Both the position numbers and the translations under genes were made by a program. Under the pieces are notes generated by a model. The model was not told the DNA's origin and made no database searches. It was given only the letters and a program-made list of their open reading frames with translations. Below are positions 1 through 64,000 of a DNA stretch of 64,000 nucleotides, piece after piece. The stretch spans positions 124,001 to 188,000 of the forward strand of contig CANMSA010000002.1 of assembly GCA_947500385.1 (NCBI GenBank). Reading direction: 5' to 3'. Positions within the stretch are counted from its first letter, which is position 1; each line of letters begins with the position of its first letter. The stretch is from an uncultured Flavobacteriaceae bacterium. Lineage in GTDB: Bacteria; Bacteroidota; Bacteroidia; Flavobacteriales; Flavobacteriaceae.

Positions 1-52
1 GCGATCAAGAATGCGATGGGAAACAAGTAAATTCCCCAACTTTAAATTAGGA

Positions 53-79
53 GAGGCCCAGCAATGGGCCTCTTTTTTT
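53..79 (+). terminator. Intrinsic terminator of an upstream gene outside the window
   Basis: gaggccca-gcaa-tgggcctc followed by ttttttt. Confidence 0.85.
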
Positions 80-84
80 GTGAG

Positions 85-330
85 GCACTATTTTGAAAGC
101 ATGAAATGCGCGGCAAGATGGGCTGCCGAACAAACTCCGACCCATAGCGTCGGGGTCTCTTCCAAATTTGTTCCGAGGGTTCCGCACTATTTTGAAAGCA
201 TGAAATGCGCAGCAAAATGGGCTGCCGAACAAACTCCGACCCATGGCGTCGGGGTCTCTTCCAAATTTGTTCCGAGGGTTCCGCACTATTTTGAAAGCAT
301 GAAATGCGCGGCAAAATGGGCGCGAACTTT
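85..330. repeat. Tandem repeat array, 99-bp period, about 2.5 copies
   Basis: ttttgaaagcatgaaatgcgc recurs at 91, 190 and 289; each full unit has a ctccgac-ccatRgc-gtcgggg hairpin. Confidence 0.9.
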
Positions 331-395
331 TTTATGCTATTCAAGTATCAAGGCGGTCAATAAGAATATGTATTTTTGAGGAAATAGCTATTCCC

Positions 396-1685
396 ATGAA
401 ATACCAACAAATATCCAACGAACTTTTTCGTAAAAACCGCAAAAAATTTATGGCCCAAATGCAGGCAAAGAGTTTGGCGGTCTTCAACTCAAATGATATA
501 TATCCGATCAGTGCGGATGCTACGATGCCCTTTGAACAACACCGCGACATTTTTTACTTGTGCGGCGCCGATCAAGAAGAAACGATACTACTTTTGTTTC
601 CCGATGCCTTAAATCCCAGACATCGTGAAATATTATTTGTTCGGGAAACCAATGCCCATATAGCGGTGTGGGAAGGTGAAAAACTCACTAAAGAAAAAGC
701 GACGGATGTATCGGGGATCGAAACCGTTTATTGGCTTTCTGATTTTGACAAAATATTTTTTGACCTAATGACCGAGGCCGAAACGGTGTATCTGAACACC
801 AACGAACACTACCGACAGGCAGTGGAAACGCAAACACGGGAAGATCGCTTTATCCTCCAATGTAAGGCCAACTTTCCCGCCCATATGGTTGCGAAGAGCA
901 ACCCTATTTTACAGAACATTCGAGGAGTAAAAGAACCGGAAGAAATTGCATTGATGCAAACTGCATGCAATATTACCGAGAAGGGCTTTCGACGCTTACT
1001 CTCTTTTATACGACCAGGAGTATGGGAATATGAGATCGAGGCAGAGCTCTTGCACGAGTTTGTTCGAAACCGATCCAAAGGATTTGCCTATACACCAATT
1101 ATCGCTTCGGGAAACAATGCCAATGTATTGCACTATATCGAAAACAACCAACAATGTAAGGACGGGGATTTAATTTTGATGGATGTAGCTGCCGAATATG
1201 CCAATTACTCTAGCGACCTTACCCGAACGATTCCCGTAAACGGTAGGTTTTCTGAAAGGCAAAAACAGGTATACAATGCGGTGCTTCGCGTAAAAAATGA
1301 AGCGACCAATATGCTGGTTCCCGGAACCATTTGGGCCGATTACCATGTAGAGGTCGGGAAAGTAATGACTTCGGAACTCTTAGGTCTTGGACTTCTGGAC
1401 AAGGCAGATGTACAAAACGAAAATCCGGATTGGCCCGCCTATAAAAAATACTTTATGCACGGAACCAGTCACCATATCGGATTGAACACCCATGACTATG
1501 GAGCATTAAAAACGCCTATGAAAGCCAATATGGTATTCACCGTTGAGCCGGGTATTTACATTCCCGATGAGGGAATGGGAATCCGAATCGAAGATGATGT
1601 GGTTATTCGGGAACAGGGCGCCCCATTTAATTTAATGGGCAATATTCCTATCGAGGTAGGGGAAATCGAGGAGTTGATGCAGTAA
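396..1685 (+). CDS. pepP: Aminopeptidase P family protein (M24 Xaa-Pro aminopeptidase)
   Basis: ORF with M24 motifs (MDVAAEYANYSSDLTRTIPVNGRFS, HGTSHHIGLNTHD, VFTVEPGIYIP, GIRIEDDVVI). Confidence 0.93.
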   Translation: MKYQQISNELFRKNRKKFMAQMQAKSLAVFNSNDIYPISADATMPFEQHRDIFYLCGADQEETILLLFPDALNPRHREILFVRETNAHIAVWEGEKLTKEKATDVSGIETVYWLSDFDKIFFDLMTEAETVYLNTNEHYRQAVETQTREDRFILQCKANFPAHMVAKSNPILQNIRGVKEPEEIALMQTACNITEKGFRRLLSFIRPGVWEYEIEAELLHEFVRNRSKGFAYTPIIASGNNANVLHYIENNQQCKDGDLILMDVAAEYANYSSDLTRTIPVNGRFSERQKQVYNAVLRVKNEATNMLVPGTIWADYHVEVGKVMTSELLGLGLLDKADVQNENPDWPAYKKYFMHGTSHHIGLNTHDYGALKTPMKANMVFTVEPGIYIPDEGMGIRIEDDVVIREQGAPFNLMGNIPIEVGEIEELMQ

Positions 1686-1761
1686 TCGGTTTTCTGCAAT
1701 GGTTTTACCGCTTGTATTTTAAAGGATGTATATTCCGGTTAACTTTCAATACCCAGCACAA

Positions 1762-3042
1762 TTAGGTGTGTGCCTGTTTCAAATGGGGTAAGTTCAGTAC
1801 CATGAAAACCACGAGCGCCGGTAGCACCCACCCCATACTAAATTGACTTAAGGGGATATACTGCTGTAGTTTTTGAGCAACATCGGCTTGGCCTACGGTG
1901 CTTAAAAAGTCTGGAATGCTAAATAGAATCGTACAGATTACGACTGCTCTGAACACGAGAGGGGACGCATACTTTTCGGGAACAACGTTTAAAAGAATCA
2001 ATGCAATCGTTATAGGATAAATGAACATTAGCGCCGGCAAGGCAACGGCAATGATATACCCCACATTAAATTGCCCCATAACAACTCCTAAAACACACCC
2101 AACAATGGCCGTAACAAGATAGGCCTTTGGGGAATCCTTAAAGCGGTGCCTCATAAAATCGGCAGTGCCGGTTACGATACCTACCGCCGTGGTAAAACAC
2201 GCCAAGGCAACCAAAATGCTCAATAAGAGGTTTGCGGTTCCTCCCATGGCTTGAAGGCTAATACCGCTTAACAACTCGGTTCTTGAGATAGCGGGATCAA
2301 ATGAGCCGTGTACCAGGGCCCCGGTAATTATGAGACCGGTATAAATGAAAAACAATCCTAGGCCGGCCAACCAACCAGCGTTGCGAATCAATATTTTTTT
2401 TTCGGAGTAAGAAGCGTTTTTATTTTTGATATTGATCGATACAATGATTACACCACCCACCACTACGGCACCAATGGCGTCAAAGGTTTGATATCCTTCT
2501 AGGATTCCTTTCGAAAATGGACTGTCAAACACAGTGGTTCCAAAGCTAAAATCATAGGAGAATGCAGTAATTCCTATAATCAGGAGTAGAATCAGAATAA
2601 TTGCAGGGGTCAAAAGCTTCCCTATAATGGTTAGGATTTTTGAACGGTTCATAACAAAAATAAAAACCAGCACAAAATAGACCATACTTGTTAGGAGCGA
2701 TGAACTTCCAAAGACTGGTTCAATGGCCATTTCGTGTGTCACCGCAGCAGTACGGGGCGATGGCAAACTAATGGAAATTGCATACACTAAAAAGGAGTAT
2801 ACCAAGCTAAAGGAGGGCGATACCTTTTTCCCAAAATCAAAAATGGTTCCTTGTAATTTTGCATGTGCGAGAATACCAAAAATCGGGATGAGTACGGCGG
2901 AAAGGCAAAAACCAAGGGTTACAAGCCACCAAAGGGAACCCGCCTGAAAACCCAATAAGGGCGGTAAAATTAAGTTGCCAGCACCAAAGAAAAGGGAAAA
3001 CAACGCAAAGGCGGTTACCAAAGTGTCCTTTGTGCGGATCAT
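1762..3042 (-). CDS. brnQ: Branched-chain amino acid transport system II carrier protein
   Basis: Multi-TM ORF; FALFSLFFGAGNLILPPLLGFQAG typical of BrnQ. Confidence 0.92.
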   Translation of the reverse strand: MIRTKDTLVTAFALFSLFFGAGNLILPPLLGFQAGSLWWLVTLGFCLSAVLIPIFGILAHAKLQGTIFDFGKKVSPSFSLVYSFLVYAISISLPSPRTAAVTHEMAIEPVFGSSSLLTSMVYFVLVFIFVMNRSKILTIIGKLLTPAIILILLLIIGITAFSYDFSFGTTVFDSPFSKGILEGYQTFDAIGAVVVGGVIIVSINIKNKNASYSEKKILIRNAGWLAGLGLFFIYTGLIITGALVHGSFDPAISRTELLSGISLQAMGGTANLLLSILVALACFTTAVGIVTGTADFMRHRFKDSPKAYLVTAIVGCVLGVVMGQFNVGYIIAVALPALMFIYPITIALILLNVVPEKYASPLVFRAVVICTILFSIPDFLSTVGQADVAQKLQQYIPLSQFSMGWVLPALVVFMVLNLPHLKQAHT

Positions 3043-3344
3043 AACAAATTGTTTTTTGGTTTTACTATAGGACCGAAAGATAGGAATTTTAGAAAATCAT
3101 TTATGGGAATTGAATGAAGCTGGCAAAATTCTTGGTCATCGTTTTATCCAAATAGAGGGTATTTCATCGAAAAAGGTGTCGTTCGTCGAAAATATTCATA
3201 AAATTATAGGATGTTTCCAATAAAAAGTTCACCACGCGCGTTCGATACAAAAGCAATTCAAGAACCGCTTTTTTGAGTACCCAAATTTTCTAGCATTCTT
3301 TGATTCCCCAAAAATCTCAGATGCTTTTTCTAAAACCTACTAGC

Positions 3345-3563
3345 ATGAAAAAAATATTTTGCAACCTCTTCGGACACCACTATTCCGTCTCTAAAAAAGT
3401 GACGCTTCACATTAAAGAATACAAATGCATTCATTGTGGAAAACAGGTGACTACCGATGTAAGTGGAAACCTTTCCGCGCTTACACCAGAGTTGCAAGAC
3501 ATTAACAATACACTTGAAGATATTTATCAGAAAAGACATAGAGCTGCACAGCGCGTAGCTTAA
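3345..3563 (+). CDS. Small zinc-ribbon-like hypothetical protein
   Basis: MKKIFCNLFGHHYSVSKKVTLHIKEYKCIHCGKQVTTD; Cys pairs; start moved from 3300 to the internal ATG. Confidence 0.6.
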   Translation: MKKIFCNLFGHHYSVSKKVTLHIKEYKCIHCGKQVTTDVSGNLSALTPELQDINNTLEDIYQKRHRAAQRVA

Positions 3564-3729
3564 CTATGCTTTGGCAATAGGGTTATCGTTTCCCTACGGT
3601 AACCTGACTCATAGAGAACTTCCTGGAAATTGAGTAAGCACCAGCTTCTTCACTGTCGTACGCCCCACAACAGTTAGGCTGGCCCGCCCTTAATTTTTGG
3701 GAATTTTCTTTTTGGTGAGACCCCACCTG

Positions 3730-4097
3730 GTCAAGCAGGAAGTGCGCGGACAATGTGGTAGGTCGAACCAATCCTGACCGATGGCGTCAGGGTTTTTTGT
3801 TTTAGGCGATGCGGTTGATTGCCGCATCTTGTCAAGCAGGAAGTGCGCGGACAATGTGGTAGGTCGAACCAATCCTGACCGGTAGCGTCAGGGTTTTCGT
3901 TTTAGGCGATGCGGTTGATTGCCCCACCTGGTCAAGCAGGAAGTGCGCGGACAATGTGGTAGGTCGAACCAATCCTGACCGATGGCGTCAGGGTTTTCGT
4001 TTTAGGCGATGCGGTTGATTGCCGCATCTTGTCAAGCAGGAAGTGCGCGGACAATTTGGTAGGCCGAACCAATCCTGACCGGTAGCGTCAGGGTTTT
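3730..4097. repeat. Tandem repeat array, about 100-bp period, 4 copies
   Basis: gtcaagcaggaagtgcgcgga at 3730, 3831, 3931, 4031; each copy has the hairpin aatcctgac-cgRtRgc-gtcagggtt plus T-run. Confidence 0.93.
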
Positions 4098-5136
4098 ATC
4101 GCTTGCTGTTGAAATGGGAAAGCATTTTATCCGTAATGGTTCCCACCGCTGCATCGGGCAGGTCATGTCCCATGTTTTTCACCCATAAAGTGTCTGAATC
4201 CGGAAGTAAGGAAGCCATTTTTTTACTGTGGGAAATCGGCATCACCGGATCCTCTTCCCCATGTATCAATAAGATCGGGACCAGTGATTTCGAAAGAGCT
4301 TCATAACGAGGTTCGGCCATTTGAATGGCCTTGAAATGATGACGCGCCGATAAAAGATTGTACCCTGCCCGTTTTTTAAGATTGTACAAGGAGGTTTCAG
4401 CCATGGTGCGCACATCAATCTGTCCGGTAGCGCGGCCCATCAGTATTTTTCGATGTACAATTTGAAGTTTGATCTGCCCCTTGGTATTGCCAAAGAAACC
4501 GTGCTTGAAAACAGCACTTATCATTGCCGGAAATATTTCCTGCGACATCGGCGAAAGTTCCGGATCGGTTACGTTGGCCGAGGACATAATTGCGGTTAAA
4601 CTCTCCACCCTTTCGGGATGTTCTATAGTTAAGATCTGCGCAATCATCCCACCCATTGAGACCCCTACCACATGGGCCTTTTCAATAGCAAGCGTATCAA
4701 GAATTGCGGCTACATCCTCTGACATGTCATTCAAGGAATAGGCCCTTTTTGCCTTCCACTTTTTTTCGGAAGTAGAGAGACCGGTCTCTCGATGGTCAAA
4801 TCGTACAACCCCGTATCCCGCATCTAGGAACCTGGTAATGAAATTCTGTGGCCATGTTAGGGCATCGTTGCCGTTGCCCATAATTAATATAATAGTTCCT
4901 TTGCTTGTTTCCGAGGGTCGCTGGTGTTCGAACCAAATTTGGTGTCCGGGCACCTGCACTCTGCCCGTTTCCCCTAGAACTACTTCCCGTACCGGCGCTT
5001 TGAGTACCTCCTTTATTAGTTGTTTCTCCTCCTTTGATAGTTTTGGAACCGCGGCACAAGCACCTATGACCAAACACCCCAACAGACAAACGAGCTTTTG
5101 ATTGATCGATGTTAGACTGCTTTTGATTGGTTTCAT
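4096..5136 (-). CDS. Alpha/beta hydrolase, predicted lipoprotein
   Basis: Lipobox-like VIGACAAV; nucleophile elbow GVSMGG; HGEEDPVMP and C-terminal GHDLP. Confidence 0.88.
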   Translation of the reverse strand: MKPIKSSLTSINQKLVCLLGCLVIGACAAVPKLSKEEKQLIKEVLKAPVREVVLGETGRVQVPGHQIWFEHQRPSETSKGTIILIMGNGNDALTWPQNFITRFLDAGYGVVRFDHRETGLSTSEKKWKAKRAYSLNDMSEDVAAILDTLAIEKAHVVGVSMGGMIAQILTIEHPERVESLTAIMSSANVTDPELSPMSQEIFPAMISAVFKHGFFGNTKGQIKLQIVHRKILMGRATGQIDVRTMAETSLYNLKKRAGYNLLSARHHFKAIQMAEPRYEALSKSLVPILLIHGEEDPVMPISHSKKMASLLPDSDTLWVKNMGHDLPDAAVGTITDKMLSHFNSKR

Positions 5137-5786
5137 TTAGCGCGTTGATTGTTCTTTCTATAAAAATACACTATAAAGGCAATTCCGAGCAAGGTTCCCG
5201 CGGCAGAGGGGCCTATTTGACTAAAAGGTTTATGGTTTGGGAAAATCGTGCCTACGGCGGCAGACAGCAGCGCGGTAAATGCCGCGGTCATTTTATAAAT
5301 ATGTTCGTATAGCCACAGCTTCCGGTATTTGTTGGCCGGGATTAGGTATCGAAGAAAGTCATATGCGACGAGGGCAAACAAAAAACCAATCGTCGAATAG
5401 ACAACAACAGGTTCCCAAAACATGCCGATCGATTTCATATAGTACAGAAAATAGCATCCTGAGGAAATGCAAAGAAGTCCTACAAGGATATCTTGGAGTT
5501 TTGGGGTGTTCGATTTGGTTTTCAATATTCGTATTCCTGAATAAGCGTTGTAACCACTTAACAGCGTTACTACAAGTAAAAAGGTGTTTACCTTGAAAAT
5601 GAATACCCCGAGCAAACCTGTAAAGACAACGACCCCTAAAAGCACTGTAAAAATACGTCCACTTTTTATATGTAGTTTGGCTCCTTTTTTGCTGGCAAAG
5701 GCCACAACCGCGATAAGAAGGGCAAGTGTCCCGTTGATGACATGAACAATGATGTTTAGTTTGTGAAAGAAGTTGAAATAGTCCAT
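5133..5786 (-). CDS. DUF2306-like predicted membrane protein
   Basis: Multi-TM ORF; likely start MDYFNFFHKLN at 5786; overlaps the downstream gene by 4 nt. Confidence 0.65.
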   Translation of the reverse strand: MDYFNFFHKLNIIVHVINGTLALLIAVVAFASKKGAKLHIKSGRIFTVLLGVVVFTGLLGVFIFKVNTFLLVVTLLSGYNAYSGIRILKTKSNTPKLQDILVGLLCISSGCYFLYYMKSIGMFWEPVVVYSTIGFLFALVAYDFLRYLIPANKYRKLWLYEHIYKMTAAFTALLSAAVGTIFPNHKPFSQIGPSAAGTLLGIAFIVYFYRKNNQRAK

Positions 5787-5852
5787 TTTAAATATTTTGG
5801 ACAAAGCTTTGACATTCAAAAGACTATTTCGACCCAACCCATCGGCTGAACC

Positions 5853-7010
5853 CTATTGCGGATGCTTTTCTTTAAACTTCGAGGGTGAGGTACCGGTATA
5901 CTTTTTAAAATATCTATTAAAAGAGGACTTCGATTTAAAACCACAATCATATGCGATTCCCAATATTGATAAATGCTCGTATGTGGGAGAATTCAACCTT
6001 TTTTTTGCTTCTTCCACTCGGTATTCGTTTACGAAATCATAAAAGCTTTTATTAAAATGTTGGTTCACGATCTGTGAAAGTTGTGCCTGTGTACAATCGC
6101 ATTGACTCGCTAGCATTGATAAGGTGAGTTGCTCGTTTAGAAAAGGCTTTTGTTGCTCCATATGCCGCTGAATTTGAAGCCCTAGCACCTTTACACGGTC
6201 AGGGTTCAAGCCGGATTTTGTATAGGATGGAGTACGGTCTCCGTTTTTCTTTGATTCCCTTGTTGTTTCGTTTATGGGGATATTTGAAAAAACCGTAGAC
6301 TGATGGAATCCGTAAAAGCCAAAAGCGATCAGCATCAGACACAGACAAATACCAACAAGTGCAAACGTATCCTTTAATGGAAAAATTTGAAAGTGTACAC
6401 CACCAAAAACTAAGAAGGAGGCAAACAAGAATAACACGAAATAGGAATACACGACATAGTTCAACCAGCGAAGGTCTACCTGTTCCTCGTATGAATACAA
6501 TTGAGAAATACGCTGCTTGTGTTTTTTTAATAGCAACAGATCCCAAACACAATACAACATACCGGAAATGGCCAGCGGTACCGCGTAATATTGGGTCCAT
6601 AAAGGAGAATCAGGGCTAGGGCTAAAAAAGCCTTGGGACGCTACAAGTTCGTAGTCCGAGGTTTGTGCTGAAAAGTAGAAAACGAGGCAGTATATCGGAT
6701 AAATGCATACATGGGAAGCGATTTGCAGGAAAGAAAGTTGCCGTTTGGTAAGGGATTGTATATACAAGAACAACAGTGGAGCTCCTAACAAGGGGATGGC
6801 AAAACTTACTACTGCCCAAATCCCATACAGGGCAAAATGATAAATGGTTATTTGGTAAAATCCGATTTGTAAGAGCGATGCCGCAATCCAAGAAAGAAAC
6901 AAGTAATCTTTCAGTTGCTTGCCCTTTTTAAAAAGCAATAAAGAAAAGAGGAGTAACCCAACTCCCAATCCTGCATTTAAAACAAACTCCATAGTTCGAT
7001 TGCAAATCAA
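5853..7010 (-). CDS. AraC family transcriptional regulator with N-terminal 7-TM-like region
   Basis: N-terminal hydrophobic segments; C-terminal HTH (FYDFVNEYRVEEAKKRL...GIAYDCGFKSKSSFNRYFKKYTGTSPSKFK). Confidence 0.9.
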   Translation of the reverse strand: MICNRTMEFVLNAGLGVGLLLFSLLLFKKGKQLKDYLFLSWIAASLLQIGFYQITIYHFALYGIWAVVSFAIPLLGAPLLFLYIQSLTKRQLSFLQIASHVCIYPIYCLVFYFSAQTSDYELVASQGFFSPSPDSPLWTQYYAVPLAISGMLYCVWDLLLLKKHKQRISQLYSYEEQVDLRWLNYVVYSYFVLFLFASFLVFGGVHFQIFPLKDTFALVGICLCLMLIAFGFYGFHQSTVFSNIPINETTRESKKNGDRTPSYTKSGLNPDRVKVLGLQIQRHMEQQKPFLNEQLTLSMLASQCDCTQAQLSQIVNQHFNKSFYDFVNEYRVEEAKKRLNSPTYEHLSILGIAYDCGFKSKSSFNRYFKKYTGTSPSKFKEKHPQ

Positions 7011-7046
7011 CCTACAAGCTACGTATTTATTTAAAACTTCGATTGC

Positions 7047-8096
7047 TTATTTAGAAGCAAAGGAATTCCATCCCTGCGCGGTCAACGCAATTTTGGTATT
7101 GGCGCGAGTTACCAAATGCGCGCCTTCGTTCACATCGGTCATATGACCAATTACGGTCAAATGTGGGTTTCCTTTTGTTTTGAGAAAATCTTTTTGGTCA
7201 ATGGTGAAAAGCAATTCATAATCCTCACCACCACTAAGGGCTACCATGGTACTGTCTATATTAAACTCCTCACATGCACTTATCACCGTGGGGTCTAACG
7301 GAATCTTGTCCTCGAATAGGTTACAGCCAACTCCGCTATTTCGGCATAAATGAAGAATTTCGGAGGAAAGGCCATCACTGATATCGATCATCGCCGTAGG
7401 CCGCACCTCCAGTTGATCAAGCAATTCTTTTATATCTTTTCGGGCCTCTGGTTTTAATTGTCTTTCCACAATATAGGAGTAGGGCTCCAAATCGGGCTGA
7501 TTTGCAGGGTTTACCTTGAAAACCTCTTTTTCGCGCTCCAATACTTGCAGGCCCATATAAGCACCGCCTAAATCTCCACTGACTACTAACAGATCATTGG
7601 GTTTTGCCCCGCTTCGATAGGTCAGTGCTCCCTCTTTTGCTTCCCCTAGGGCCGTAATACTTAGTAGTAAGCCTGTTTTAGAGGAAGTGGTATCCCCGCC
7701 GACCAGGTCTACGTTGTATGCATTGGCCGCCAAGGCGATTCCGGCATACAGTTCCTCCAAAGCCTCTAAAGGGAACCGATTCGATACGGCCAATGATACG
7801 GTAATCTGCGTTGGAGTCGCATTCATCGCGTATACATCTGAAAGATTTACGATCACTGCCTTGTAACCTAAATGTTTTAAGGGCATATAGCTGAGGTCAA
7901 AATGAACCCCTTCTATCAGTAGATCGGTCGTAACCACCGTTTTCTGATCGGTAAAATCGAGAACGGCCGCGTCGTCGCCCACGCCGACCAGCGAAGATGT
8001 CTGTTGAAGCTTAAAATTTTTGGTCAAATGTTCGATCAAGCCGAATTCCCCCAACTGTTCAAGCCCTGTACGTTCTTTTTCCTTGTCTTCTAACAT
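7047..8096 (-). CDS. thiL: Thiamine-monophosphate kinase
   Basis: GVGDDAAVLDF, TTDLLIEGVHFDL, GGDTTSSKTGL, DISDGLSSEILHLC, SGGEDYELLFT; start set to MLEDKEKERTG at 8096. Confidence 0.95.
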   Translation of the reverse strand: MLEDKEKERTGLEQLGEFGLIEHLTKNFKLQQTSSLVGVGDDAAVLDFTDQKTVVTTDLLIEGVHFDLSYMPLKHLGYKAVIVNLSDVYAMNATPTQITVSLAVSNRFPLEALEELYAGIALAANAYNVDLVGGDTTSSKTGLLLSITALGEAKEGALTYRSGAKPNDLLVVSGDLGGAYMGLQVLEREKEVFKVNPANQPDLEPYSYIVERQLKPEARKDIKELLDQLEVRPTAMIDISDGLSSEILHLCRNSGVGCNLFEDKIPLDPTVISACEEFNIDSTMVALSGGEDYELLFTIDQKDFLKTKGNPHLTVIGHMTDVNEGAHLVTRANTKIALTAQGWNSFASK

Positions 8097-8339
8097 GCGG
8101 CAAAAATAAGCGTATTTTTTGCAACAAAAGCCATGGTTTGGTAGGGTTTTTGATTGTCTAAGGTGTTTACCAGATGGTATTGTTGCGTCCATGGTTGCCA
8201 ATAAACACTATCTTTACATATGGGCATTGGTGGCAATGGCCATGCCAGTGAATGGTGCAACCCTTTAAAATACCAAAAGTTGTACGCCTCAAGCGAATAT
8301 CGCAGGTGACCTTTGTAAAAAACGATTAAATACCTCCGC

Positions 8340-9581
8340 ATGAAAAAGTTCCTTTTTGGATGTCTTTCCTTTCTTTTTTTAATGGCCTGTTCCAATAACG
8401 ACAATGGCTTGGAACCCATAACTCCGGGAGGAGGCGATGGGGGTGATGGTGGCGGTACCCCTACCACCTCTATTACGCCTTGTGAAAACGGTATGGCAGG
8501 AGATTATCCTTGTGACGGGTATGACCTTATTGGGCAAATTGCGCCAACCACTTTTAATGCAAGTGGTGGGAACGATAGCTGGGGATGGACCGACCCGGAT
8601 ACCGGTAAAGAGTATGCAATTATGGGGTTGAACAATGGCACTGCCTTTGTTGATATATCAGATGATGAGAATCTGGTATACCTCGGGAAATTACCAACTG
8701 CCACGGTTGCGAGTTCGTGGCGAGATGTTAAGGTGTATAAAGATCATGCATTCATTGTATCGGAAGCTGCCGGCCACGGGATGCAAATTTTTGACCTTAC
8801 AAGGTTAAGAGGCGTTGTCAATACACCCGCTACCTTCGATGCGGACGTGTTGTACACCGAATTTGGCAATGCCCATAATATTGTAATCAATGAAGAAACA
8901 GGATTTGCCTATGCGGTAGGTACGACAACCTTTAGTGGAGGCGGTCATTTTATAGATGTGAGGGACCCTAAAAACCCTATTGCGGCGGGGGGGCATTCGG
9001 CCAATGCCTATACCCATGATGCCCAAGTGGTGACCTATAACGGTCCGGATGCCGACTATGCCGGAAGGGAAATTTATATTGGTGCCAACGAAGATCTTAT
9101 TGCCATCGTAGATGTGACCGATAAAGCGAATCCGACCGAGATTTCCACAATTACCTACTCCAACATTGGTTATACGCATCAAGGCTGGTTTACCGAAGAT
9201 CAACGGTATTTTATTTTGGGGGACGAACTAGATGAACAACAGGTAGGTTTCAAATCAAGGACTTTGATATTCGATTTCAACGATTTGGATATGCCTTCCT
9301 TGCATTATACCTATTTGGGGCCCACAAGTGCAATCGACCACAATGGGTATGTAAAAGGCGACGAATTCTTTTTGGCCAACTACACGGCGGGTGTTCGGGT
9401 TATCGACATTTCTCAAATCGATGGAAAGAACATTACGGAAAAAGCGTTTTTCGACACGCATCCTGAAACTGATGTGGCCCAGTTTAGTGGGGTGTGGAGT
9501 GTGTATCCCTACTTTGCCAGTGGTAAAATCGTTGTCAGTGATATTAGTCGCGGCTTGTTTGTAATTCGAAAGTCGAATTAA
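8340..9581 (+). CDS. Choice-of-anchor B family lipoprotein (LVIVD-like repeats)
   Basis: Lipobox LMACSNND, Gly/Asp-rich linker, repeats such as WRDVKVYKDHAFIVSEAAGHGMQIFDL and GVRVIDISQI. Confidence 0.85.
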   Translation: MKKFLFGCLSFLFLMACSNNDNGLEPITPGGGDGGDGGGTPTTSITPCENGMAGDYPCDGYDLIGQIAPTTFNASGGNDSWGWTDPDTGKEYAIMGLNNGTAFVDISDDENLVYLGKLPTATVASSWRDVKVYKDHAFIVSEAAGHGMQIFDLTRLRGVVNTPATFDADVLYTEFGNAHNIVINEETGFAYAVGTTTFSGGGHFIDVRDPKNPIAAGGHSANAYTHDAQVVTYNGPDADYAGREIYIGANEDLIAIVDVTDKANPTEISTITYSNIGYTHQGWFTEDQRYFILGDELDEQQVGFKSRTLIFDFNDLDMPSLHYTYLGPTSAIDHNGYVKGDEFFLANYTAGVRVIDISQIDGKNITEKAFFDTHPETDVAQFSGVWSVYPYFASGKIVVSDISRGLFVIRKSN

Positions 9582-9601
9582 GTACATTATTGACTCGGGA
9601 A

Positions 9602-10972
9602 ATGGCTATGTTAAAAAAGAACTTTGAGGTTTATATCGTATGTGTTTGTATGGCCCTTCTGTGCTATGCTTGTTCAAATGATGATAATGGTACCGACCCC
9701 GTTATGGAACCGTCGGCACAGTTTCTTGGAGAAGTAGATTGGGTCAAAAACTTTGGGGGTACTGGAGAAGAAACGGCGCAATCGGTGATTAAAACGAACG
9801 ACGGCGGATATGCCGTTTTAGGCTTTTCAAATAGTACCGATGGCGATTTAATGGGGAAAACACTTGCCGTAAATGATTATTGGTTGTTGAAACTAAACGC
9901 GGAAGGAGAACTACAATGGAGCAAAACCTATGGGGGCAGTAAGGACGATCGAGGGCAAAGTGTGATCCAAACCAATGATGGAGGGTATGCCGTAACAGGG
10001 TATGCGATGAGCAGTGACGGCGATGGCAGCAATAATGAAGGATTTCACGACAATTGGATTCTAAAACTAGATGCTTCGGGGACAATTGAATGGGAAAAAA
10101 GTTTTGGTTTTTCGGGGCACGACCATTCCTACGACATCCTGCAAACGGCAGATGGCGGGTTCTTTTTTGTTGGGTTTTTAGATGTTACTTCTGCCCGTGA
10201 AGATGGTTTTGAAGAAAAAGGAAATTCATTGACCCGCCATGGAGTTGGGGAGTTTTGGGCGACCAAGATCAGCGCCCGGGGGGCTATGGAATGGCGTAGG
10301 TACTTTGGAGGCACCAATAACGACCGGGCACATGCGGTGGTCCAGTCCGATGATGGGGGCTTTGTAATGACCGGTTTTTCGGAAAGCAGTGATTTTGATA
10401 TCAAAAATAGCCGGGGTAGTTATGATTTTTGGGTACTTAAGATTAGCCAAGAAGGCGAATTGGTATGGGAACGTTCCTATGGGGGTTCCGGTATTGAAAT
10501 TTCGAAGGACATTGCCAAAACCGATGATGGGGCGTACGTAATTGCAGGCAATACCTTTAGCACCGATCTTGATATTTCTAAGAATAATGGAGAGTCCGAT
10601 ATTTGGTTGATCAAGGTAGATGACGCAGGCAATCTGCTATGGGAGCAAACCATAGGTGGGAGCGGGTTTGAAGATGCCCAGGGAATTACCTTGAGTGCGG
10701 ACGGGGGCTTTCTAATTTCAGGAAACTCTAAAAGTGCAGATTTAGACGCAAATGCCAATGCCGGCGAGAACGACATATGGCTGGTAAAAACAGATTCCAA
10801 AGGGGCTCCGGTATGGCAAAAATCGTTCGGGGGTTCGGGTCTTGACTTTGGTTTCGATGCTATTGAAAATGAGGATCATAGCGTGCTATTGGTAGGCCAA
10901 CTTGGCAGTGAAGACGCTCCAAATACGACGCTAAAAGGAATGACCGATCTCATGGTCATTAAGATTAAATAA
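9602..10972 (+). CDS. Lipoprotein with beta-propeller-like repeats
   Basis: LLCYACSNDDNG; about 7 repeats of W.K.(F/Y)GG...D.......DGGY...G....D.D......D.W..K. Confidence 0.82.
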   Translation: MAMLKKNFEVYIVCVCMALLCYACSNDDNGTDPVMEPSAQFLGEVDWVKNFGGTGEETAQSVIKTNDGGYAVLGFSNSTDGDLMGKTLAVNDYWLLKLNAEGELQWSKTYGGSKDDRGQSVIQTNDGGYAVTGYAMSSDGDGSNNEGFHDNWILKLDASGTIEWEKSFGFSGHDHSYDILQTADGGFFFVGFLDVTSAREDGFEEKGNSLTRHGVGEFWATKISARGAMEWRRYFGGTNNDRAHAVVQSDDGGFVMTGFSESSDFDIKNSRGSYDFWVLKISQEGELVWERSYGGSGIEISKDIAKTDDGAYVIAGNTFSTDLDISKNNGESDIWLIKVDDAGNLLWEQTIGGSGFEDAQGITLSADGGFLISGNSKSADLDANANAGENDIWLVKTDSKGAPVWQKSFGGSGLDFGFDAIENEDHSVLLVGQLGSEDAPNTTLKGMTDLMVIKIK

Positions 10973-11042
10973 TATTCCCTAGCGTTAAGGGTTTTTGGAC
11001 CATAGAAAACCCCTATTTCCAAATTTGTTATTATAATGTTAG

Positions 11043-11078
11043 TTATTAGGTTAAAAACCTACTAATGGGTTATCTTTG
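11043..11078 (+). promoter_or_regulatory. Putative suf operon promoter with palindromic operator
   Basis: TTATTAGGTT-AAA-AACCTACTAA (9/10 matching arms) 5 bp upstream of TATCTTTG, a TAnnTTTG -7 box. Confidence 0.6.
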
Positions 11079-11104
11079 TAAACTATTTAGAATCGTAATA
11101 AATA

Positions 11105-11434
11105 ATGATACAGGTTTCCGAAACAGCAAAACAAAAGGTCGTTCATTTAATGACCGAAGAAGGCTATGATGCTACTACCGACTATGTAAGGGTCGGCGTA
11201 AAAAGTGGTGGATGTAGCGGATTGTCATATGAATTGAACTTTGACAATAAGATGGAAGCGTCCGATAAAGTTTTTGAAGATAATGATGTACGCATTATTG
11301 TAGATAAAAAAAGCTTTCTGTACCTAGTGGGTACCGTTTTGGAATATTCGGGCGGACTCAACGGCAAAGGGTTTGTGTTCAACAATCCCAACGCACAACG
11401 CACCTGTGGGTGTGGAGAAAGTTTCTCACTTTAA
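11105..11434 (+). CDS. HesB/IscA/SufA-family iron-sulfur assembly protein
   Basis: GVKSGGCSGLSYEL ... NPNAQRTCGCGESF; first gene of the suf cluster. Confidence 0.95.
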   Translation: MIQVSETAKQKVVHLMTEEGYDATTDYVRVGVKSGGCSGLSYELNFDNKMEASDKVFEDNDVRIIVDKKSFLYLVGTVLEYSGGLNGKGFVFNNPNAQRTCGCGESFSL

Positions 11435-11568
11435 CAGTTTGAGTGAAAAATAAGTAAGAATTAGTTGCGCCAAACCTTTGATCGTTTTAAGAAAATGGGC
11501 GAATTATATAAAATTTTTAAGGAAGAGAATTAAGGAAACAATCGCTTTTCCCTTGTTAACCAGAACAC

Positions 11569-13014
11569 ATGGCATATACTGAAGAGGAATTAAAAAAAGA
11601 ACTCGAAACCAAAGAGTATGAGTATGGTTTTTACACCGATATTGAATCGGAGACCTTTCCGGTAGGTTTAAACGAAGATATTGTAGTGGCCATCTCTAAA
11701 AAGAAAGAGGAGCCGGAGTGGATGACCCAATGGCGATTGGAAGCCTATAGAGTTTGGAAGGAAATGGAAGAACCGGAGTGGGCCAATGTACAATATTCCA
11801 AACCCGACTTTCAAGCAATTTCATACTATTCTGCGCCGAACAGCAAACCCAAGTACGACAGTTTGGATGAAGTAGATCCGGAGTTGTTGGATACTTTTAA
11901 GCGATTGGGTATTTCGTTGGACGAACAAAAGAAACTGGCCGGGGTTGCCGTAGATATCGTAATGGATTCGGTTTCTGTAGCAACCACCTTTAAAAAAACC
12001 TTGGCGGAAAAAGGAATTATTTTTTGCTCCATTTCAGAAGCGATCAAGGAACATCCCGAATTGGTTAAGAAATACATTGGATCGATCGTACCCCAAAAAG
12101 ACAATTTTTATGCAGCTTTAAACTCAGCGGTATTCTCCGATGGAAGTTTCTGTTACATTCCAAAAGGGGTTCGTTGCCCCATGGAGTTGTCTACCTATTT
12201 TAGAATCAACCAGGCCGGTACAGGGCAGTTTGAACGAACCTTGGTCATTGCCGATGAAGGAAGTTATGTAAGTTATTTGGAAGGATGTACCGCTCCCTCA
12301 CGTGATGAAAATCAATTACACGCAGCGGTAGTAGAGCTTATTGCATTAGACGATGCCGAGATTAAATATTCGACCGTGCAAAACTGGTTCCCTGGTGGTA
12401 AAGATGGGGTAGGCGGGGTCTTCAATTTTGTTACCAAAAGAGGCTTGTGTGAGAAAAATGCCAAGATTTCTTGGACACAGGTCGAAACCGGTTCGGCCGT
12501 CACCTGGAAGTATCCTTCCTGTGTTTTAAAAGGCGATAATTCGATCGGGGAATTTTATTCGATTGCCGTGACCAACAACTACCAGCAAGCAGATACAGGA
12601 ACCAAGATGATCCACCTCGGTAAGAATACCCGAAGTACGATTATATCCAAGGGAATATCCGCAGGGAAATCGCAGAATAGTTATCGCGGGCTGGTGCAGG
12701 TGAATAGCCGAGCCAAAAATGCACGAAACTTTTCACAATGCGATTCGCTCCTAATGGGGAATGATTGCGGGGCCCATACCTTCCCATATATTGAAGTCAA
12801 AAATAAAACGGCCCAAATAGAGCATGAGGCCACTACCAGTAAAATTGGGGAAGACCAGATATTTTATTGCAATCAAAGAGGCATCGATACCGAGAAGGCA
12901 ATTGCGTTGATCGTCAACGGTTTTAGTAAAGAAGTATTGAACAAATTACCTATGGAGTTTGCCGTAGAAGCGCAAAAATTGTTGGAGATTAGTTTGGAAG
13001 GGTCCGTAGGATAA
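11569..13014 (+). CDS. sufB: Fe-S cluster assembly protein SufB
   Basis: [63 protein letters not shown]. Confidence 0.97.
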
Positions 13015-13089
13015 ACAGATTCATGCACAATATCAAAAAGAAGACTTTAATGAAATGCCAAAGGCACCCAATTATTTAAATTAAGAAAG

Positions 13090-13842
13090 ATGTTGAAAAT
13101 CAATGATCTACACGCAAGAGTAGAAGATAAAGATATTTTAAAGGGAATCAACCTTGAGGTGAATGCAGGGGAGGTTCATGCCATTATGGGCCCAAATGGT
13201 TCCGGTAAAAGTACGTTGGCCTCTGTAATCGCTGGCAAAGAAGAATTCGAAGTAACCCAAGGGAGCGTTGTTCTAGACGGGGAAGACTTGGAAGATGAAG
13301 CCCCCGAGGACAGAGCCCACAAAGGAATTTTCCTATCGTTTCAATACCCTGTGGAAATTCCAGGAGTTTCGGTTACGAACTTTATGAAAACCGCTATTAA
13401 CGAATCTAGAAAAGCGAGAGGGTTAGAGGAAATGCCTGCAAAGGAGATGCTCAAATTAATTCGTGAAAAGTCGGAGATGCTCGAAATCGACAGAAAGTTC
13501 TTATCCCGTTCTTTGAACGAAGGGTTTTCAGGTGGTGAGAAGAAACGAAATGAAATTTTTCAAATGGCCATGCTCGAACCTAGGCTCGCCATTTTAGATG
13601 AAACAGATTCCGGCCTTGATATCGATGCGCTACGAATCGTGGCAAACGGGGTGAATAAGCTAAAAAGTAAGGACAATGCGGTAGTGGTCATTACCCACTA
13701 TCAAAGACTATTGGAATATATTGTTCCCGATTTTGTACATGTTTTGCATAACGGAAAAATCGTAAAGTCTGGCGGCAAGGAGCTGGCGCTGGAGTTAGAG
13801 GAAAAAGGGTACGACTGGATCAAAAACGAGGCGGTGGTTTAA
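13090..13842 (+). CDS. sufC: Fe-S cluster assembly ATPase SufC
   Basis: Walker A GPNGSGKSTL; FSGGEKKRNEI; LDETDSGLDIDAL. Confidence 0.97.
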   Translation: MLKINDLHARVEDKDILKGINLEVNAGEVHAIMGPNGSGKSTLASVIAGKEEFEVTQGSVVLDGEDLEDEAPEDRAHKGIFLSFQYPVEIPGVSVTNFMKTAINESRKARGLEEMPAKEMLKLIREKSEMLEIDRKFLSRSLNEGFSGGEKKRNEIFQMAMLEPRLAILDETDSGLDIDALRIVANGVNKLKSKDNAVVVITHYQRLLEYIVPDFVHVLHNGKIVKSGGKELALELEEKGYDWIKNEAVV

Positions 13843-13946
13843 CCTAAATTGTATTTCTTTCCCACGAAGGTGGGAATCTATTGGAATACCCTGAAAATAA
13901 ATAGAAAAGATTTCCGGGAAGACGGAAATAAAAGTAAGAGGCAGAG

Positions 13947-15263
13947 ATGGATTTAAAAGACAAGCTAATTTCTTCTTTCATGGCGTTCGAGAACAACGTC
14001 GATATTGATAGCGCCGTGCATGATGAGCGCAGTGATGCGATCAAGAATTTTGAGGAAAAAGGATTTCCAAGTAAAAAAGAGGAAGCCTGGAAGTATACTT
14101 CGCTTAAGAGCCTTCAAAAGATAGACTTCAGTATTTTTCCAAAAGAGGCGAATGCCCTCGATTACAAGGATGTGAAACGCTATTTTATCAATGAGATCGA
14201 CACGTATAAAATTGTTTTTGTCGACGGTATCTATAGCTCTTTCCTTTCGGAAACTACGCACGATGGTGTTGATATCTGTTTAATGAGTTCGGCATTGACC
14301 AAGCCAATGTACAAGCAGGTCATTGACGTGTATTTCAATAAAATCGCCTCAAAAGACGAATCGCTCACGACCTTGAATACCGCTTTTAGCAGAGAGGGGG
14401 CCTATATTTATATTCCGAAGAGTAAAATGCCCAAGAAACCGATTGAAATCGTGCATTTTTCTACCGGAAATGAAGCTTCCTTATTGTTGCAACCCAGAAA
14501 TCTGATCATCGTAGAGGAAAATGCGGAATTGCAGGTAATCGAGCGGCATCAAAGTTTAACGGAAAATGAAGTGTTGACGAATTCGGTCACCGAAATCTTT
14601 GCCGCTAAGAACGCCATTGTTGATTATTATAAGGTTCAGAACGATTTGTCTACCGCTTCTTTGATAGACAATACCTATGTCAACCAAAAAGACGATAGTG
14701 TGGTAAACGTGCATACCTTCTCCTTTGGCGGTAAGCTCACACGAAACAACCTTAACTTTTATCAAAACGGAGAGCATATAGACTCTATTATGAAGGGTGT
14801 TACCATTTTGGGCGAAAAACAACATGTAGATCATCATACCCTTGTGCATCACATTCAACCGAATTGTGAGAGCCACCAAGATTACAAAGGTATTTATGGG
14901 GAAAACGCCACAGGCGTTTTCAACGGAAAGATCATCGTAGATAAAATTGCCCAAAAAACGAACGCTTTTCAACAGAATAATAACATTTTGGTAAGTGATA
15001 AGGCAACCATTAATACAAAGCCACAGTTAGAAATATTCGCAGATGATGTCAAATGTTCGCATGGTTGTACCATAGGGCAATTAGATGATGATGCCCTTTT
15101 TTATCTGCAAACCAGGGGTATTCCAAAAAAAGAAGCCAGAGCCTTAATGATGTACGCCTTTGCCAACAATGTCCTGGAGAGTGTTCGCATCCCGGAGTTG
15201 AAAACGAGGATCAATAAATTGATTGCGAAAAAGTTGGGAGTAAACTTGGGCTTTGATTTATAA
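13947..15263 (+). CDS. sufD: Fe-S cluster assembly protein SufD
   Basis: KYTSLKSL; DVKCSHGCTIGQLDDDALFYLQTRGI. Confidence 0.96.
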   Translation: MDLKDKLISSFMAFENNVDIDSAVHDERSDAIKNFEEKGFPSKKEEAWKYTSLKSLQKIDFSIFPKEANALDYKDVKRYFINEIDTYKIVFVDGIYSSFLSETTHDGVDICLMSSALTKPMYKQVIDVYFNKIASKDESLTTLNTAFSREGAYIYIPKSKMPKKPIEIVHFSTGNEASLLLQPRNLIIVEENAELQVIERHQSLTENEVLTNSVTEIFAAKNAIVDYYKVQNDLSTASLIDNTYVNQKDDSVVNVHTFSFGGKLTRNNLNFYQNGEHIDSIMKGVTILGEKQHVDHHTLVHHIQPNCESHQDYKGIYGENATGVFNGKIIVDKIAQKTNAFQQNNNILVSDKATINTKPQLEIFADDVKCSHGCTIGQLDDDALFYLQTRGIPKKEARALMMYAFANNVLESVRIPELKTRINKLIAKKLGVNLGFDL

Positions 15264-15314
15264 GTACTTTTAAACAAGGTGGCTGTTGCTATAGTTGCCT
15301 GTAGATTTGGTTGT

Positions 15315-15956
15315 ATGAAGTACTGTTTTGTCTTTTTTTTGCTATTCGCCACATACGGTCTTCTGGGGCAAGAAACCCGTTACGGAATCAAAACGGGGCT
15401 AAACTACAGCACGATCATAGGAGATCAAACAGAAGGTATCAATCCACGATTGTCGGGTCATCTTGGGGTTTTTGCCGAGATTCGCTTTTCAGATCGATTC
15501 GCTTTTCAACCTGAGGTGGTATATTCCTCTCAAGGCTTTCAATTCAATACCGATTTATTCGTAATCGATCGGCAAGATCCGACCCTCGGAGGTGCGGACT
15601 TTAAGACGGCTGTGCAGTTGAACTACCTCACGGTTCCTATTTTGGCCGATTTCGCCATTCTCGAGCACCTTTCGATTCAAGTAGGGCCACAATTTGGTTT
15701 TCTGCTAAACCAGGTGACAAAACTTAAAAATTTTGATGGTGTAGATAGCACAGATTTGGACGATCGCCAGGTCGTTAATGGGAGGTTTCAACTCGACTAC
15801 GGAGTTGCCGCAGGGGTCGCCTACAAACTTACGGACCAATGGGCCCTTTCCGGACGCATTTATCAAGGTATACGAAATCGGCTTAACGGAAGTTTGGGCG
15901 ATCTTCAAAATTATAATACTTCCATTCAGCTTTCGGTAAACTACCTCTTCCGATAA
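15315..15956 (+). CDS. PorT-family-like outer membrane beta-barrel protein
   Basis: Signal peptide MKYCFVFFLLFATYGLLGQ; GIKTGLNYSTI; C-terminal SIQLSVNYLFR. Confidence 0.85.
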   Translation: MKYCFVFFLLFATYGLLGQETRYGIKTGLNYSTIIGDQTEGINPRLSGHLGVFAEIRFSDRFAFQPEVVYSSQGFQFNTDLFVIDRQDPTLGGADFKTAVQLNYLTVPILADFAILEHLSIQVGPQFGFLLNQVTKLKNFDGVDSTDLDDRQVVNGRFQLDYGVAAGVAYKLTDQWALSGRIYQGIRNRLNGSLGDLQNYNTSIQLSVNYLFR

Positions 15957-15998
15957 GTATTTAGATCGTATTATATCTCATAATTAGGGTGTAGTAGG

Positions 15999-16006
15999 TA
16001 TCTTTG
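15999..16006 (+). promoter_or_regulatory. Putative -7 box upstream of sufS
   Basis: TATCTTTG 18 bp before the sufS ATG, preceded by attagggtgtagtagg resembling half of the 11043 operator. Confidence 0.45.
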
Positions 16007-16024
16007 TAAATTCAAATTCATCCT

Positions 16025-17239
16025 ATGATCGATGTTGCAAAAATTAGGAAAGACTTTCCCATACTATCGAGAGAAGTGAATGGGAAACCCCTTGTGTATC
16101 TCGACAATGCGGCCACTTCCCAAACGCCGACACCGGTAATCGATGTTATCGTTGATTACTATTCAAAGTACAACGCAAATATCCATAGAGGGGTGCATAC
16201 CCTTTCTCAAGAAGCGACCGATGCGTATGAACAAGCCCGTGCCAAAGTGCAACATCACTTTAATATTGCCAAGGCCCAAGAAGTAATCCTAACTTCCGGG
16301 ACTACCCATAGCATCAATATCGTGGCAAGTGGCTTTACAAGTTTATTGGAGAAAGGAGACGAACTGCTTGTTTCCGCAATGGAACACCATTCCAATATCG
16401 TTCCCTGGCAAATGCTTTGCGAGCGAACCGGAGCGGTACTCAAGGTAATTCCCATGAACGAACAGGGTGAATTGGATATGGGCCTGTACCGTGAATTACT
16501 TTCCGATAGCACCAGACTCGTTTTTTGCAATCATATTTCGAATGCTTTGGGAACCATTAATCCCATTGAAGAAATTATCCAAGAAGCCCATGAAGTGGGA
16601 GCTGCGGTCTTGGTCGACGGGGCGCAGGCGGCACCACACATCAAGGCCGATATGCAGCAACTCGATGTTGATTTCTATACGGTTTCCGCACATAAAATTT
16701 GCGGTCCCACCGGCGTTGGAATGCTCTATGGAAAAGAAGAATGGCTCGGAAAATTACCCCCGTATCAAGGTGGCGGCGAAATGATTGCCGAGGTAACCTT
16801 TGAAAAAACGACCTATGCCGATCTGCCGCATAAATTCGAGGCGGGAACGCCCAATATTTGTGGCGGAATTGCTTTTGGTGCGGCGCTAGACTATATCAAT
16901 GCCATAGGGTTGACGAATATTGCGGCCTATGAAAACGATCTTTTGGCATATGCTACGGCCGAACTTCTGAAGATCGAAGGGTTAAAGATCTACGGTACTT
17001 CCGAAAATAAAACCTCGGTTATTTCCTTTAATATAGAGGGGATGCACCCCTATGATATCGGAAGCATCCTTGATAAGCTCGGAGTTGCCGTACGAACAGG
17101 ACATCATTGCGCACAGCCTATTATGGACTTCTACAAAATACCTGGAACGGTACGGGCGAGCTTTAGCTTTTACAACACTAAGGAAGAAGTGGATGTATTG
17201 GTTGCTTGTGTAAAGCGAGCTAGGAATATGCTGGCCTAA
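16025..17239 (+). CDS. sufS: SufS-type cysteine desulfurase
   Basis: VYLDNAATSQTP; TVSAHKICGPTGVGMLYG; VRTGHHCAQPIM. Confidence 0.97.
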   Translation: MIDVAKIRKDFPILSREVNGKPLVYLDNAATSQTPTPVIDVIVDYYSKYNANIHRGVHTLSQEATDAYEQARAKVQHHFNIAKAQEVILTSGTTHSINIVASGFTSLLEKGDELLVSAMEHHSNIVPWQMLCERTGAVLKVIPMNEQGELDMGLYRELLSDSTRLVFCNHISNALGTINPIEEIIQEAHEVGAAVLVDGAQAAPHIKADMQQLDVDFYTVSAHKICGPTGVGMLYGKEEWLGKLPPYQGGGEMIAEVTFEKTTYADLPHKFEAGTPNICGGIAFGAALDYINAIGLTNIAAYENDLLAYATAELLKIEGLKIYGTSENKTSVISFNIEGMHPYDIGSILDKLGVAVRTGHHCAQPIMDFYKIPGTVRASFSFYNTKEEVDVLVACVKRARNMLA

Positions 17240-17314
17240 GGGAACAGTGTTAAGCATTCCTTTAAAGGGTTGAAAACCAATTGAACTTGTCGTATTTTTG
17301 TGTAAAATTTAAGA

Positions 17315-17737
17315 ATGGTGATCAAGGAGATACAGGAAGAAATCGTAGAGGAGTTTTCGATGTTCGATGATTGGATGCAGCGCTACGAATACATGATCGA
17401 TTTAGGGAAATCATTGCCTTTGATCAACGAACAATATAAGACCGATGATAATATCATCAAAGGCTGCCAAAGCAAGGTATGGGTACATGCGGAATTGGCC
17501 GAGGATAAATTGGTTTTTACGGCCGACAGCGATGCGATTATCACAAAAGGTATTATTGCCATTTTGATTCGTGCGTTCAGCAATCAAAAACCACAAGATA
17601 TTATAGATGCGGATACCGCGTTTATAGACGAAATAGGATTGAAAGAACACTTAAGCCCCACCAGGGCAAATGGGTTGGTAAGCATGATCAAGCAGTTGAA
17701 GTTGTATGCCGTGGCCTACCAAACACAATTGAATTAA
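17315..17737 (+). CDS. sufE: SufE family protein
   Basis: KGCQSKVWVHAEL; LSPTRANGLVSMI. Confidence 0.95.
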   Translation: MVIKEIQEEIVEEFSMFDDWMQRYEYMIDLGKSLPLINEQYKTDDNIIKGCQSKVWVHAELAEDKLVFTADSDAIITKGIIAILIRAFSNQKPQDIIDADTAFIDEIGLKEHLSPTRANGLVSMIKQLKLYAVAYQTQLN

Positions 17738-17747
17738 TAGGAGCAAA

Positions 17748-18080
17748 ATGAGCGAAGAAACAGCGGAAGTAGATACCAGAGAGTTAGGGGAGAAAATCGT
17801 AAAGGTATTGAAGACTATTTACGACCCTGAAATTCCCGTAGACATCTATGAATTGGGGTTGATATATGATGTATTGGTCAATGAGGATAACGATGTAAAA
17901 ATACTGATGACTTTGACCTCGCCCAACTGTCCGGTGGCCGAGACCTTGCCGGTGGAGGTCGAGGAAAAGGTGAAGTCATTGAATTTGGTAAAAGACGCCG
18001 AAGTCGAAATTACATTTGACCCACCTTGGACACAAGATCTTATGAGCGAAGAAGCCAAATTGGAGTTGGGGCTGCTTTGA
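17748..18080 (+). CDS. DUF59/SufT-like SUF assembly protein
   Basis: IYDPEIPVDIYELGLIYDV; TLTSPNCPVAETLP. Confidence 0.93.
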   Translation: MSEETAEVDTRELGEKIVKVLKTIYDPEIPVDIYELGLIYDVLVNEDNDVKILMTLTSPNCPVAETLPVEVEEKVKSLNLVKDAEVEITFDPPWTQDLMSEEAKLELGLL

Positions 18081-18121
18081 TCCCATACCGGCTTTTATCC
18101 AAAACTACCTAATTAATTGAT

Positions 18122-18628
18122 ATGTCAGGAGAAATTGTAAATCGCGTCGCGGAGAGCAAATTGGTAACTTTTGACCTTGAGGCCTATTATCCGGAAGGCA
18201 AACGGATGGTTCTTGATATTAAGGATTGGCTCTACGAAGGCCTTATCCTAAGGGAAAAAGAATTTCGGGCTTTTGTTGCAGCACATGATTGGAGCAGGTA
18301 CCATGACGCGTATGTATGTGTTGACTGCTCTACCGATGCCATTGTACCGGGCTGGGCGTATATGTTATTGACGGCCAAATTGACCCCTTTTGCGCTAAAA
18401 ACGGTTCAAGGTTCTATGGAATTGTTGGAAACCGCGCTTTACCAAGAAATCATTGAAAAATTGGATGTCTCCGAGTATCAAGACAAGCTCGTAATTGTTA
18501 AAGGATGCAGTAAAAAACCGGTTCCGCCCAATGCCTATATATGGGTTAGCGCCAAGCTACAAGGAGTGGTAAAGTCACTCATGTACGGGGAAGCGTGTTC
18601 TTCCGTACCGCTATTCAAAAGAAAATAA
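18122..18628 (+). CDS. DUF2480 family protein
   Basis: MSGEIVNRVAESKLVTFDLEAYYPEGKR...DWLYEGLILREKEFR. Confidence 0.9.
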   Translation: MSGEIVNRVAESKLVTFDLEAYYPEGKRMVLDIKDWLYEGLILREKEFRAFVAAHDWSRYHDAYVCVDCSTDAIVPGWAYMLLTAKLTPFALKTVQGSMELLETALYQEIIEKLDVSEYQDKLVIVKGCSKKPVPPNAYIWVSAKLQGVVKSLMYGEACSSVPLFKRK

Positions 18629-18727
18629 GCCAGATATATTCGCCAACTTGGTGACAATTATTACTTTTGTGTGTCTTATACTACATAGGAAATAAACTAT
18701 AAACACTAACATTTAATATTTTAAAGT

Positions 18728-19660
18728 ATGAAAAGACTTACGACAATGGCGATTGCATTGTTTACCATGACAATCTCCTTTGGACAAACAATCGAGGAGT
18801 TGAAGGCTGAACAGGCTGCAAAAAAAGACTCTGTAGCCGCCATTCAAGCAAGAGTTGATGCACTTCAGGGGCAGATTGACGCCTTTCCTGGATGGAAGAC
18901 CGGCGCTTTCGGTACGATCGGTGCCAATATTTCTAGTTTTAGCAATTGGTATTTGCAGGGTACCCCAAACAACAATTCTGGAAATATCGGGGTAACGGTG
19001 AATGGTTTTGCCAACTTAGACCGTGAGAAGTTTTTCTGGAGAAACTCTGGAAATGTAAATTTACAATGGGTGAAATTGGATAATAAGGATGTTGATACCG
19101 ATAGTGATAGTTTCGATGGTACAACAGATGTATTCAATATTACCTCTTTATATGGATATAAGTTGAGTGAAAAGTTCGCGATCTCCGCTTTGGGAGAATA
19201 CAGAACGTCTATCATCAACAACTTTAACGATCCAGGGTATCTCGATATTGGTGTGGGTGCTACCTGGACACCGATTACCGATATGGTAGTAGTGATTCAT
19301 CCGTTGAACTATAACTTTGTATTTGCAGATAACGACGCAGTATACGAATCGTCTGCAGGTGCCAAGATCGTGGTTGATTACACCAAGCAGTTGGGAGCGG
19401 TAAATTTCAAAACAAACTTCTCTACCTTCCAAAGCTATGAAAATGGAGATTTGAGTAACTGGACGTGGATCAACTCTTTTGGATACACTTTATGGAAAGG
19501 AATCGGAGTCGGTTTTGAATTCGGCTTAAGAGGTAACAAGCAAGAAGCATTGGCCGCAGGAATCGCCAATACGCCCGAAGGAGATACGCCTCCAACCTTT
19601 GACAACGTTGATAACCCTACACAAAGCTATTGGATGTTCGGTTTGAACTATGCGTTTTAA
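18728..19660 (+). CDS. DUF3078 domain outer membrane protein
   Basis: Signal peptide; W..GG/GTIGANISSFSNWYLQG; C-terminal beta-strand MFGLNYAF. Confidence 0.88.
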   Translation: MKRLTTMAIALFTMTISFGQTIEELKAEQAAKKDSVAAIQARVDALQGQIDAFPGWKTGAFGTIGANISSFSNWYLQGTPNNNSGNIGVTVNGFANLDREKFFWRNSGNVNLQWVKLDNKDVDTDSDSFDGTTDVFNITSLYGYKLSEKFAISALGEYRTSIINNFNDPGYLDIGVGATWTPITDMVVVIHPLNYNFVFADNDAVYESSAGAKIVVDYTKQLGAVNFKTNFSTFQSYENGDLSNWTWINSFGYTLWKGIGVGFEFGLRGNKQEALAAGIANTPEGDTPPTFDNVDNPTQSYWMFGLNYAF

Positions 19661-19693
19661 GGAATCATAGGATAGGCAGTAAGACGCCAAAAA

Positions 19694-19859
19694 GTAAAAC
19701 GCCCCGACAGTCTCGGGGCGTTTTTTTGTTAAGTAGGATTCGTTACATTAGGTTGCACAGTCAATAAAAATCGAACTAATAAAGTCTTATGCAGATTTGG
19801 GCAAATCCAAATACCTAAAAAGGTATTACAAACACTAAATCTTAAATACATAACGAATG
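19694..19859 (-). ncRNA. Candidate sRNA module A
   Basis: Minus -7-like box TCTATTTG (19866-19873), ACCTACTT-like motif (TCCTACTT at 19731-19738), terminator hairpin 19700-19720; 21-bp direct repeats upstream. Confidence 0.45.
19700..19727 (+). terminator. Intrinsic terminator (probably bidirectional) after the DUF3078 gene
   Basis: cgccccga-cagtc-tcggggcg ttttttt. Confidence 0.9.
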
Positions 19860-19889
19860 TAGGAGCAAATAGAGGGTGCGCTAAATTTT

Positions 19890-19920
19890 TGTTGTGAATA
19901 CAACCAAAGATGTTGTGAAA
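19890..19920 (-). promoter_or_regulatory. 21-bp-spaced direct repeats upstream of candidate sRNA A
   Basis: gttgtgaa at 19891 and 19912. Confidence 0.6.
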
Positions 19921-19987
19921 CAAGTTAAAATGCGTTGTTTCATCGATGAAATACACTTGAAAATAGGGGTGTATTGCGAAAAGTACA

Positions 19988-20099
19988 TTTAAAAGCCCTG
20001 GTGTTACCCAGGGCTTTTACTAAGTAGGTTTGGTCTAATTTGGTTTGGTCTTTTATTTTGGCTAAGCTTTGATTTGGGAATCTAGTCTTTCGCTTTATT
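19988..20099 (-). ncRNA. Candidate sRNA module B
   Basis: Minus box TAAATTTA (20106-20113), ACCTACTT (20022-20029), hairpin aaaagccctgg-tgttac-ccagggctttt (19991-20017). Confidence 0.5.
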
Positions 20100-20140
20100 A
20101 CAGTGTAAATTTACTACCACTTTCAATGAAATTTAAATTA

Positions 20141-20171
20141 TTGTTGTGTGTCAAGTGGAAAGTGTTGTGTA
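20141..20171 (-). promoter_or_regulatory. 21-bp-spaced direct repeats upstream of candidate sRNA B
   Basis: gttgtg at 20143 and 20164. Confidence 0.65.
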
Positions 20172-20237
20172 TACTACCAAAGGTCTTAAATGTTCGATGA
20201 ACTGCACGTCGAGCATTTCTGTAGCTAGGCATTCTGT

Positions 20238-22679
20238 TCATCCTTTTTTCGAACGCAAGCTGTTAAAATCTAAGAAATAAGTCATTTTTAAGGAGATGGT
20301 ACTACTATTTTCCGCTCGCAAGCTATTGCCAAGGTTGCTGCCATAATTGTAGTTCAAGGAATCGGTAAAGCTTTCACTACCATACCTCCAAAAGAAACGC
20401 AGTTCGCTCGCAGGGGCAAACTGCCACCGGGCAGAAAGCTCTCCAAGGAAATTATTGTAGTTGGTGTCAAAGGCATCGACTTCAATTGTCAAATCGTTCT
20501 CTTGCAGGTTTCCAATAGGGGACAAAGAAAATTGCCCCATATAATTTACCTGGCTCCAGTAATGCCGTAAACGCAGATTAGTACTTAGCTTAGGGTTGAG
20601 CACATATGAAATTTGTAATTGATTGCTCCATTCCTGAATGCTGCGTTTTCCTATAAGCACTTGGCTATCCAAACGGGTCATGTAGCCGTGATTGGCATCC
20701 ATATACTCCAAGCTTTGGTCTAGCTTAATACTTAAATGTTGTCCTAGGTTAGCGGTTAAACCATATCCCCAATCAATACTATATGTGAAGGTATCCGAAT
20801 TCATATAATTACGCGTTTCTAGATACGATGCAAAGTAAATGGGTTTGTTCGAATTGGTCTGTACTTCACAAAAGGTCTGTAAGAATGCGGGTCTGTTAAA
20901 AGGTTGGTCCGGTGTGCGAGCTTCAAAAAAACTAGTGCTGGGCTCACGATACTGGACCCCCGCAATGAGGTTCATGTTGTTTTTTAATTGCCCGAAAAAC
21001 TCCACGTCGTACAAGGTAGCTTCCTCTTCCATCAATGAATAGTAATATTGCTTTAAAAAGAGTCCTCTCAATTGGTAATAGTTAAAGGTTTTTTCCGGGT
21101 TGAATTTTTTGTAGATAACATAGTTGGTGAGATTCAATCGATTGTTCCTTGGTAAAAACCCAAAATCATTTGAATCAAAGGTATCGTCATGTAATTCGGC
21201 CCGAATCCCCATATTCCAAGTGCCACTTATTTTCTCTAAAGCGGCATAGTAGTTTTGTCCAAAGCTGTTCTCCTCTTTGGAGCTATACTGCTGGGAGAGC
21301 GCCGCCCTTAACTTAAGGGAGTAGCTTCGCTTTTTATTGAAACCGGTAAATAGCAGGGCACTGAGGTTGGCATCATAGTCATTGCCCTCCCGCAAAACAG
21401 AATTGTTTAAAAAGCTGATGGAGGAGTTGTTTTTCAAAGTTTGATCTACAACAAGGGCGTTGTAATTTGATAAGGGATCGGTCTGTACTTCCCTAAGTTC
21501 GCCAGTATCGGTATTTTCTACAGTGGCATAAGTCCTGTTCGTAATACCATTAAGCACTCCAATGGAGAAACCGTTTTCAGATTTGCCGGTAAATTTGATA
21601 AGATTAAGAATGTTCGATGAGATGGGGTTTTCTATGATTTCCTCTCCTTCTTCTAGTTGTTCTGCCACTGAACCACTTTTTAGGGGTCTCCCACCAATTC
21701 TTCTTGAGTAAAAATAGCCGCCTTTATCGAATAGCTCCGTGCCTTCAACAAAAAACTGTCTGTTCTCGTTGAACTGAATCTCAAAAGGAGAAAGATTGAG
21801 TACTTGATTATCGGAGGGCGCTTGACTAAAATCGGGAATTAGGGAAACATCCAAGGTATATGAGTTGTCATAAACATATTTCATATCCATGCCTGCGTTC
21901 AATTGGGTGGTTTGCCCATCGGTGAAAGGGTTACTTTCTGTAAATACCGAGGTAAAAGGAATAAATGAAAGGTTCAAAGGCGGTTGTATTTTTGACATGC
22001 CGGTAGCGCGACCAAATTGATTTAAGAAACCGTCTTGTTCGATGTCGATATGATTCCAATACGTATCTTCATTATTAAACGCCGAAAACCGCTGAAAGTT
22101 CACACGTACATTGCTTAGTTCTTCCTTAGGGAAACGAATACTGTTAAAGGGTATTTTCATTTCCACCGTCCATTGGGTATCTTCAATAACGACCTTACTT
22201 TCCCATACTACATTGAAATTTGGATAGCTGTCATCGTTTGAAATTTTTTGATCGAACTGCACACCCGCACTGGTCACCAAAAATTCATAACCATCTTGTG
22301 AAAGACCAAAGGGATCTAACCCCAATCCAAAAAAATCACTGTTGCCCAAATCATCACGGGCGGTTAAAATGGTATTGATTTGAGATCGGTCAGATACATG
22401 CAGCTTGGCCGCAATATAAAGGTAGGTGTTGTCATAAAGGACGGCGACTTCCGTTTTTTGAGATGCCTGTTCGCCATTGTTTGGGGCAGATTGTACAAAG
22501 GTAAAAGGGCGCAATTCCGATTCCCAATCCCCTTCATTTAATAGGCCGTCTACTTTAATGGTCCCTGTTTTATGGTGAATATTAATGTGTTGTAGACTAT
22601 CCTGTGCCTTTAGATACTGACTTGGAATGCTATAAAAAACGAGCACTATGAATAAGCCGGTTTTTGAAAATGTTTTCAT
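20238..22679 (-). CDS. DUF5916 / carbohydrate-binding family 9-like domain protein
   Basis: IKVDGLLNEGDWES; LDPFGLSQDGYEFLVTSAGVQFDQK; NENRQFFVEGTELF; start MKTFSKTG at 22679. Confidence 0.88.
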   Translation of the reverse strand: MKTFSKTGLFIVLVFYSIPSQYLKAQDSLQHINIHHKTGTIKVDGLLNEGDWESELRPFTFVQSAPNNGEQASQKTEVAVLYDNTYLYIAAKLHVSDRSQINTILTARDDLGNSDFFGLGLDPFGLSQDGYEFLVTSAGVQFDQKISNDDSYPNFNVVWESKVVIEDTQWTVEMKIPFNSIRFPKEELSNVRVNFQRFSAFNNEDTYWNHIDIEQDGFLNQFGRATGMSKIQPPLNLSFIPFTSVFTESNPFTDGQTTQLNAGMDMKYVYDNSYTLDVSLIPDFSQAPSDNQVLNLSPFEIQFNENRQFFVEGTELFDKGGYFYSRRIGGRPLKSGSVAEQLEEGEEIIENPISSNILNLIKFTGKSENGFSIGVLNGITNRTYATVENTDTGELREVQTDPLSNYNALVVDQTLKNNSSISFLNNSVLREGNDYDANLSALLFTGFNKKRSYSLKLRAALSQQYSSKEENSFGQNYYAALEKISGTWNMGIRAELHDDTFDSNDFGFLPRNNRLNLTNYVIYKKFNPEKTFNYYQLRGLFLKQYYYSLMEEEATLYDVEFFGQLKNNMNLIAGVQYREPSTSFFEARTPDQPFNRPAFLQTFCEVQTNSNKPIYFASYLETRNYMNSDTFTYSIDWGYGLTANLGQHLSIKLDQSLEYMDANHGYMTRLDSQVLIGKRSIQEWSNQLQISYVLNPKLSTNLRLRHYWSQVNYMGQFSLSPIGNLQENDLTIEVDAFDTNYNNFLGELSARWQFAPASELRFFWRYGSESFTDSLNYNYGSNLGNSLRAENSSTISLKMTYFLDFNSLRSKKG

Positions 22680-22756
22680 CTGTTTGGGTTTAAGGTTATT
22701 TGTAGACAAGCGTTGTTTTGAACAATTCAAATATCTGCCGACCTGCCGGATAAGCA

Positions 22757-22785
22757 GGTTAAATGGGGGTTAAAGACAGGTTAAT
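22757..22785. promoter_or_regulatory. Three 11-bp-phased GGTTAA direct repeats in a divergent intergenic region
   Basis: ggttaa at 22757, 22768 and 22779; related gttaacgg at 22865 and 22876. Confidence 0.6.
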
Positions 22786-22954
22786 GTACTTTTTGGGAAA
22801 GAGTAAAGCGCATTAACATAACCGACAAAAGCTCCATTTAATGGGACTTTCCAAGCTTGTTAACGTTAACGGTGGGTTAACGGCCCCCAATTGTTGGGCG
22901 AGCAGAAGGCTTTATAATACTTTTGAGGTGTTGAAGAATAACGACCAAGCCATT

Positions 22955-24340
22955 ATGCAACAAAAAATAAACATACTGATAGTCACGGCGATTGCAACAT
23001 TGCTCGCCTTGGTAAGTATTCAAACCTATTTGATTTACAATACCTATGAACTTAAGAGAGATGCTTTTTTAAATGAGACTCGAACGGCCATCGGCAGAAT
23101 TGATGATGAAACGGAGGCCATTGTAGAGATCGATGATCTTTGGGATCAGCGTTTTATGCAGCTATTATGGGAATACCGATTTAAGAACCTTTCGAAAGAA
23201 ACACTTTTGAATGAGTTGAAAAAGCAAACGGACTCGTTGAACGACACCTACAATAAACTGTATGCCGAAGAACTAAAGAAGACCAATTTGGGTTTTGACA
23301 TCAAGTTCAAAAAGAATATCCATACCGTAATCTTGTTCGATACTATTCGCCATGACACGGTGTTTCCATTTAAGGGTCATGATCGGATCTTAAAATTTGG
23401 AGAGGATTTTCAGGAGAGTGAAGGGTACAATGTAAGCAAAGCCCTTTGGCAATCTGATTATATACAACAAGAAAATGGAGAGGAAAAAGCATTGGAGTTT
23501 TTGGTCCGGACCGAAGATCGAATGAACATTTCTGAATGGAAACGCATTGTTTTAGGAAGAATGTCGGCGCTTTTGGCAGGATCAATTCTCCTATTGATTT
23601 TTGTGGTCGGACTCTTCTACTATTCCATTAAAAACCTGATCAAACAAAAGAAGGTAGCCGATGTAAAGACCGATTTTATCAATAACATTACCCATGAGCT
23701 TAAGACCCCTCTGGCCACCTTGAGTATTGCCTCCAAAAGTCTAAAAAAGAAAGAAATCCTGGCTTCCCCGATAGCTTTTGAAAGCACCCTGGGCATTTTA
23801 GATCGCCAGAACGATCGGTTGCAGAAATTGATCGATCAGGTCATGACCAATAGTTTGGGTTCGGAAGATTTGGTACTGCATAAAGAGCAGGTAGTGGATC
23901 ATATCTACCTCAAGCATTTGATAGATGATTTTACCCTGTCGGTTCAAAGTAAAGACTTGACCATTGAGCGCGCCATTGAAACAGCAGAGGTAATGCTGCG
24001 TATCGATACTTTTATGTTTACCACCGCCTTGTTCAATATCCTTGAAAATGCTGTAAAGTACGGTAAGGAGAAAGTAATGGTCACCATCTCGACCCGGTTG
24101 AAGAACAACCATTATGAGATTATAATTGCAGATAACGGAATCGGAATCGCCCCAAAAGACCTCGATACTGTTTTCGATAAGTTTTATCGTATCTCCTCAG
24201 GGAATGTGCACAATGTGAAAGGATTGGGCCTTGGCCTCTATTACACGAAACAGGTGGTGGATGCACACCAAGGAACCATTGAAATTGAAAGTGAGTTGGG
24301 TCAAGGAAGTACATTTATTATAACCATACCAGTAAACTAA
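22955..24340 (+). CDS. Sensor histidine kinase
   Basis: Two TM segments; DFINNITHELKTPLATL; NILENAVKYG; DNGIGI; GLGLGLYYTKQVV; start MQQKINIL at 22955. Confidence 0.95.
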   Translation: MQQKINILIVTAIATLLALVSIQTYLIYNTYELKRDAFLNETRTAIGRIDDETEAIVEIDDLWDQRFMQLLWEYRFKNLSKETLLNELKKQTDSLNDTYNKLYAEELKKTNLGFDIKFKKNIHTVILFDTIRHDTVFPFKGHDRILKFGEDFQESEGYNVSKALWQSDYIQQENGEEKALEFLVRTEDRMNISEWKRIVLGRMSALLAGSILLLIFVVGLFYYSIKNLIKQKKVADVKTDFINNITHELKTPLATLSIASKSLKKKEILASPIAFESTLGILDRQNDRLQKLIDQVMTNSLGSEDLVLHKEQVVDHIYLKHLIDDFTLSVQSKDLTIERAIETAEVMLRIDTFMFTTALFNILENAVKYGKEKVMVTISTRLKNNHYEIIIADNGIGIAPKDLDTVFDKFYRISSGNVHNVKGLGLGLYYTKQVVDAHQGTIEIESELGQGSTFIITIPVN

Positions 24341-24346
24341 GAAAAC

Positions 24347-25030
24347 ATGACAAACGTACTATTGGCAGAAGATGATTTTGATTTTGGAAGCATTCTAAAG
24401 CAATATTTGGAAATACATGAATACCAAGTTACCTGGGCCAAAGATGGGAAGGAAGCATTGGAACTATTTACCAAAAACAACTTTGACATCTGTGTTTTTG
24501 ATGTAATGATGCCGAAGCTCGACGGCTTTAGCTTGGCCGAAAAAGTGGTCGACATAGATCCTGGAGTACCCTTTGTGTTCCTGACCGCCAAAAAACTGAA
24601 GGAAGATCGTATTCAAGGACTGAAATTAGGTGCCGACGACTATATCGTAAAACCTTTTGAAGCCGATATTTTAGTACTCCGGTTGCGAAACATTCTTAAA
24701 AGAACACAACGCATTCAGCCCAAAAAAGAAAAGCTACATCGCATTGGGGGGTATGAATTTGATTCGATCAATCACAAATTGCTGTTTCAAGAAAGCGAAC
24801 AAAGGCTTACCGAAAAAGAAACCGTGCTCATTCAATACTTGTACGAGCATAAAAATACCATGGTAAAAAGAGACGACCTCCTCAAAGACGTTTGGGGCAA
24901 CGACGACTTTTTCTCAGGAAGAAGTATGGATGTATTTATTAGCAGACTGCGAAAGTACTTTAAGCAAGACTCATCAATTGCAATAGAAAGTGTTCGTGGC
25001 GTAGGACTCACCTTTAAGGTAGACCAATAA
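24347..25030 (+). CDS. OmpR-family response regulator
   Basis: Receiver (LLAEDDFDFG, FDVMMPKLDGF, KPFEADILVLRL) plus winged helix ending SVRGVGLTFKV. Confidence 0.96.
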   Translation: MTNVLLAEDDFDFGSILKQYLEIHEYQVTWAKDGKEALELFTKNNFDICVFDVMMPKLDGFSLAEKVVDIDPGVPFVFLTAKKLKEDRIQGLKLGADDYIVKPFEADILVLRLRNILKRTQRIQPKKEKLHRIGGYEFDSINHKLLFQESEQRLTEKETVLIQYLYEHKNTMVKRDDLLKDVWGNDDFFSGRSMDVFISRLRKYFKQDSSIAIESVRGVGLTFKVDQ

Positions 25031-25076
25031 CGGAGTTTATTTCATCAATTAATCAATCAAAACAAATACTAATAAT

Positions 25077-26306
25077 ATGCGACAATTTGCACTTACACTT
25101 TTACTGATCACCGGAATGGTGGGCCATTTAAAAGCGCAGACAGCTGAGGAGCGTTTGCGATATCAACTTGATAGTATTTCACAACACAAAGACCTTAGCG
25201 GGTTTGGAGTATCCATCTTTTCTGCTGACTCCCTTTATTTTCAAGAAGGGTACGGGTATGCCGATGTAAAACAAAATAAAGCGTACCACCCCAATACGAT
25301 TCAAAATATAGGTTCTATTTCCAAGACATTCATAGGTGTTTCTTTAATGAAGGCGGTAGCATTGGGAACGTTTACCATGAATACTCCTGTGAACGATATC
25401 TTACCTTTCAAGGTAGTGCACCCCAAGTTTCCTGAAAGTGAGATAACCATTCACCACCTAGCTACCCATACCTCCGGGATATTCGATTTTGAAAAGGGAT
25501 ACGATCATAGTTATGTGTTAGAGGATCCCAGTACGGTTACACCGGCAATTTATGGAACCGAAATGGCGAAGTATTTAAAGCAAATAAAGGACAATAAAGC
25601 CGTGCCATTGGGCACCTATTTGCAGGCTTATTTAACCCCCAAGGGCAACTTGTTCCATAAAAAGAACTTTTTAAAAACAGCCCCGGGAGAGCGCTACGAA
25701 TACTCCAATGTTGGTTCGGCACTTGCGGCCTACTGCATCGAAGTTGCCACGGGGTTAACCTTTCCGGCCTTTACCCAGCGTTATATTTTTGACCCCATCG
25801 GAATGGAGGATACGGGCTGGTCGTACGATGCCATAGACCGGGAAAAACATGCACAAACATATGCCAATAATGGGCAAGCATTGCCGCCCTATTCCTTGAA
25901 TACATATCCCGATGGTGGTTTGAGAACCAGTATTGAGAGTCTAACGAAATATATACAGGCCATTGTACGATCGTATGAAGGAAACAATACCCTATTACGC
26001 TCCGATCTTTGTAAGGAAATGATCCAAGCCCAGGTGAGTCCCGAGCAATACGGAGATGAAGAAGAAACAGATAGTTATGGATATTTCTGGGAGTACAATA
26101 GAGATGTGGTAGTGGGACATAATGGCGGCGACCCGGGTATTTTAACCCTTATGTACTACTACAAGGACATAAAAATGGGAGCCGTGTTCTTTACCAATAC
26201 GAATGTAATAGACAACCCGGTTGCGGCAAAACAAGTGCAGGCGTGTTGGAATGCCATACGAACCTATCAAAAAGCGGTCAATAACGATAAAAATTATAAA
26301 GAATGA
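25077..26306 (+). CDS. Serine hydrolase (class C beta-lactamase-like), secreted
   Basis: Signal peptide; SISKTFIGVSL (SxxK); YSNVG; GHNGGDPG. Confidence 0.93.
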   Translation: MRQFALTLLLITGMVGHLKAQTAEERLRYQLDSISQHKDLSGFGVSIFSADSLYFQEGYGYADVKQNKAYHPNTIQNIGSISKTFIGVSLMKAVALGTFTMNTPVNDILPFKVVHPKFPESEITIHHLATHTSGIFDFEKGYDHSYVLEDPSTVTPAIYGTEMAKYLKQIKDNKAVPLGTYLQAYLTPKGNLFHKKNFLKTAPGERYEYSNVGSALAAYCIEVATGLTFPAFTQRYIFDPIGMEDTGWSYDAIDREKHAQTYANNGQALPPYSLNTYPDGGLRTSIESLTKYIQAIVRSYEGNNTLLRSDLCKEMIQAQVSPEQYGDEEETDSYGYFWEYNRDVVVGHNGGDPGILTLMYYYKDIKMGAVFFTNTNVIDNPVAAKQVQACWNAIRTYQKAVNNDKNYKE

Positions 26307-26767
26307 AACACATAGCAATTACAATAATGGTTGTTTTTGGCTCGATGATCGGTGTTTTTGCCCAAGACGATCATACAACCGAAAACCTATTTTATCTAAG
26401 CGCGGATATGGTGAATGTTTATGGATTTGAAGCCGACACCAAAGGGTCTCGTTTCGAATATCAGTTTGAGGATGACTATACCCTTAAAATTACGAACAAG
26501 GTGTATAAAGTGGCACTGTTTTTTGACCAGGACCAGCGAGAAGCGGTTCAAAAACTGGTATCCAGTGTTATGGGCAATGGGGAAGCCACCAGTGGTTTCG
26601 AACAAATGAGTTGGAAAAAAACAGCCGAAAATGGCAAAACCATGCATGAAGTAAAGGTAGAAGACAAAAAGCTAAAAATCACGGTATTTCGCAAACAAAT
26701 AGATGTAGCAGGGTTTGCCGAGATCAATGAATTGGGAAAAGCATTTTTAAAAGAAATCAATAATTAA
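26303..26767 (+). CDS. Hypothetical secreted protein
   Basis: Signal peptide MKHIAITIMVVFGSMIGVFAQ; 4-nt overlap with the preceding gene. Confidence 0.7.
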   Translation: MKHIAITIMVVFGSMIGVFAQDDHTTENLFYLSADMVNVYGFEADTKGSRFEYQFEDDYTLKITNKVYKVALFFDQDQREAVQKLVSSVMGNGEATSGFEQMSWKKTAENGKTMHEVKVEDKKLKITVFRKQIDVAGFAEINELGKAFLKEINN

Positions 26768-26778
26768 AAACAACAATC

Positions 26779-27387
26779 ATGAGAATCATCATTTATTTAG
26801 TATTAAGTATCATTTTAGGAATCTTAACGGGCCATAGCCAAGAAACGACTACGACTACAACGGCCTCCACCTCTAGCGTCTCTATCTCGGTCGATGGCGG
26901 TAACGTAGATTACGAACAAAAGGGAAGAACCTACTTTTCAATCAGCGATTCTGATGATAGCTACAAGGTACGTTCAGAATTCCATGAGAGTAAGACAGAT
27001 AAAATACGGTCGTATCTGCTAGAAGAATTAGGGGATGAATACTTAAATACGATGGGCAATAAGTATAAATGGAAACGTTCGTACGCCGGTGATACGGGCT
27101 ATGAGGTAAAGTTGAGTAACGGCGCTTTGAAAATTTATCTTGACAAAGAGCTATTGTCAAATGGAATGGTGAAAAAATTCAAGACCATCACTCGAAATAT
27201 AAAGGACTATACTTCGGGAAGGTCGAGCGAAGAACGGACGGCAGCACAACAAAAAAGAGAAGACGAAAAAATAAAAAGGGAAGCGGAAAGGCTCGAACGG
27301 CAGGCTGATCAAAAAATGAGGGAAGCAGAGCGCCTCCAAAGAGAAGCAGAACGGCTCAAACGGGAGGCAAAACGAAAAAACAGATAA
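26779..27387 (+). CDS. Hypothetical secreted protein with charged coiled-coil C terminus
   Basis: Signal peptide; REAERLxREAERLxREA heptad-like tail. Confidence 0.7.
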   Translation: MRIIIYLVLSIILGILTGHSQETTTTTTASTSSVSISVDGGNVDYEQKGRTYFSISDSDDSYKVRSEFHESKTDKIRSYLLEELGDEYLNTMGNKYKWKRSYAGDTGYEVKLSNGALKIYLDKELLSNGMVKKFKTITRNIKDYTSGRSSEERTAAQQKREDEKIKREAERLERQADQKMREAERLQREAERLKREAKRKNR

Positions 27388-27543
27388 CAAAAAAAACCCT
27401 GACATCAACGTCAGGGTTTTTTGCAAGTAGGTCTTTAAAGATTTGGTAACAAGCGTTGTAGGTTCAGTGCTGATTTGGGGAAATCAAAGCACTGGTTGTA
27501 GGTTAGTTCCAGTGTGATTTGGGGTCGACACTATCACTTAATT
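27388..27543 (-). ncRNA. Candidate sRNA module C
   Basis: Minus box TATATTTA (27550-27557), two internal stem-loops, ACCTACTT (27425-27432), hairpin aaccctgac-atcaac-gtcagggtt with T-run on minus. Confidence 0.5.
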
Positions 27544-27585
27544 ACATTGTAAATATAGAGGGAGCCGCTAAAAAAAGTACAATTA

Positions 27586-27616
27586 TTGTTGTCAAACAAT
27601 CGTGGGGTGTTGTGTG
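27586..27616 (-). promoter_or_regulatory. 21-bp-spaced direct repeats upstream of candidate sRNA C
   Basis: gttgtc at 27588 and gttgtg at 27609. Confidence 0.6.
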
Positions 27617-27705
27617 TCTTATGAACGGTTCTTTTTCTCGGATGAATGACCTTTCGGACTAGAAGGTTTCTATCTTTTTCGGTACGGATTCGGAATATAG
27701 TTTCA

Positions 27706-27865
27706 TAAAAAAAGCCCCGATGGGGATCGAGGCTATTCTTTTAAAGTAGGTTTGTTACATGCAGTACTTTTAAATGGTTATATAAAGTAGGTTAATTGGT
27801 GTTTTTCTGTTTATCTCGATTCACTCTTTTAAAAGCAAATAAAAGGCTTTTGGTATACTATTGAT
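27706..27865 (-). ncRNA. Candidate sRNA module D
   Basis: Minus box TATATTTG (27872-27879, exact TAnnTTTG), ACCTACTT at 27744-27751 and 27785-27792, minus-oriented terminator AGCCTCGAT-CCCC-ATCGGGGCT-TTTTTT. Confidence 0.55.
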
Positions 27866-27906
27866 ACAGGTCAAATATAGAATTGAAAGAGCGTTTGTCT
27901 AAATTA

Positions 27907-27937
27907 TTGTTGTGAACCAAGCACATTCTGTGGTGAA
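27907..27937 (-). promoter_or_regulatory. 21-bp-spaced direct repeats upstream of candidate sRNA D
   Basis: gttgtgaa at 27909 and gtggtgaa at 27930. Confidence 0.6.
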
Positions 27938-28171
27938 CCGTAGCAAGGGTGTAAATTGATCGACGAAATACAATGAGATCTGCACTTTGCCTGGAGAATC
28001 TTTCCATACATGAACGGCTCCGAATGGTTTGGAAAAAAACGATCGGGGTAAGATAAGTAGCCAAGCGGAACTTGCCAATGGCTTTGCTCTTTTCTACCGA
28101 TGGGTACGCTGTTTTGAAAGATGATTGAAACGAGCGTTCCCAATTTGTCTTACAACTGTTTCCCGATTACA

Positions 28172-28235
28172 CACAACAGTTTATCGATGATACACAACAA
28201 ACACAGGGCCTCCCTCATTTATTCATATAAATTTG
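28172..28235 (+). promoter_or_regulatory. Putative adhesin-operon promoter with 21-bp-spaced repeats
   Basis: cacaaca at 28172 and 28193, TAAATTTG -7 box at 28228-28235, ATG at 28300. Confidence 0.6.
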
Positions 28236-28299
28236 AAAGAAAAATACTACGATTGTATGTGGTATTTATTTGAGACTACGACTGACCACACCAATTTTT

Positions 28300-31200
28300 A
28301 TGGGGCGAAAAAGATTATACGAAAGTAATGTAAGTGCTTTTAAAATAGGCAAAAAAAGGAAATTAAAGCGCCGCTCCGTCTTGATGTTGGGAGTGTTGGT
28401 TTCGTTTTTTTTCTTACAAAAACTACAAGGGCAAGATTGTTCGGTAAACGCAGGGATACCCGAAACTATCTGCCAAAACAACCTTAACTATACGTTATCG
28501 GGCTCCGTAACCGGGCAAGTGCAAGGAGACCCACTTTGGTCACAAGTTGCCGGCCCACCGGTTCTCTTACAAGATCCTTCCGATTTGAACAGTGCTATTT
28601 TTGGAATGCAAGGGGGCAATAGTTACACCTTTAGACTAAGCGCTAACTGTTTCGATGGTAGTACCCAGTTTCAAGATATCGAACTTACGGTGGCACCCAT
28701 TACGATTGCAGAAACCAGTAACGATTTGTTTTCCTGCCCGGATAGATCAGGAACTATAGAAGTATATGGGAATCCTCCGGAAAACTCTGGAGAAGTAGGT
28801 ACTTGGACTTTTGAGGGCAATAACAATGCAGGAGTGATCATCCACGAACCCAATTCACCCACTACTACTATTAGTTTATTGGAAGTATATGCCGGTACGA
28901 CCACCTTACGATGGACCATTCGTGGTCCTTCGGATGCATTAGGGCAGTACTGCGAATCGTATTCTGAAATGCTTGTCACCAACTATGGGGGTAGGGCTAT
29001 TGTCAATGCGGGTCCCGACCAAAGTTTGAATAATTGCTATTCAGTTTCCCAGAGTACCGGACTAAATGCGTATTTCGGGGGGAGCAATATTAATGGGCAA
29101 CAAGGCACCTGGTCATTGGTAACCGGGCCGAGCACCCCCGTTTTTGAAGATGCAAATAGTAATACGACCCAGGTTTCTAATTTGATAGAAGGCACGTACG
29201 TATTACTATGGACGGTAGATGGCCCCTGTGTTACCGGTTCCGATACAATGACCATCACCGTTGACGAGGCTTCACAAGACGTAACAAGTGCTACCACCGA
29301 ACATCAAAGTCTTCGTTTTTGCGATAGTTCGTTTACGACCACTACCCTGTTAGGGGCACTTCCAATATATACCGGTGAAACCGTACAATGGTTGCAAGTC
29401 GAAGGTCCCGGAGTTACCACCGCCGGGGCTCCTGCTTCTATCAGCAACCCAACTAACAGTGCCACCCAGGTTTCCAATCTCGATGGTGAAAGCACCTATG
29501 TTTTCTCGTATACAATTGCCAATAATGCAACCGGTTGTTCAGATACCAGTACTGTAACGATTGCCTACTCGATAGAACCTATCGCAATTGAGGTAAATGA
29601 TGGAAATGACATTGTTCCACCATGTGGGGAAACCAAAGTATCCATTCCGTTTACCACTTCCGGGGATGCCGCAACTTCTTACAGTATCGTCAGCGGACCT
29701 CCAGGTTCCAGAATGGTAGATTCAGATGATTTCGAGGCGATTGCAAGTACTCCCTTGTCACTCGATTTTGATGTTGAAGGAACGTATACCATACTCTTTC
29801 GAAGAAAGGTAAATGGATCCCTACAGCAAGGCTGTCAGGAAGCGACTGCTTCGGTAAACGTGCATATTTCATCTATTCCAACACCTGCAAATGCCGGTAC
29901 CGGTCAAAACCTCCCTTGCAACCTTACCCAAACATCCTTAACGGGAAATGTCATTTCTTCAGGGACCTCGCTGTGGTCCCAAATAAGCGGTCCGAGTACA
30001 GCGAACATTACGGATCCTTATGCCCGAACAACACAAATAAGCGACTTAGAATCAGGAACCTATACCTTTCGATATAGCGTATCGGGCGGACAACAATGTA
30101 CCCCTGCCCAATCAGACGTGCAAATCATCGTCTCCTCCTCGGCGATTGTCGATAGCGATGCCGGAACCGATCAAACCATCTGTTTTGGCTCCCAGGTACA
30201 ATTGAATGCAAACACGCCATCGGTATCTACCCTTGAAGGTATCTGGAGTGTGAACAGTGCTCCAATTGGTACAAATTTATCTTTTGGCGACGTCAACGAC
30301 CCGAACACCATTGTATCTGGTTTTAACGACCCAAGTGAGACCTATATATTAAAGTGGACCATACGAGATCCGAACAACCCTAATTGCCCAGCCCCTAGGG
30401 AAGATACCGTAGTAATTCGTACCAATTCAACCGAGGGCCCCTCTTTTGCCAATGCGGGGCCAGACCAATGCCTGCCGGCAGGAACCACCTCCGTTGCCCT
30501 TATGGCAAATGCACCAGCGGCAGATGAAACAGGCGCATGGTCGGTAACTCCTAGCGTGGGTTTTTCATTTGCCGACCATACCCAATTCAATACTATGGGG
30601 ACGATCTCGAGCCCAGGCACCTATGTACTCACTTGGACGCTCGACAAATGTCAAACCAGTTCGGATGAGGTGGAAATTACGGTTCTTGACGGCATAGATG
30701 CTGACGCTGGCCCCGATCGCTCAAGCTGCTCCGACCAATTGACCATGGCAGCAAGTACCACTAGCGGATTAGGGGAATGGACATTGGTTTCGGGCCTTGG
30801 CGGGGTGACCATCGATGATATAAATAGCCCCACTGCAACTTTTACATTTACCTATTCGGGAGAATATGTTTATCAATGGACCGTGCGTAAAGGGAGTTGT
30901 TCGGAAACCTCGGATACGGTTCAGGTAAATATAGGGGTTCCCCCTACCGTGGCAAGTACCGGCGCAAATCAAACTATTTGTAATAGCAATTCGCTGGTAC
31001 TCAATGGGAATGCATACGATACCAATGTAGAAACCGGTTATTGGACCCTGCTTAGCGGAGCTCCGAATACCCCTACTATTGCAAATGTCAATGACCCGAT
31101 TTCCGGGGTGACCAATCTCGTTTCGGGTATTTATACGTTTCGATGGACGATTACCGGAGTCGATTTTTGTGCCCCCTCCTTCTCCGATAGTACCTACGAG

Positions 31201-34041
31201 GTTTTTGTGGTGGCCGACGCCGGCGTAGACCAGCAATTATGTGAATCTGAGAACACCATATTACAAGCGACCCAGGGTTCTACGGGAACTTGGCTTCAGA
31301 TTGATGGACCCGGAGTGAATGGAAACCCGGGAATACCCGCGACTATTTTACAAAATCCGGTAAATGGTCCGCGTGCCGAGGTAACGCTTACCACCGGTTC
31401 GGAGTACGTGTTCGAGTTTACCACTGATTATACAACTTGTGCATCAACCAGCGATCAGGTGGTAATTTCAACAAGTAATTCGTCTAGTGCAAGTCCCGAT
31501 GCCGGAGAAAATCAAGTGATTTGTAATGCCGCAGGGAATACCTCGGTAACCCTAGACGGCAATGACCCTATTATCGCTGGTTTTGATACCACTATCCCCG
31601 GGAACGAAGCTTATTGGCGGTTTGCCAGTGAACCCGAAGGGAGTATTGCCACTATCACCGACCCTACCATACATAACACGACGCTTACGAATCTTGTTAC
31701 TCCGGGAATCTATATTTTGGAATGGAACTTTTCCGCCCAAAATTGTACCGATGAGGCCGACGTAGTTCGAATAGAGGTTTTTGAACCCTACGATGCTATT
31801 GCAGGACCAGATCAGCCGAATGCCTGCCCGGCCTCCGTAAATCTAAATGCTGTTGCGCCACCCTTGGGAATTGGAGAATGGCGTCTTGTTACGGATCCTT
31901 CGGGTGGGGCCATTGTAATAGAAAGCCCCAATTCCCCTACTTCAAGTCTATCAAATGTGACTGCGTTGGGAACCTATGTCTTTGAATGGACCGTCACCAA
32001 CGGAGCCTTTACCTCGGGAAGTTGTGCAAATGCTACGGACCGTGTTGCCATTACGTTCACCGGGGAAGCGCCCGATATGCCAGAAGCTGGGTTGGATCAA
32101 GCATTGTGCAGTCTAGATCAAACAAGCTTGGATGCTATGCCTTTGTCGGTGGGAACCGGAACCTGGTCGCAAATCTCGGGCCCTGGAATAACAGTGCCAG
32201 GTGCGTTGGCGACGATTGCTACGATAGATGACCCTAAAACGCGGATTACCAATTTAGAGGCGGGTACCTATGAGTTTGTTTGGACGAGTAGTAATGGAGG
32301 ATGTTCGTTTTCCGACGCCGTGACCATCATGGTTTTTGACCAGGCAAATTCGGTGGAAGCCGGCGCCGATCAGACATTGGGGGAGTTCGATATTGTGCAG
32401 TTGAACGCAGCACCTACCATGATTGGAGAAGGAAGTTGGAGCCAAGTTTCGGGGCCCACACCTGCAAATTTTATCGCTGCAAATGACCCGACCACCCCGG
32501 TTTTGGGAACCGCGGTTGGCGTATACGTGTTTGAATGGACTATTACCAACGGAACCTGCAACCCTATATCGGACCGTGTTACCATAACATTCGAGGGGAA
32601 TGCCGACTTAGAACTTACGAAAGAAGTAACTCCCGAGCAAGCACAGGCAGGAGATACGGTACGGTTTACCATCTCGGTCTACAATAATGAAACGAATGGT
32701 TCTGCAGATGCTACAGGAGTTTCAATTGTTGACATGGTGCCGTCCGGATACCTGGTTTTACCAGAAAGTATCAGTGCGAATGGAATGCATAATCAAGACG
32801 AATCCATTATTTGGTCGAACCTCGAAATTGCCAATGGCGCCACCTTTGAACTTAGTTTTGAAGCAATCGTTAACGTAGGGGGAATCTATACGAATTCTGC
32901 TGCTGTAGTTGCCTCTGACCAAGAAGATAGGGACTCCGATCCCGGGAATGATCTTATTGGGGAAGATGACCAAGATACTGCCAGTGTGTTAACGGCTGAC
33001 TTGAGTTTGGAAAAAACGGCCAGTAGCTCCGAAGCCGTTGCAGCGGATACGGTTACATTTATTCTTACGGTCACCAATGATGGAGATGAGATTGCCACCG
33101 GGGTAGGGGTGCAAGACATGCTTCCCATTGGTTTTGCCACTGTAACCAACATTAGCGACCTAGGGGTACTCACAGAAAGTGATAGGGTCGTGTGGACGGG
33201 GTTGACAGTACTACCGGGCGAATCGATCGAACTGAGTTTCGATGCGATAGTACAGGCCTATACAGGGGGCGAGAACGAATATTTGAATAGAGCGGAGATT
33301 ATTGCAAGTGACCTTTTAGACCCCGATAGTACGCCCAACAATGGTACGGAAGCATTAAATGAGGACGATGAAGCACGCTTTGAAGTTCGTTTTCCATCTA
33401 CCGACCTAGGCCTAACCAAAAGTGTGGACAACGCGAACCCCGGAATCGGGGAAGCGGTGGTGTTTTCCATTACCGTTTCAAATTTGGGTGATACAGATGC
33501 AAGTACCATAGGTATTGAGGAACTACTTCCCTCGGGATACCGCTTTGTAAATGCCCAATCGACGGAAGGTAGTTATGATGGGGTTTCAAATTTCTGGAGT
33601 ATCCCGTTACTAGAGGCCGGCAAGAATGCTACCTTAGAACTTACCGTTGAAGTATTGAAGACGGGAACCTATCTCAATGAGGTGCAATTGGTTTATTTGG
33701 ATCAAATTGATTTAAACGACACCAACAATAGCGCAACGGCAAACCTCGTTCCCCGATGTTTGCTGGTGTATAACAAGTTTTCTCCGAACGGGGACGGTAT
33801 CAACGATTTCTTTAAAATTGATTGTCTCTCGGATTATCCCAATAGTGTGCTTACCATTTTTGACCGTTGGGGGAAAAAACTGTATGAGGCGAAAGACTAC
33901 CAGAATAATTGGCAGGGAATTTCTGAAGTAAATGCGACCGTAAATGCGGGGGAAAGGCTTCCCGAAGGTACCTATTATTATTCCCTTGATTTGGGAGATG
34001 GTTCCAAGCCCATTGTAGATTGGCTTTACTTAAAACATTAA
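28300..34041 (+). CDS. Giant T9SS-secreted adhesin-like protein: PKD-like repeats, DUF11 repeats, CHU_C gliding-motility C-terminal domain
   Basis: Many DAGxDQ...L..GxYxFxWT repeats; DUF11-like DLxLxKxVxxxxxxxGDxVxFxIxVxN; C-terminal KFSPNGDGINDFFKI...IFDRWGKKLYE. Confidence 0.93.
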   Translation: MGRKRLYESNVSAFKIGKKRKLKRRSVLMLGVLVSFFFLQKLQGQDCSVNAGIPETICQNNLNYTLSGSVTGQVQGDPLWSQVAGPPVLLQDPSDLNSAIFGMQGGNSYTFRLSANCFDGSTQFQDIELTVAPITIAETSNDLFSCPDRSGTIEVYGNPPENSGEVGTWTFEGNNNAGVIIHEPNSPTTTISLLEVYAGTTTLRWTIRGPSDALGQYCESYSEMLVTNYGGRAIVNAGPDQSLNNCYSVSQSTGLNAYFGGSNINGQQGTWSLVTGPSTPVFEDANSNTTQVSNLIEGTYVLLWTVDGPCVTGSDTMTITVDEASQDVTSATTEHQSLRFCDSSFTTTTLLGALPIYTGETVQWLQVEGPGVTTAGAPASISNPTNSATQVSNLDGESTYVFSYTIANNATGCSDTSTVTIAYSIEPIAIEVNDGNDIVPPCGETKVSIPFTTSGDAATSYSIVSGPPGSRMVDSDDFEAIASTPLSLDFDVEGTYTILFRRKVNGSLQQGCQEATASVNVHISSIPTPANAGTGQNLPCNLTQTSLTGNVISSGTSLWSQISGPSTANITDPYARTTQISDLESGTYTFRYSVSGGQQCTPAQSDVQIIVSSSAIVDSDAGTDQTICFGSQVQLNANTPSVSTLEGIWSVNSAPIGTNLSFGDVNDPNTIVSGFNDPSETYILKWTIRDPNNPNCPAPREDTVVIRTNSTEGPSFANAGPDQCLPAGTTSVALMANAPAADETGAWSVTPSVGFSFADHTQFNTMGTISSPGTYVLTWTLDKCQTSSDEVEITVLDGIDADAGPDRSSCSDQLTMAASTTSGLGEWTLVSGLGGVTIDDINSPTATFTFTYSGEYVYQWTVRKGSCSETSDTVQVNIGVPPTVASTGANQTICNSNSLVLNGNAYDTNVETGYWTLLSGAPNTPTIANVNDPISGVTNLVSGIYTFRWTITGVDFCAPSFSDSTYEVFVVADAGVDQQLCESENTILQATQGSTGTWLQIDGPGVNGNPGIPATILQNPVNGPRAEVTLTTGSEYVFEFTTDYTTCASTSDQVVISTSNSSSASPDAGENQVICNAAGNTSVTLDGNDPIIAGFDTTIPGNEAYWRFASEPEGSIATITDPTIHNTTLTNLVTPGIYILEWNFSAQNCTDEADVVRIEVFEPYDAIAGPDQPNACPASVNLNAVAPPLGIGEWRLVTDPSGGAIVIESPNSPTSSLSNVTALGTYVFEWTVTNGAFTSGSCANATDRVAITFTGEAPDMPEAGLDQALCSLDQTSLDAMPLSVGTGTWSQISGPGITVPGALATIATIDDPKTRITNLEAGTYEFVWTSSNGGCSFSDAVTIMVFDQANSVEAGADQTLGEFDIVQLNAAPTMIGEGSWSQVSGPTPANFIAANDPTTPVLGTAVGVYVFEWTITNGTCNPISDRVTITFEGNADLELTKEVTPEQAQAGDTVRFTISVYNNETNGSADATGVSIVDMVPSGYLVLPESISANGMHNQDESIIWSNLEIANGATFELSFEAIVNVGGIYTNSAAVVASDQEDRDSDPGNDLIGEDDQDTASVLTADLSLEKTASSSEAVAADTVTFILTVTNDGDEIATGVGVQDMLPIGFATVTNISDLGVLTESDRVVWTGLTVLPGESIELSFDAIVQAYTGGENEYLNRAEIIASDLLDPDSTPNNGTEALNEDDEARFEVRFPSTDLGLTKSVDNANPGIGEAVVFSITVSNLGDTDASTIGIEELLPSGYRFVNAQSTEGSYDGVSNFWSIPLLEAGKNATLELTVEVLKTGTYLNEVQLVYLDQIDLNDTNNSATANLVPRCLLVYNKFSPNGDGINDFFKIDCLSDYPNSVLTIFDRWGKKLYEAKDYQNNWQGISEVNATVNAGERLPEGTYYYSLDLGDGSKPIVDWLYLKH

Positions 34042-34075
34042 AAAAGTGGATTCCTGAAAGCCCAAACCAACTCTT

Positions 34076-34996
34076 ATGAAAAATTTTTTTCTATCAATAC
34101 TGCTAGTGCTAGTCCTGCTTAACATCTTCGTGCTTACCGCGCAGCAAGAACCACATTTCGCTCAATACACCTATAATACGATGACCGTAAACCCTGCCTA
34201 TGCCGGGTCAAAAGAATACTTATCGGCAATTGGGATGCATCGTTCGCAATGGGTAGGGGTAAACGGCGCTCCGACCACCCAATTTGTTAGCCTGCATGGG
34301 CCTACAGAAAGCACCGTGGGCTGGGGTATCGGGATTTCCAATGAAGCTTTGGGGCCTGTGAACAATTTGGTATTCGATGCTAATTTTTCGCATACGGTTC
34401 CGTTACATCATAAAAACAAGAAACTCTCTTTCGGGTTAAGGGCCGGGGCGCGTGTGTTCGATGTGGATTTTTCCAAAGGGCTTGCAGAGAACGAGGACAT
34501 TGCTTTTCAAACGAATATTCAAAATAAGTTTTTGGGTAGTATCGGTGCCGGAGTCTATTATAGATCCGAAAAGACCTATGTGGGTTTATCGGTACCCAAT
34601 TTCTTTACCCAAGAATACTATGATCCGTTAGAACAAGAGATAGATGTGGCGCGCTTGCATTTCTTTTTGATCGCAGGGACGGTTTTTGAATGGAACAAAG
34701 AGGTGCTGCTGAAACCTTCAATTTTCTCAAAATGGGAAACGAATAATGATTGGGTGGCCGATATTGCGCTAAGCGCCTTGTTCAAAGAAACGTTGAATGT
34801 AGGCCTCGCCTATCGTCTTGGCGACTCGATTGCCGCATTGCTAGGGGTACAGATAGTCCCTAGCATTCATATAGGATATTCGTATAACCTAAACAACAAA
34901 GAGTTGAAAGGCTATAATTTCGGCACGCACGAAATCTTGATTCGGTATGACTTTAAGAACGGAAAAACACGCTTTAATGCCCCTCGTTTTTTTTAA
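34076..34996 (+). CDS. PorP/SprF family type IX secretion system membrane protein
   Basis: QQEPHFAQYTYNTMTVNPAYAGSKEYLSAIGMHRSQWVGVNGAP. Confidence 0.95.
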   Translation: MKNFFLSILLVLVLLNIFVLTAQQEPHFAQYTYNTMTVNPAYAGSKEYLSAIGMHRSQWVGVNGAPTTQFVSLHGPTESTVGWGIGISNEALGPVNNLVFDANFSHTVPLHHKNKKLSFGLRAGARVFDVDFSKGLAENEDIAFQTNIQNKFLGSIGAGVYYRSEKTYVGLSVPNFFTQEYYDPLEQEIDVARLHFFLIAGTVFEWNKEVLLKPSIFSKWETNNDWVADIALSALFKETLNVGLAYRLGDSIAALLGVQIVPSIHIGYSYNLNNKELKGYNFGTHEILIRYDFKNGKTRFNAPRFF

Positions 34997-35013
34997 AACG
35001 CACAGGGGTGGTA

Positions 35014-35144
35014 TAAAAAAACCCCGGCTGGGGAGCCGAGGTGATTTTTTAAAGTAGGTTTGTTACATGCGCATTTAATTTTTTAAAAGCTGTTTCGGTT
35101 AAGTTCAAGCGATTTGTTTTGGGAAAAAAGGCTAACGCTTTATA
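35014..35144 (-). ncRNA. Candidate sRNA module E
   Basis: Minus box TATATTTA (35151-35158), CATGTAACAAACCTACTT (35052-35069), minus terminator CCTCGGCT-CCCC-AGCCGGGG-TTTTTTT. Confidence 0.55.
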
Positions 35145-35186
35145 ACACTGTAAATATATTTCCGATTTTCCGATAGGGATACACTA

Positions 35187-35217
35187 TTGTTGTGAACAGG
35201 CCCTTTTTTGTTGTGAA
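35187..35217 (-). promoter_or_regulatory. 21-bp-spaced direct repeats upstream of candidate sRNA E
   Basis: Two exact copies of ttgttgtgaa at 35187 and 35208. Confidence 0.7.
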
Positions 35218-35368
35218 AAATACAAGAGGTTCAAAATAATCGATAAATGGTAGTCTTTAAAGGCGTAGCTTTTGAAGGAACTCCCGGCTAGAAATCAAGA
35301 GAGCGACGGTCATCTTGTTGATTTTGAACAATGACATCGATACATCTTACACAGAACAATGCTCTCAA

Positions 35369-36580
35369 TCAATATTGATCTAAGTTTTCAGGATACAGGA
35401 AGTTATTATACGGGAAACGGGTCACATGTATATCACGTACCTCTGAATAAACCCGCTTTCTAAAATCGTCAAGATTCTCTTTGTTCAAGGCAGAAATAAA
35501 CAAAGCATTGTCGCCGACACGTTGCATCCATGTTCGTTTCCAGTCTTCTAGCGTAAAGTGTATTGCTGTTTTTTCGGTGATAAGGTCGTCCTCGGCAATG
35601 GTTTCCGGAAGGTATTGATCTATTTTATTAAAGACCATGATCGTATTCTTATCAGCGCTATCTATTTCATCCAGAATTTTGTTCACCGAATCAATATGTT
35701 CTTCGAATTGTTCATGTGAAATATCTACCACATGTAACAATAAATCGGCTTCACGTACCTCGTCCAAGGTACTTTTAAAACTTTCTACCAACTGTGTGGG
35801 AAGTTTTCGTATAAAACCTACGGTGTCGCTCAACAAGAACGGCAGGTTCCCGATCACGACTTTTCGAACGGTAGTATCTAAGGTGGCGAATAATTTATTC
35901 TCGGCAAAGACATCACTTTTGCTCACTACATTCATTAAAGTAGACTTACCAACGTTCGTATACCCTACTAGGGCCACCCGGACCAAAGCGCCGCGATTGC
36001 CGCGCTGGGTCTCCATTTGCCGGTCTATTTTCAATAACTTCTTTTTCAGCAGGGTAATGCGGTCGCGCACAATACGCCGATCCGTTTCAATTTCGGTCTC
36101 CCCTGGGCCACGCATTCCAATACCCCCTTTTTGACGTTCCAAATGCGTCCACAAACCGGTTAGCCGTGGCAATAGATACTCGTACTGTGCCAACTCTACT
36201 TGGGTTCTTGAGTAACTGGTCTGCGCCCGTTGGGCAAAAATATCAAGAATCAGACCGGTGCGATCCAAAATTTTACAGCGCAACTGTTTTTCAATGTTTC
36301 GTTGCTGGGCAGGACTCAGTTCATCATCAAAAATTACAGAACCAATTTCGTTTTCTTCAACATATGCCTCTATTTCTTGCATCTTACCACTACCGATCAT
36401 GGTCTTGGGATTCGGAACGTTCACGCGTTGAACAAAACGCTTGCATACCTCTCCGCCGGCGGTAAAGGTTAAAAAGGCAAGTTCATCTAAATACTCGGTC
36501 ACTTTTTGCTCGTTCTGCTGCTGGTTGATGACCCCGATCAGGACCGTCTTTTCATATTTTGTCGTTTTCTTTTCTAGCAT
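35369..36580 (-). CDS. hflX: GTPase HflX
   Basis: GPGETEIETDRRIVRDRI; GYTNVGKSTLMN; DTVGFIRKLPTQLVESFKSTLDEV. Confidence 0.97.
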   Translation of the reverse strand: MLEKKTTKYEKTVLIGVINQQQNEQKVTEYLDELAFLTFTAGGEVCKRFVQRVNVPNPKTMIGSGKMQEIEAYVEENEIGSVIFDDELSPAQQRNIEKQLRCKILDRTGLILDIFAQRAQTSYSRTQVELAQYEYLLPRLTGLWTHLERQKGGIGMRGPGETEIETDRRIVRDRITLLKKKLLKIDRQMETQRGNRGALVRVALVGYTNVGKSTLMNVVSKSDVFAENKLFATLDTTVRKVVIGNLPFLLSDTVGFIRKLPTQLVESFKSTLDEVREADLLLHVVDISHEQFEEHIDSVNKILDEIDSADKNTIMVFNKIDQYLPETIAEDDLITEKTAIHFTLEDWKRTWMQRVGDNALFISALNKENLDDFRKRVYSEVRDIHVTRFPYNNFLYPENLDQY

Positions 36581-36830
36581 ATGGGAATTTAGAGTACAAA
36601 TCTAATCAATGAATTTGTTCCTATGTTTTTCTTTTGCTTGCGAATTTCGTGTTTTGCCTCTTAATTTGAGTTCTTTTTGAGATTGTAAGGATAGAAAGGT
36701 CGAAAAAGGTTTTTTGAGAATACTAGCTGGGCTCTTTTAACGTTCATTCTCCGTATTCAATTAAAAAGGCAGGGTTGCGCATTACTTCCCATGCTATTTT
36801 TGTAAATTTAACTCCCCAACGAAAAACATC

Positions 36831-37805
36831 ATGTCTTTATCTTTTGTAAAGAAAAACCCGAAAGGGAATCTTCATAGCATTGCTTTCTACAATCTTGAAA
36901 ACCTTTTCGACACGATCGATGATCCAGATACTATGGACGACGAGTTTACACCTGAAGGTGAAAAAAAGTGGTCTATGAAGCGCTATAAGCGTAAGTTATA
37001 TAAGTTGGCTAAGACCATTTCGGAAATCGGCGCAGTGACTACTGAGAATGTTCCTGTCTTGGTGGGTGTGGCCGAAGTCGAGAACGAACATGTAATGCAA
37101 GATTTAATCGATGCAGAACCCTTACGAGGAATCGATTATGGGTTTGTACATTATGACTCCCCTGATGAACGGGGAATCGATGCGGCGTTGATTTATCATA
37201 AGAAGTATTTTGAAGTACTACATTCAGAACCCATTACGTTGTATGTCAACAATCCCGATGGTCGTCGAGACACTACCCGCGATATTTTATATGTGCTTGG
37301 AAAACTCAACGGCGAAACGGTCAACATCTTCGTAAATCACTGGCCTTCGAGAAGAGATGGGGAAATGGAAACCGATTACAAGCGTATCAAGGCGGCCGAA
37401 ACCCTTAAAAGTTTTATCGAAAAGATTGAAGTTGAAACCCCCAATGCCAATTATATCATCATGGGAGATTTTAACGACAACCCGGATTCCAAAAGTATTC
37501 AAACGTTGTTAGAAATGAATACCTTATATAACCCTTCTGAAAAATTAATGTCCAAATACCGTGGTACGGCAAACTATCGAAAAAATTGGAGCATGTTCGA
37601 TCAGATTATTTTTTCACATAATTTTCTGAACTATGAGAAGGGTACCCATAGCTTTGCCCACGCCAATATATTTGATGAGGCCTTTTTAACCGAGTTCAAG
37701 GGCAAGTATCAAGGAACCCCATATCGAACCTATGCAGGGCGAAAATACATCGGAGGTTATAGTGACCACTTCCCGGTCTATATCCAATTGAAGTTCAATG
37801 TTTAA
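36831..37805 (+). CDS. Endonuclease/exonuclease/phosphatase family protein
   Basis: IAFYNLENLFDTIDDP; VNHWPSRRDG; IIMGDFNDNPDSKSI; GGYSDHFPVYI. Confidence 0.94.
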   Translation: MSLSFVKKNPKGNLHSIAFYNLENLFDTIDDPDTMDDEFTPEGEKKWSMKRYKRKLYKLAKTISEIGAVTTENVPVLVGVAEVENEHVMQDLIDAEPLRGIDYGFVHYDSPDERGIDAALIYHKKYFEVLHSEPITLYVNNPDGRRDTTRDILYVLGKLNGETVNIFVNHWPSRRDGEMETDYKRIKAAETLKSFIEKIEVETPNANYIIMGDFNDNPDSKSIQTLLEMNTLYNPSEKLMSKYRGTANYRKNWSMFDQIIFSHNFLNYEKGTHSFAHANIFDEAFLTEFKGKYQGTPYRTYAGRKYIGGYSDHFPVYIQLKFNV

Positions 37806-37844
37806 AGAGTGTATTCAACTTGAACGAAAGGTTATCGGTACGCC

Positions 37845-38558
37845 TTAGATACTTTTAATTTCATTTTCGGCCAATAATTCTTCGTTCCGCATTCTTAGAA
37901 ATACCTGGGCGGTAGCCACTACATCTAGTTCACAGTAGGTTATAATCCGATCTATGTCGTTCTCCTCATAGTAGACTTTGTAAACCATACTGCCATCTAT
38001 ATCTTGCTTGGGGGAAGGAATTCCTAAAATGTTGGTCAATAGCTTTAATGAAGTAAAGTGTTTGTAATCCCCAAATTTCCATAATTCCATTGTATCCAAA
38101 TGAGGAACTTCCCAAGGTTTTTTACCGAAAAGGTTTAGTTTGTAAGGAAGTTCAATTCCGTGTATAATCATGCGCCTTGCGATATAGGGGATATCGAATT
38201 CTTTTGCATTATGGCCACAAAGTAAGTGTTTAGATTCGCTAAAATGGGTCGCCACCAAGTTTTTAAACTCTTTCAACAGTTTTGGTTCGTCTCCATAAAA
38301 ACTAGTCGTTCGGAACGAACGGGTACTCCCTTTATAGGATACGTAACCAACCGAAATACAAATTATTTTTCCGAATTCGGCCCAAATACCCGCACGATCA
38401 TAAAATTCCGCTGCCGAAAAATCCTCCTTGCGCTGGTACTTTGATTTTTGTTCCCACAATTCTTTTTTGGCAGTATCGAGTTGCTCAAAATGTTCCCTTT
38501 CGGGAACGGTTTCTATATCCAAAAAAAGGATGTTCTCGAGATTAATTTTCTGTAGCAT
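37845..38558 (-). CDS. Predicted 3'-5' exonuclease (PolB-like, RNase H fold)
   Basis: ILFLDIETVPE; LLCGHNAKEFDIPYIARRM; YCELDVVATAQVFLRM. Confidence 0.88.
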   Translation of the reverse strand: MLQKINLENILFLDIETVPEREHFEQLDTAKKELWEQKSKYQRKEDFSAAEFYDRAGIWAEFGKIICISVGYVSYKGSTRSFRTTSFYGDEPKLLKEFKNLVATHFSESKHLLCGHNAKEFDIPYIARRMIIHGIELPYKLNLFGKKPWEVPHLDTMELWKFGDYKHFTSLKLLTNILGIPSPKQDIDGSMVYKVYYEENDIDRIITYCELDVVATAQVFLRMRNEELLAENEIKSI

Positions 38559-40371
38559 AGGGTGCTTGTTTAAGAAACAGATAGGCGCTGGAATGATTCA
38601 AGACTAGTTCATCATCCTTTACGTTGTAGCCCAGATCTGTGAAAATCAACTTTCCTAAAATACGTTCCTTTTCAAAATCTAGCACCATTTCACTTGCACG
38701 ATTTTCGGGGAGCGATGAATTGTATTTGGCCAAGGCCATGAGTTTTTCCTCTAATGCAATGCTATAGTATTCCGAACTATCGGTCTTTGATTCAATAAGT
38801 ATCGCTACATTTTCCGTGTCGTAAGACACATAAAAATCCCCTATTTCTCCTTTTTTTTCAGTGTAGCTGTTCATTTGTATAGGGGAAAAATAATCGTAGG
38901 CATCAATTGCGACCGATTTGTCATTGAACAAATGGGTTCCATAGTAGTTGTATGATTTTCCATATAGATTATTGGCGGCGGCATCTTTGGGATTCAGGAA
39001 AATGCCCATAGAGTCCATTACCTTTTGGGTATCCAACCAGGAATAATTATAGCGATAGGATTCATCACCATTGATGGTGTCTTTAAATGCGGCAACCATG
39101 GCGATACCGGTAATCGGGTCTAATTCGGAAAGCGATCGGCGGTCATCAAAATAATTTAAGATCGATTTTAACTGATTATACTGTTTGGTATTCGCAGTTT
39201 TATCGTTGGCCGTGACCGCGGCATATACCTTTTCAAATTGTGCCAATTGGCTGCGTTTTGAAATGCCCATTGCACCCCAAGGGCCAAATGAGGATAAAAC
39301 GGCCAGAATAAACAGGGTAATAGGCAGTAGGATCAAGCGTTTGCTTTTTGCGAATAATAGGTATAGGGCCATGGCTAAAATCCAACAGGCCAGTACAAGA
39401 ACAAAGTACCTGTTTTCGGTGATGCCATAGTCGTTTACACGCCGTATGATGGCAGTAAAAAGTAAGACCAACAACGGTAGCAATAGGAGGTAGAACCAAG
39501 GATAAAATTTGTTCACGGTCCATGCTTTGATGCTTTTTTGAACAGGATTTATGATTACCTGAACTATAAAGCCTAAAAAGGCCAGTACGGTGACCAAATA
39601 GGAAACCCATCCTTTGGGCAATTCCCATTCAACAAGGATTTTTGCGCTATAGGCATATAAAATCACTAGGTACAATACGACCAGTGGGATCAAGATGAAT
39701 TTCACAAAGACTTCCAACGCCTTTTGAAAATGGATGGTCGTGTTAGAGCGAACGTCTTTGGGGAAATCGGACAAGTAGATCCAAGTGTTCACAATTCCCA
39801 AACAGAAGAAAAACAACTGTCCATAGCGCCTGCCATGTATATTGGCATCGAACAAGGCGTCTATTGCGACCAATGCCAAGGCAAGGCCAACATATAATAC
39901 GCCAGAAAAGAAACTACTTCGCAGTATGGCGGTTGCGACCGATTTTAAATAGGACCAGTAGGCTTCCTTATTCCATGACTTTATAAAAGGTGCAAAGAAC
40001 ACAAACAAATGCCCGGCTATCAAGAAAAGAAAGAATCGCAGTAGAAAGCCAGGAGATTCGCTTTGGGGAAAGCCGTCCGGGTAATACCAGCAAAACAGAA
40101 AAAGCAATACCAACAAGGCGCCTTTTAGAACCAACCATTTTTGTGGTTTTTGCTGTTGCTCGATAAAGAACTGGGTAGCGATGAACCAACTTACCCCTAG
40201 AATAAGGGTAAGGACCACGTCTAAGTTTTGATCAAACAGGTCCCCGCTATTATCATCGAGGAGCACCATACAATAAAAGGTTCCTAAAATGGCCCAAACC
40301 AAGGTAACGGGAAATCTTTTGAAGGCATTTTGCGCTTTTCCACTAATTTCTGCTATCGAGAATAAATTCAT
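38542..40371 (-). CDS. DUF4153-like multi-TM membrane protein
   Basis: Many predicted TM helices plus soluble C-terminal region. Confidence 0.75.
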   Translation of the reverse strand: MNLFSIAEISGKAQNAFKRFPVTLVWAILGTFYCMVLLDDNSGDLFDQNLDVVLTLILGVSWFIATQFFIEQQQKPQKWLVLKGALLVLLFLFCWYYPDGFPQSESPGFLLRFFLFLIAGHLFVFFAPFIKSWNKEAYWSYLKSVATAILRSSFFSGVLYVGLALALVAIDALFDANIHGRRYGQLFFFCLGIVNTWIYLSDFPKDVRSNTTIHFQKALEVFVKFILIPLVVLYLVILYAYSAKILVEWELPKGWVSYLVTVLAFLGFIVQVIINPVQKSIKAWTVNKFYPWFYLLLLPLLVLLFTAIIRRVNDYGITENRYFVLVLACWILAMALYLLFAKSKRLILLPITLFILAVLSSFGPWGAMGISKRSQLAQFEKVYAAVTANDKTANTKQYNQLKSILNYFDDRRSLSELDPITGIAMVAAFKDTINGDESYRYNYSWLDTQKVMDSMGIFLNPKDAAANNLYGKSYNYYGTHLFNDKSVAIDAYDYFSPIQMNSYTEKKGEIGDFYVSYDTENVAILIESKTDSSEYYSIALEEKLMALAKYNSSLPENRASEMVLDFEKERILGKLIFTDLGYNVKDDELVLNHSSAYLFLKQAPYATEN

Positions 40372-40558
40372 GACACTTGGTTTTCAATTTAAATACTATA
40401 AAGCTACGCATCTAGTGCGTACGAAAACACCCAGAAAACAGGTATTCTTCAAAATAGTTGTTTTCAGAAGATAGGTAGTTCATCGAAATGCAATGGTCAA
40501 AACCAATTTTTTTGCGCACAAGTCGTTTTATGAAGGAACACAAAAGACCCCAAATCTT

Positions 40559-41353
40559 ATGAAACGCATAAAAACTTCAAATTCTTCCTTGTTTTTTTCG
40601 AGCTATCTTTTCTGTGCCGTGATGGTAATGATTTCCGTATCGTGCAGTAAGGAAACTACAGATGTGCCAATTGATGAAGAGCAAATAGGACCTCCGTCGG
40701 AAGAAGAAGCACCGAAAACCGGTGATTGTACCGACAAGGCCGATTATATTTTTGTTGAAAAGGATGGCTTGGTGAATGTACAGTTCGAAGAGGCGGTTTT
40801 TGATGCCGATTGGAAATTGAGTACAGACGGGGATGCCCTTTCCGGAAAAGGATATATGGTATGGACCGGGGAGCAATCGCTGGGCAATCCTGGTTTGGGC
40901 GCTACTTCGTTTAGAATTAAGATTGAAAACACAGGTGTTTATAGATTTATATGGAAATCAGCGGTAAAAATGGGGAATAGCGGTACCGACCACAATGATA
41001 CATGGCTTCGTTTTGCCGATGCGAGCGACTTTTACGGACAGAAAGGAGAAAGCGTAGTCTATCCAAGAGATACCGGAAAAACACCAAATCCCGAGGGGGC
41101 TTCCAAAGATGGTTGGTTTAAGATTTACAGAAGTGGCAACGATCTAGATTTTAAATGGCAGTCTTCTACTTTTGACAACAATGGTCACGACGTGTTTGTA
41201 CGGTTTGATCAAGCAGGAATCTATACCATGGAAATTTCGGCCCGATCTTCAGGCCATGGTATTGATAAGTTTGCCCTGTTCAATGATACGTATTCAAAAG
41301 CCGATATTGAAGCTGAAACCCTGGCCTTGAGTGCTATTAGTTGTGAGGATTAA
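40559..41353 (+). CDS. Hypothetical lipoprotein
   Basis: MKRIKTSNSSLFFSSYLFCAVMVMISVSCSKE lipobox; internal ATG preferred over 40493. Confidence 0.7.
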   Translation: MKRIKTSNSSLFFSSYLFCAVMVMISVSCSKETTDVPIDEEQIGPPSEEEAPKTGDCTDKADYIFVEKDGLVNVQFEEAVFDADWKLSTDGDALSGKGYMVWTGEQSLGNPGLGATSFRIKIENTGVYRFIWKSAVKMGNSGTDHNDTWLRFADASDFYGQKGESVVYPRDTGKTPNPEGASKDGWFKIYRSGNDLDFKWQSSTFDNNGHDVFVRFDQAGIYTMEISARSSGHGIDKFALFNDTYSKADIEAETLALSAISCED

Positions 41354-41420
41354 AATAATAAAATGGTCCTATTTTTATACTGATTTTTCGGAAACGATTT
41401 TATACGGTTACCCAATAATT

Positions 41421-41467
41421 AAAAGTCTTGTATTCGATTACACTAAATCGAATACAAGACTTTTTTG
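41421..41467 (+). terminator. Strong long-stem intrinsic terminator
   Basis: aagtcttgtattcgatt-acacta-aatcgaatacaagactt followed by tttt; about 17-bp perfect stem. Confidence 0.9.
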
Positions 41468-41636
41468 ATTTGTTTTTTTGGCGATAGCTCCCTTAAAAGA
41501 AAGCCTACAAAACCGACCCGCCGGTCTATAATGAATAAGTACTCCCCATCGCCTTATTGCCATGCCATCCATTTAGAGCCAGAAACATTCGTTGAATAAC
41601 GCTTTTGGAGCGTTTGATGGAATATTGGCCGGTAAA

Positions 41637-41654
41637 ACCGACCGAGCGGTCGGT
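41637..41654 (-). terminator. GC-rich palindrome just 3' of ogt, probable terminator
   Basis: ACCGACCG-CT-CGGTCGGT followed by TTTT on minus, 5 nt past the ogt stop. Confidence 0.5.
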
Positions 41655-41659
41655 AACTA

Positions 41660-42133
41660 TTAAAACAAACTTTGTTGGGTTACAGGACTTTCATGGTCTA
41701 TTAGCCACTTTTTTCGATACAATCCCCCTGCATATCCAGTGAGTGATCCGTCACTGCCGATAACCCTATGGCAGGGCACTACGATCCACAGAGGATTCTT
41801 ACCATTCGCGGCCGCTACGGCACGGATTGCCTTTGCATCGCCCAAGGTTTTGGAGAGCGTTAGATAAGATACGGTTTTCCCATACGGAATCTTTAGAAGC
41901 GCCTCCCATACTCTTTTTTGAAAATCGGTTCCTTGAGGATTTAAATTCAAATCGAAGACTTTTCGTGTTCCTTCAAAATACTCCCTCAATTGATATACAC
42001 TGTCCTCTAATACTTCGGGTATAATGGTAGCGGGAACTTCTTCGCTGTTCAGCACTGAAATCGACGCAAGGCCCTCTTTGTCGCCAGCTAAACGGGCAAT
42101 GCCCAGGGGCGTTTGTATCAACGCAATTTCCAT
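41660..42133 (-). CDS. ogt: Methylated-DNA--[protein]-cysteine S-methyltransferase
   Basis: FQKRVWEALLKIPYGKTVSY; AVAAANGKNPLWIVVPCHRVIGSDGSLTGYAGGL. Confidence 0.97.
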   Translation of the reverse strand: MEIALIQTPLGIARLAGDKEGLASISVLNSEEVPATIIPEVLEDSVYQLREYFEGTRKVFDLNLNPQGTDFQKRVWEALLKIPYGKTVSYLTLSKTLGDAKAIRAVAAANGKNPLWIVVPCHRVIGSDGSLTGYAGGLYRKKWLIDHESPVTQQSLF

Positions 42134-43284
42134 TAGTCCGAGTTGTCGCTTTTTTCGATAATCCCCGTTTTTTTAGCGCGGTGTTCCCAGTTTTTTCGAG
42201 CTAGTTGTTGTAAGTCGGCCACATTGTCGCTCTCGTCCATAATCTCAAGCCCCAATAGGGTCTCAATAACGTCTTCCATGGTAACCAAACCACTAACAGA
42301 GCCATACTCATCCACCACCAAGGCGATATGCTGCCGTTTTGCAATAAGTGTTTCGAATAGTTGCGGAATAGGGGCATTTCGTTCCACCATTAGAATATCC
42401 CGACGTATTTCCGAAAGGGCAACATCTCCATTTTCATTTACCAGTTCTTCCAAGATGTTATCTTTCAGAACAAACCCGGTAATATGATCGGCGTTATCGC
42501 CATATACCGGAATCCTAGAAAAGCGCATCTTCTGATTTTCCTCGAAAAACGCTGCGATAGAAAGGTCTTCCGACGCCATTTTAAGGACCGTTCGTGGGGT
42601 CATGATATCTTTTGCCTGCACTTCATCAAACCGCAGTAAATTTTTAATGATGGTCGATTCCGATTTTTCGAAAACACCTTCTTCGTGAGCAATATCGGTC
42701 ATGGCGGTAAAATCTTCCCTGCTGAGGACGCTCCCATGATGACTTTTGGCACCGACCAACTTTGTAAATAACTGTAATATCCATAAAAGACCTGTCCATT
42801 TTAGGATGAGTACCATAATCTTCAACGATTTGGCAGTAAAATTGGCCAACTGTTTCCAATAGGTGGCCCCAATGGTCTTGGGAATAATTTCAGAGGCGAC
42901 GAGAATCAAAATAGTCATGATGGTCGATACTACCCCTACCATCAAATCTTCCGTAAACTCGATTCCCAAAAAGCTCCGTTGTGAAGTGCCATAGAGTTGT
43001 GCATAGGCCGCTTTGGCCTGTACACCTACCAAAATGGCGCCCACCGTATGTGCAACGGTATTTAGGGTGAGAATTGCTATCAACGGTTTGTCGACATCTT
43101 TCTTAAGTACTTCCAAGGTGTCGGCATAGGCCTTCCCTTCTTTTTTCTTCAAGTTAATGAAGGTCGGATTGATACTCAGTAAGACCGCTTCTAGAATGGA
43201 ACATAGAAACGAAAAGAAAATAGAGATTACGGCATAAAAAATAAGGAGACCCATACGTCGAAAATATGGAAACGAAGATACCAA
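42133..43284 (-). CDS. CNNM/CBS domain-containing hemolysin family transporter
   Basis: N-terminal TM domain; IMTPRTVLKMAS; VVDEYGSVSGLVTMEDVIETLLG. Confidence 0.93.
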   Translation of the reverse strand: MVSSFPYFRRMGLLIFYAVISIFFSFLCSILEAVLLSINPTFINLKKKEGKAYADTLEVLKKDVDKPLIAILTLNTVAHTVGAILVGVQAKAAYAQLYGTSQRSFLGIEFTEDLMVGVVSTIMTILILVASEIIPKTIGATYWKQLANFTAKSLKIMVLILKWTGLLWILQLFTKLVGAKSHHGSVLSREDFTAMTDIAHEEGVFEKSESTIIKNLLRFDEVQAKDIMTPRTVLKMASEDLSIAAFFEENQKMRFSRIPVYGDNADHITGFVLKDNILEELVNENGDVALSEIRRDILMVERNAPIPQLFETLIAKRQHIALVVDEYGSVSGLVTMEDVIETLLGLEIMDESDNVADLQQLARKNWEHRAKKTGIIEKSDNSD

Positions 43285-43295
43285 TTAAATTGAAA

Positions 43296-44633
43296 TCAAT
43301 CTTGGGTCGTAGCGGTCGTCTGATAAAAAACACGTTGAACCGCTTCTCTAATCTTTAAATCATAGAGGCCACGGTGCTTGCGGGTTGGATGTACACGGTT
43401 CGACAAAAAAATATATACCAATTGGTTTTTTGGATCGGCCCACACGAAGGTACCCGTAAAACCGCTGTGTCCAAAGCTTTGAGCACTTACTTCCGGTGCG
43501 GGGTACGCTTGTGAAAAAGCGCGTTCAGCATTATTTAATAACGGTTTGTCAAATCCCAACCCCCTTCGGTTCTTATTTTCGGGATATTGTACGGCGCTAA
43601 ATTCTTTAAGGGTCGCTTCCGAGAAATACCTTTTACCCTCATATTGGCCAAACTGTACGTACAACTGCATTATTTTTCCCAGATCTTTGGCCGTAGCGAA
43701 GAGGCCGGCATTTCCGGAAATGCCACCCATGAGTGCAGCGTTTTCGTCATGCACCCACCCTTGCGTTACCCGTTTTCGGAACAGGCTATCATATTCCGTT
43801 GGAACCATTGGGTTGGTAAAATTTTTAGTTTTTGGTCGAAAACCCATGGTTTTGGTACCCAATGGTTGGTAAAAGTGTCTTTGCAGATAGGTCTCATACG
43901 CAACACCTGTGAGCTGCTCTACTAGTTGGGGAACAATCAAAAAGAGAAGACCGGAATACCTATATTTTTTTTCTTCCGAAACCGTAGATCGGTCGATCAT
44001 TCGGTATATTTTTCGTTGAAAACGGTTGTTGACAAAGATATCGTCATATGCCTGTAGCGAATAACGCGCACTGGCTTTCGAACGTATGTAGCGCTTTTTT
44101 AGTGTTCCATTTTTGCGGAACACTTCCTTCAGAAATACAATATACGGGGTTAATCCTGCTTGGTGTGCCAAGATCTCCCGAAGCGTTAGATCCTTCTTGT
44201 CCTTGATATTTTTCCAACGCGACCAATAGGTACTAAAAGGCTTGTCAAGATCTATGCGTTTTTCATCGACCAATTTCATAAGGGCCGGTAAAGCGGCCGT
44301 TATTTTGGTAACGGAAGCAAGATCATACATATCTTCCCGGGTCACGGCTTGGAGGCTATCGTAGGTATGAAAGCCATACGTTTTGTGAAACAAGATTTTT
44401 CCTTGCTTGGCCACCAGCACCTGTGCCCCGGGAAAAGCCTTGTTTTTTATACCGGTAGTTATAATAGAATCGACTTGCCGGTGGGCTTTGGCATAATCGA
44501 GGTTTGATGCGATATGCGAGCCTTGAGAGCCCTTATTTACCACTGTTTCCGGGTCCGATGTCTCCTGGTCGTTCTGGGCATTTAAACAGCAAACAAAAAG
44601 GCCCGTCAACAAAAAGAAAAGTACATTTTTCAT
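43296..44633 (-). CDS. Serine hydrolase (beta-lactamase family), secreted
   Basis: ASVTKITAALPAL (SxxK); YRYSGLLF; FGHSGFTGT. Confidence 0.92.
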   Translation of the reverse strand: MKNVLFFLLTGLFVCCLNAQNDQETSDPETVVNKGSQGSHIASNLDYAKAHRQVDSIITTGIKNKAFPGAQVLVAKQGKILFHKTYGFHTYDSLQAVTREDMYDLASVTKITAALPALMKLVDEKRIDLDKPFSTYWSRWKNIKDKKDLTLREILAHQAGLTPYIVFLKEVFRKNGTLKKRYIRSKASARYSLQAYDDIFVNNRFQRKIYRMIDRSTVSEEKKYRYSGLLFLIVPQLVEQLTGVAYETYLQRHFYQPLGTKTMGFRPKTKNFTNPMVPTEYDSLFRKRVTQGWVHDENAALMGGISGNAGLFATAKDLGKIMQLYVQFGQYEGKRYFSEATLKEFSAVQYPENKNRRGLGFDKPLLNNAERAFSQAYPAPEVSAQSFGHSGFTGTFVWADPKNQLVYIFLSNRVHPTRKHRGLYDLKIREAVQRVFYQTTATTQD

Positions 44634-44686
44634 GGTATGACCCTTTTCATGGGGAATTTGTCCCATTTTTTTCGAACATGACGCTG

Positions 44687-45676
44687 CTATCCCATCAATT
44701 TCACCGCATCTTTGGCAAAGTAACTGGCGATGATATTTGCACCGGCTCTTTTAAAAGCAATCAATTGCTCCATCATAACGGCATCGTGATCCAGCCATCC
44801 TTTTTCCGCGGCGGCTTTTAGCATGGCATACTCCCCACTCACTTGGTACACAGCCACCGGAACATCGACCTCATTGCGTATTTCGCGTACAATATCCAAA
44901 TAACAGAGTCCGGGTTTGACCATTACAATATCGGCCCCTTCATCGATATCGGCCTGGGTTTCGGTAATGGCTTCGAAACGGTTGGCCGAGTCCATCTGAT
45001 AGGTTTTTTTGTCCTTTGGAACATTTTTGAGGTCCACGGGAGCCGAATCGAGTGCATCCCGGAAAGGACCGTAGAACGCACTGGCATATTTGGCACTATA
45101 GCTCATGATTCCGGTATGAAAAAGTTCCACTTCCTCCAATGCTTCTCGAATGCTAAGAATACGACCGTCCATCATATCGCTAGGGGCTACAAAATCGGCC
45201 CCGGCTTGGGCATGGGAAACGCTCATATCTGCCAAGAGTTCAACGGTTTCATCGTTTAAGACAATGCCGTCTTCAACAATCCCGTCATGGCCGTATGAAG
45301 AATAAGGGTCCATTGCCACATCGGTCATGACCACCATTTCGGGGCATGCATTTTTAACCGTTTTGATGGCCCGTTGCATTAAGCCATCAGGGTTCAACGC
45401 TTCTACACCTTTATTATCTTTTAAGGCATCGGGAACCTTTGCGAAAAGCAGTACGGCGCACAATCCCATACTCCATAATTCCTTCACTTCCTTTTCCAGG
45501 TTATCAAGACTAAGCCGATAATAATCGGGCATAGAGGTAATTTCTTCCTTGATCCCTTTTCCCTCTACTACAAACAAGGGCACTAAAAAATCACTGGGGG
45601 TCAATATGGTTTCGCGTACTAAATGTCTAACGGCGTCGTTAGTTCTTAATCTACGGTTTCTTCTTAAAGGGTACAT
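44687..45676 (-). CDS. hemB: Porphobilinogen synthase
   Basis: MYPLRRNRRLRT; DVAMDPYSSYGHDGI; QAGADFVAPSDMMDGRI; MVKPGLCYLDIVREI; start set to 45676. Confidence 0.97.
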   Translation of the reverse strand: MYPLRRNRRLRTNDAVRHLVRETILTPSDFLVPLFVVEGKGIKEEITSMPDYYRLSLDNLEKEVKELWSMGLCAVLLFAKVPDALKDNKGVEALNPDGLMQRAIKTVKNACPEMVVMTDVAMDPYSSYGHDGIVEDGIVLNDETVELLADMSVSHAQAGADFVAPSDMMDGRILSIREALEEVELFHTGIMSYSAKYASAFYGPFRDALDSAPVDLKNVPKDKKTYQMDSANRFEAITETQADIDEGADIVMVKPGLCYLDIVREIRNEVDVPVAVYQVSGEYAMLKAAAEKGWLDHDAVMMEQLIAFKRAGANIIASYFAKDAVKLMG

Positions 45677-45745
45677 GAAATCTCCTATTTTTGAGAAATC
45701 AAAGTTACTTATAATCCATTTACCATCTAGCAAATCACAAAAGTC

Positions 45746-48385
45746 TTGGCCGCACGCTTTCAGCAACTGAAGTTCAAATTTACCTGGCGGAGCTATCAGC
45801 AGCGCTTTTTAGACCATTTTCAGGAACATATTCTGGACAATCACCTGCATGTAGTTGCCCCGCCCGGTTCTGGGAAAACCATTTTAGGCCTTGAGATGTT
45901 GCGACAAGTAGGAAAACCCACGCTGGTGCTGGCACCAACCTTGACCATACGCAATCAATGGCAGAGCAGGCTAGAGACCTTCTTTTTGAACAATGGTTCC
46001 TTTGACGGGTATACCTTAGATATTAAAAACCCCAAAACACTTACTTTTTCTACGTACCAATCGCTGCACGCACTGGGCAAAAGCCTTCCCGGGAAAGAAG
46101 ATGCACTGAAGCTTTTTATTGAGAAACAGGGGATACAGGCTGTGGTACTAGACGAGGCACACCACCTTAAAAACGAATGGTGGAAAAACTTGATGGCCTT
46201 AAAAGAAATCGAAAACCTCACCGTGATTTCGCTCACTGCAACCCCTCCTTACGATAGTAGCGCCCAAGAATTGGCAAAATATTTTCAGTTATGCGGCCCG
46301 ATCGACGAGGAGATCGCAGTACCCGATTTGATACAAAATGAAGATTTGTGTCCGCATCAAGACTTCGTCTTTTTTTCAAAACCCGATAAGGCGCAGATCA
46401 AATATATCATTACCTACAGGGAGCAAATACTGGCATTTATGAACAGCCTATTGCGAAATAACGAGTTTCAGCAGTTGCTTCTGCAACACCCTTTGTATGC
46501 CGACACCGACAATTCGTTGGAGGCGCTTTATGAAAAGCCCCATTTTTTTTCGGCCATCCTGATTTTTCTGAAAGCCGCGGGATGTGCGATTGATTCAAGA
46601 AAGTTACGCGTATTGGGGTTTGAAGGAAAAAGCGTTGATTTTCCCAATTTAAACTATGAATGGCTCGAGCGATTGCTGCAAGAACTTCTGGTGGTGCAAA
46701 GAACGGAATTGTTTGCTTATGAACCCTTGCTTTCTTCCCTTGAAAAACAGCTGGCGAAAATAGGTGTATTTGAAAAAAAGCGGGTCAATTTTGTAGGGGA
46801 CGAACAATTGTACCGTAGTTTGGCGAACAGCCCTTCCAAGCTTCAGAGCATTCATACGATTCTTGAAGCGGAAGCAAAGCAACTTGGACCTGATTTAAAA
46901 GCGGTGGTCTTAACCGATTTTATTCGAAAAGAGTTCCTGGATTTTAAGGGGGATGATAGAACCCTGCTGAATAAACTCGGAGTGGTCTCGATTTTTCAGA
47001 CATTGCGCGTTCAAGGTTCTTTTGAAGGGGATTTGGCAGTCCTTACAGGTTCACTGATCATCTTACACATTGGTGTGTTACCGGCGTTTAAGGAACAACT
47101 TAGAGGTGCCCATTTTCAGGGAGTACCCTTACCTTCCGATGGCAACTTTCTGGTGGTCGAGGCTCGAGGAAGTGTTAAAAACCATTTGGTAGCGGCCGTT
47201 ACGGCATTGTTCCAGGCCGGGGATATTAAAATACTGATTGGTACAAAATCATTGTTGGGAGAGGGATGGGATGCCCCGGCCATGAATACCCTTATATTGG
47301 CCTCCTATGTCGGGTCTTTCGTTTCATCGAACCAAATGCGAGGCAGGGCCATTCGTAGAGACACGAACGCTGCACATAAAACAGGTAATATTTGGCACTT
47401 GGCCTGTCTTGACCCGACCCGTGAAGATGGTGGTAAGGACCTAGAAAAATTACAAAGAAGATTTGAGGCGTTTTCCGGGGTGTCCGCCGCCGGAACCACG
47501 TATATTGAAAATGGCTTGGAACGCCTTCAGCTTCCCACAAAGTTTTCCCCAGATATGGATCTTCAAGACTTGAATGCGCGAATGATGCAGTTGGCCAATG
47601 ACCGTGCAAGTCTAAAAACGCGTTGGTTTGATGCTATTTCGAAAGGGAGTGTCCTTATTCGGGAAGTCAAAGTACCCTATTTGGATGATTTGCCACCTGA
47701 AGAGACTAAGAAATTGCGTTGGGGCAATGCCTCTAAATTTTTGCTGTTAGAGGTACTTACTGGGGTCACCTTGTTTTTTCCCGAATTTTTGGCCAAACAT
47801 CTCGATGTTTTATTGGGGAAAGGCGTTTTTCAGTTTTTGTATGTGCTTTTGGCGGCCGTTTTTGTGGGTTTCGCCCCAAAGACATTCAAAGCAGTTCAAC
47901 TGTATTTTATGTTTGGCAATACCTATAAAAAGACAAAGAAAATAGCCAAAGCACTCTTAGAGGCCCTTCTCGATACCGGAAAAATACAAACGTCTAACGA
48001 GGCGGTCTCCTTAGTGGCCGAGCAACATGTAGATGGTAGTTTCGTATGTTATTTAAAAGGGGCGACAAATGCTGAGAGCAGTCTGTTTGTCAACCTACTG
48101 GCCGAAATAATCGCGCCTATTGAAAACCCTCGATATTTGTTGGTGTATCGGCATTGGTTAAGACGTTTATGGGGGCGCCATGCCTATTATGTGGTACCTT
48201 CTTTGTTTGGCAAAAGAAAGCAGGATGCCCAACATTTCCATCGTTTTTGGCGTACACATGTAGACCGTTCAAAACTACTCTATGTACGTTCCGTAAAAGG
48301 CCGCAAAGCGCTATTAAAGGCCCGCTTTTCCCATATTGTATATCAGTTTAAGGAAGTCTCGAAAAAAGCTATCACGTGGAAGTAG
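45746..48385 (+). CDS. SF2 DEAH-type helicase with C-terminal hydrophobic segments
   Basis: VAPPGSGKTILGLEML (Walker A), VVLDEAHHL (DEAH), QMRGRAIRRD (motif VI); TTG start, stop codon in frame at 45728. Confidence 0.88.
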   Translation: MAARFQQLKFKFTWRSYQQRFLDHFQEHILDNHLHVVAPPGSGKTILGLEMLRQVGKPTLVLAPTLTIRNQWQSRLETFFLNNGSFDGYTLDIKNPKTLTFSTYQSLHALGKSLPGKEDALKLFIEKQGIQAVVLDEAHHLKNEWWKNLMALKEIENLTVISLTATPPYDSSAQELAKYFQLCGPIDEEIAVPDLIQNEDLCPHQDFVFFSKPDKAQIKYIITYREQILAFMNSLLRNNEFQQLLLQHPLYADTDNSLEALYEKPHFFSAILIFLKAAGCAIDSRKLRVLGFEGKSVDFPNLNYEWLERLLQELLVVQRTELFAYEPLLSSLEKQLAKIGVFEKKRVNFVGDEQLYRSLANSPSKLQSIHTILEAEAKQLGPDLKAVVLTDFIRKEFLDFKGDDRTLLNKLGVVSIFQTLRVQGSFEGDLAVLTGSLIILHIGVLPAFKEQLRGAHFQGVPLPSDGNFLVVEARGSVKNHLVAAVTALFQAGDIKILIGTKSLLGEGWDAPAMNTLILASYVGSFVSSNQMRGRAIRRDTNAAHKTGNIWHLACLDPTREDGGKDLEKLQRRFEAFSGVSAAGTTYIENGLERLQLPTKFSPDMDLQDLNARMMQLANDRASLKTRWFDAISKGSVLIREVKVPYLDDLPPEETKKLRWGNASKFLLLEVLTGVTLFFPEFLAKHLDVLLGKGVFQFLYVLLAAVFVGFAPKTFKAVQLYFMFGNTYKKTKKIAKALLEALLDTGKIQTSNEAVSLVAEQHVDGSFVCYLKGATNAESSLFVNLLAEIIAPIENPRYLLVYRHWLRRLWGRHAYYVVPSLFGKRKQDAQHFHRFWRTHVDRSKLLYVRSVKGRKALLKARFSHIVYQFKEVSKKAITWK

Positions 48386-48408
48386 GCAGTACTGTTGGAG
48401 AGCCGGGG

Positions 48409-49032
48409 CTATTGAAGCGGGGCGTCTTCCGTTGTGGTCGCAAGTTCTTTTCTACATTTCGAAATTCGCTGTAAGGCCCGTCCTTGATTATGCGTAGCCC
48501 ATAATCCAATATCTTCCTGGATTTTTAGGGGATCTTCGTCCGCATCGATATAGCGTCTGATGGCGGCTACTGCCGGATCGTCAATACCCTGAATTTTGAG
48601 GATAGACCGGTTTCCAGGAATACTGTAATCGTCTTCGTAATCGTAGCAAAAAACCAATACACGGTCACCAATGGTAATATCCTGTTCATAAAAACAATCA
48701 GTACGAAGGTATTGTTGCCCTTTATAGGTCTTCGCCCCCAGCGCTTTTATTTTAAAGACCTTTTCAATTTTTATGAGCCCTTCTTGAGAAGTGTACAAGG
48801 GTCCTGGGTCGTTCGTTGGTTCCTTCAGCTGGGTGAGGCTTCCTACCAGTACCAGTGAAAGTTCTTCCCCACACATTCCTATAAAAGGACCCGATTCCGA
48901 CCACCAATACGTATACCCGACATTGAGGGTGTCCGGGGTGAAAACAAGCTCGATATCGCTTTTCGCTTTTTTATGTTCACAGCTGGCCAATATAGCAAGA
49001 AAGAAGACTAATATGTAGTATTTTAGATACAT
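48409..49032 (-). CDS. Hypothetical lipoprotein
   Basis: ILVFFLAILASCEHKK lipobox. Confidence 0.7.
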   Translation of the reverse strand: MYLKYYILVFFLAILASCEHKKAKSDIELVFTPDTLNVGYTYWWSESGPFIGMCGEELSLVLVGSLTQLKEPTNDPGPLYTSQEGLIKIEKVFKIKALGAKTYKGQQYLRTDCFYEQDITIGDRVLVFCYDYEDDYSIPGNRSILKIQGIDDPAVAAIRRYIDADEDPLKIQEDIGLWATHNQGRALQRISKCRKELATTTEDAPLQ

Positions 49033-50258
49033 TAAGATTCAATGAAATTGCCTATCCATGTATACAACACCATCAAACCAAATACAATAAGCCCGGCAGT
49101 TACGTAGGAAGTGAAAAAGGGAGCGATACAACCGGTAGCAAGCATTCCCAACCCATAAGCGGCAGCCAAACTACGCCCTTTTTTGGTCGATAGCAAAAAG
49201 GAACGCGGTAGTGGTAACAAGGTGCAAATAAAGGTTACCCCCAGTGTTAATGCAAATTCCATATCGGTGATATAAAACACCAACATACTCGTCAATCCCA
49301 ACAATAATAGGCCTCCAAAAAAATACCCGCTGGTTTTTTCCGCTTTTCCCAGGAGGTATTTTCCGTAGCGGTCAAAATTAAGAATGGTGTTCGATAGGGG
49401 CTCCATGATCCAGCCTCCCAATGCGAAAAGCAAATAGGCACCCATTAAGGGAACCGCGGCATAGGTCATTCCCGTGGCGCTCAACAGTTTCACTGCCACC
49501 CGATATGCGATATAAATGCCTATAATAAACACCCATTGGTTTTGAGAAGATTTTTTCCCGATCCAAAAGGCATACTTTAGATACCACCGATAGAAAATGT
49601 TTTTGCTTTTTAAAGCAGTAGTCATCCCTTCACGGGCATAGTCAAAATTAGGGTCAAACTGCAGCGCCTGTCGAAAGTGCTCTAGTGCCTGCTTGTGATT
49701 TCCGTTTTCAAGCGCTACCCAGCCAACATTGGCATGTGAATAGCTGTCTTCAGGATTATCGTATAGAATATTCTCGACCGTTTCATCTGCTTCCTCGACC
49801 CGATCAAGCTTGGTCAATATTTGCGCTCTTAAATTAAGACAATACGAATTTTTGGGAGCTATTCGTAGCCCATCGTTGACAATCGCCAAGGCTTCTTCAT
49901 AATTTTTTTTATGAAGTAGTAGCGCTGCTTTAAAGCCCAAGTAATCCGGGTCGTTTGGGTTTATTGCAATGGCTTCCTCTATAAAAGACCGTGCCTCCTT
50001 GTCACGATCTTGCTGCATGGCTATACGGGCCTTGAGAAAAAAAATATCAGGATGGTTGGGATGCTCGTGCAACAGGCTATCGGCCAAAACAGCTGCTTTT
50101 TCGAAGGCCTGTGTATCGTAAAAGCAATGTGCCAAATAGTACTTTGCCGACCAATCATCGGCATTTTCCGAGATGGCTTTTTGGAAAAAAGGAATCGCCT
50201 CTTTATTTCGCCCCATTTCAAAAAGGCTCAAACCGCGTGCAAGATTTTTGGACTCCAT
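49032..50258 (-). CDS. TPR-repeat protein with C-terminal transmembrane domain
   Basis: Tandem TPR motifs then several hydrophobic helices. Confidence 0.85.
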   Translation of the reverse strand: MESKNLARGLSLFEMGRNKEAIPFFQKAISENADDWSAKYYLAHCFYDTQAFEKAAVLADSLLHEHPNHPDIFFLKARIAMQQDRDKEARSFIEEAIAINPNDPDYLGFKAALLLHKKNYEEALAIVNDGLRIAPKNSYCLNLRAQILTKLDRVEEADETVENILYDNPEDSYSHANVGWVALENGNHKQALEHFRQALQFDPNFDYAREGMTTALKSKNIFYRWYLKYAFWIGKKSSQNQWVFIIGIYIAYRVAVKLLSATGMTYAAVPLMGAYLLFALGGWIMEPLSNTILNFDRYGKYLLGKAEKTSGYFFGGLLLLGLTSMLVFYITDMEFALTLGVTFICTLLPLPRSFLLSTKKGRSLAAAYGLGMLATGCIAPFFTSYVTAGLIVFGLMVLYTWIGNFIES

Positions 50259-51553
50259 TATTTTTTAATGTTTAGGTAAGATAGAATATCATCATAAAGT
50301 CCACCGTCGTTCGAATACAAGGCGTAGTTCTTGGCTGACGAAAACCATTCTTTTGTGCTAGGCTTTACCTTTTTTATGGCTGCGGCCAGGTCCTTGGTCG
50401 TAAGGGGTTTAGGAATGCCGTCTAAAAACGCTTTTTCCAATTTTTGCTCGATTGCTACATCGATTACGGCTTTGATATCGGCACCGGAAAATGTTTTGGA
50501 GTTTTTGGCCAAGGTCTCATAATTGATGTTTTCGGTAGGTTTATCCCTTAATTGAATGTCAAAAATGGCATTCCTTGCCTCCATATCGGGCGGCGAAACA
50601 AAAATAATACGATCAAACCTGCCGGGGCGGCGAAATGCGGGATCTAGATACCAAGGAGCATTGGTAGCACCAATAATAAGAATGCCGTCATTTTCGGAAT
50701 CGATACCATCCAATTCGGCTAGAAATTGGTTGATAACGGTGCGGCCCGCCGCCTTGTTCACGTCATTTCTATTGGCACCGAGGGCATCTACTTCATCTAT
50801 AAAAATAACGCAGGGTTTGTTTTTTCTTGCGGTCTCAAAGATTTGATGTAGGTTTCTTTCGGAGCTGCCCACCCACATATCTAGAATTTCATTGATACCA
50901 ACATTTAGGAAATTTGCATTGATTTCCCCGGCGGTCGCCTTTGCAAGATGGGTTTTCCCGCATCCCGGCGGGCCGTACAAAAGAATACCACCACCAATTT
51001 TTTTTCCATACGCCTTGTAGAGTTCTTTATGTTCCAAGGGTTTGATTATTTTAAGGGAAATTTCCTTTTTTACTTCGTCCATTCCGCCAATGTCTTTAAA
51101 GCCAATGTCCGGTTTTTTCATAAAGGAGATGGCATCGTCATCGGTAAACTCTTCTTCTACAGCCGAAGAAGGTACTTTTAAGTGCGCATCGAAATCTTCA
51201 TTTCTGTAAGAAGGGTCAAGAATCAAGATTTCTTGATAGCTTGCTTGCGCATCTGCCAAACTATTTTGTTGTAATTGGCAATAACATAAAAGCACCAGAT
51301 ATTTTACCTCTTTTTGCTGTTGAATCATTTCTTCCAGCAAGATTTCTGCCGCCGCCGGTTTGTTTTGTTTGTAAAAGCAATTGGCCAACTCAAACTTGGC
51401 ATCGAAATGGGTGCTGTCAATATGAATGATTTCTATAAGATGTTTTTCCGCTTCTTCATATTGCACGTTTTGCATGTACAATTTGGCAATTTGGAATTTC
51501 AAAGGAAGGTTGTTCGGAGATTGTTTCAAGGCTTCCAAAAGACTTTCTAGCAT
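50258..51553 (-). CDS. AAA+ ATPase with N-terminal TPR repeats
   Basis: TPRs; DIGGMDEVKKEI; LYGPPGCGKTHLAKA; VIFIDEVDALGANR; FRRPGRFDRIIFV. Confidence 0.93.
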   Translation of the reverse strand: MLESLLEALKQSPNNLPLKFQIAKLYMQNVQYEEAEKHLIEIIHIDSTHFDAKFELANCFYKQNKPAAAEILLEEMIQQQKEVKYLVLLCYCQLQQNSLADAQASYQEILILDPSYRNEDFDAHLKVPSSAVEEEFTDDDAISFMKKPDIGFKDIGGMDEVKKEISLKIIKPLEHKELYKAYGKKIGGGILLYGPPGCGKTHLAKATAGEINANFLNVGINEILDMWVGSSERNLHQIFETARKNKPCVIFIDEVDALGANRNDVNKAAGRTVINQFLAELDGIDSENDGILIIGATNAPWYLDPAFRRPGRFDRIIFVSPPDMEARNAIFDIQLRDKPTENINYETLAKNSKTFSGADIKAVIDVAIEQKLEKAFLDGIPKPLTTKDLAAAIKKVKPSTKEWFSSAKNYALYSNDGGLYDDILSYLNIKK

Positions 51554-51685
51554 AGTGTATGTATAAAGAACTTGTCTTGATTATTTCTTTTCGCTCTAAT
51601 TTACAAATATCAAGATTTCTTCGGTTCGAAGCTAATGTGTTGCGGCGTATTCTCAGGAAATGATGGGTGCTGGCACGATGGGCTT

Positions 51686-52603
51686 TCAGGGTGAAGGAAT
51701 CCATTCTTTGGGATGCTGTAGTACCCTCAACAATCGTTCTTCTTTGCTACCGGGATCGGGGGTATGATCGTACACCCATTGCACCTGTGGTGGAAGGCTC
51801 ATCAAAATACTTTCGATTCGGCCATTGGTCTTTAAGCCGAAAAGGGTTCCCTTGTCATGTACTAGATTGAATTCTACATAACGCCCACGCCTTATTTCTT
51901 GCCAATCTCTCTGTTTGTCGGTGTATGCAGTACTTTTTCTTTTTGTAACAATTGGTATATAAGCTTCTAAAAAACTATTTCCTACTTCGGTGACGAAGTT
52001 GTACCAATGCTGCATCGACATGCTTTCAGTGGCCTTACAATAATCGAAAAAGAGTCCTCCAACACCCCTTGCCTCGTTGCGATGTGCATTCCAAAAATAG
52101 TCGTCACACTTTTTTTTGTAAACGGTGTAAAAGTCGGAATTGTGCCGATCACATGCCCTTTTGCAGATAGTATGAAAATGCAGGGCATCTTCCTCGAATA
52201 AATAGTAGGGGGTAAGATCTTGTCCGCCTCCGAACCATTGATCCACTAACTGCCCTTTTGTATCATACATTTCAAAATACCGCCAGTTGGCATGCACCGT
52301 AGGGACCATCGGATTCTTCGGATGGAGTACCAGACTCAATCCGCATGCGAAAAAATCCGCATCCTGCACCCCAAAATAGGTCTGCATGCTTTGGGGGAGT
52401 GCCCCGTGAACGGCCGAAATGTTAACTCCACCTTTTTCGAATACCCCGCCATTTTCAATAATTCTTGACCGGCCACCACCACCTTCGGGTCGCTCCCAAA
52501 GGTCTTCTTTGAATTGAGCGGTACCATCGACTCTTTCCAATTCGGCGGTAATAGTATTCTGTAGATTTTGAATGTATTGGTAAAACCGATCTTTTATCTC
52601 CAT
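51686..52603 (-). CDS. hemF: Oxygen-dependent coproporphyrinogen oxidase
   Basis: EKGGVNISAVHG; VHANWRYFE; WFGGGQDLTPYYLFEEDALHFH; YVEFNLVHDKGTLFGL. Confidence 0.97.
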   Translation of the reverse strand: MEIKDRFYQYIQNLQNTITAELERVDGTAQFKEDLWERPEGGGGRSRIIENGGVFEKGGVNISAVHGALPQSMQTYFGVQDADFFACGLSLVLHPKNPMVPTVHANWRYFEMYDTKGQLVDQWFGGGQDLTPYYLFEEDALHFHTICKRACDRHNSDFYTVYKKKCDDYFWNAHRNEARGVGGLFFDYCKATESMSMQHWYNFVTEVGNSFLEAYIPIVTKRKSTAYTDKQRDWQEIRRGRYVEFNLVHDKGTLFGLKTNGRIESILMSLPPQVQWVYDHTPDPGSKEERLLRVLQHPKEWIPSP

Positions 52604-52662
52604 AGTAGGGCAGAATTCAATAGGTCAAAGATAGCGGTATTTTCTCCAAAAAGGGGAATGCC

Positions 52663-52705
52663 AAAAAACCATCTAGACGTCAAATTAACTGCTAGATGGT
52701 TTTTA
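52663..52705 (-). terminator. Intrinsic terminator downstream of the GH9 gene
   Basis: aaaaaaccatctag ... ctagatggttttta; 12-14-bp stem, T-run on both strands. Confidence 0.85.
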
Positions 52706-52747
52706 TAAATTGCATGGTAATCCCCTAATAAGGAAAAGTCATTTGTG

Positions 52748-55700
52748 CTAACGTTTTATAACTTTTAAGCTTTGGTTCCCAAGTTTAAGAAAATAGATGC
52801 CGGTGGGCAGGTTTGCCATATGAATAGCCTTGGGAATGCTTTTTTGAACCTTGCCTTGATCCACCAGGCGCCCGGTGAAGTCATATAAGTAGTAGTTGCC
52901 CTCGAACTCCTTGTTTTCAAGGACAAAAGAATCCAATACGGGATTTGGATATAGTAAGAAATTATCTTTCCCTGTTTCCAGTTGAGACGAGGCCGCGGCT
53001 GCGGTCGTATCCGTACTTTCAAATAGCCATTGTGTCCAATTTCCGGTCCAAGAATTGGGTCTTAGGACCAAGGTCCGATTTTGCTCATTTAAGGCGCGAA
53101 CATATTTGCCGGTACTTTTATTGACCAAATAGGAATGAATCCCGTCTGGTGCAGGTATGGTGGACCATTGCACCCAAGATCCCGACCAACTCGCAGGTTT
53201 CTGCTGTATCTCAGCACCATTGGTATTCGTAGCTGGCCTAAAATGCATGCCGGTCTTTTTGTTCTTTAAGATAAAGTACCCGGATTCTGTTGTTATTTTC
53301 TCCCATTTAAACCAATCGGTATTATCGTTTTCAGTGACTAAAATAGGGGAGTCTACGGCATTTGTATACGGTCTTATATAGGCGCCAAGCTGCTTGTTTT
53401 TGATGTAAAAGTAAGCCGTGGCCGTTTCACAGGCGGTGCCTCCTGAAGCTTTGGTGGTCGATTTTTCGGTTCCGTTTTCATCCGACCAGTATATCTTGGT
53501 TGTATTGGCACCGTTTACCGTGATGGTCTCAAAAAAACTATCTCCGTTTGGAACGGTCAAAGATCCTGTTTGATCGGTGCCATACACCTCCCACTGCAGC
53601 GGCACGTCAAAATCGTTCGGATTTCGAACCCGCCAGTTTCTAGTAGCACTCGGATCATCTGAACACATGGAAGTCAGTAGGAGGTTTTCAATAGGTACTG
53701 GAGTATCGTCTCCTACGCTGACATTGGTGTTGGGAAAGGAGGCCAAGGTGCCACTATAGTCCCCGTTGAACAGGTTGAGGAAAACGAGGTACGCATCCCC
53801 TTCAGCCGCATCTTCGGGCACAGTGATGTCCAAGGATACGGTCCCACTGGTATTGCCCGTTACCGGTGTGGATGCCCCGCTGTTGAGTTCTACCCATTCC
53901 CCCGATGCGGTGTCAAAAATATTGATAAAGATATTCCCGTCCTCCAGGGCGCTATACTCGATTTCTATTGGGGTGATGCTACCTGGGGCGAAGGTCTCGG
54001 GAATGCTGGCCGAGATGCTGTTTTCTGTAGGCCCCGGGTCGCCCGCCCCCACGCTGACATTGGTATTGGGGAAGCTGGCCAGGGTACCGCTATAGTCGCC
54101 GTTGAACAGGTTGAGGAAAACGAGGTACGCATCCCCTTCAGCCGCATCTTCGGGCACGGTGATGTCCAAGGATACGGTGCCACTGGTATTGCCGGCCACC
54201 GGGGTGGAGGCCCCGCTATTGAGCTCTACCCATTCCCCCGAGGCGGTATCAAAAATATTGATAAAGATATTCCCGTCCTCCAGGGCGCTGTAGGCTATTT
54301 CGATCGGGGTAACACTCCCAGGGGCAAAATTCTCCGGGATGGCGGCCGAAATGCTATTCTCGGTCGGTACGGTAGTGTTTTCCCCTATACTGACATTGGT
54401 ATTGGGAAAGGAGGCCAGAGTGCCACTATAGTCGCCGTTGAACAGGTTGAGGAACACAATATAGGTATCCCCTTCTGCCGTACCTTCGGGCACGGTGATG
54501 TCCAAAGAGACGGTCCCGCTGGTATTGCCCGTTACCGGTGTGGATGCCCCGCTGTTAAGTTCTACCCATTCCCCCGAGGAGGTATCGAAAATATTGATAA
54601 AGATGTTGGCATCCTCCAGGGCGCTGTACTCGATTTCTATTGGGGTGACGCTACCTGGGGCGAAGCTCTCGGGAATGCTGGCCGAGATGCTGTTCTCGCT
54701 GGGTACCGTGCTGCCCTCGCCGACACTGACCATGGTCTGTGGAAATGAGGCAAGGGTACCACTGTAATCCACGTTGAAGAGATTTAAAAATACCAGATAG
54801 TCATCTCCTTCTCTTGCGTACGCTGGTACGGTGATATCCAAAGAGACGGTACCAGTGGTATTGGCGATAACGCTTTGTGAGGACCCGCTGTTGAGCTCTA
54901 CCCATTCTCCTGAGGAGGTATCGAAGATGTTCAGAAAAATGTTGCCATCCTCTAGGGCACTGTACTCGATTTCTATTGGAGTGACGCTTCCCGGGGCAAA
55001 GCTATCGGGAATCACTGCATTGATACTGTTTTCGGTCGCCGGAGTAGTGTCGTCCTCTTTAAAGGTGATGTTTACCTGTTCTCTTGCTAGAATCTCGGAC
55101 CAGCCTACATCGAAGATCGTTAGCCATACAAAATAACTACCCTCCACATCTACATCGGCCGGAATGTCATAGGTAAAGGTCTCGGTGCCCGAGGTATCCG
55201 CCACTATTGGGACGGATTTCCCATCGGCCAGTTGCACCCATTCTCCAGTGGAGGTTTCGAATATATTGATAAATAGATTGCCATCGTCGGCCGTGGTATA
55301 GTCCACATCGAACTCCAGCGTTGTACCGGGCGGTATAAAAGATGGGATTTCTGCCGATACGGTATGTCTTACCGGTTTTTCACCTGACAAATACACGGTT
55401 AAGGGCTGCCCGGGATAAATGGCAAGTTCAGTAGAAAGGTCTGTGGCCAATAATTGGATGTCCACAGTATAAAAATCCCCTGCGGGCAAGTCATTTGGAA
55501 TTTCAAAGGAGAGGTTGACCTCACCGGTTCCGGGTACCACTTCACTAGAAACAGCCAACATTTCCACCGTTTCAGTAGAGGAATTGTCGAATAACCGCAT
55601 TACCACGATGGCATCTTGGTCTGAGGTGTAGTTGATGGAAGCAGAGAACGTCTCTCCTTGTTCAATTTCATCTACCAACGTGGCTGCGACGAAGTTGGAA

Positions 55701-57679
55701 GGATTCCCCACATCAATCGTGTCGTCTTTCGAATCCTTTCCCACAAAATGGGCCAATAATTTTACGTAGGCCGCTTGGTAGTAGATAGCAGGCTCGTTTA
55801 AGGTCCAACTTTCGGTGATTTGTTGCAATTGGTCGTCCCAACCAAGGTTTTCTACGGAAAATGACTTTTCCGCAGGTTGATTTCGAACTTCACCGGCATA
55901 GAGTGTATTCCCGAGCTTAACCCCATATGGCAAATTGTCGTTATAATTTTGATTGGGCCCTCCAGGGAGGAAACCGGGTGCCGGCCCATATTGATTGTCA
56001 AGGGCATTGTCATATTCGGTGCCCTCTTCGAACCAGGTATGAAAAATTTCAGTGGTCGAGAACTCGGCCCCATATTGGATCATGGGCGATTCTTTCATAT
56101 TGGTCAAATACACCATGGAGAAAGGATTTACCCCATGAAAATGATGCAATACATTTTGTGCTTTTTCTTTGTATTTGGCGTTGTTTCCAACATTGACGCC
56201 TGTTCGGAAAAAGTCATAGGAAGCATCGGCCAAATTGCTGCGCACATAGGCACTTCCCCAGTGATAAGCATCAAAATTGGCGCCGTATAGGTCGTCTTCC
56301 CGGTTGAACATATAAACCGCTGCATTGTTGCTTCCGGAAGTTTTGTTGTTGATTATATTGGCCCTTGCAGTGGCATCGGCATTAGGGAGGGAAGCATAAA
56401 AAGTAAGGGCGTCTCCCATAAAGGCATTGTAGCGCCCCCAAGCGTTAAAGGCGATAAAGTTGTTGTTGCTTTCGTAGTACTCCAAAAAGGCCTCATTGTA
56501 TTTTTCATCCCCGGTAGCCGCATATAGGTAAGCGGCCGCTACAGAAGCTTCTCCTTTTTGGTAGTTCACTTCCCGATCCGCATCTCCGCAGCATATACCG
56601 CTTCCATCGGCATCCACTTGGTAGGCTTTGTTCGGATCGAATTGCGGGTCGCATCCCGTCTCAAAAGTGCCTCCGTTCAAATCGGCAAAGTTGCTCCATG
56701 CCAGTTCTGCCCGCATCTTAAGTTCTTCCGCATAACCATTTAGGCATCCAACATCCTTAAAAACCAAATAGGCATGGGCAAACATGGCCGCCGCTGCAAT
56801 CGTAGAGGAAGAACATTTTTGTTCATAATAGCGTCTGCGTTCATCTTCCCAAGGCACCTCGCCAAATCCACGTACCCCGGATTTAATATGTACCCCGCCA
56901 TCGTCCAAATCTTGCATTTTCATGATCCAGTCGAGTTCCCATTTTAGTTCGTCCAACAAATCTGGGACTTCATTGCCCGATTCCGGAATGTTTAGGTCCA
57001 AGGTATTCCACATGCTCTTATTTTCGGTATAAGAGGTCAATAATGAATGTACGGGAGGGGAGGCAAAAGTGACATATTTGTTGGAATCACCCGCATCCAT
57101 CCACCCTCCGCTCAAGTCCTTGACTAAGGACTCGTTTTCAAGGTCGTCCACGAAATAGGAATGTTCGTCTTCCTTGTTAAAGACTTCATTGACCACCCAA
57201 TTGCTTTCTGCATAAGGGGCTTCTTTCTTAATACCGGAGCGATTGTAATAGAACATGCGCACTGCGGCACGTAGAACATCTTTGTATACAGCGTCCCCGA
57301 TATGGAATTTATAGGATCGTACATCGTTTTCCACATCGTAAACATAATAATCCCCATTTTCTTGTAGGTCGGAGAACGTGAACCACCAGCCGCGGTCTCC
57401 CGAATTTTCGTGCGTAGCCCCTTGGTTCCAAACTTCTGGACTTCCTGAGTAGACCGTTTCATTGGTATCCCATTTTCGAACTTCGTAGGTGCTTCCCGGA
57501 ACGAAGGAATCATCGGAATTGTACCCTATTTGTGGATCCGCGATTACCGCATACTTTGTATCACCGGTTCGATATCCGAACTGATCAACCGTGATATATT
57601 TTTGAAGTGTGCCCTGTTGTGCCTGTAATAATAAGGCGCCATTTACAAGCAAGCATGCTAGAAATAGTATTTTTTTCAT
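52748..57679 (-). CDS. GH9 family glycoside hydrolase, T9SS cargo with tandem accessory domains
   Basis: N-terminal cellulase-N-like domain (YITVDQFGYRTGDTKYAVI); GGWMDAGDSNKY; HHFHGVNPFSMVYLTNM; C-terminal sorting domain LYPNPVLDSF...GIYFLKLGNQSLKVIKR. Confidence 0.92.
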   Translation of the reverse strand: MKKILFLACLLVNGALLLQAQQGTLQKYITVDQFGYRTGDTKYAVIADPQIGYNSDDSFVPGSTYEVRKWDTNETVYSGSPEVWNQGATHENSGDRGWWFTFSDLQENGDYYVYDVENDVRSYKFHIGDAVYKDVLRAAVRMFYYNRSGIKKEAPYAESNWVVNEVFNKEDEHSYFVDDLENESLVKDLSGGWMDAGDSNKYVTFASPPVHSLLTSYTENKSMWNTLDLNIPESGNEVPDLLDELKWELDWIMKMQDLDDGGVHIKSGVRGFGEVPWEDERRRYYEQKCSSSTIAAAAMFAHAYLVFKDVGCLNGYAEELKMRAELAWSNFADLNGGTFETGCDPQFDPNKAYQVDADGSGICCGDADREVNYQKGEASVAAAYLYAATGDEKYNEAFLEYYESNNNFIAFNAWGRYNAFMGDALTFYASLPNADATARANIINNKTSGSNNAAVYMFNREDDLYGANFDAYHWGSAYVRSNLADASYDFFRTGVNVGNNAKYKEKAQNVLHHFHGVNPFSMVYLTNMKESPMIQYGAEFSTTEIFHTWFEEGTEYDNALDNQYGPAPGFLPGGPNQNYNDNLPYGVKLGNTLYAGEVRNQPAEKSFSVENLGWDDQLQQITESWTLNEPAIYYQAAYVKLLAHFVGKDSKDDTIDVGNPSNFVAATLVDEIEQGETFSASINYTSDQDAIVVMRLFDNSSTETVEMLAVSSEVVPGTGEVNLSFEIPNDLPAGDFYTVDIQLLATDLSTELAIYPGQPLTVYLSGEKPVRHTVSAEIPSFIPPGTTLEFDVDYTTADDGNLFINIFETSTGEWVQLADGKSVPIVADTSGTETFTYDIPADVDVEGSYFVWLTIFDVGWSEILAREQVNITFKEDDTTPATENSINAVIPDSFAPGSVTPIEIEYSALEDGNIFLNIFDTSSGEWVELNSGSSQSVIANTTGTVSLDITVPAYAREGDDYLVFLNLFNVDYSGTLASFPQTMVSVGEGSTVPSENSISASIPESFAPGSVTPIEIEYSALEDANIFINIFDTSSGEWVELNSGASTPVTGNTSGTVSLDITVPEGTAEGDTYIVFLNLFNGDYSGTLASFPNTNVSIGENTTVPTENSISAAIPENFAPGSVTPIEIAYSALEDGNIFINIFDTASGEWVELNSGASTPVAGNTSGTVSLDITVPEDAAEGDAYLVFLNLFNGDYSGTLASFPNTNVSVGAGDPGPTENSISASIPETFAPGSITPIEIEYSALEDGNIFINIFDTASGEWVELNSGASTPVTGNTSGTVSLDITVPEDAAEGDAYLVFLNLFNGDYSGTLASFPNTNVSVGDDTPVPIENLLLTSMCSDDPSATRNWRVRNPNDFDVPLQWEVYGTDQTGSLTVPNGDSFFETITVNGANTTKIYWSDENGTEKSTTKASGGTACETATAYFYIKNKQLGAYIRPYTNAVDSPILVTENDNTDWFKWEKITTESGYFILKNKKTGMHFRPATNTNGAEIQQKPASWSGSWVQWSTIPAPDGIHSYLVNKSTGKYVRALNEQNRTLVLRPNSWTGNWTQWLFESTDTTAAAASSQLETGKDNFLLYPNPVLDSFVLENKEFEGNYYLYDFTGRLVDQGKVQKSIPKAIHMANLPTGIYFLKLGNQSLKVIKR
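53700..55040 (-). repeat. In-gene tandem repeat, 336-bp (112-codon) period, about 4 copies
   Basis: cgttgaa marker at 53764, 54100, 54436, 54772; protein repeat SI.PE.FAPGS.TPIEIEYSALED.NIF.NIFDT.SGEWVELNSG. Confidence 0.9.
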
Positions 57680-57835
57680 TTTTTTGTTTATGATGTTTTT
57701 TAAATGGAAGGGATGCTACCGCCTTGTCACGATATCTTTTAGCCGTATAAGTCTGATCAAGGGCCAAGGGTAAAATCACCCCTCTCCAAAAGGAGAGAGG
57801 TAATTTTGCAACTAACAAGAAGGATATTTCCAGTA

Positions 57836-60800
57836 TTACTCTTTAATGAACTTGAATGTTTTTTGCGAGGTACGCAACAGGTACATTCCCGATTCAAGCG
57901 TCGTAATATCAATATCTGTCTGGGCGCCATCGGATAGGTTCCCTGTTTTTACGGTTCTGCCCGAAAGATCGTAGATGGCGTATGGAGCCTCTGTTTTTGA
58001 ATGTGTTAAGACTATGGAATTCTTTGCGGGGTTGGGATACAATAGCATGCGTACTTCCCCATCTGGTAAACTGGCCTTTAAACTGGTTGCCGTCGGCTCA
58101 AATACCCAACGGGTCCAACTACCGCTCCAAGATGTTGGTCTTGCCACCAAGTATCGATCCGTATTACTCAAGGCTCTAAAGTAAAGTCCGGTCTGTCTGT
58201 TGGCCAGGTGCACATAGGTACCATCCCCGCTATCCACTTCTGTCCATTGTGTATAACTCCCACTCCAGCCCGTTGATTTTTGAGCCATCACCGAGCCATC
58301 GGTCTTCACATCTGCGTTGTCCGCTGGTCTAAAGTATTTGCCAGATTCCTTGTTCTTCAAATAGAAATGACCGTTACTCGTAGCGACTTTTTCCCAAAGG
58401 AACCAGTCGGAATTGTCTTTATCCTGTACCAATATCTGCGCGTTGTCGGCCGCACTTGCGGGTCGAAGGTAATCTCCCAGTTGTTTGTTGCGGATATAAT
58501 AATAGGTGGTGTCGTTGTTATTGTTTCCACCATTGCAGGAGAGGGTTCCATAATTGAAATAACCGGTACACCAGAGATTGTCATCATCACCACAACCAGG
58601 GCCACGAGTAGCGGTATCCTCCGTTTCATATACTTCATCGCACACAGTGATGCGATCAATGGCCAAGTTACGGTCACAACCATTGTCATTGGCATCGTTG
58701 GTAAAGGCGACTTCGACTGCTCCGCCAGAGAAACCAGTATAGGTGTAGTTGGTAAAACTGGTTCCTATGTTGTTCCAGGTTTGCACAGTACTACCATCGA
58801 CCCTTAATTCCATGGTTTCAGAGCCGCAGGTGCCGCGCGCGCGAATAACGATGTCACCATTTCCTGGATCAGGGTCGTCTCCTACAACGCTTACCGCGGT
58901 ATTCGGAAAGGAAGCGAGGGTGCTGCTCCAATCTTGGTTGAACATGTTCAGATATAGGATGTAACCAGTTCCAATCGGGGTATTCGCCGGGATGTCGACC
59001 AATAGGGTTACATTCCCTGACCCGGCGCTTACTGCCTGGGAAGCACCATCGCCATGGCTTATCCACTCAGTACCACTGGTATCGAACAACTGAGCAAAAA
59101 TATTGGCGCTGGCATTCGCGGTGTAACTCACATTCAAAGTGACCGTTTCCCCGGGGCTTACTTGCGCTGGAATGGTTGCATTGATGTTGTTGTTGTCTGG
59201 TTCCTCGCCACCCGTATTTTCCACAACTTCAATAGCTGTCGTCGGGAAGGTTGCCAAGTTGCCGCTGTAATCGCTGTTAAACATGTTCAAATACACCGCA
59301 TAGGTAGTTCCCAGTGCTGTGTTTGCCGGCACGTCTAATTGCAAGGTTACCGTACCACTTCCTGCCGAAACGTTTGAGGAAGCGTTTACCCCGTCTCCTA
59401 CGTCGGAATAGGGGTCGGTGCTACTATCTAAAAGGCTGATGAAGATGTTTCCCGTTTCATTAACGGTATAATTGATCGAAATGGAGGTGGATTTTCCTCG
59501 CTCTATCGTAGCAGGAAGAGTGGTGCTTATGTCATTGGAAGTACCTAAATCTTCATCATCGGGCTCTGGATCACCTGAGTCTTTTCCAACAAAATTCGCC
59601 AATAGCTTAACGTAGGCACTTTGATAGGTAATCGAGTTTTCGGTCAATGCATAAGGAAACGTTAGTTGGCTTAGACTCTCGTCATAGGCATCTAAGTTTT
59701 CGGTGTACAATTTGTCCTTTGGCTGATCTTTCATTTTTGAATTGTACACGGTGGTACCGATTTGTACATTGTAGGGATCCGGGTTGTTTACCAGCGAGGT
59801 CCATTGACTATTGGGACCACCCACTACATATCCAGGGGCAGGACCATTGTTTTCCTGGGCATTGTCGAAGTCGCTACCATCTTTGAACATGGTATGGAAC
59901 AAGGCATTCGCCGAACTTTCGGCACCCCAGCGAATTCTGCTGGAAGACCCCATATTTGTTAGGTAAGACATTTGCAGTGCATTTACGCCATGGAACCCGT
60001 GCAGAATGTTCAAGGCTCTTTTTTTGTACACCTTACTTTTGGAACTATTTGCGTTGGTTTCCCTAAACTTCAAGGCAACATTTCCGATGTTGGCCCTTGG
60101 TTTGGTATTTCCCCAATGATCTTGGGTATTGTCGGCACGGTAAAGGTGTTCATTACTGGTAATCACAAACTTTGCGTCATTGACCGCATCGTTTCGGGCC
60201 GATAAAATATTGGAAACCGCCGTTCCATTGTTGTTTGGCAATGTTAGGTATAATTCGAAGGCATCTGCCACCTGTGCTTCGTACATACCCCATTCTGTTG
60301 TTTTTTCACCGATATAGATTCCAGACTGGTAATAGTTTAGGAATTCGGTGTGGTATGAGTTGTTTCCTGTAATGACCCAAAGGTATAGTGCCGCAGTGGC
60401 CGCTTCGCCATTCTGAGTTGTAACGCCCCTATCCGCATCTCCGGAACGCACCGCTTTTGGGTCGCAATCCGTTTGTATTTGTCGGTTGTTTTTGCTGCTA
60501 TTGGCAAACCAATCCCAAGCATCGATGGCCGCTTGCCTTAAAGTATTGGCATAGGAATTCATCCCGATGCTTTGAAAGACCATACTGCCGTGGGCATACA
60601 TTCCTGCCGCTGCCAAGGTGGAAGAAGAACATTTTTTCTCATAAAACGCTCCGGAGTTATCGTTCATCACATCAGGATGGTTAAAGCCTACTTGGCCTAT
60701 TTTAATGAACACCCCCCCATCGTTGTCCTGCATTTTCAACAACCAATCCAGTTCAAACTTGACCTCGTCCAAAATGTCCGGAGTACTGTTGTTGCTTTCG

Positions 60801-61501
60801 GGAATATCGAGGTCCAGATTGTCCCAAAGATTTTTGTTTTCTGTGTAGGAGGTTAACAACTGATGAACAGTTACTTCTGCAAAAGTGACATATTTATTAC
60901 TGTCACCGGCGTCCATCCAGCCTCCGCTCATGTCGCGCGATGTACTTGCGACCTGGTTGTTTACATCAATAGCATTGTTATCTTGCTTGCGAAATCTTCC
61001 GCTAAATTTCCATGGATCGTCGCCAAACGATTTGGTAATGTTGTTTCCTGTGTTCGAAAGGCGTTGGTAATAAAAAGTTCGCATGGCGGCCTTTAGTACG
61101 TCTTCATATACATTTTCGCTCACATGGAAAACGTGTGAACGCCTATTTCGTTGTACATCGTAGATATAATAGTCCCCGATTTGATCCAACAAAGAGAAAT
61201 CGAACCACCAACCGCGATCTCCATTGTCGGAATCAGTGGCACCGTTGTTCCATTGAACAGGACTGCCAGACAGCATAACCGCATCATCTGAAAGGCGGCG
61301 TACTTGATAGTTGTTTCCCGGGCTAAAGGAGTCGTTCGAATTAAAACCCTCTTGAGGATCTGCGATAACCGCTACTTTGTCATCTCCGGGCCTGTAGCCG
61401 AACTGGTCTACCACAATGTATTTTTGTAAAGTTCCTGTCTGGGCAAAACCGGCATAAAATAAAAGCCCAATAAAGCATTGTAAAAATCGTCTCATAGTCA
61501 T
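57836..61501 (-). CDS. GH9 family glycoside hydrolase, T9SS cargo, paralogue of the adjacent gene
   Basis: YIVVDQFGYRPGDDKVAVI; GGWMDAGDSNKYVTF; HGFHGVNALQMSYLTNMG; LYPNPAKNSIVL sorting domain. Confidence 0.92.
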   Translation of the reverse strand: MTMRRFLQCFIGLLFYAGFAQTGTLQKYIVVDQFGYRPGDDKVAVIADPQEGFNSNDSFSPGNNYQVRRLSDDAVMLSGSPVQWNNGATDSDNGDRGWWFDFSLLDQIGDYYIYDVQRNRRSHVFHVSENVYEDVLKAAMRTFYYQRLSNTGNNITKSFGDDPWKFSGRFRKQDNNAIDVNNQVASTSRDMSGGWMDAGDSNKYVTFAEVTVHQLLTSYTENKNLWDNLDLDIPESNNSTPDILDEVKFELDWLLKMQDNDGGVFIKIGQVGFNHPDVMNDNSGAFYEKKCSSSTLAAAGMYAHGSMVFQSIGMNSYANTLRQAAIDAWDWFANSSKNNRQIQTDCDPKAVRSGDADRGVTTQNGEAATAALYLWVITGNNSYHTEFLNYYQSGIYIGEKTTEWGMYEAQVADAFELYLTLPNNNGTAVSNILSARNDAVNDAKFVITSNEHLYRADNTQDHWGNTKPRANIGNVALKFRETNANSSKSKVYKKRALNILHGFHGVNALQMSYLTNMGSSSRIRWGAESSANALFHTMFKDGSDFDNAQENNGPAPGYVVGGPNSQWTSLVNNPDPYNVQIGTTVYNSKMKDQPKDKLYTENLDAYDESLSQLTFPYALTENSITYQSAYVKLLANFVGKDSGDPEPDDEDLGTSNDISTTLPATIERGKSTSISINYTVNETGNIFISLLDSSTDPYSDVGDGVNASSNVSAGSGTVTLQLDVPANTALGTTYAVYLNMFNSDYSGNLATFPTTAIEVVENTGGEEPDNNNINATIPAQVSPGETVTLNVSYTANASANIFAQLFDTSGTEWISHGDGASQAVSAGSGNVTLLVDIPANTPIGTGYILYLNMFNQDWSSTLASFPNTAVSVVGDDPDPGNGDIVIRARGTCGSETMELRVDGSTVQTWNNIGTSFTNYTYTGFSGGAVEVAFTNDANDNGCDRNLAIDRITVCDEVYETEDTATRGPGCGDDDNLWCTGYFNYGTLSCNGGNNNNDTTYYYIRNKQLGDYLRPASAADNAQILVQDKDNSDWFLWEKVATSNGHFYLKNKESGKYFRPADNADVKTDGSVMAQKSTGWSGSYTQWTEVDSGDGTYVHLANRQTGLYFRALSNTDRYLVARPTSWSGSWTRWVFEPTATSLKASLPDGEVRMLLYPNPAKNSIVLTHSKTEAPYAIYDLSGRTVKTGNLSDGAQTDIDITTLESGMYLLRTSQKTFKFIKE

Positions 61502-61944
61502 TCTGTGTGTTAAGGTTAAACGAATTGATGTTTGGCGATTGAAAATTTTTCAATTTTCTGCCTTGAGACACTAGGAATGTAAAGTGGGCTTGGGAAGCTA
61601 AAAAAAGCTGCTGTGGATCTGGCCGCTTTGGAAGTGTTAATTATTTGTTATAAAACTAAGCACTTATTTGACATTTCCACAATTTGAGGGGTGTATTTTG
61701 TCGAAAACACAATTTTAAAGAAAAGAATGATAAAATAATGTCAGTTTCCGCTTTCCCTGTAAACCCTTTGTTTTCAATTGTTTAATTGTTTTTTGAAAAT
61801 GATTAAACAAAACCATTCTTCCAAAGTGAAGATTTAGGGCGGGTCGTTTAAAGGATAGTATCGGTTGTCATTGAATATGTCCGAGGCGTTGCTTCCAATG
61901 CACTGTACTGAGCATTTTGGGCAGGTTTTTGACCGTACATCTTT

Positions 61945-64000
61945 TTATTTTAATATGGTGATAGCACCTTTGAAGCTAGTATTTTCAGCATCACCTAAAT
62001 TGAGCAGGTAGTAATAGGTGGCTACCGGCAACGGATTTCCTTGGTTAGAGCCATACCAATTGTTTTGATAATTATTGGTTTCATATACTTTACTTCCCCA
62101 GCGGTTGTAAATAATCAAACGACAGTTCGGATAGGCTTCAATACCTTCTATGTAAAACATGTCATTGGCCCCATCCCCATTGGGCGTCATAGTATTGGCG
62201 ATGCGCACAGGACCTTCTTCGGGAAGCCCTTCCTGACAATCTGCAGGGCTCCCGATTACATAGGGCCCTGCTATGGCTCCACATCCAAAGGCATCGATGA
62301 CCTGCAAGGTGTATGTGCCTGCGCCCACCCCATCTAGGGCCAATGTGTCACCTACTGTTGTGCCCAGTGCATCCGTCCAGCTGAAAACCGCTGCGACCTC
62401 TTCTCCAATGTAAGCGATTCCCGAAATGCTGCCAGTTCTACCCTCACAGGTCGTATTGGTGAGTTCAAGACCCGTGTCGTCCAGGTCCGGTGGCCCTGAT
62501 TCGTTCACCATAAAGGTCAGCGCACGTTCGCAGCTCGTATCTTCTGTTACCGTGAGCGTATAACTACCCAAGCCCACATTTGGCAAATCTAGCTGCATAC
62601 CGATGACCATGCCGTTGCCATTTGTCCAAACATAGCTTTCATTACCACTACTTCCGGTAACCGTTATGCCCGTAATGCCGCCGTCATTGAGCTGGCAGGT
62701 GGCATCAGTGATACTTCCTCCCGATAGCATTAACGGGCAGTTGGGGTCGACCACTGTAATCATTACCGCATCGGTCGCAGTACATCCACCACCAAAATCG
62801 GTAGTAACGGTATACAAGGTGGTCATTGTAGGACTGGCCATAGGATTCGCTATGGTAGCATCATCCAAACCAGTGGTAGGAGTCCAGCTGTAAGTAACCG
62901 GAGTACCACCGGTTGGCAATGCTTCCAATTGGGTGCTCTCCCCCGCGTTGATGGTAACATCGGGACCCGCATTTACGGCCAGTGTTCCAAGCGTTTCCGT
63001 TACCGAAACATCGTCAATGAAATAATAGCTGATAACATCATTGTTAGTTCCGGGTGTTTGCTGGGTAACCTGTTGTGTGTCGTCAATCGTTCCACTATTG
63101 AAACGCCCTATCGTCAAAAACGCTTCGCCTCCTGAAGCAACAAAAGTTCCTGTTACCTCGATCCAATCGTTCATCTCAGTGATATTGATCGTTGTTTCAA
63201 TATTCGGTGTAACTTGGATCATGGAAAATCCCGTTCCTTGGACCTGAGCGGATGAAAAATAGGCCCCCAAAGAAGTGGCTACCTGAGAGATATCACTTAA
63301 GTTGACATAAAAGCGCACGGTGTACTCCAGGTTAGCGGTCAATGGGTTTGCCAGTTGTATGGTGATATATTCAGAATAGTTATCTATTCCCGGGTCATAG
63401 GACAAGGAAGCGTAAGTGTATATTCCGGCGTGGTTTGTTCCCGTCCTGGACGCTTGTACACTGTTGGCCAACCGATACTCCTCTCCGACCGGAGTCATCA
63501 AGGTAGAGGCGGCGGCGCAAGGGGCGCTAATAATATCAGGGGTGGCGGGGGTCGCATTGATCCATCCTTCTGCAAAACACAAATTGTTATGATATTCCCA
63601 AGTTGGATCTGATGGATGACAACCGGGCCCTAGAGAGCTTCCCAAAGGACAGTCATTTAAATTTTCGAAACTTGGATTCATAACCAGGTTGGTCCCTGAG
63701 CAATTCACGGGAGGGTTATTCACCGATACCGTAACCATGTCCGTAGCTATACATCCACCACCAAAATCGGCAGTTACCGTATACGTCGTAGTAACCGTGG
63801 GGCTGGCTGTAGGGTTGGCCAGCGTGGCATCGTCTAATCCCGTGGCCGGGGTCCAACTATAACTTATTGGGGTGCCAGTAGGAGTTGCCGCCAATGAGAC
63901 ACTGGCACCGGAGTTGAGGTTTACATCTGCACCGGCATTAATAGAAAAACCGTTAGTAGTCCCGACAGTCCAGGTTCTTGAACGCTGGCATCCTCCTCCC
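61945..64000 (-). CDS. CHU_C (gliding motility-associated C-terminal) domain protein with PKD-like repeats, 5' truncated by window edge
   Basis: Frame stays open from 63894 to 63999 (GGGCQRSRTWTVGTTNGFSINAGADVNLNSGAS...); C-terminal TMTPNGDGANDMFYIEGIEAYPNCRLIIYNRWGSKVYE. Confidence 0.9.
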   Translation of the reverse strand, partial: GGGCQRSRTWTVGTTNGFSINAGADVNLNSGASVSLAATPTGTPISYSWTPATGLDDATLANPTASPTVTTTYTVTADFGGGCIATDMVTVSVNNPPVNCSGTNLVMNPSFENLNDCPLGSSLGPGCHPSDPTWEYHNNLCFAEGWINATPATPDIISAPCAAASTLMTPVGEEYRLANSVQASRTGTNHAGIYTYASLSYDPGIDNYSEYITIQLANPLTANLEYTVRFYVNLSDISQVATSLGAYFSSAQVQGTGFSMIQVTPNIETTINITEMNDWIEVTGTFVASGGEAFLTIGRFNSGTIDDTQQVTQQTPGTNNDVISYYFIDDVSVTETLGTLAVNAGPDVTINAGESTQLEALPTGGTPVTYSWTPTTGLDDATIANPMASPTMTTLYTVTTDFGGGCTATDAVMITVVDPNCPLMLSGGSITDATCQLNDGGITGITVTGSSGNESYVWTNGNGMVIGMQLDLPNVGLGSYTLTVTEDTSCERALTFMVNESGPPDLDDTGLELTNTTCEGRTGSISGIAYIGEEVAAVFSWTDALGTTVGDTLALDGVGAGTYTLQVIDAFGCGAIAGPYVIGSPADCQEGLPEEGPVRIANTMTPNGDGANDMFYIEGIEAYPNCRLIIYNRWGSKVYETNNYQNNWYGSNQGNPLPVATYYYLLNLGDAENTSFKGAITILK

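Follow-up and report, generated by a model that had tools for sequence, protein, structure and literature searches.

Which role do the repeated intergenic modules on the minus strand of a 64,000-nucleotide stretch of a Flavobacteriaceae genome (hereafter the window) play, and what controls them? A preliminary description had read them as a five-copy family of putative regulator-activated small RNAs, distributed over three intergenic loci. Flavobacteriaceae are major degraders of marine polysaccharides and gliders, and fish pathogens are found among them; to our knowledge, their sRNA networks are almost unstudied and very little is known about them. Rfp18 of F. psychrophilum reportedly has at least three stem-loops, the third of which is said to do the pairing.

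Five modules with a rigid promoter

Upon re-inspection of the sequence, all five minus-strand modules (A to E) were recovered, at coordinates that agree to within a few bases with those of the preliminary description. Read on the minus strand, each of them consists of a TTCATCGA-like upstream element, CACAACA, 14 nt, CACAACAATAATTTA, 20-odd nt, a TAnnTTT(A/G) box, the RNA body, CCTACTT and a terminator. The pair CACAACA-N14-CACAACAATAATTTA (at most 3 mismatches) is present five times in the window, always inside a module, and did not occur in 100 dinucleotide shuffles. Since the repeat period is 21 bp in every module and the second repeat is followed by the start of the TAnnTTT(A/G) box at a distance of 35-36 nt, we conclude that the promoter is rigid.

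For module A, the promoter (19854..19950; E = 4e-16 with R1, our sequence model of the promoter) comprises the upstream element at 19950-19943, the repeats at 19918-19911 and 19897-19890 and the box TACATTCG at 19861-19854; the putative sRNA (19688..19847, start approximate) carries CCTAC at 19737-19733, a GCCCAAATC loop at about 19801-19797 and a terminator at 19724-19696, which was called in both directions. The corresponding promoter elements of module B (20106..20201, R1 E = 1.4e-20) are located at 20201-20194, at 20170-20163 and 20149-20142, and at 20113-20106 (box TAAATTTA), and its sRNA (19985..20099) contains CCCAA at 20078-20074, CCTAC at 20028-20024 and a terminator at 20019-19990. 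Module C encodes the fullest form of the RNA (27385..27543; C-rich loops at 27524-27520 and 27480-27476, CCTAC at 27502, 27462 and 27431, terminator at 27422-27391) behind a promoter at 27550..27646 (R1 E = 2.5e-18; upstream element 27646-27639, repeats 27615-27608 and 27594-27587, box TATATTTA at 27557-27550). In module D, a promoter at 27872..27967 (R1 E = 2.8e-19; upstream element 27967-27960, repeats 27936-27929 and 27915-27908, box TATATTTG at 27879-27872) is followed by an sRNA at 27708..27865 with two AACCTACTT boxes (27791 and 27750) and a terminator at 27734-27713. Module E combines a promoter at 35151..35247 (R1 E = 2.3e-18; upstream element 35247-35240, repeats 35216-35209 and 35195-35188, box TATATTTA at 35158-35151) with an sRNA at 35015..35144, in which CCCAA lies at 35123-35119, CCTAC at 35058-35054 and the terminator at 35042-35021.

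The terminators of modules B, C, D and E were called on the minus strand, and in D and E the T-run directly abuts the hairpin on this strand only, as had been argued before in favour of the transcript direction. The ORFs within the modules show no excess length over shuffled sequences (median 17 vs 16 aa), in agreement with the earlier statement that none of them is a supported coding sequence. The AACCTACTT motif was found five times in the window compared to 0.6 expected occurrences, and four of these are within modules B, D (twice) and E; its counterpart is ATCCTACTT in module A and GACCTACTT in module C.

The TTCATCGA element (e.g. 20201-20194) precedes the first repeat by about 31-32 nt and is kept in the promoters of the window-type RNAs and of a small protein described below, while the type II promoters introduced in the next section have no conserved copy of it; it might be the site of a second regulator.

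The promoter genome-wide and in relatives

Genome-wide, the five-copy family holds for the window but not for its promoter, which has 8 strong copies in the 6.03-Mb genome. Five of these belong to the window modules (hereafter type I), two, on contigs C4 and C6, to a different sRNA (type II), and one (C2:78694) to a micro-protein of 35 aa. The type II sRNA is about 75 nt long with the near-invariant core TTTTTTCATTTTCATATAGTGTTCTCG, and further copies of it follow weaker sites on C8 and C3 (loci L007, L010, L019 and L020 for C4, C6, C8 and C3, respectively). The UUUUCAU words in this RNA complement the start context AUGAAAA, a frequent one that is present in 141 of 994 start regions.

We applied R1 to 60 relatives and to 400 genomes of the family. 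Strong multi-copy matches were obtained in all 10 same-genus genomes and in three other genera (13 of the 60 relatives), and nothing comparable was present in the remaining 47. In the larger set, 71 of 400 genomes, spread over 44 genera, were promoter-positive. A scan of named genomes for the exact promoter pattern yielded 86 stretches, from genera including Zobellia, Pseudozobellia, Maribacter, Arenibacter, Muricauda/Flagellimonas, Euzebyella, Kriegella, Ulvibacterium, Eudoraea, Croceitalea, Cellulophaga and Pelagihabitans.

A LytTR response regulator co-occurs with the promoter

As the candidate regulator we identified a LytTR response regulator gene (C3:256005-256754), directly downstream of which follow a type II sRNA copy and a gene for a TPR/HisKA_2 sensor kinase with a site of its own. 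An orthologue of the LytTR protein (90-100% identity) is encoded in exactly the 13 relatives with strong promoters and in 0 of the 47 others. Among the 400 family genomes, orthologues were found in 81, which include every one of the 71 genomes with the promoter (Fisher 2e-68; 1e-42 when counted by genus; both p-values ignoring common descent); 10 genomes have a homologue of the regulator without a strong promoter, and in 8 of them this homologue is divergent (58-74%). With 46 LytTR-domain matches, the genome carries a large set for its 6 Mb.

Published LytTR sites consist of 9-11-nt repeats with 11-13-nt spacers (PMC4847170), a rule to which the CACAACA repeats with their 21-bp period conform in all copies. 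As in the described systems (PMC4847170, PMC6193735), two direct repeats of about 9-10 nt with an 11-12-nt spacer lie just upstream of the core promoter, and the regulator cluster itself carries a site. The repeat sequence, however, differs from that of the Gram-positive examples, and in the present case it is combined with a TAnnTTTG promoter and with sRNAs. The literature searched contained nothing relevant on LytTR proteins or sRNAs in Zobellia or other members of the clade. From the repeat geometry and the co-occurrence it is very likely that the candidate LytTR protein drives the promoter by binding to the repeats. The window itself encodes an OmpR-type response regulator (24347-25030), which we did not retain as a candidate, since the 21-bp spacing and the co-occurrence favour the LytTR gene elsewhere.

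Structure and conservation of the type I RNAs

We collected 107 copies of type I from 40 Flavobacteriaceae genomes. A terminator was called automatically in 102 of them, and the median transcript measures about 159 nt. A CCTACTT-like box is present in 88 copies, in 87 of which it sits 4-12 nt upstream of the terminator hairpin. CCCAA motifs fall inside hairpin loops in 71% of the cases, compared to 25% with shuffled flanks, and CCTAC is predicted to be unpaired more frequently (0.76) than the average (0.55).

The structural analysis is based on single-sequence folds and on an arm-swap energy test with the terminator as positive control. Both upstream hairpins became weaker when 3' arms were exchanged between sequences (n = 47, p = 5e-5; n = 46, p < 5e-5); the hairpin arms of type I covary. 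RNAalifold on MAFFT alignments of type I gave no consensus pairs, probably because the hairpins shift relative to the sequence motifs.

R2, a model of the RNA body that detects module C with E = 1.6e-15, matched 46 of the 400 genomes, and all 46 were promoter-positive. Rfam scans of the window, the type II loci and the core locus described below, Flavo-1 included as had been proposed, returned sub-threshold noise only, with nothing at the gathering threshold. Type I has its own promoter, an intrinsic terminator, no conserved ORF and copies kept in relatives, features that characterize sRNA genes. This supports the view that modules A to E constitute one family of non-coding RNAs, predicted to be transcribed from the minus strand as molecules of about 115-160 nt. 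The reading as regulator-activated small RNAs likewise gains support from the order of promoter, motif and terminator, which is kept across the 40 genomes, from the covariation of the arms and from a specific LytTR candidate.

A family-wide core sRNA is complementary to type I

A search of the genome with R2 also led to five tandem elements on contig C22, the plus strand of which matches the type I motif. Their minus strand has the appearance of a compact sRNA gene with a TAnnTTTG-like box, GGACCATAGCATAAGTAGGTTAAGTTCATGGTAAGATTTGGGG and a terminator. This core sRNA is encoded in five tandem, almost invariant copies of about 72 nt (C22:10717-11905, i.e. L372:6718-7905), flanked by superoxide-dismutase-like and PurF-like genes (assigned by eye). 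R3, the model of the core, matched 320 of the 400 Flavobacteriaceae genomes with one to seven copies each, and the sequence is almost invariant in genomes with and without the regulator. The core sRNA matched no Rfam family above threshold, and we found no description of it in the literature searched.

According to the predicted fold, the core RNA exposes GUAGG in its apical loop and leaves AUUUGGGG unpaired (accessibility 0.98-0.99). These two stretches are the reverse complements of CCUAC and CCCCAAAU in type I; moreover, CCCAAAUC is followed by GAACUUAAC in type I at a gap of 7 nt in 15 of 16 cases, which matches the complement of the core. For 102 type I bodies, the predicted duplex with the core reaches a mean of -31.2 kcal/mol compared to -18.1 kcal/mol for shuffled sequences (mean z -4.25), while the controls were flat (reversed core, z -0.64; type II RNAs, +1.7). 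Within the window, module C pairs at -39.7 (shuffled -20.6), module E at -26.6 (-16.0), module B at -25.6 (-13.8), module A at -24.0 (-17.9) and module D, the weakest of the five, at -20.6 (-16.4). As far as can be predicted, type I has the pairing features of a sponge RNA, namely extended complementarity to an sRNA above chance and accessible sites on both partners.

Candidate targets of the core sRNA

The micro-protein under the same promoter (C2:78694, locus L008; further loci L078, L081, L089 and L105) is conserved and measures 31-35 aa (...EEIQVYKNDFFSGIVMLMRKLFML). In its leader, the same bipartite motif spans the start codon, and there the core is predicted to pair with a mean z of -3.6 over 15 genomes. 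Ranked among the 994 start regions of this genome, 13 of the 15 pairings are among the best 21; of the two weaker cases, one goes back to a mis-picked start and the other to a weak match. Two further start regions of the own genome look alike (C1:361310 and C1:316376), and one more, on C2 near 448842, bears CCCCAAAAACCTACTTATG. At other start codons, the bipartite motif was counted 6 times in sense and once in antisense orientation in 994 genes, and 0 vs 0 times in 342 more, so that a general enrichment at start codons is suggestive but was not replicated.

Proposed mechanism and alternative explanations

We propose that the LytTR regulator, with its adjoining HisKA_2 kinase, very probably binds both CACAACA repeats and recruits RNA polymerase to TAnnTTT(A/G); as one regulator would act on a shared promoter, all copies would switch on together. 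Each RNA is then very likely to offer CCC(C)AAA in hairpin loops and/or an unpaired CCUAC(UU) just 5' of the terminator, usually at several sites, which are predicted to pair with the tandem multi-copy core sRNA through GUAGG and AUUUGGGG. The core in turn may act on mRNAs with the bipartite motif across the start codon, especially the co-regulated small-protein mRNA. Type I RNAs would mimic this mRNA target, titrate the core and relieve its effect when the kinase is active. Because their motifs are the reverse complement of a family-wide sRNA, they most likely mop it up, and we assign a probability of roughly two thirds to type I RNAs being regulator-activated, multi-site sponges (target mimics) that titrate the core; the weak overall pairing of module D with the core speaks against it. 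The analysis demonstrates the sequence features, their conservation, the covariation, the co-occurrence and the complementarity; transcription, binding and the direction of the sponge effect are inferred. That a two-component system commands multi-copy sponges together with a second sRNA family and a micro-protein, all in order to control an undescribed core sRNA, appears somewhat better than an even bet.

Among the alternatives, the effect could run in the reverse direction, with constitutive core copies trapping or destabilising type I. The mRNAs or the protein would then be targets of type I itself, and the regulator would overcome the trap by mass production of type I. The complementarity is symmetrical, and genomes with the regulator have more core copies than those without it (4.0 vs 2.0, among the matches listed and ignoring kinship), although the latter is expected either way. 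However, the core is present in most family genomes without type I and regulator and must consequently have another job, and its complement spans the start codon of the small-protein mRNA, which makes a reversed direction unlikely. Type I RNAs could also be direct antisense regulators of mRNAs, using their C-rich loops and CCUAC, with core pairing being secondary. Listeria and streptococci have sRNAs that act in this way and that are likewise multi-copy, two-component-controlled and C-rich in their loops (PMC4132741, PMC3091779). We consider this rather improbable for type I, since sequences complementary to its conserved words show no sense-strand enrichment around start codons. Similarly improbable is that another regulator of the same phyletic distribution drives the promoter. 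The genome does contain 46 LytTR genes and the co-occurrence is confounded by common descent, but the sites flank the candidate LytTR gene, lying just downstream of it, in 13 of 13 genomes examined, and the protein is nearly identical (mostly 85-100%) from one promoter-positive genus to the next, consistent with a fixed DNA site. A role as Rsm/CsrB-like decoys for an RNA-binding protein, with which iterated C-loop hairpins, a repeated linker motif, 2-5 copies per genome and response-regulator control would agree, is very improbable, as it would not predict that the motif is exactly reverse-complementary to a conserved sRNA and agrees with it in spacing.

Comparison with known sRNA systems

In architecture, type I resembles the csRNAs and LhrC, and in its proposed action RosA. 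The csRNAs of the CiaRH regulon of Streptococcus (PMC3091779) are also homologous sRNAs from several intergenic loci of a genome, each with a direct repeat for the response regulator next to the promoter and with an intrinsic terminator; however, the CiaR repeat is TTTAAG-N5-TTTAAG instead of CACAACA-N14-CACAACA with a LytTR candidate, and csRNAs are presumed to target the start regions of mRNAs by pairing, whereas the best predicted partner of type I is another sRNA. LhrC1-5 of Listeria (PMC4132741) likewise exist in five copies under two-component control (LisRK) and repeat a C-rich motif in loops and single-stranded stretches, but they are unrelated in sequence and target mRNAs by blocking Shine-Dalgarno sites. 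RosA of Bacillus subtilis (PMC8464778) resembles our proposal as a stand-alone RNA under transcription-factor control that sequesters an sRNA through several complementary regions; it is controlled by CcpA and is a G-rich sponge of C-rich sRNAs, in contrast to the multi-copy family under LytTR-type control proposed here, in which a C-rich sponge would face a G-rich sRNA.

The nearest multi-copy family in Bacteroidota is FopS. FopS and GibS, described with RbpB in Bacteroides (PMC11697453), are paralogous multi-copy sRNAs with a conserved seed and a terminator as well, but they belong to Bacteroidaceae, have canonical promoters and a 5' single-stranded seed, and target SusC mRNAs. The FopS layout of a single-stranded 5' R1 seed and one terminator hairpin differs from that of type I with its upstream C-loop hairpins and pre-terminator box, a comparison based on layout and not on the R1 sequence. 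By the features tested, type I would thus belong to none of csRNA, LhrC, RosA and FopS.

The analysis yields three testable objects that are defined by sequence. The first is the candidate regulator together with its DNA site, the second the sRNA family under its proposed control, and the third the family-wide core sRNA, the pairing code of which (GUAGG/CCUAC and AUUUGGGG/CCCCAAAU) is directly usable for mRNA target prediction in hundreds of genomes. If the model is true, a whole layer of RNA-on-RNA control exists in Flavobacteriaceae.

Weaker promoter copies

Weaker sites were found upstream of protein genes, among them a haem-NO-binding (HNOB) operon, secreted proteins and a CHU_C gene in the window. 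The latter copy is located on the plus strand at 28172..28235 (genome C2:152159-152235, E = 0.033), divergent from module D, with a perfect 21-bp repeat (28172-28178 and 28193-28199) and TAAATTTG at the right distance (28228-28235); it precedes the gene for a 1923-aa CHU_C (T9SS) protein at 28270 and PorP/SprF genes. A weak repeat site at L147:6213-6292 precedes two tandem ORFs of about 32 aa (MLYDTYGEEYLNFLQDLNEILSLNELVELDYM and a relative). Another one, at L145:8281-8232, lies upstream of 7668-8210, before the HNOB / PAS kinase / FIST operon, and hints at a possible link to NO signalling.

Follow-up and report, generated by a model that had tools for sequence, protein, structure and literature searches.

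Direct repeats spaced by 21 bp as the probable operator of a LytTR response regulator and two predicted small-RNA families in marine Flavobacteriaceae

Six pairs of short direct repeats, each with its two halves exactly 21 bp apart, occur in the 64,000-nucleotide stretch of DNA analysed here (the window, G000:C2:124001-188000), and they raise the question of which protein recognizes them and which genes it controls. The source genome (G000, 6.03 Mb) is that of a Flavobacteriaceae species of the same genus as Pelagihabitans pacificus (G002). One LytTR response regulator, encoded outside the window, very probably recognizes these repeats, a reading for which no binding data exist. In the absence of expression data, two multi-copy small-RNA families seem to be switched on by this regulator, along with the gene for its partner sensor kinase and some genes for surface proteins. 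The regulon seems to extend across a whole group of marine relatives of Maribacter and Zobellia.

The repeats themselves are confirmed and are far from chance. All six pairs for which the initial annotation claimed a 21-bp distance are present in the window. Its coordinates mark the GTT core; the 8-mers begin 2 bp earlier on the forward strand, at 19889, 20141, 27586, 27907, and 35187, and the pair on the reverse strand spans 28172–28200. The two identical 10-mers attributed to one module are indeed found in the pair at 35187–35215, which is also the only pair with two exact 8-mers; the other five contain one or two mismatches. When up to three mismatches are allowed, the window holds nine pairs at 21-bp spacing where 0.85 would be expected, and nine or more were reached in none of 100 shuffles. 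The remaining three of these matches (2077, 2650, and 49276) look like chance. A genome-wide spacing scan had been named in advance as a possible refutation, and its outcome is that 21 bp is overwhelmingly enriched over other spacings. Seven of nine exact pairs with any gap of 1–30 in the whole genome have the 21-bp period, and pairs with at most one mismatch number 19 at 21 bp against a single one at 20 bp, the control. Regions from this and related genomes, selected for holding sites, contain 79 pairs at period 21 and 10 summed over the other periods from 12 to 33. An origin of the repeats by chance or from low-complexity sequence is ruled out by the shuffles and the spacing controls.

The site, its spacing, and its promoter phasing were computed here, and the functional strand is the opposite of the one first read. 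On the transcribed strand the site has the form TWCACMACA-N12-TWCACAACAA, and a conserved promoter-like block follows it when it is read in this direction. Over 211 distinct sites from many genomes the half-site is TWCACMACA (TGTKGTGWA on the other strand); each half-site is a single 9–10-bp block, and the spacer is not conserved. The sigma-A –7 box of flavobacteria has been defined as TAnnTTTG/A (PMC9723704). A TAnnTTT[GA] sequence starts exactly 27 nt past the operator (+27) in 130 of the 211 sites and at +28 in 16 (146 together). The same box stands at +27 or +28 at all six window sites and, in the source genome, at 14 of 28 sites with no more than two mismatches, as against 1.2% by chance. 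The proposal that the repeats lie upstream of a promoter is thereby borne out at every window site, although the strand on which they act had been missed. Five of the six sites direct leftward non-coding units, and only the pair at 28172–28200 faces a protein gene (Table 1). The LytTR-like operator seen by the initial annotation is supported, but the predicted small-RNA genes that would be the main targets were overlooked.

Table 1. Repeat pairs, –7 boxes, and predicted products in the window
Feature	Position	Strand	Remarks
Operator E	35187..35215	-	TTGTTGTG-N13-TTGTTGTG on +; acts leftward as CACAACA-N14-CACAACAA; –7 box +28
–7 box of sRNA E, TATATTTA	35151..35158	-	
Predicted family-1 sRNA E with intrinsic terminator	35013..35146	-	transcription start approximate
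Operator A	19889..19917	-	repeat pair; –7 box +27
–7 box of sRNA A, TACATTCG	19854..19861	-	
Predicted family-1 sRNA A	19692..19849	-	ends approximate
Operator B	20141..20169	-	repeat pair; –7 box +27
–7 box of sRNA B, TAAATTTA	20106..20113	-	
Predicted family-1 sRNA B	19989..20101	-	ends approximate
Operator C	27586..27614	-	1 mismatch; –7 box +28
–7 box of sRNA C, TATATTTA	27550..27557	-	
Predicted family-1 sRNA C	27389..27545	-	ends approximate
Operator D	27907..27935	-	distal half is the CACCACA variant; –7 box +27
–7 box of sRNA D, TATATTTG	27872..27879	-	
Predicted family-1 sRNA D	27706..27867	-	ends approximate
Operator F	28172..28200	+	faces adhesin gene
–7 box TAAATTTG	28228..28235	+	27 nt after operator F
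Predicted target: adhesin-like protein, 1923 aa	28270..34041	+	PKD and DUF11 repeats, T9SS type B sorting domain
PorP/SprF-family gene	34076..34996	+	34-bp gap after adhesin gene; probably in one transcription unit with it

A LytTR operator is expected to consist of two direct repeats of about 9–11 bp with an 11–13-bp spacer and a period of about 21 bp, and to lie just upstream of a promoter at fixed phasing; the site meets both expectations. The classical LytTR half-site consensus is [TA][AC][CA]GTTN[AG][TG], and TGTKGTGWA does not match it, as had been conceded from the start. The mismatch is no objection to the LytTR reading because LytTR sites, built of 9–11-nt repeats with 11–13-nt spacers, share no common consensus (PMC4847170). 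The geometry of the operator fits the LytTR sites described there and also CoxC (PMC11347149).

The initial statement that the window has no LytTR gene is correct: the genome encodes 46 LytTR domains, none of them there. The candidate regulator is a receiver–LytTR protein at G000:C3:256005-256757, with Pfam scores of 73.9 bits for PF00072 (cut-off 30.2) and 64.4 bits for PF04397 (cut-off 22.6). Because its AlphaFold model is poor (mean pLDDT 50.9, with residues 106–250 below 50) and too weak for a fold search, the assignment of a DNA-binding fold rests on the Pfam match. Two sites follow the regulator gene, one before an RNA of the second family described below and one before the gene for a TPR-HisKA_2 histidine kinase. 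At 29 other LytTR loci of the genome no site with the 21-bp period was found, 16 further loci being left out. Of 60 genomes, 13 have sRNA-linked sites, and exactly these 13 also encode an ortholog of the regulator, at 90–99% identity, the next best proteins reaching at most 41%; here too the operators lie in the same position behind the regulator gene. The comparison was extended to 80 named loci from Pelagihabitans, Maribacter, Zobellia, Eudoraea, Pricia, Euzebyella, Cellulophaga, and others, 76 of them with enough sequence. In 72 of the 76 the regulator gene is followed by a 21-bp site, which precedes an sRNA with the invariant core, the kinase gene, or both; on the upstream side, 756 kb of sequence (counting both strands) contained no site at the 21-bp period. 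A kinase ortholog follows the regulator in 73 of 74 loci, and the single exception also lacks the operator.

In the window, most operators face non-coding segments. The five window sites A–E lead into ORF-free segments of about 110–160 nt that end in intrinsic terminators, and the terminators lie 144–214 nt past the family-1 operators. This first family has at least five paralogues in the source genome, all of them in the window, and is marked by the motifs CCUACUU and CCCAAAUC. Among 46 such RNAs from 13 genomes the longest ATG ORF has a median length of one codon, and the recurring motifs include CCTACTT (39 of 46) and CCCAAAT (29 of 46). A model of the family-1 3′ end, designated R2, matches sRNA E at 35014–35072 (E=7.5e-13), the E copy having been included when the model was built. 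Since this model has no consensus pairs, it describes sequence only.

The second family also consists of terminator-ended RNAs. It has four copies in the source genome, each with an invariant UUUUCAUUUUCAUAUAGUGUUCUC core and a terminator. The 24-nt core, TTTTCATTTTCATATAGTGTTCTC, does not vary across 32 aligned sequences, and the terminator stem covaries, with both sides changed in 9 of 14 pairs. A covariance model built from the core and terminator, with the operator excluded, finds two to five strong copies per genome in exactly the 13 genomes that carry the regulator ortholog. The 21-bp operator accompanies all 31 copies examined away from the regulator locus, in 28 cases with no more than one mismatch, and it ends 55–60 nt before the core in 30 of the 31 and 77 nt before it in the other. 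In one genome a divergent second copy (CATTTTCACATAGTATT) stands in tandem behind the regulator gene (G034:C2:138323-138405). In Rfam, no family matched in the window at the gathering score, and selected loci gave sub-threshold matches only; weak matches of this kind to BTnc231 and rimP were taken as chance. A promoter, an intrinsic terminator, the absence of a conserved ORF, and conservation across species, the usual marks of a small-RNA gene, are all present, the terminators and the conservation having been computed here. Families 1 and 2 are accordingly predicted to be two new small-RNA families; their expression is inferred, without expression data.

Co-occurrence was computed over 151 Flavobacteriaceae genomes. 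Exact operators are present in 25 of the 26 genomes with the regulator (93 sites), the remaining one having none, and in 9 of the 125 without it, one site each (Fisher P=5e-20). Family 2 was detected in 22 of the 26 and in none of the 125 (Fisher P=1e-22); in four regulator-carrying genomes it was not detected. These P values take no account of the common descent of the genomes that carry the regulator, but neither the phased promoter nor the independent family-2 test rests on them. The suggestion of a LytTR-like operator, originally a guess, is strongly supported because the 21-bp spacing is enriched, the operator occurs at one LytTR locus and at none of 29 others, the arrangement at that locus is conserved (72 of 76), and operator and regulator occur together across the 151 genomes. 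Binding itself is inferred.

It remains conceivable that a different family of regulators with two-turn direct half-sites, for example AraC-type proteins, reads the repeats and that the LytTR pair is merely one target. AraC-type activators use direct half-sites about 21 bp apart adjoining the promoter, and conservation of the right half-site does run on into TAATTTAG. Single 9–10-bp half-site blocks separated by a non-conserved spacer are, however, the pattern described for LytTR sites, and the site lies at the regulator–kinase locus in nearly all named loci and tracks the LytTR regulator from genome to genome. AraC candidates lay outside the searches, and this explanation is considered improbable. 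Within the window, genes for a HisKA kinase, an OmpR-type response regulator, and a beta-lactamase-fold protein stand in a row between the sRNA clusters (22841–26306). That the OmpR-family regulator (24347–25030) binds the repeats is suggested by its local position and by the fact that OmpR-family proteins bind direct repeats, but repeats of the OmpR type have periods of 10–11 bp. Moreover, its orthologs (E<=1e-70) do not follow the operator across genomes: 20 of the 26 genomes with the LytTR regulator lack them, among these G004, G010, and G020, which have six to eight exact operators apiece, and they are present in 13 genomes without the LytTR regulator. The co-distribution rules this protein out as the binder, and practically no weight is left to it.

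Several similar intergenic copies close together could also betray a mobile or REP-like repeat family instead of regulated genes. Yet the copies share only the operator, the –7 box, ACCTACTT, and the terminator, at fixed spacing and without contiguous identity, and the operator also stands ahead of unrelated genes and is conserved at orthologous loci across genera. A repeat family of this kind is exceedingly unlikely.

Considerable confidence is placed in the reading of the repeat as the activator site of the LytTR regulator at G000:C3:256005-256757, with the TPR-HisKA_2 kinase as its partner and the sRNAs as its main direct targets, even though binding and expression data are lacking. The kinase, encoded just downstream, would partner the regulator in an inferred phosphorelay. 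The phosphorylated regulator would probably bind both TWCACMACA half-sites as a head-to-tail dimer, the half-sites being separated by two turns of the helix and occupying roughly –70 to –40, and the operator ending some 40 bp upstream of the transcription start. The bound protein would then recruit sigma-A RNA polymerase to the –7 box 27–28 nt downstream. Activation rather than repression is an inference; it appears to be the best-supported model and agrees with the positions of AgrA and VirR sites. The main direct targets would be the family-1 and family-2 RNAs, so that the output would be mainly RNA, and these would carry the signal further post-transcriptionally, an action that is likewise inferred. 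Further targets would include the regulator's own kinase gene, the T9SS adhesin gene, and several others; an operator stands before the kinase gene, from which positive feedback is inferred. In the source genome the –7 box is phased at the sites before the genes for, among others, the kinase, the adhesin, an ECF sigma factor, and a peptide of 35 aa. The extent of the protein-coding regulon is uncertain because a phased –7 box is absent from 8 of the 18 sites in this genome that have no more than one mismatch.

One known parallel is the agr system, in which AgrA drives the regulatory RNA RNAIII from promoter P3. At the agr P2 and P3 promoters of Staphylococcus aureus, AgrA binds as a LytTR dimer to a pair of direct repeats whose centre is near –60 (PMC4227749). 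The present system differs from AgrC/AgrA in that the kinase is of the TPR-HisKA_2 type and no peptide signal was seen; the sRNAs, which bear no relation to RNAIII, are short and occur in several copies. In VirS/VirR of Clostridium perfringens, direct-repeat boxes lie immediately upstream of the –35 element with strict phasing, and three regulatory RNAs (VR-RNA, virT, and virU) are among the direct targets (PMC2838878). VirR shares with the system described here a LytTR regulator, direct repeats next to the promoter, helical phasing, and regulatory RNA targets. It differs in its 7–8-nt box spacer, box sequence, Firmicutes sigma-70 promoter, and type of kinase, and here there are two paralogous multi-copy sRNA families and an operator before the kinase gene. 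YpdB of E. coli and other LytTR regulators have operators with the same 9–11-nt repeats and 11–13-nt spacers (PMC4847170), but the half-site there is GGCATTTCAT rather than TWCACMACA. For small RNAs of the present kind, the FopS/GibS RNAs of Bacteroides thetaiotaomicron, among which the FopS family is recognized by a shared seed (R1′) and by RbpB binding, offer a likeness in the Bacteroidota: they are paralogous short multicopy sRNAs with 14 FopS members, the transcriptional regulator of FopS is unknown, and, as far as the available part of that report goes, no operator of the present kind is reported (PMC11697453).

LytTR regulators that drive regulatory RNAs (VirR, AgrA) and multi-copy sRNAs of Bacteroidota (FopS) are, then, already known. 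The combination of a clade-wide LytTR–HisKA_2 system, a defined operator, two sRNA families, and a Bacteroidota sigma-A promoter is undescribed as far as the literature was searched, and for none of the LytTR regulators of Flavobacteriaceae did that search yield a defined operator. A regulon of widespread marine flavobacteria now has a particular regulator and kinase assigned to it, together with an operator and a promoter geometry. The fixed distance to the –7 box and the invariant sRNA core render the model directly testable.

How the RNAs might act is far less certain. It is possible, as a tentative proposal only, that the system is a Bacteroidota counterpart of Agr and Vir, in which one two-component system would feed two sRNA families and reprogram surface and secreted proteins in the Maribacter–Zobellia–Eudoraea clade. 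The family-2 core might act on start-codon regions of the AUGAAAAUGAAAA type, and the repeated C-rich motifs of family 1 might base-pair with leaders rich in G or act by titrating an RNA-binding protein. Start regions of the ATGAAAATGAAAA type are complementary to the family-2 core. A search for family-2 targets with CTATATGAAAATGAAAA gave 17 matches, of which four are the family-2 sRNAs, and the reversed pattern gave 8. A few CTATATGAAAATGAAAA matches coincide with what may be the start codons of exported proteins, but there is no significant excess.

Several protein genes outside the window also have the repeat pair upstream. A conserved gene for a 33–35-aa peptide (MEA..QEEIQVYKNDFFSGIVML..KLFML type) has its own operator at G000:C2:78728 (L136), G003:C13:87441, G010:C16:226270, and G020:C25:621431; the –7 box is phased in the source genome, and a GNAT-like acetyltransferase gene comes next in at least two genomes. 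A conserved protein of 123–132 aa with no Pfam match has an operator upstream in four genomes from three genera (G000:C24:28247, G002:C17:231809, G010:C7:19208, and G020:C25:921126), with no –7 box at +27 or +28 in the source genome. Similar leucine-rich-repeat protein genes at G000:C23:9536 and G020:C25:1215135 both have a 21-bp pair upstream. At G000:C3:318069 (L143) an operator with two mismatches and a –7 box at +27 stand ahead of an ECF sigma-factor gene, possibly a further regulatory layer. An operator also precedes a gene for a small membrane protein (MKNVLLIKEIYLEAFRN...) at G000:C30:31315 (L009), with corresponding sites in G002, G007, and G008; the leader of this gene contains CCCAAATC twice, a motif also present in family-1 sRNAs.
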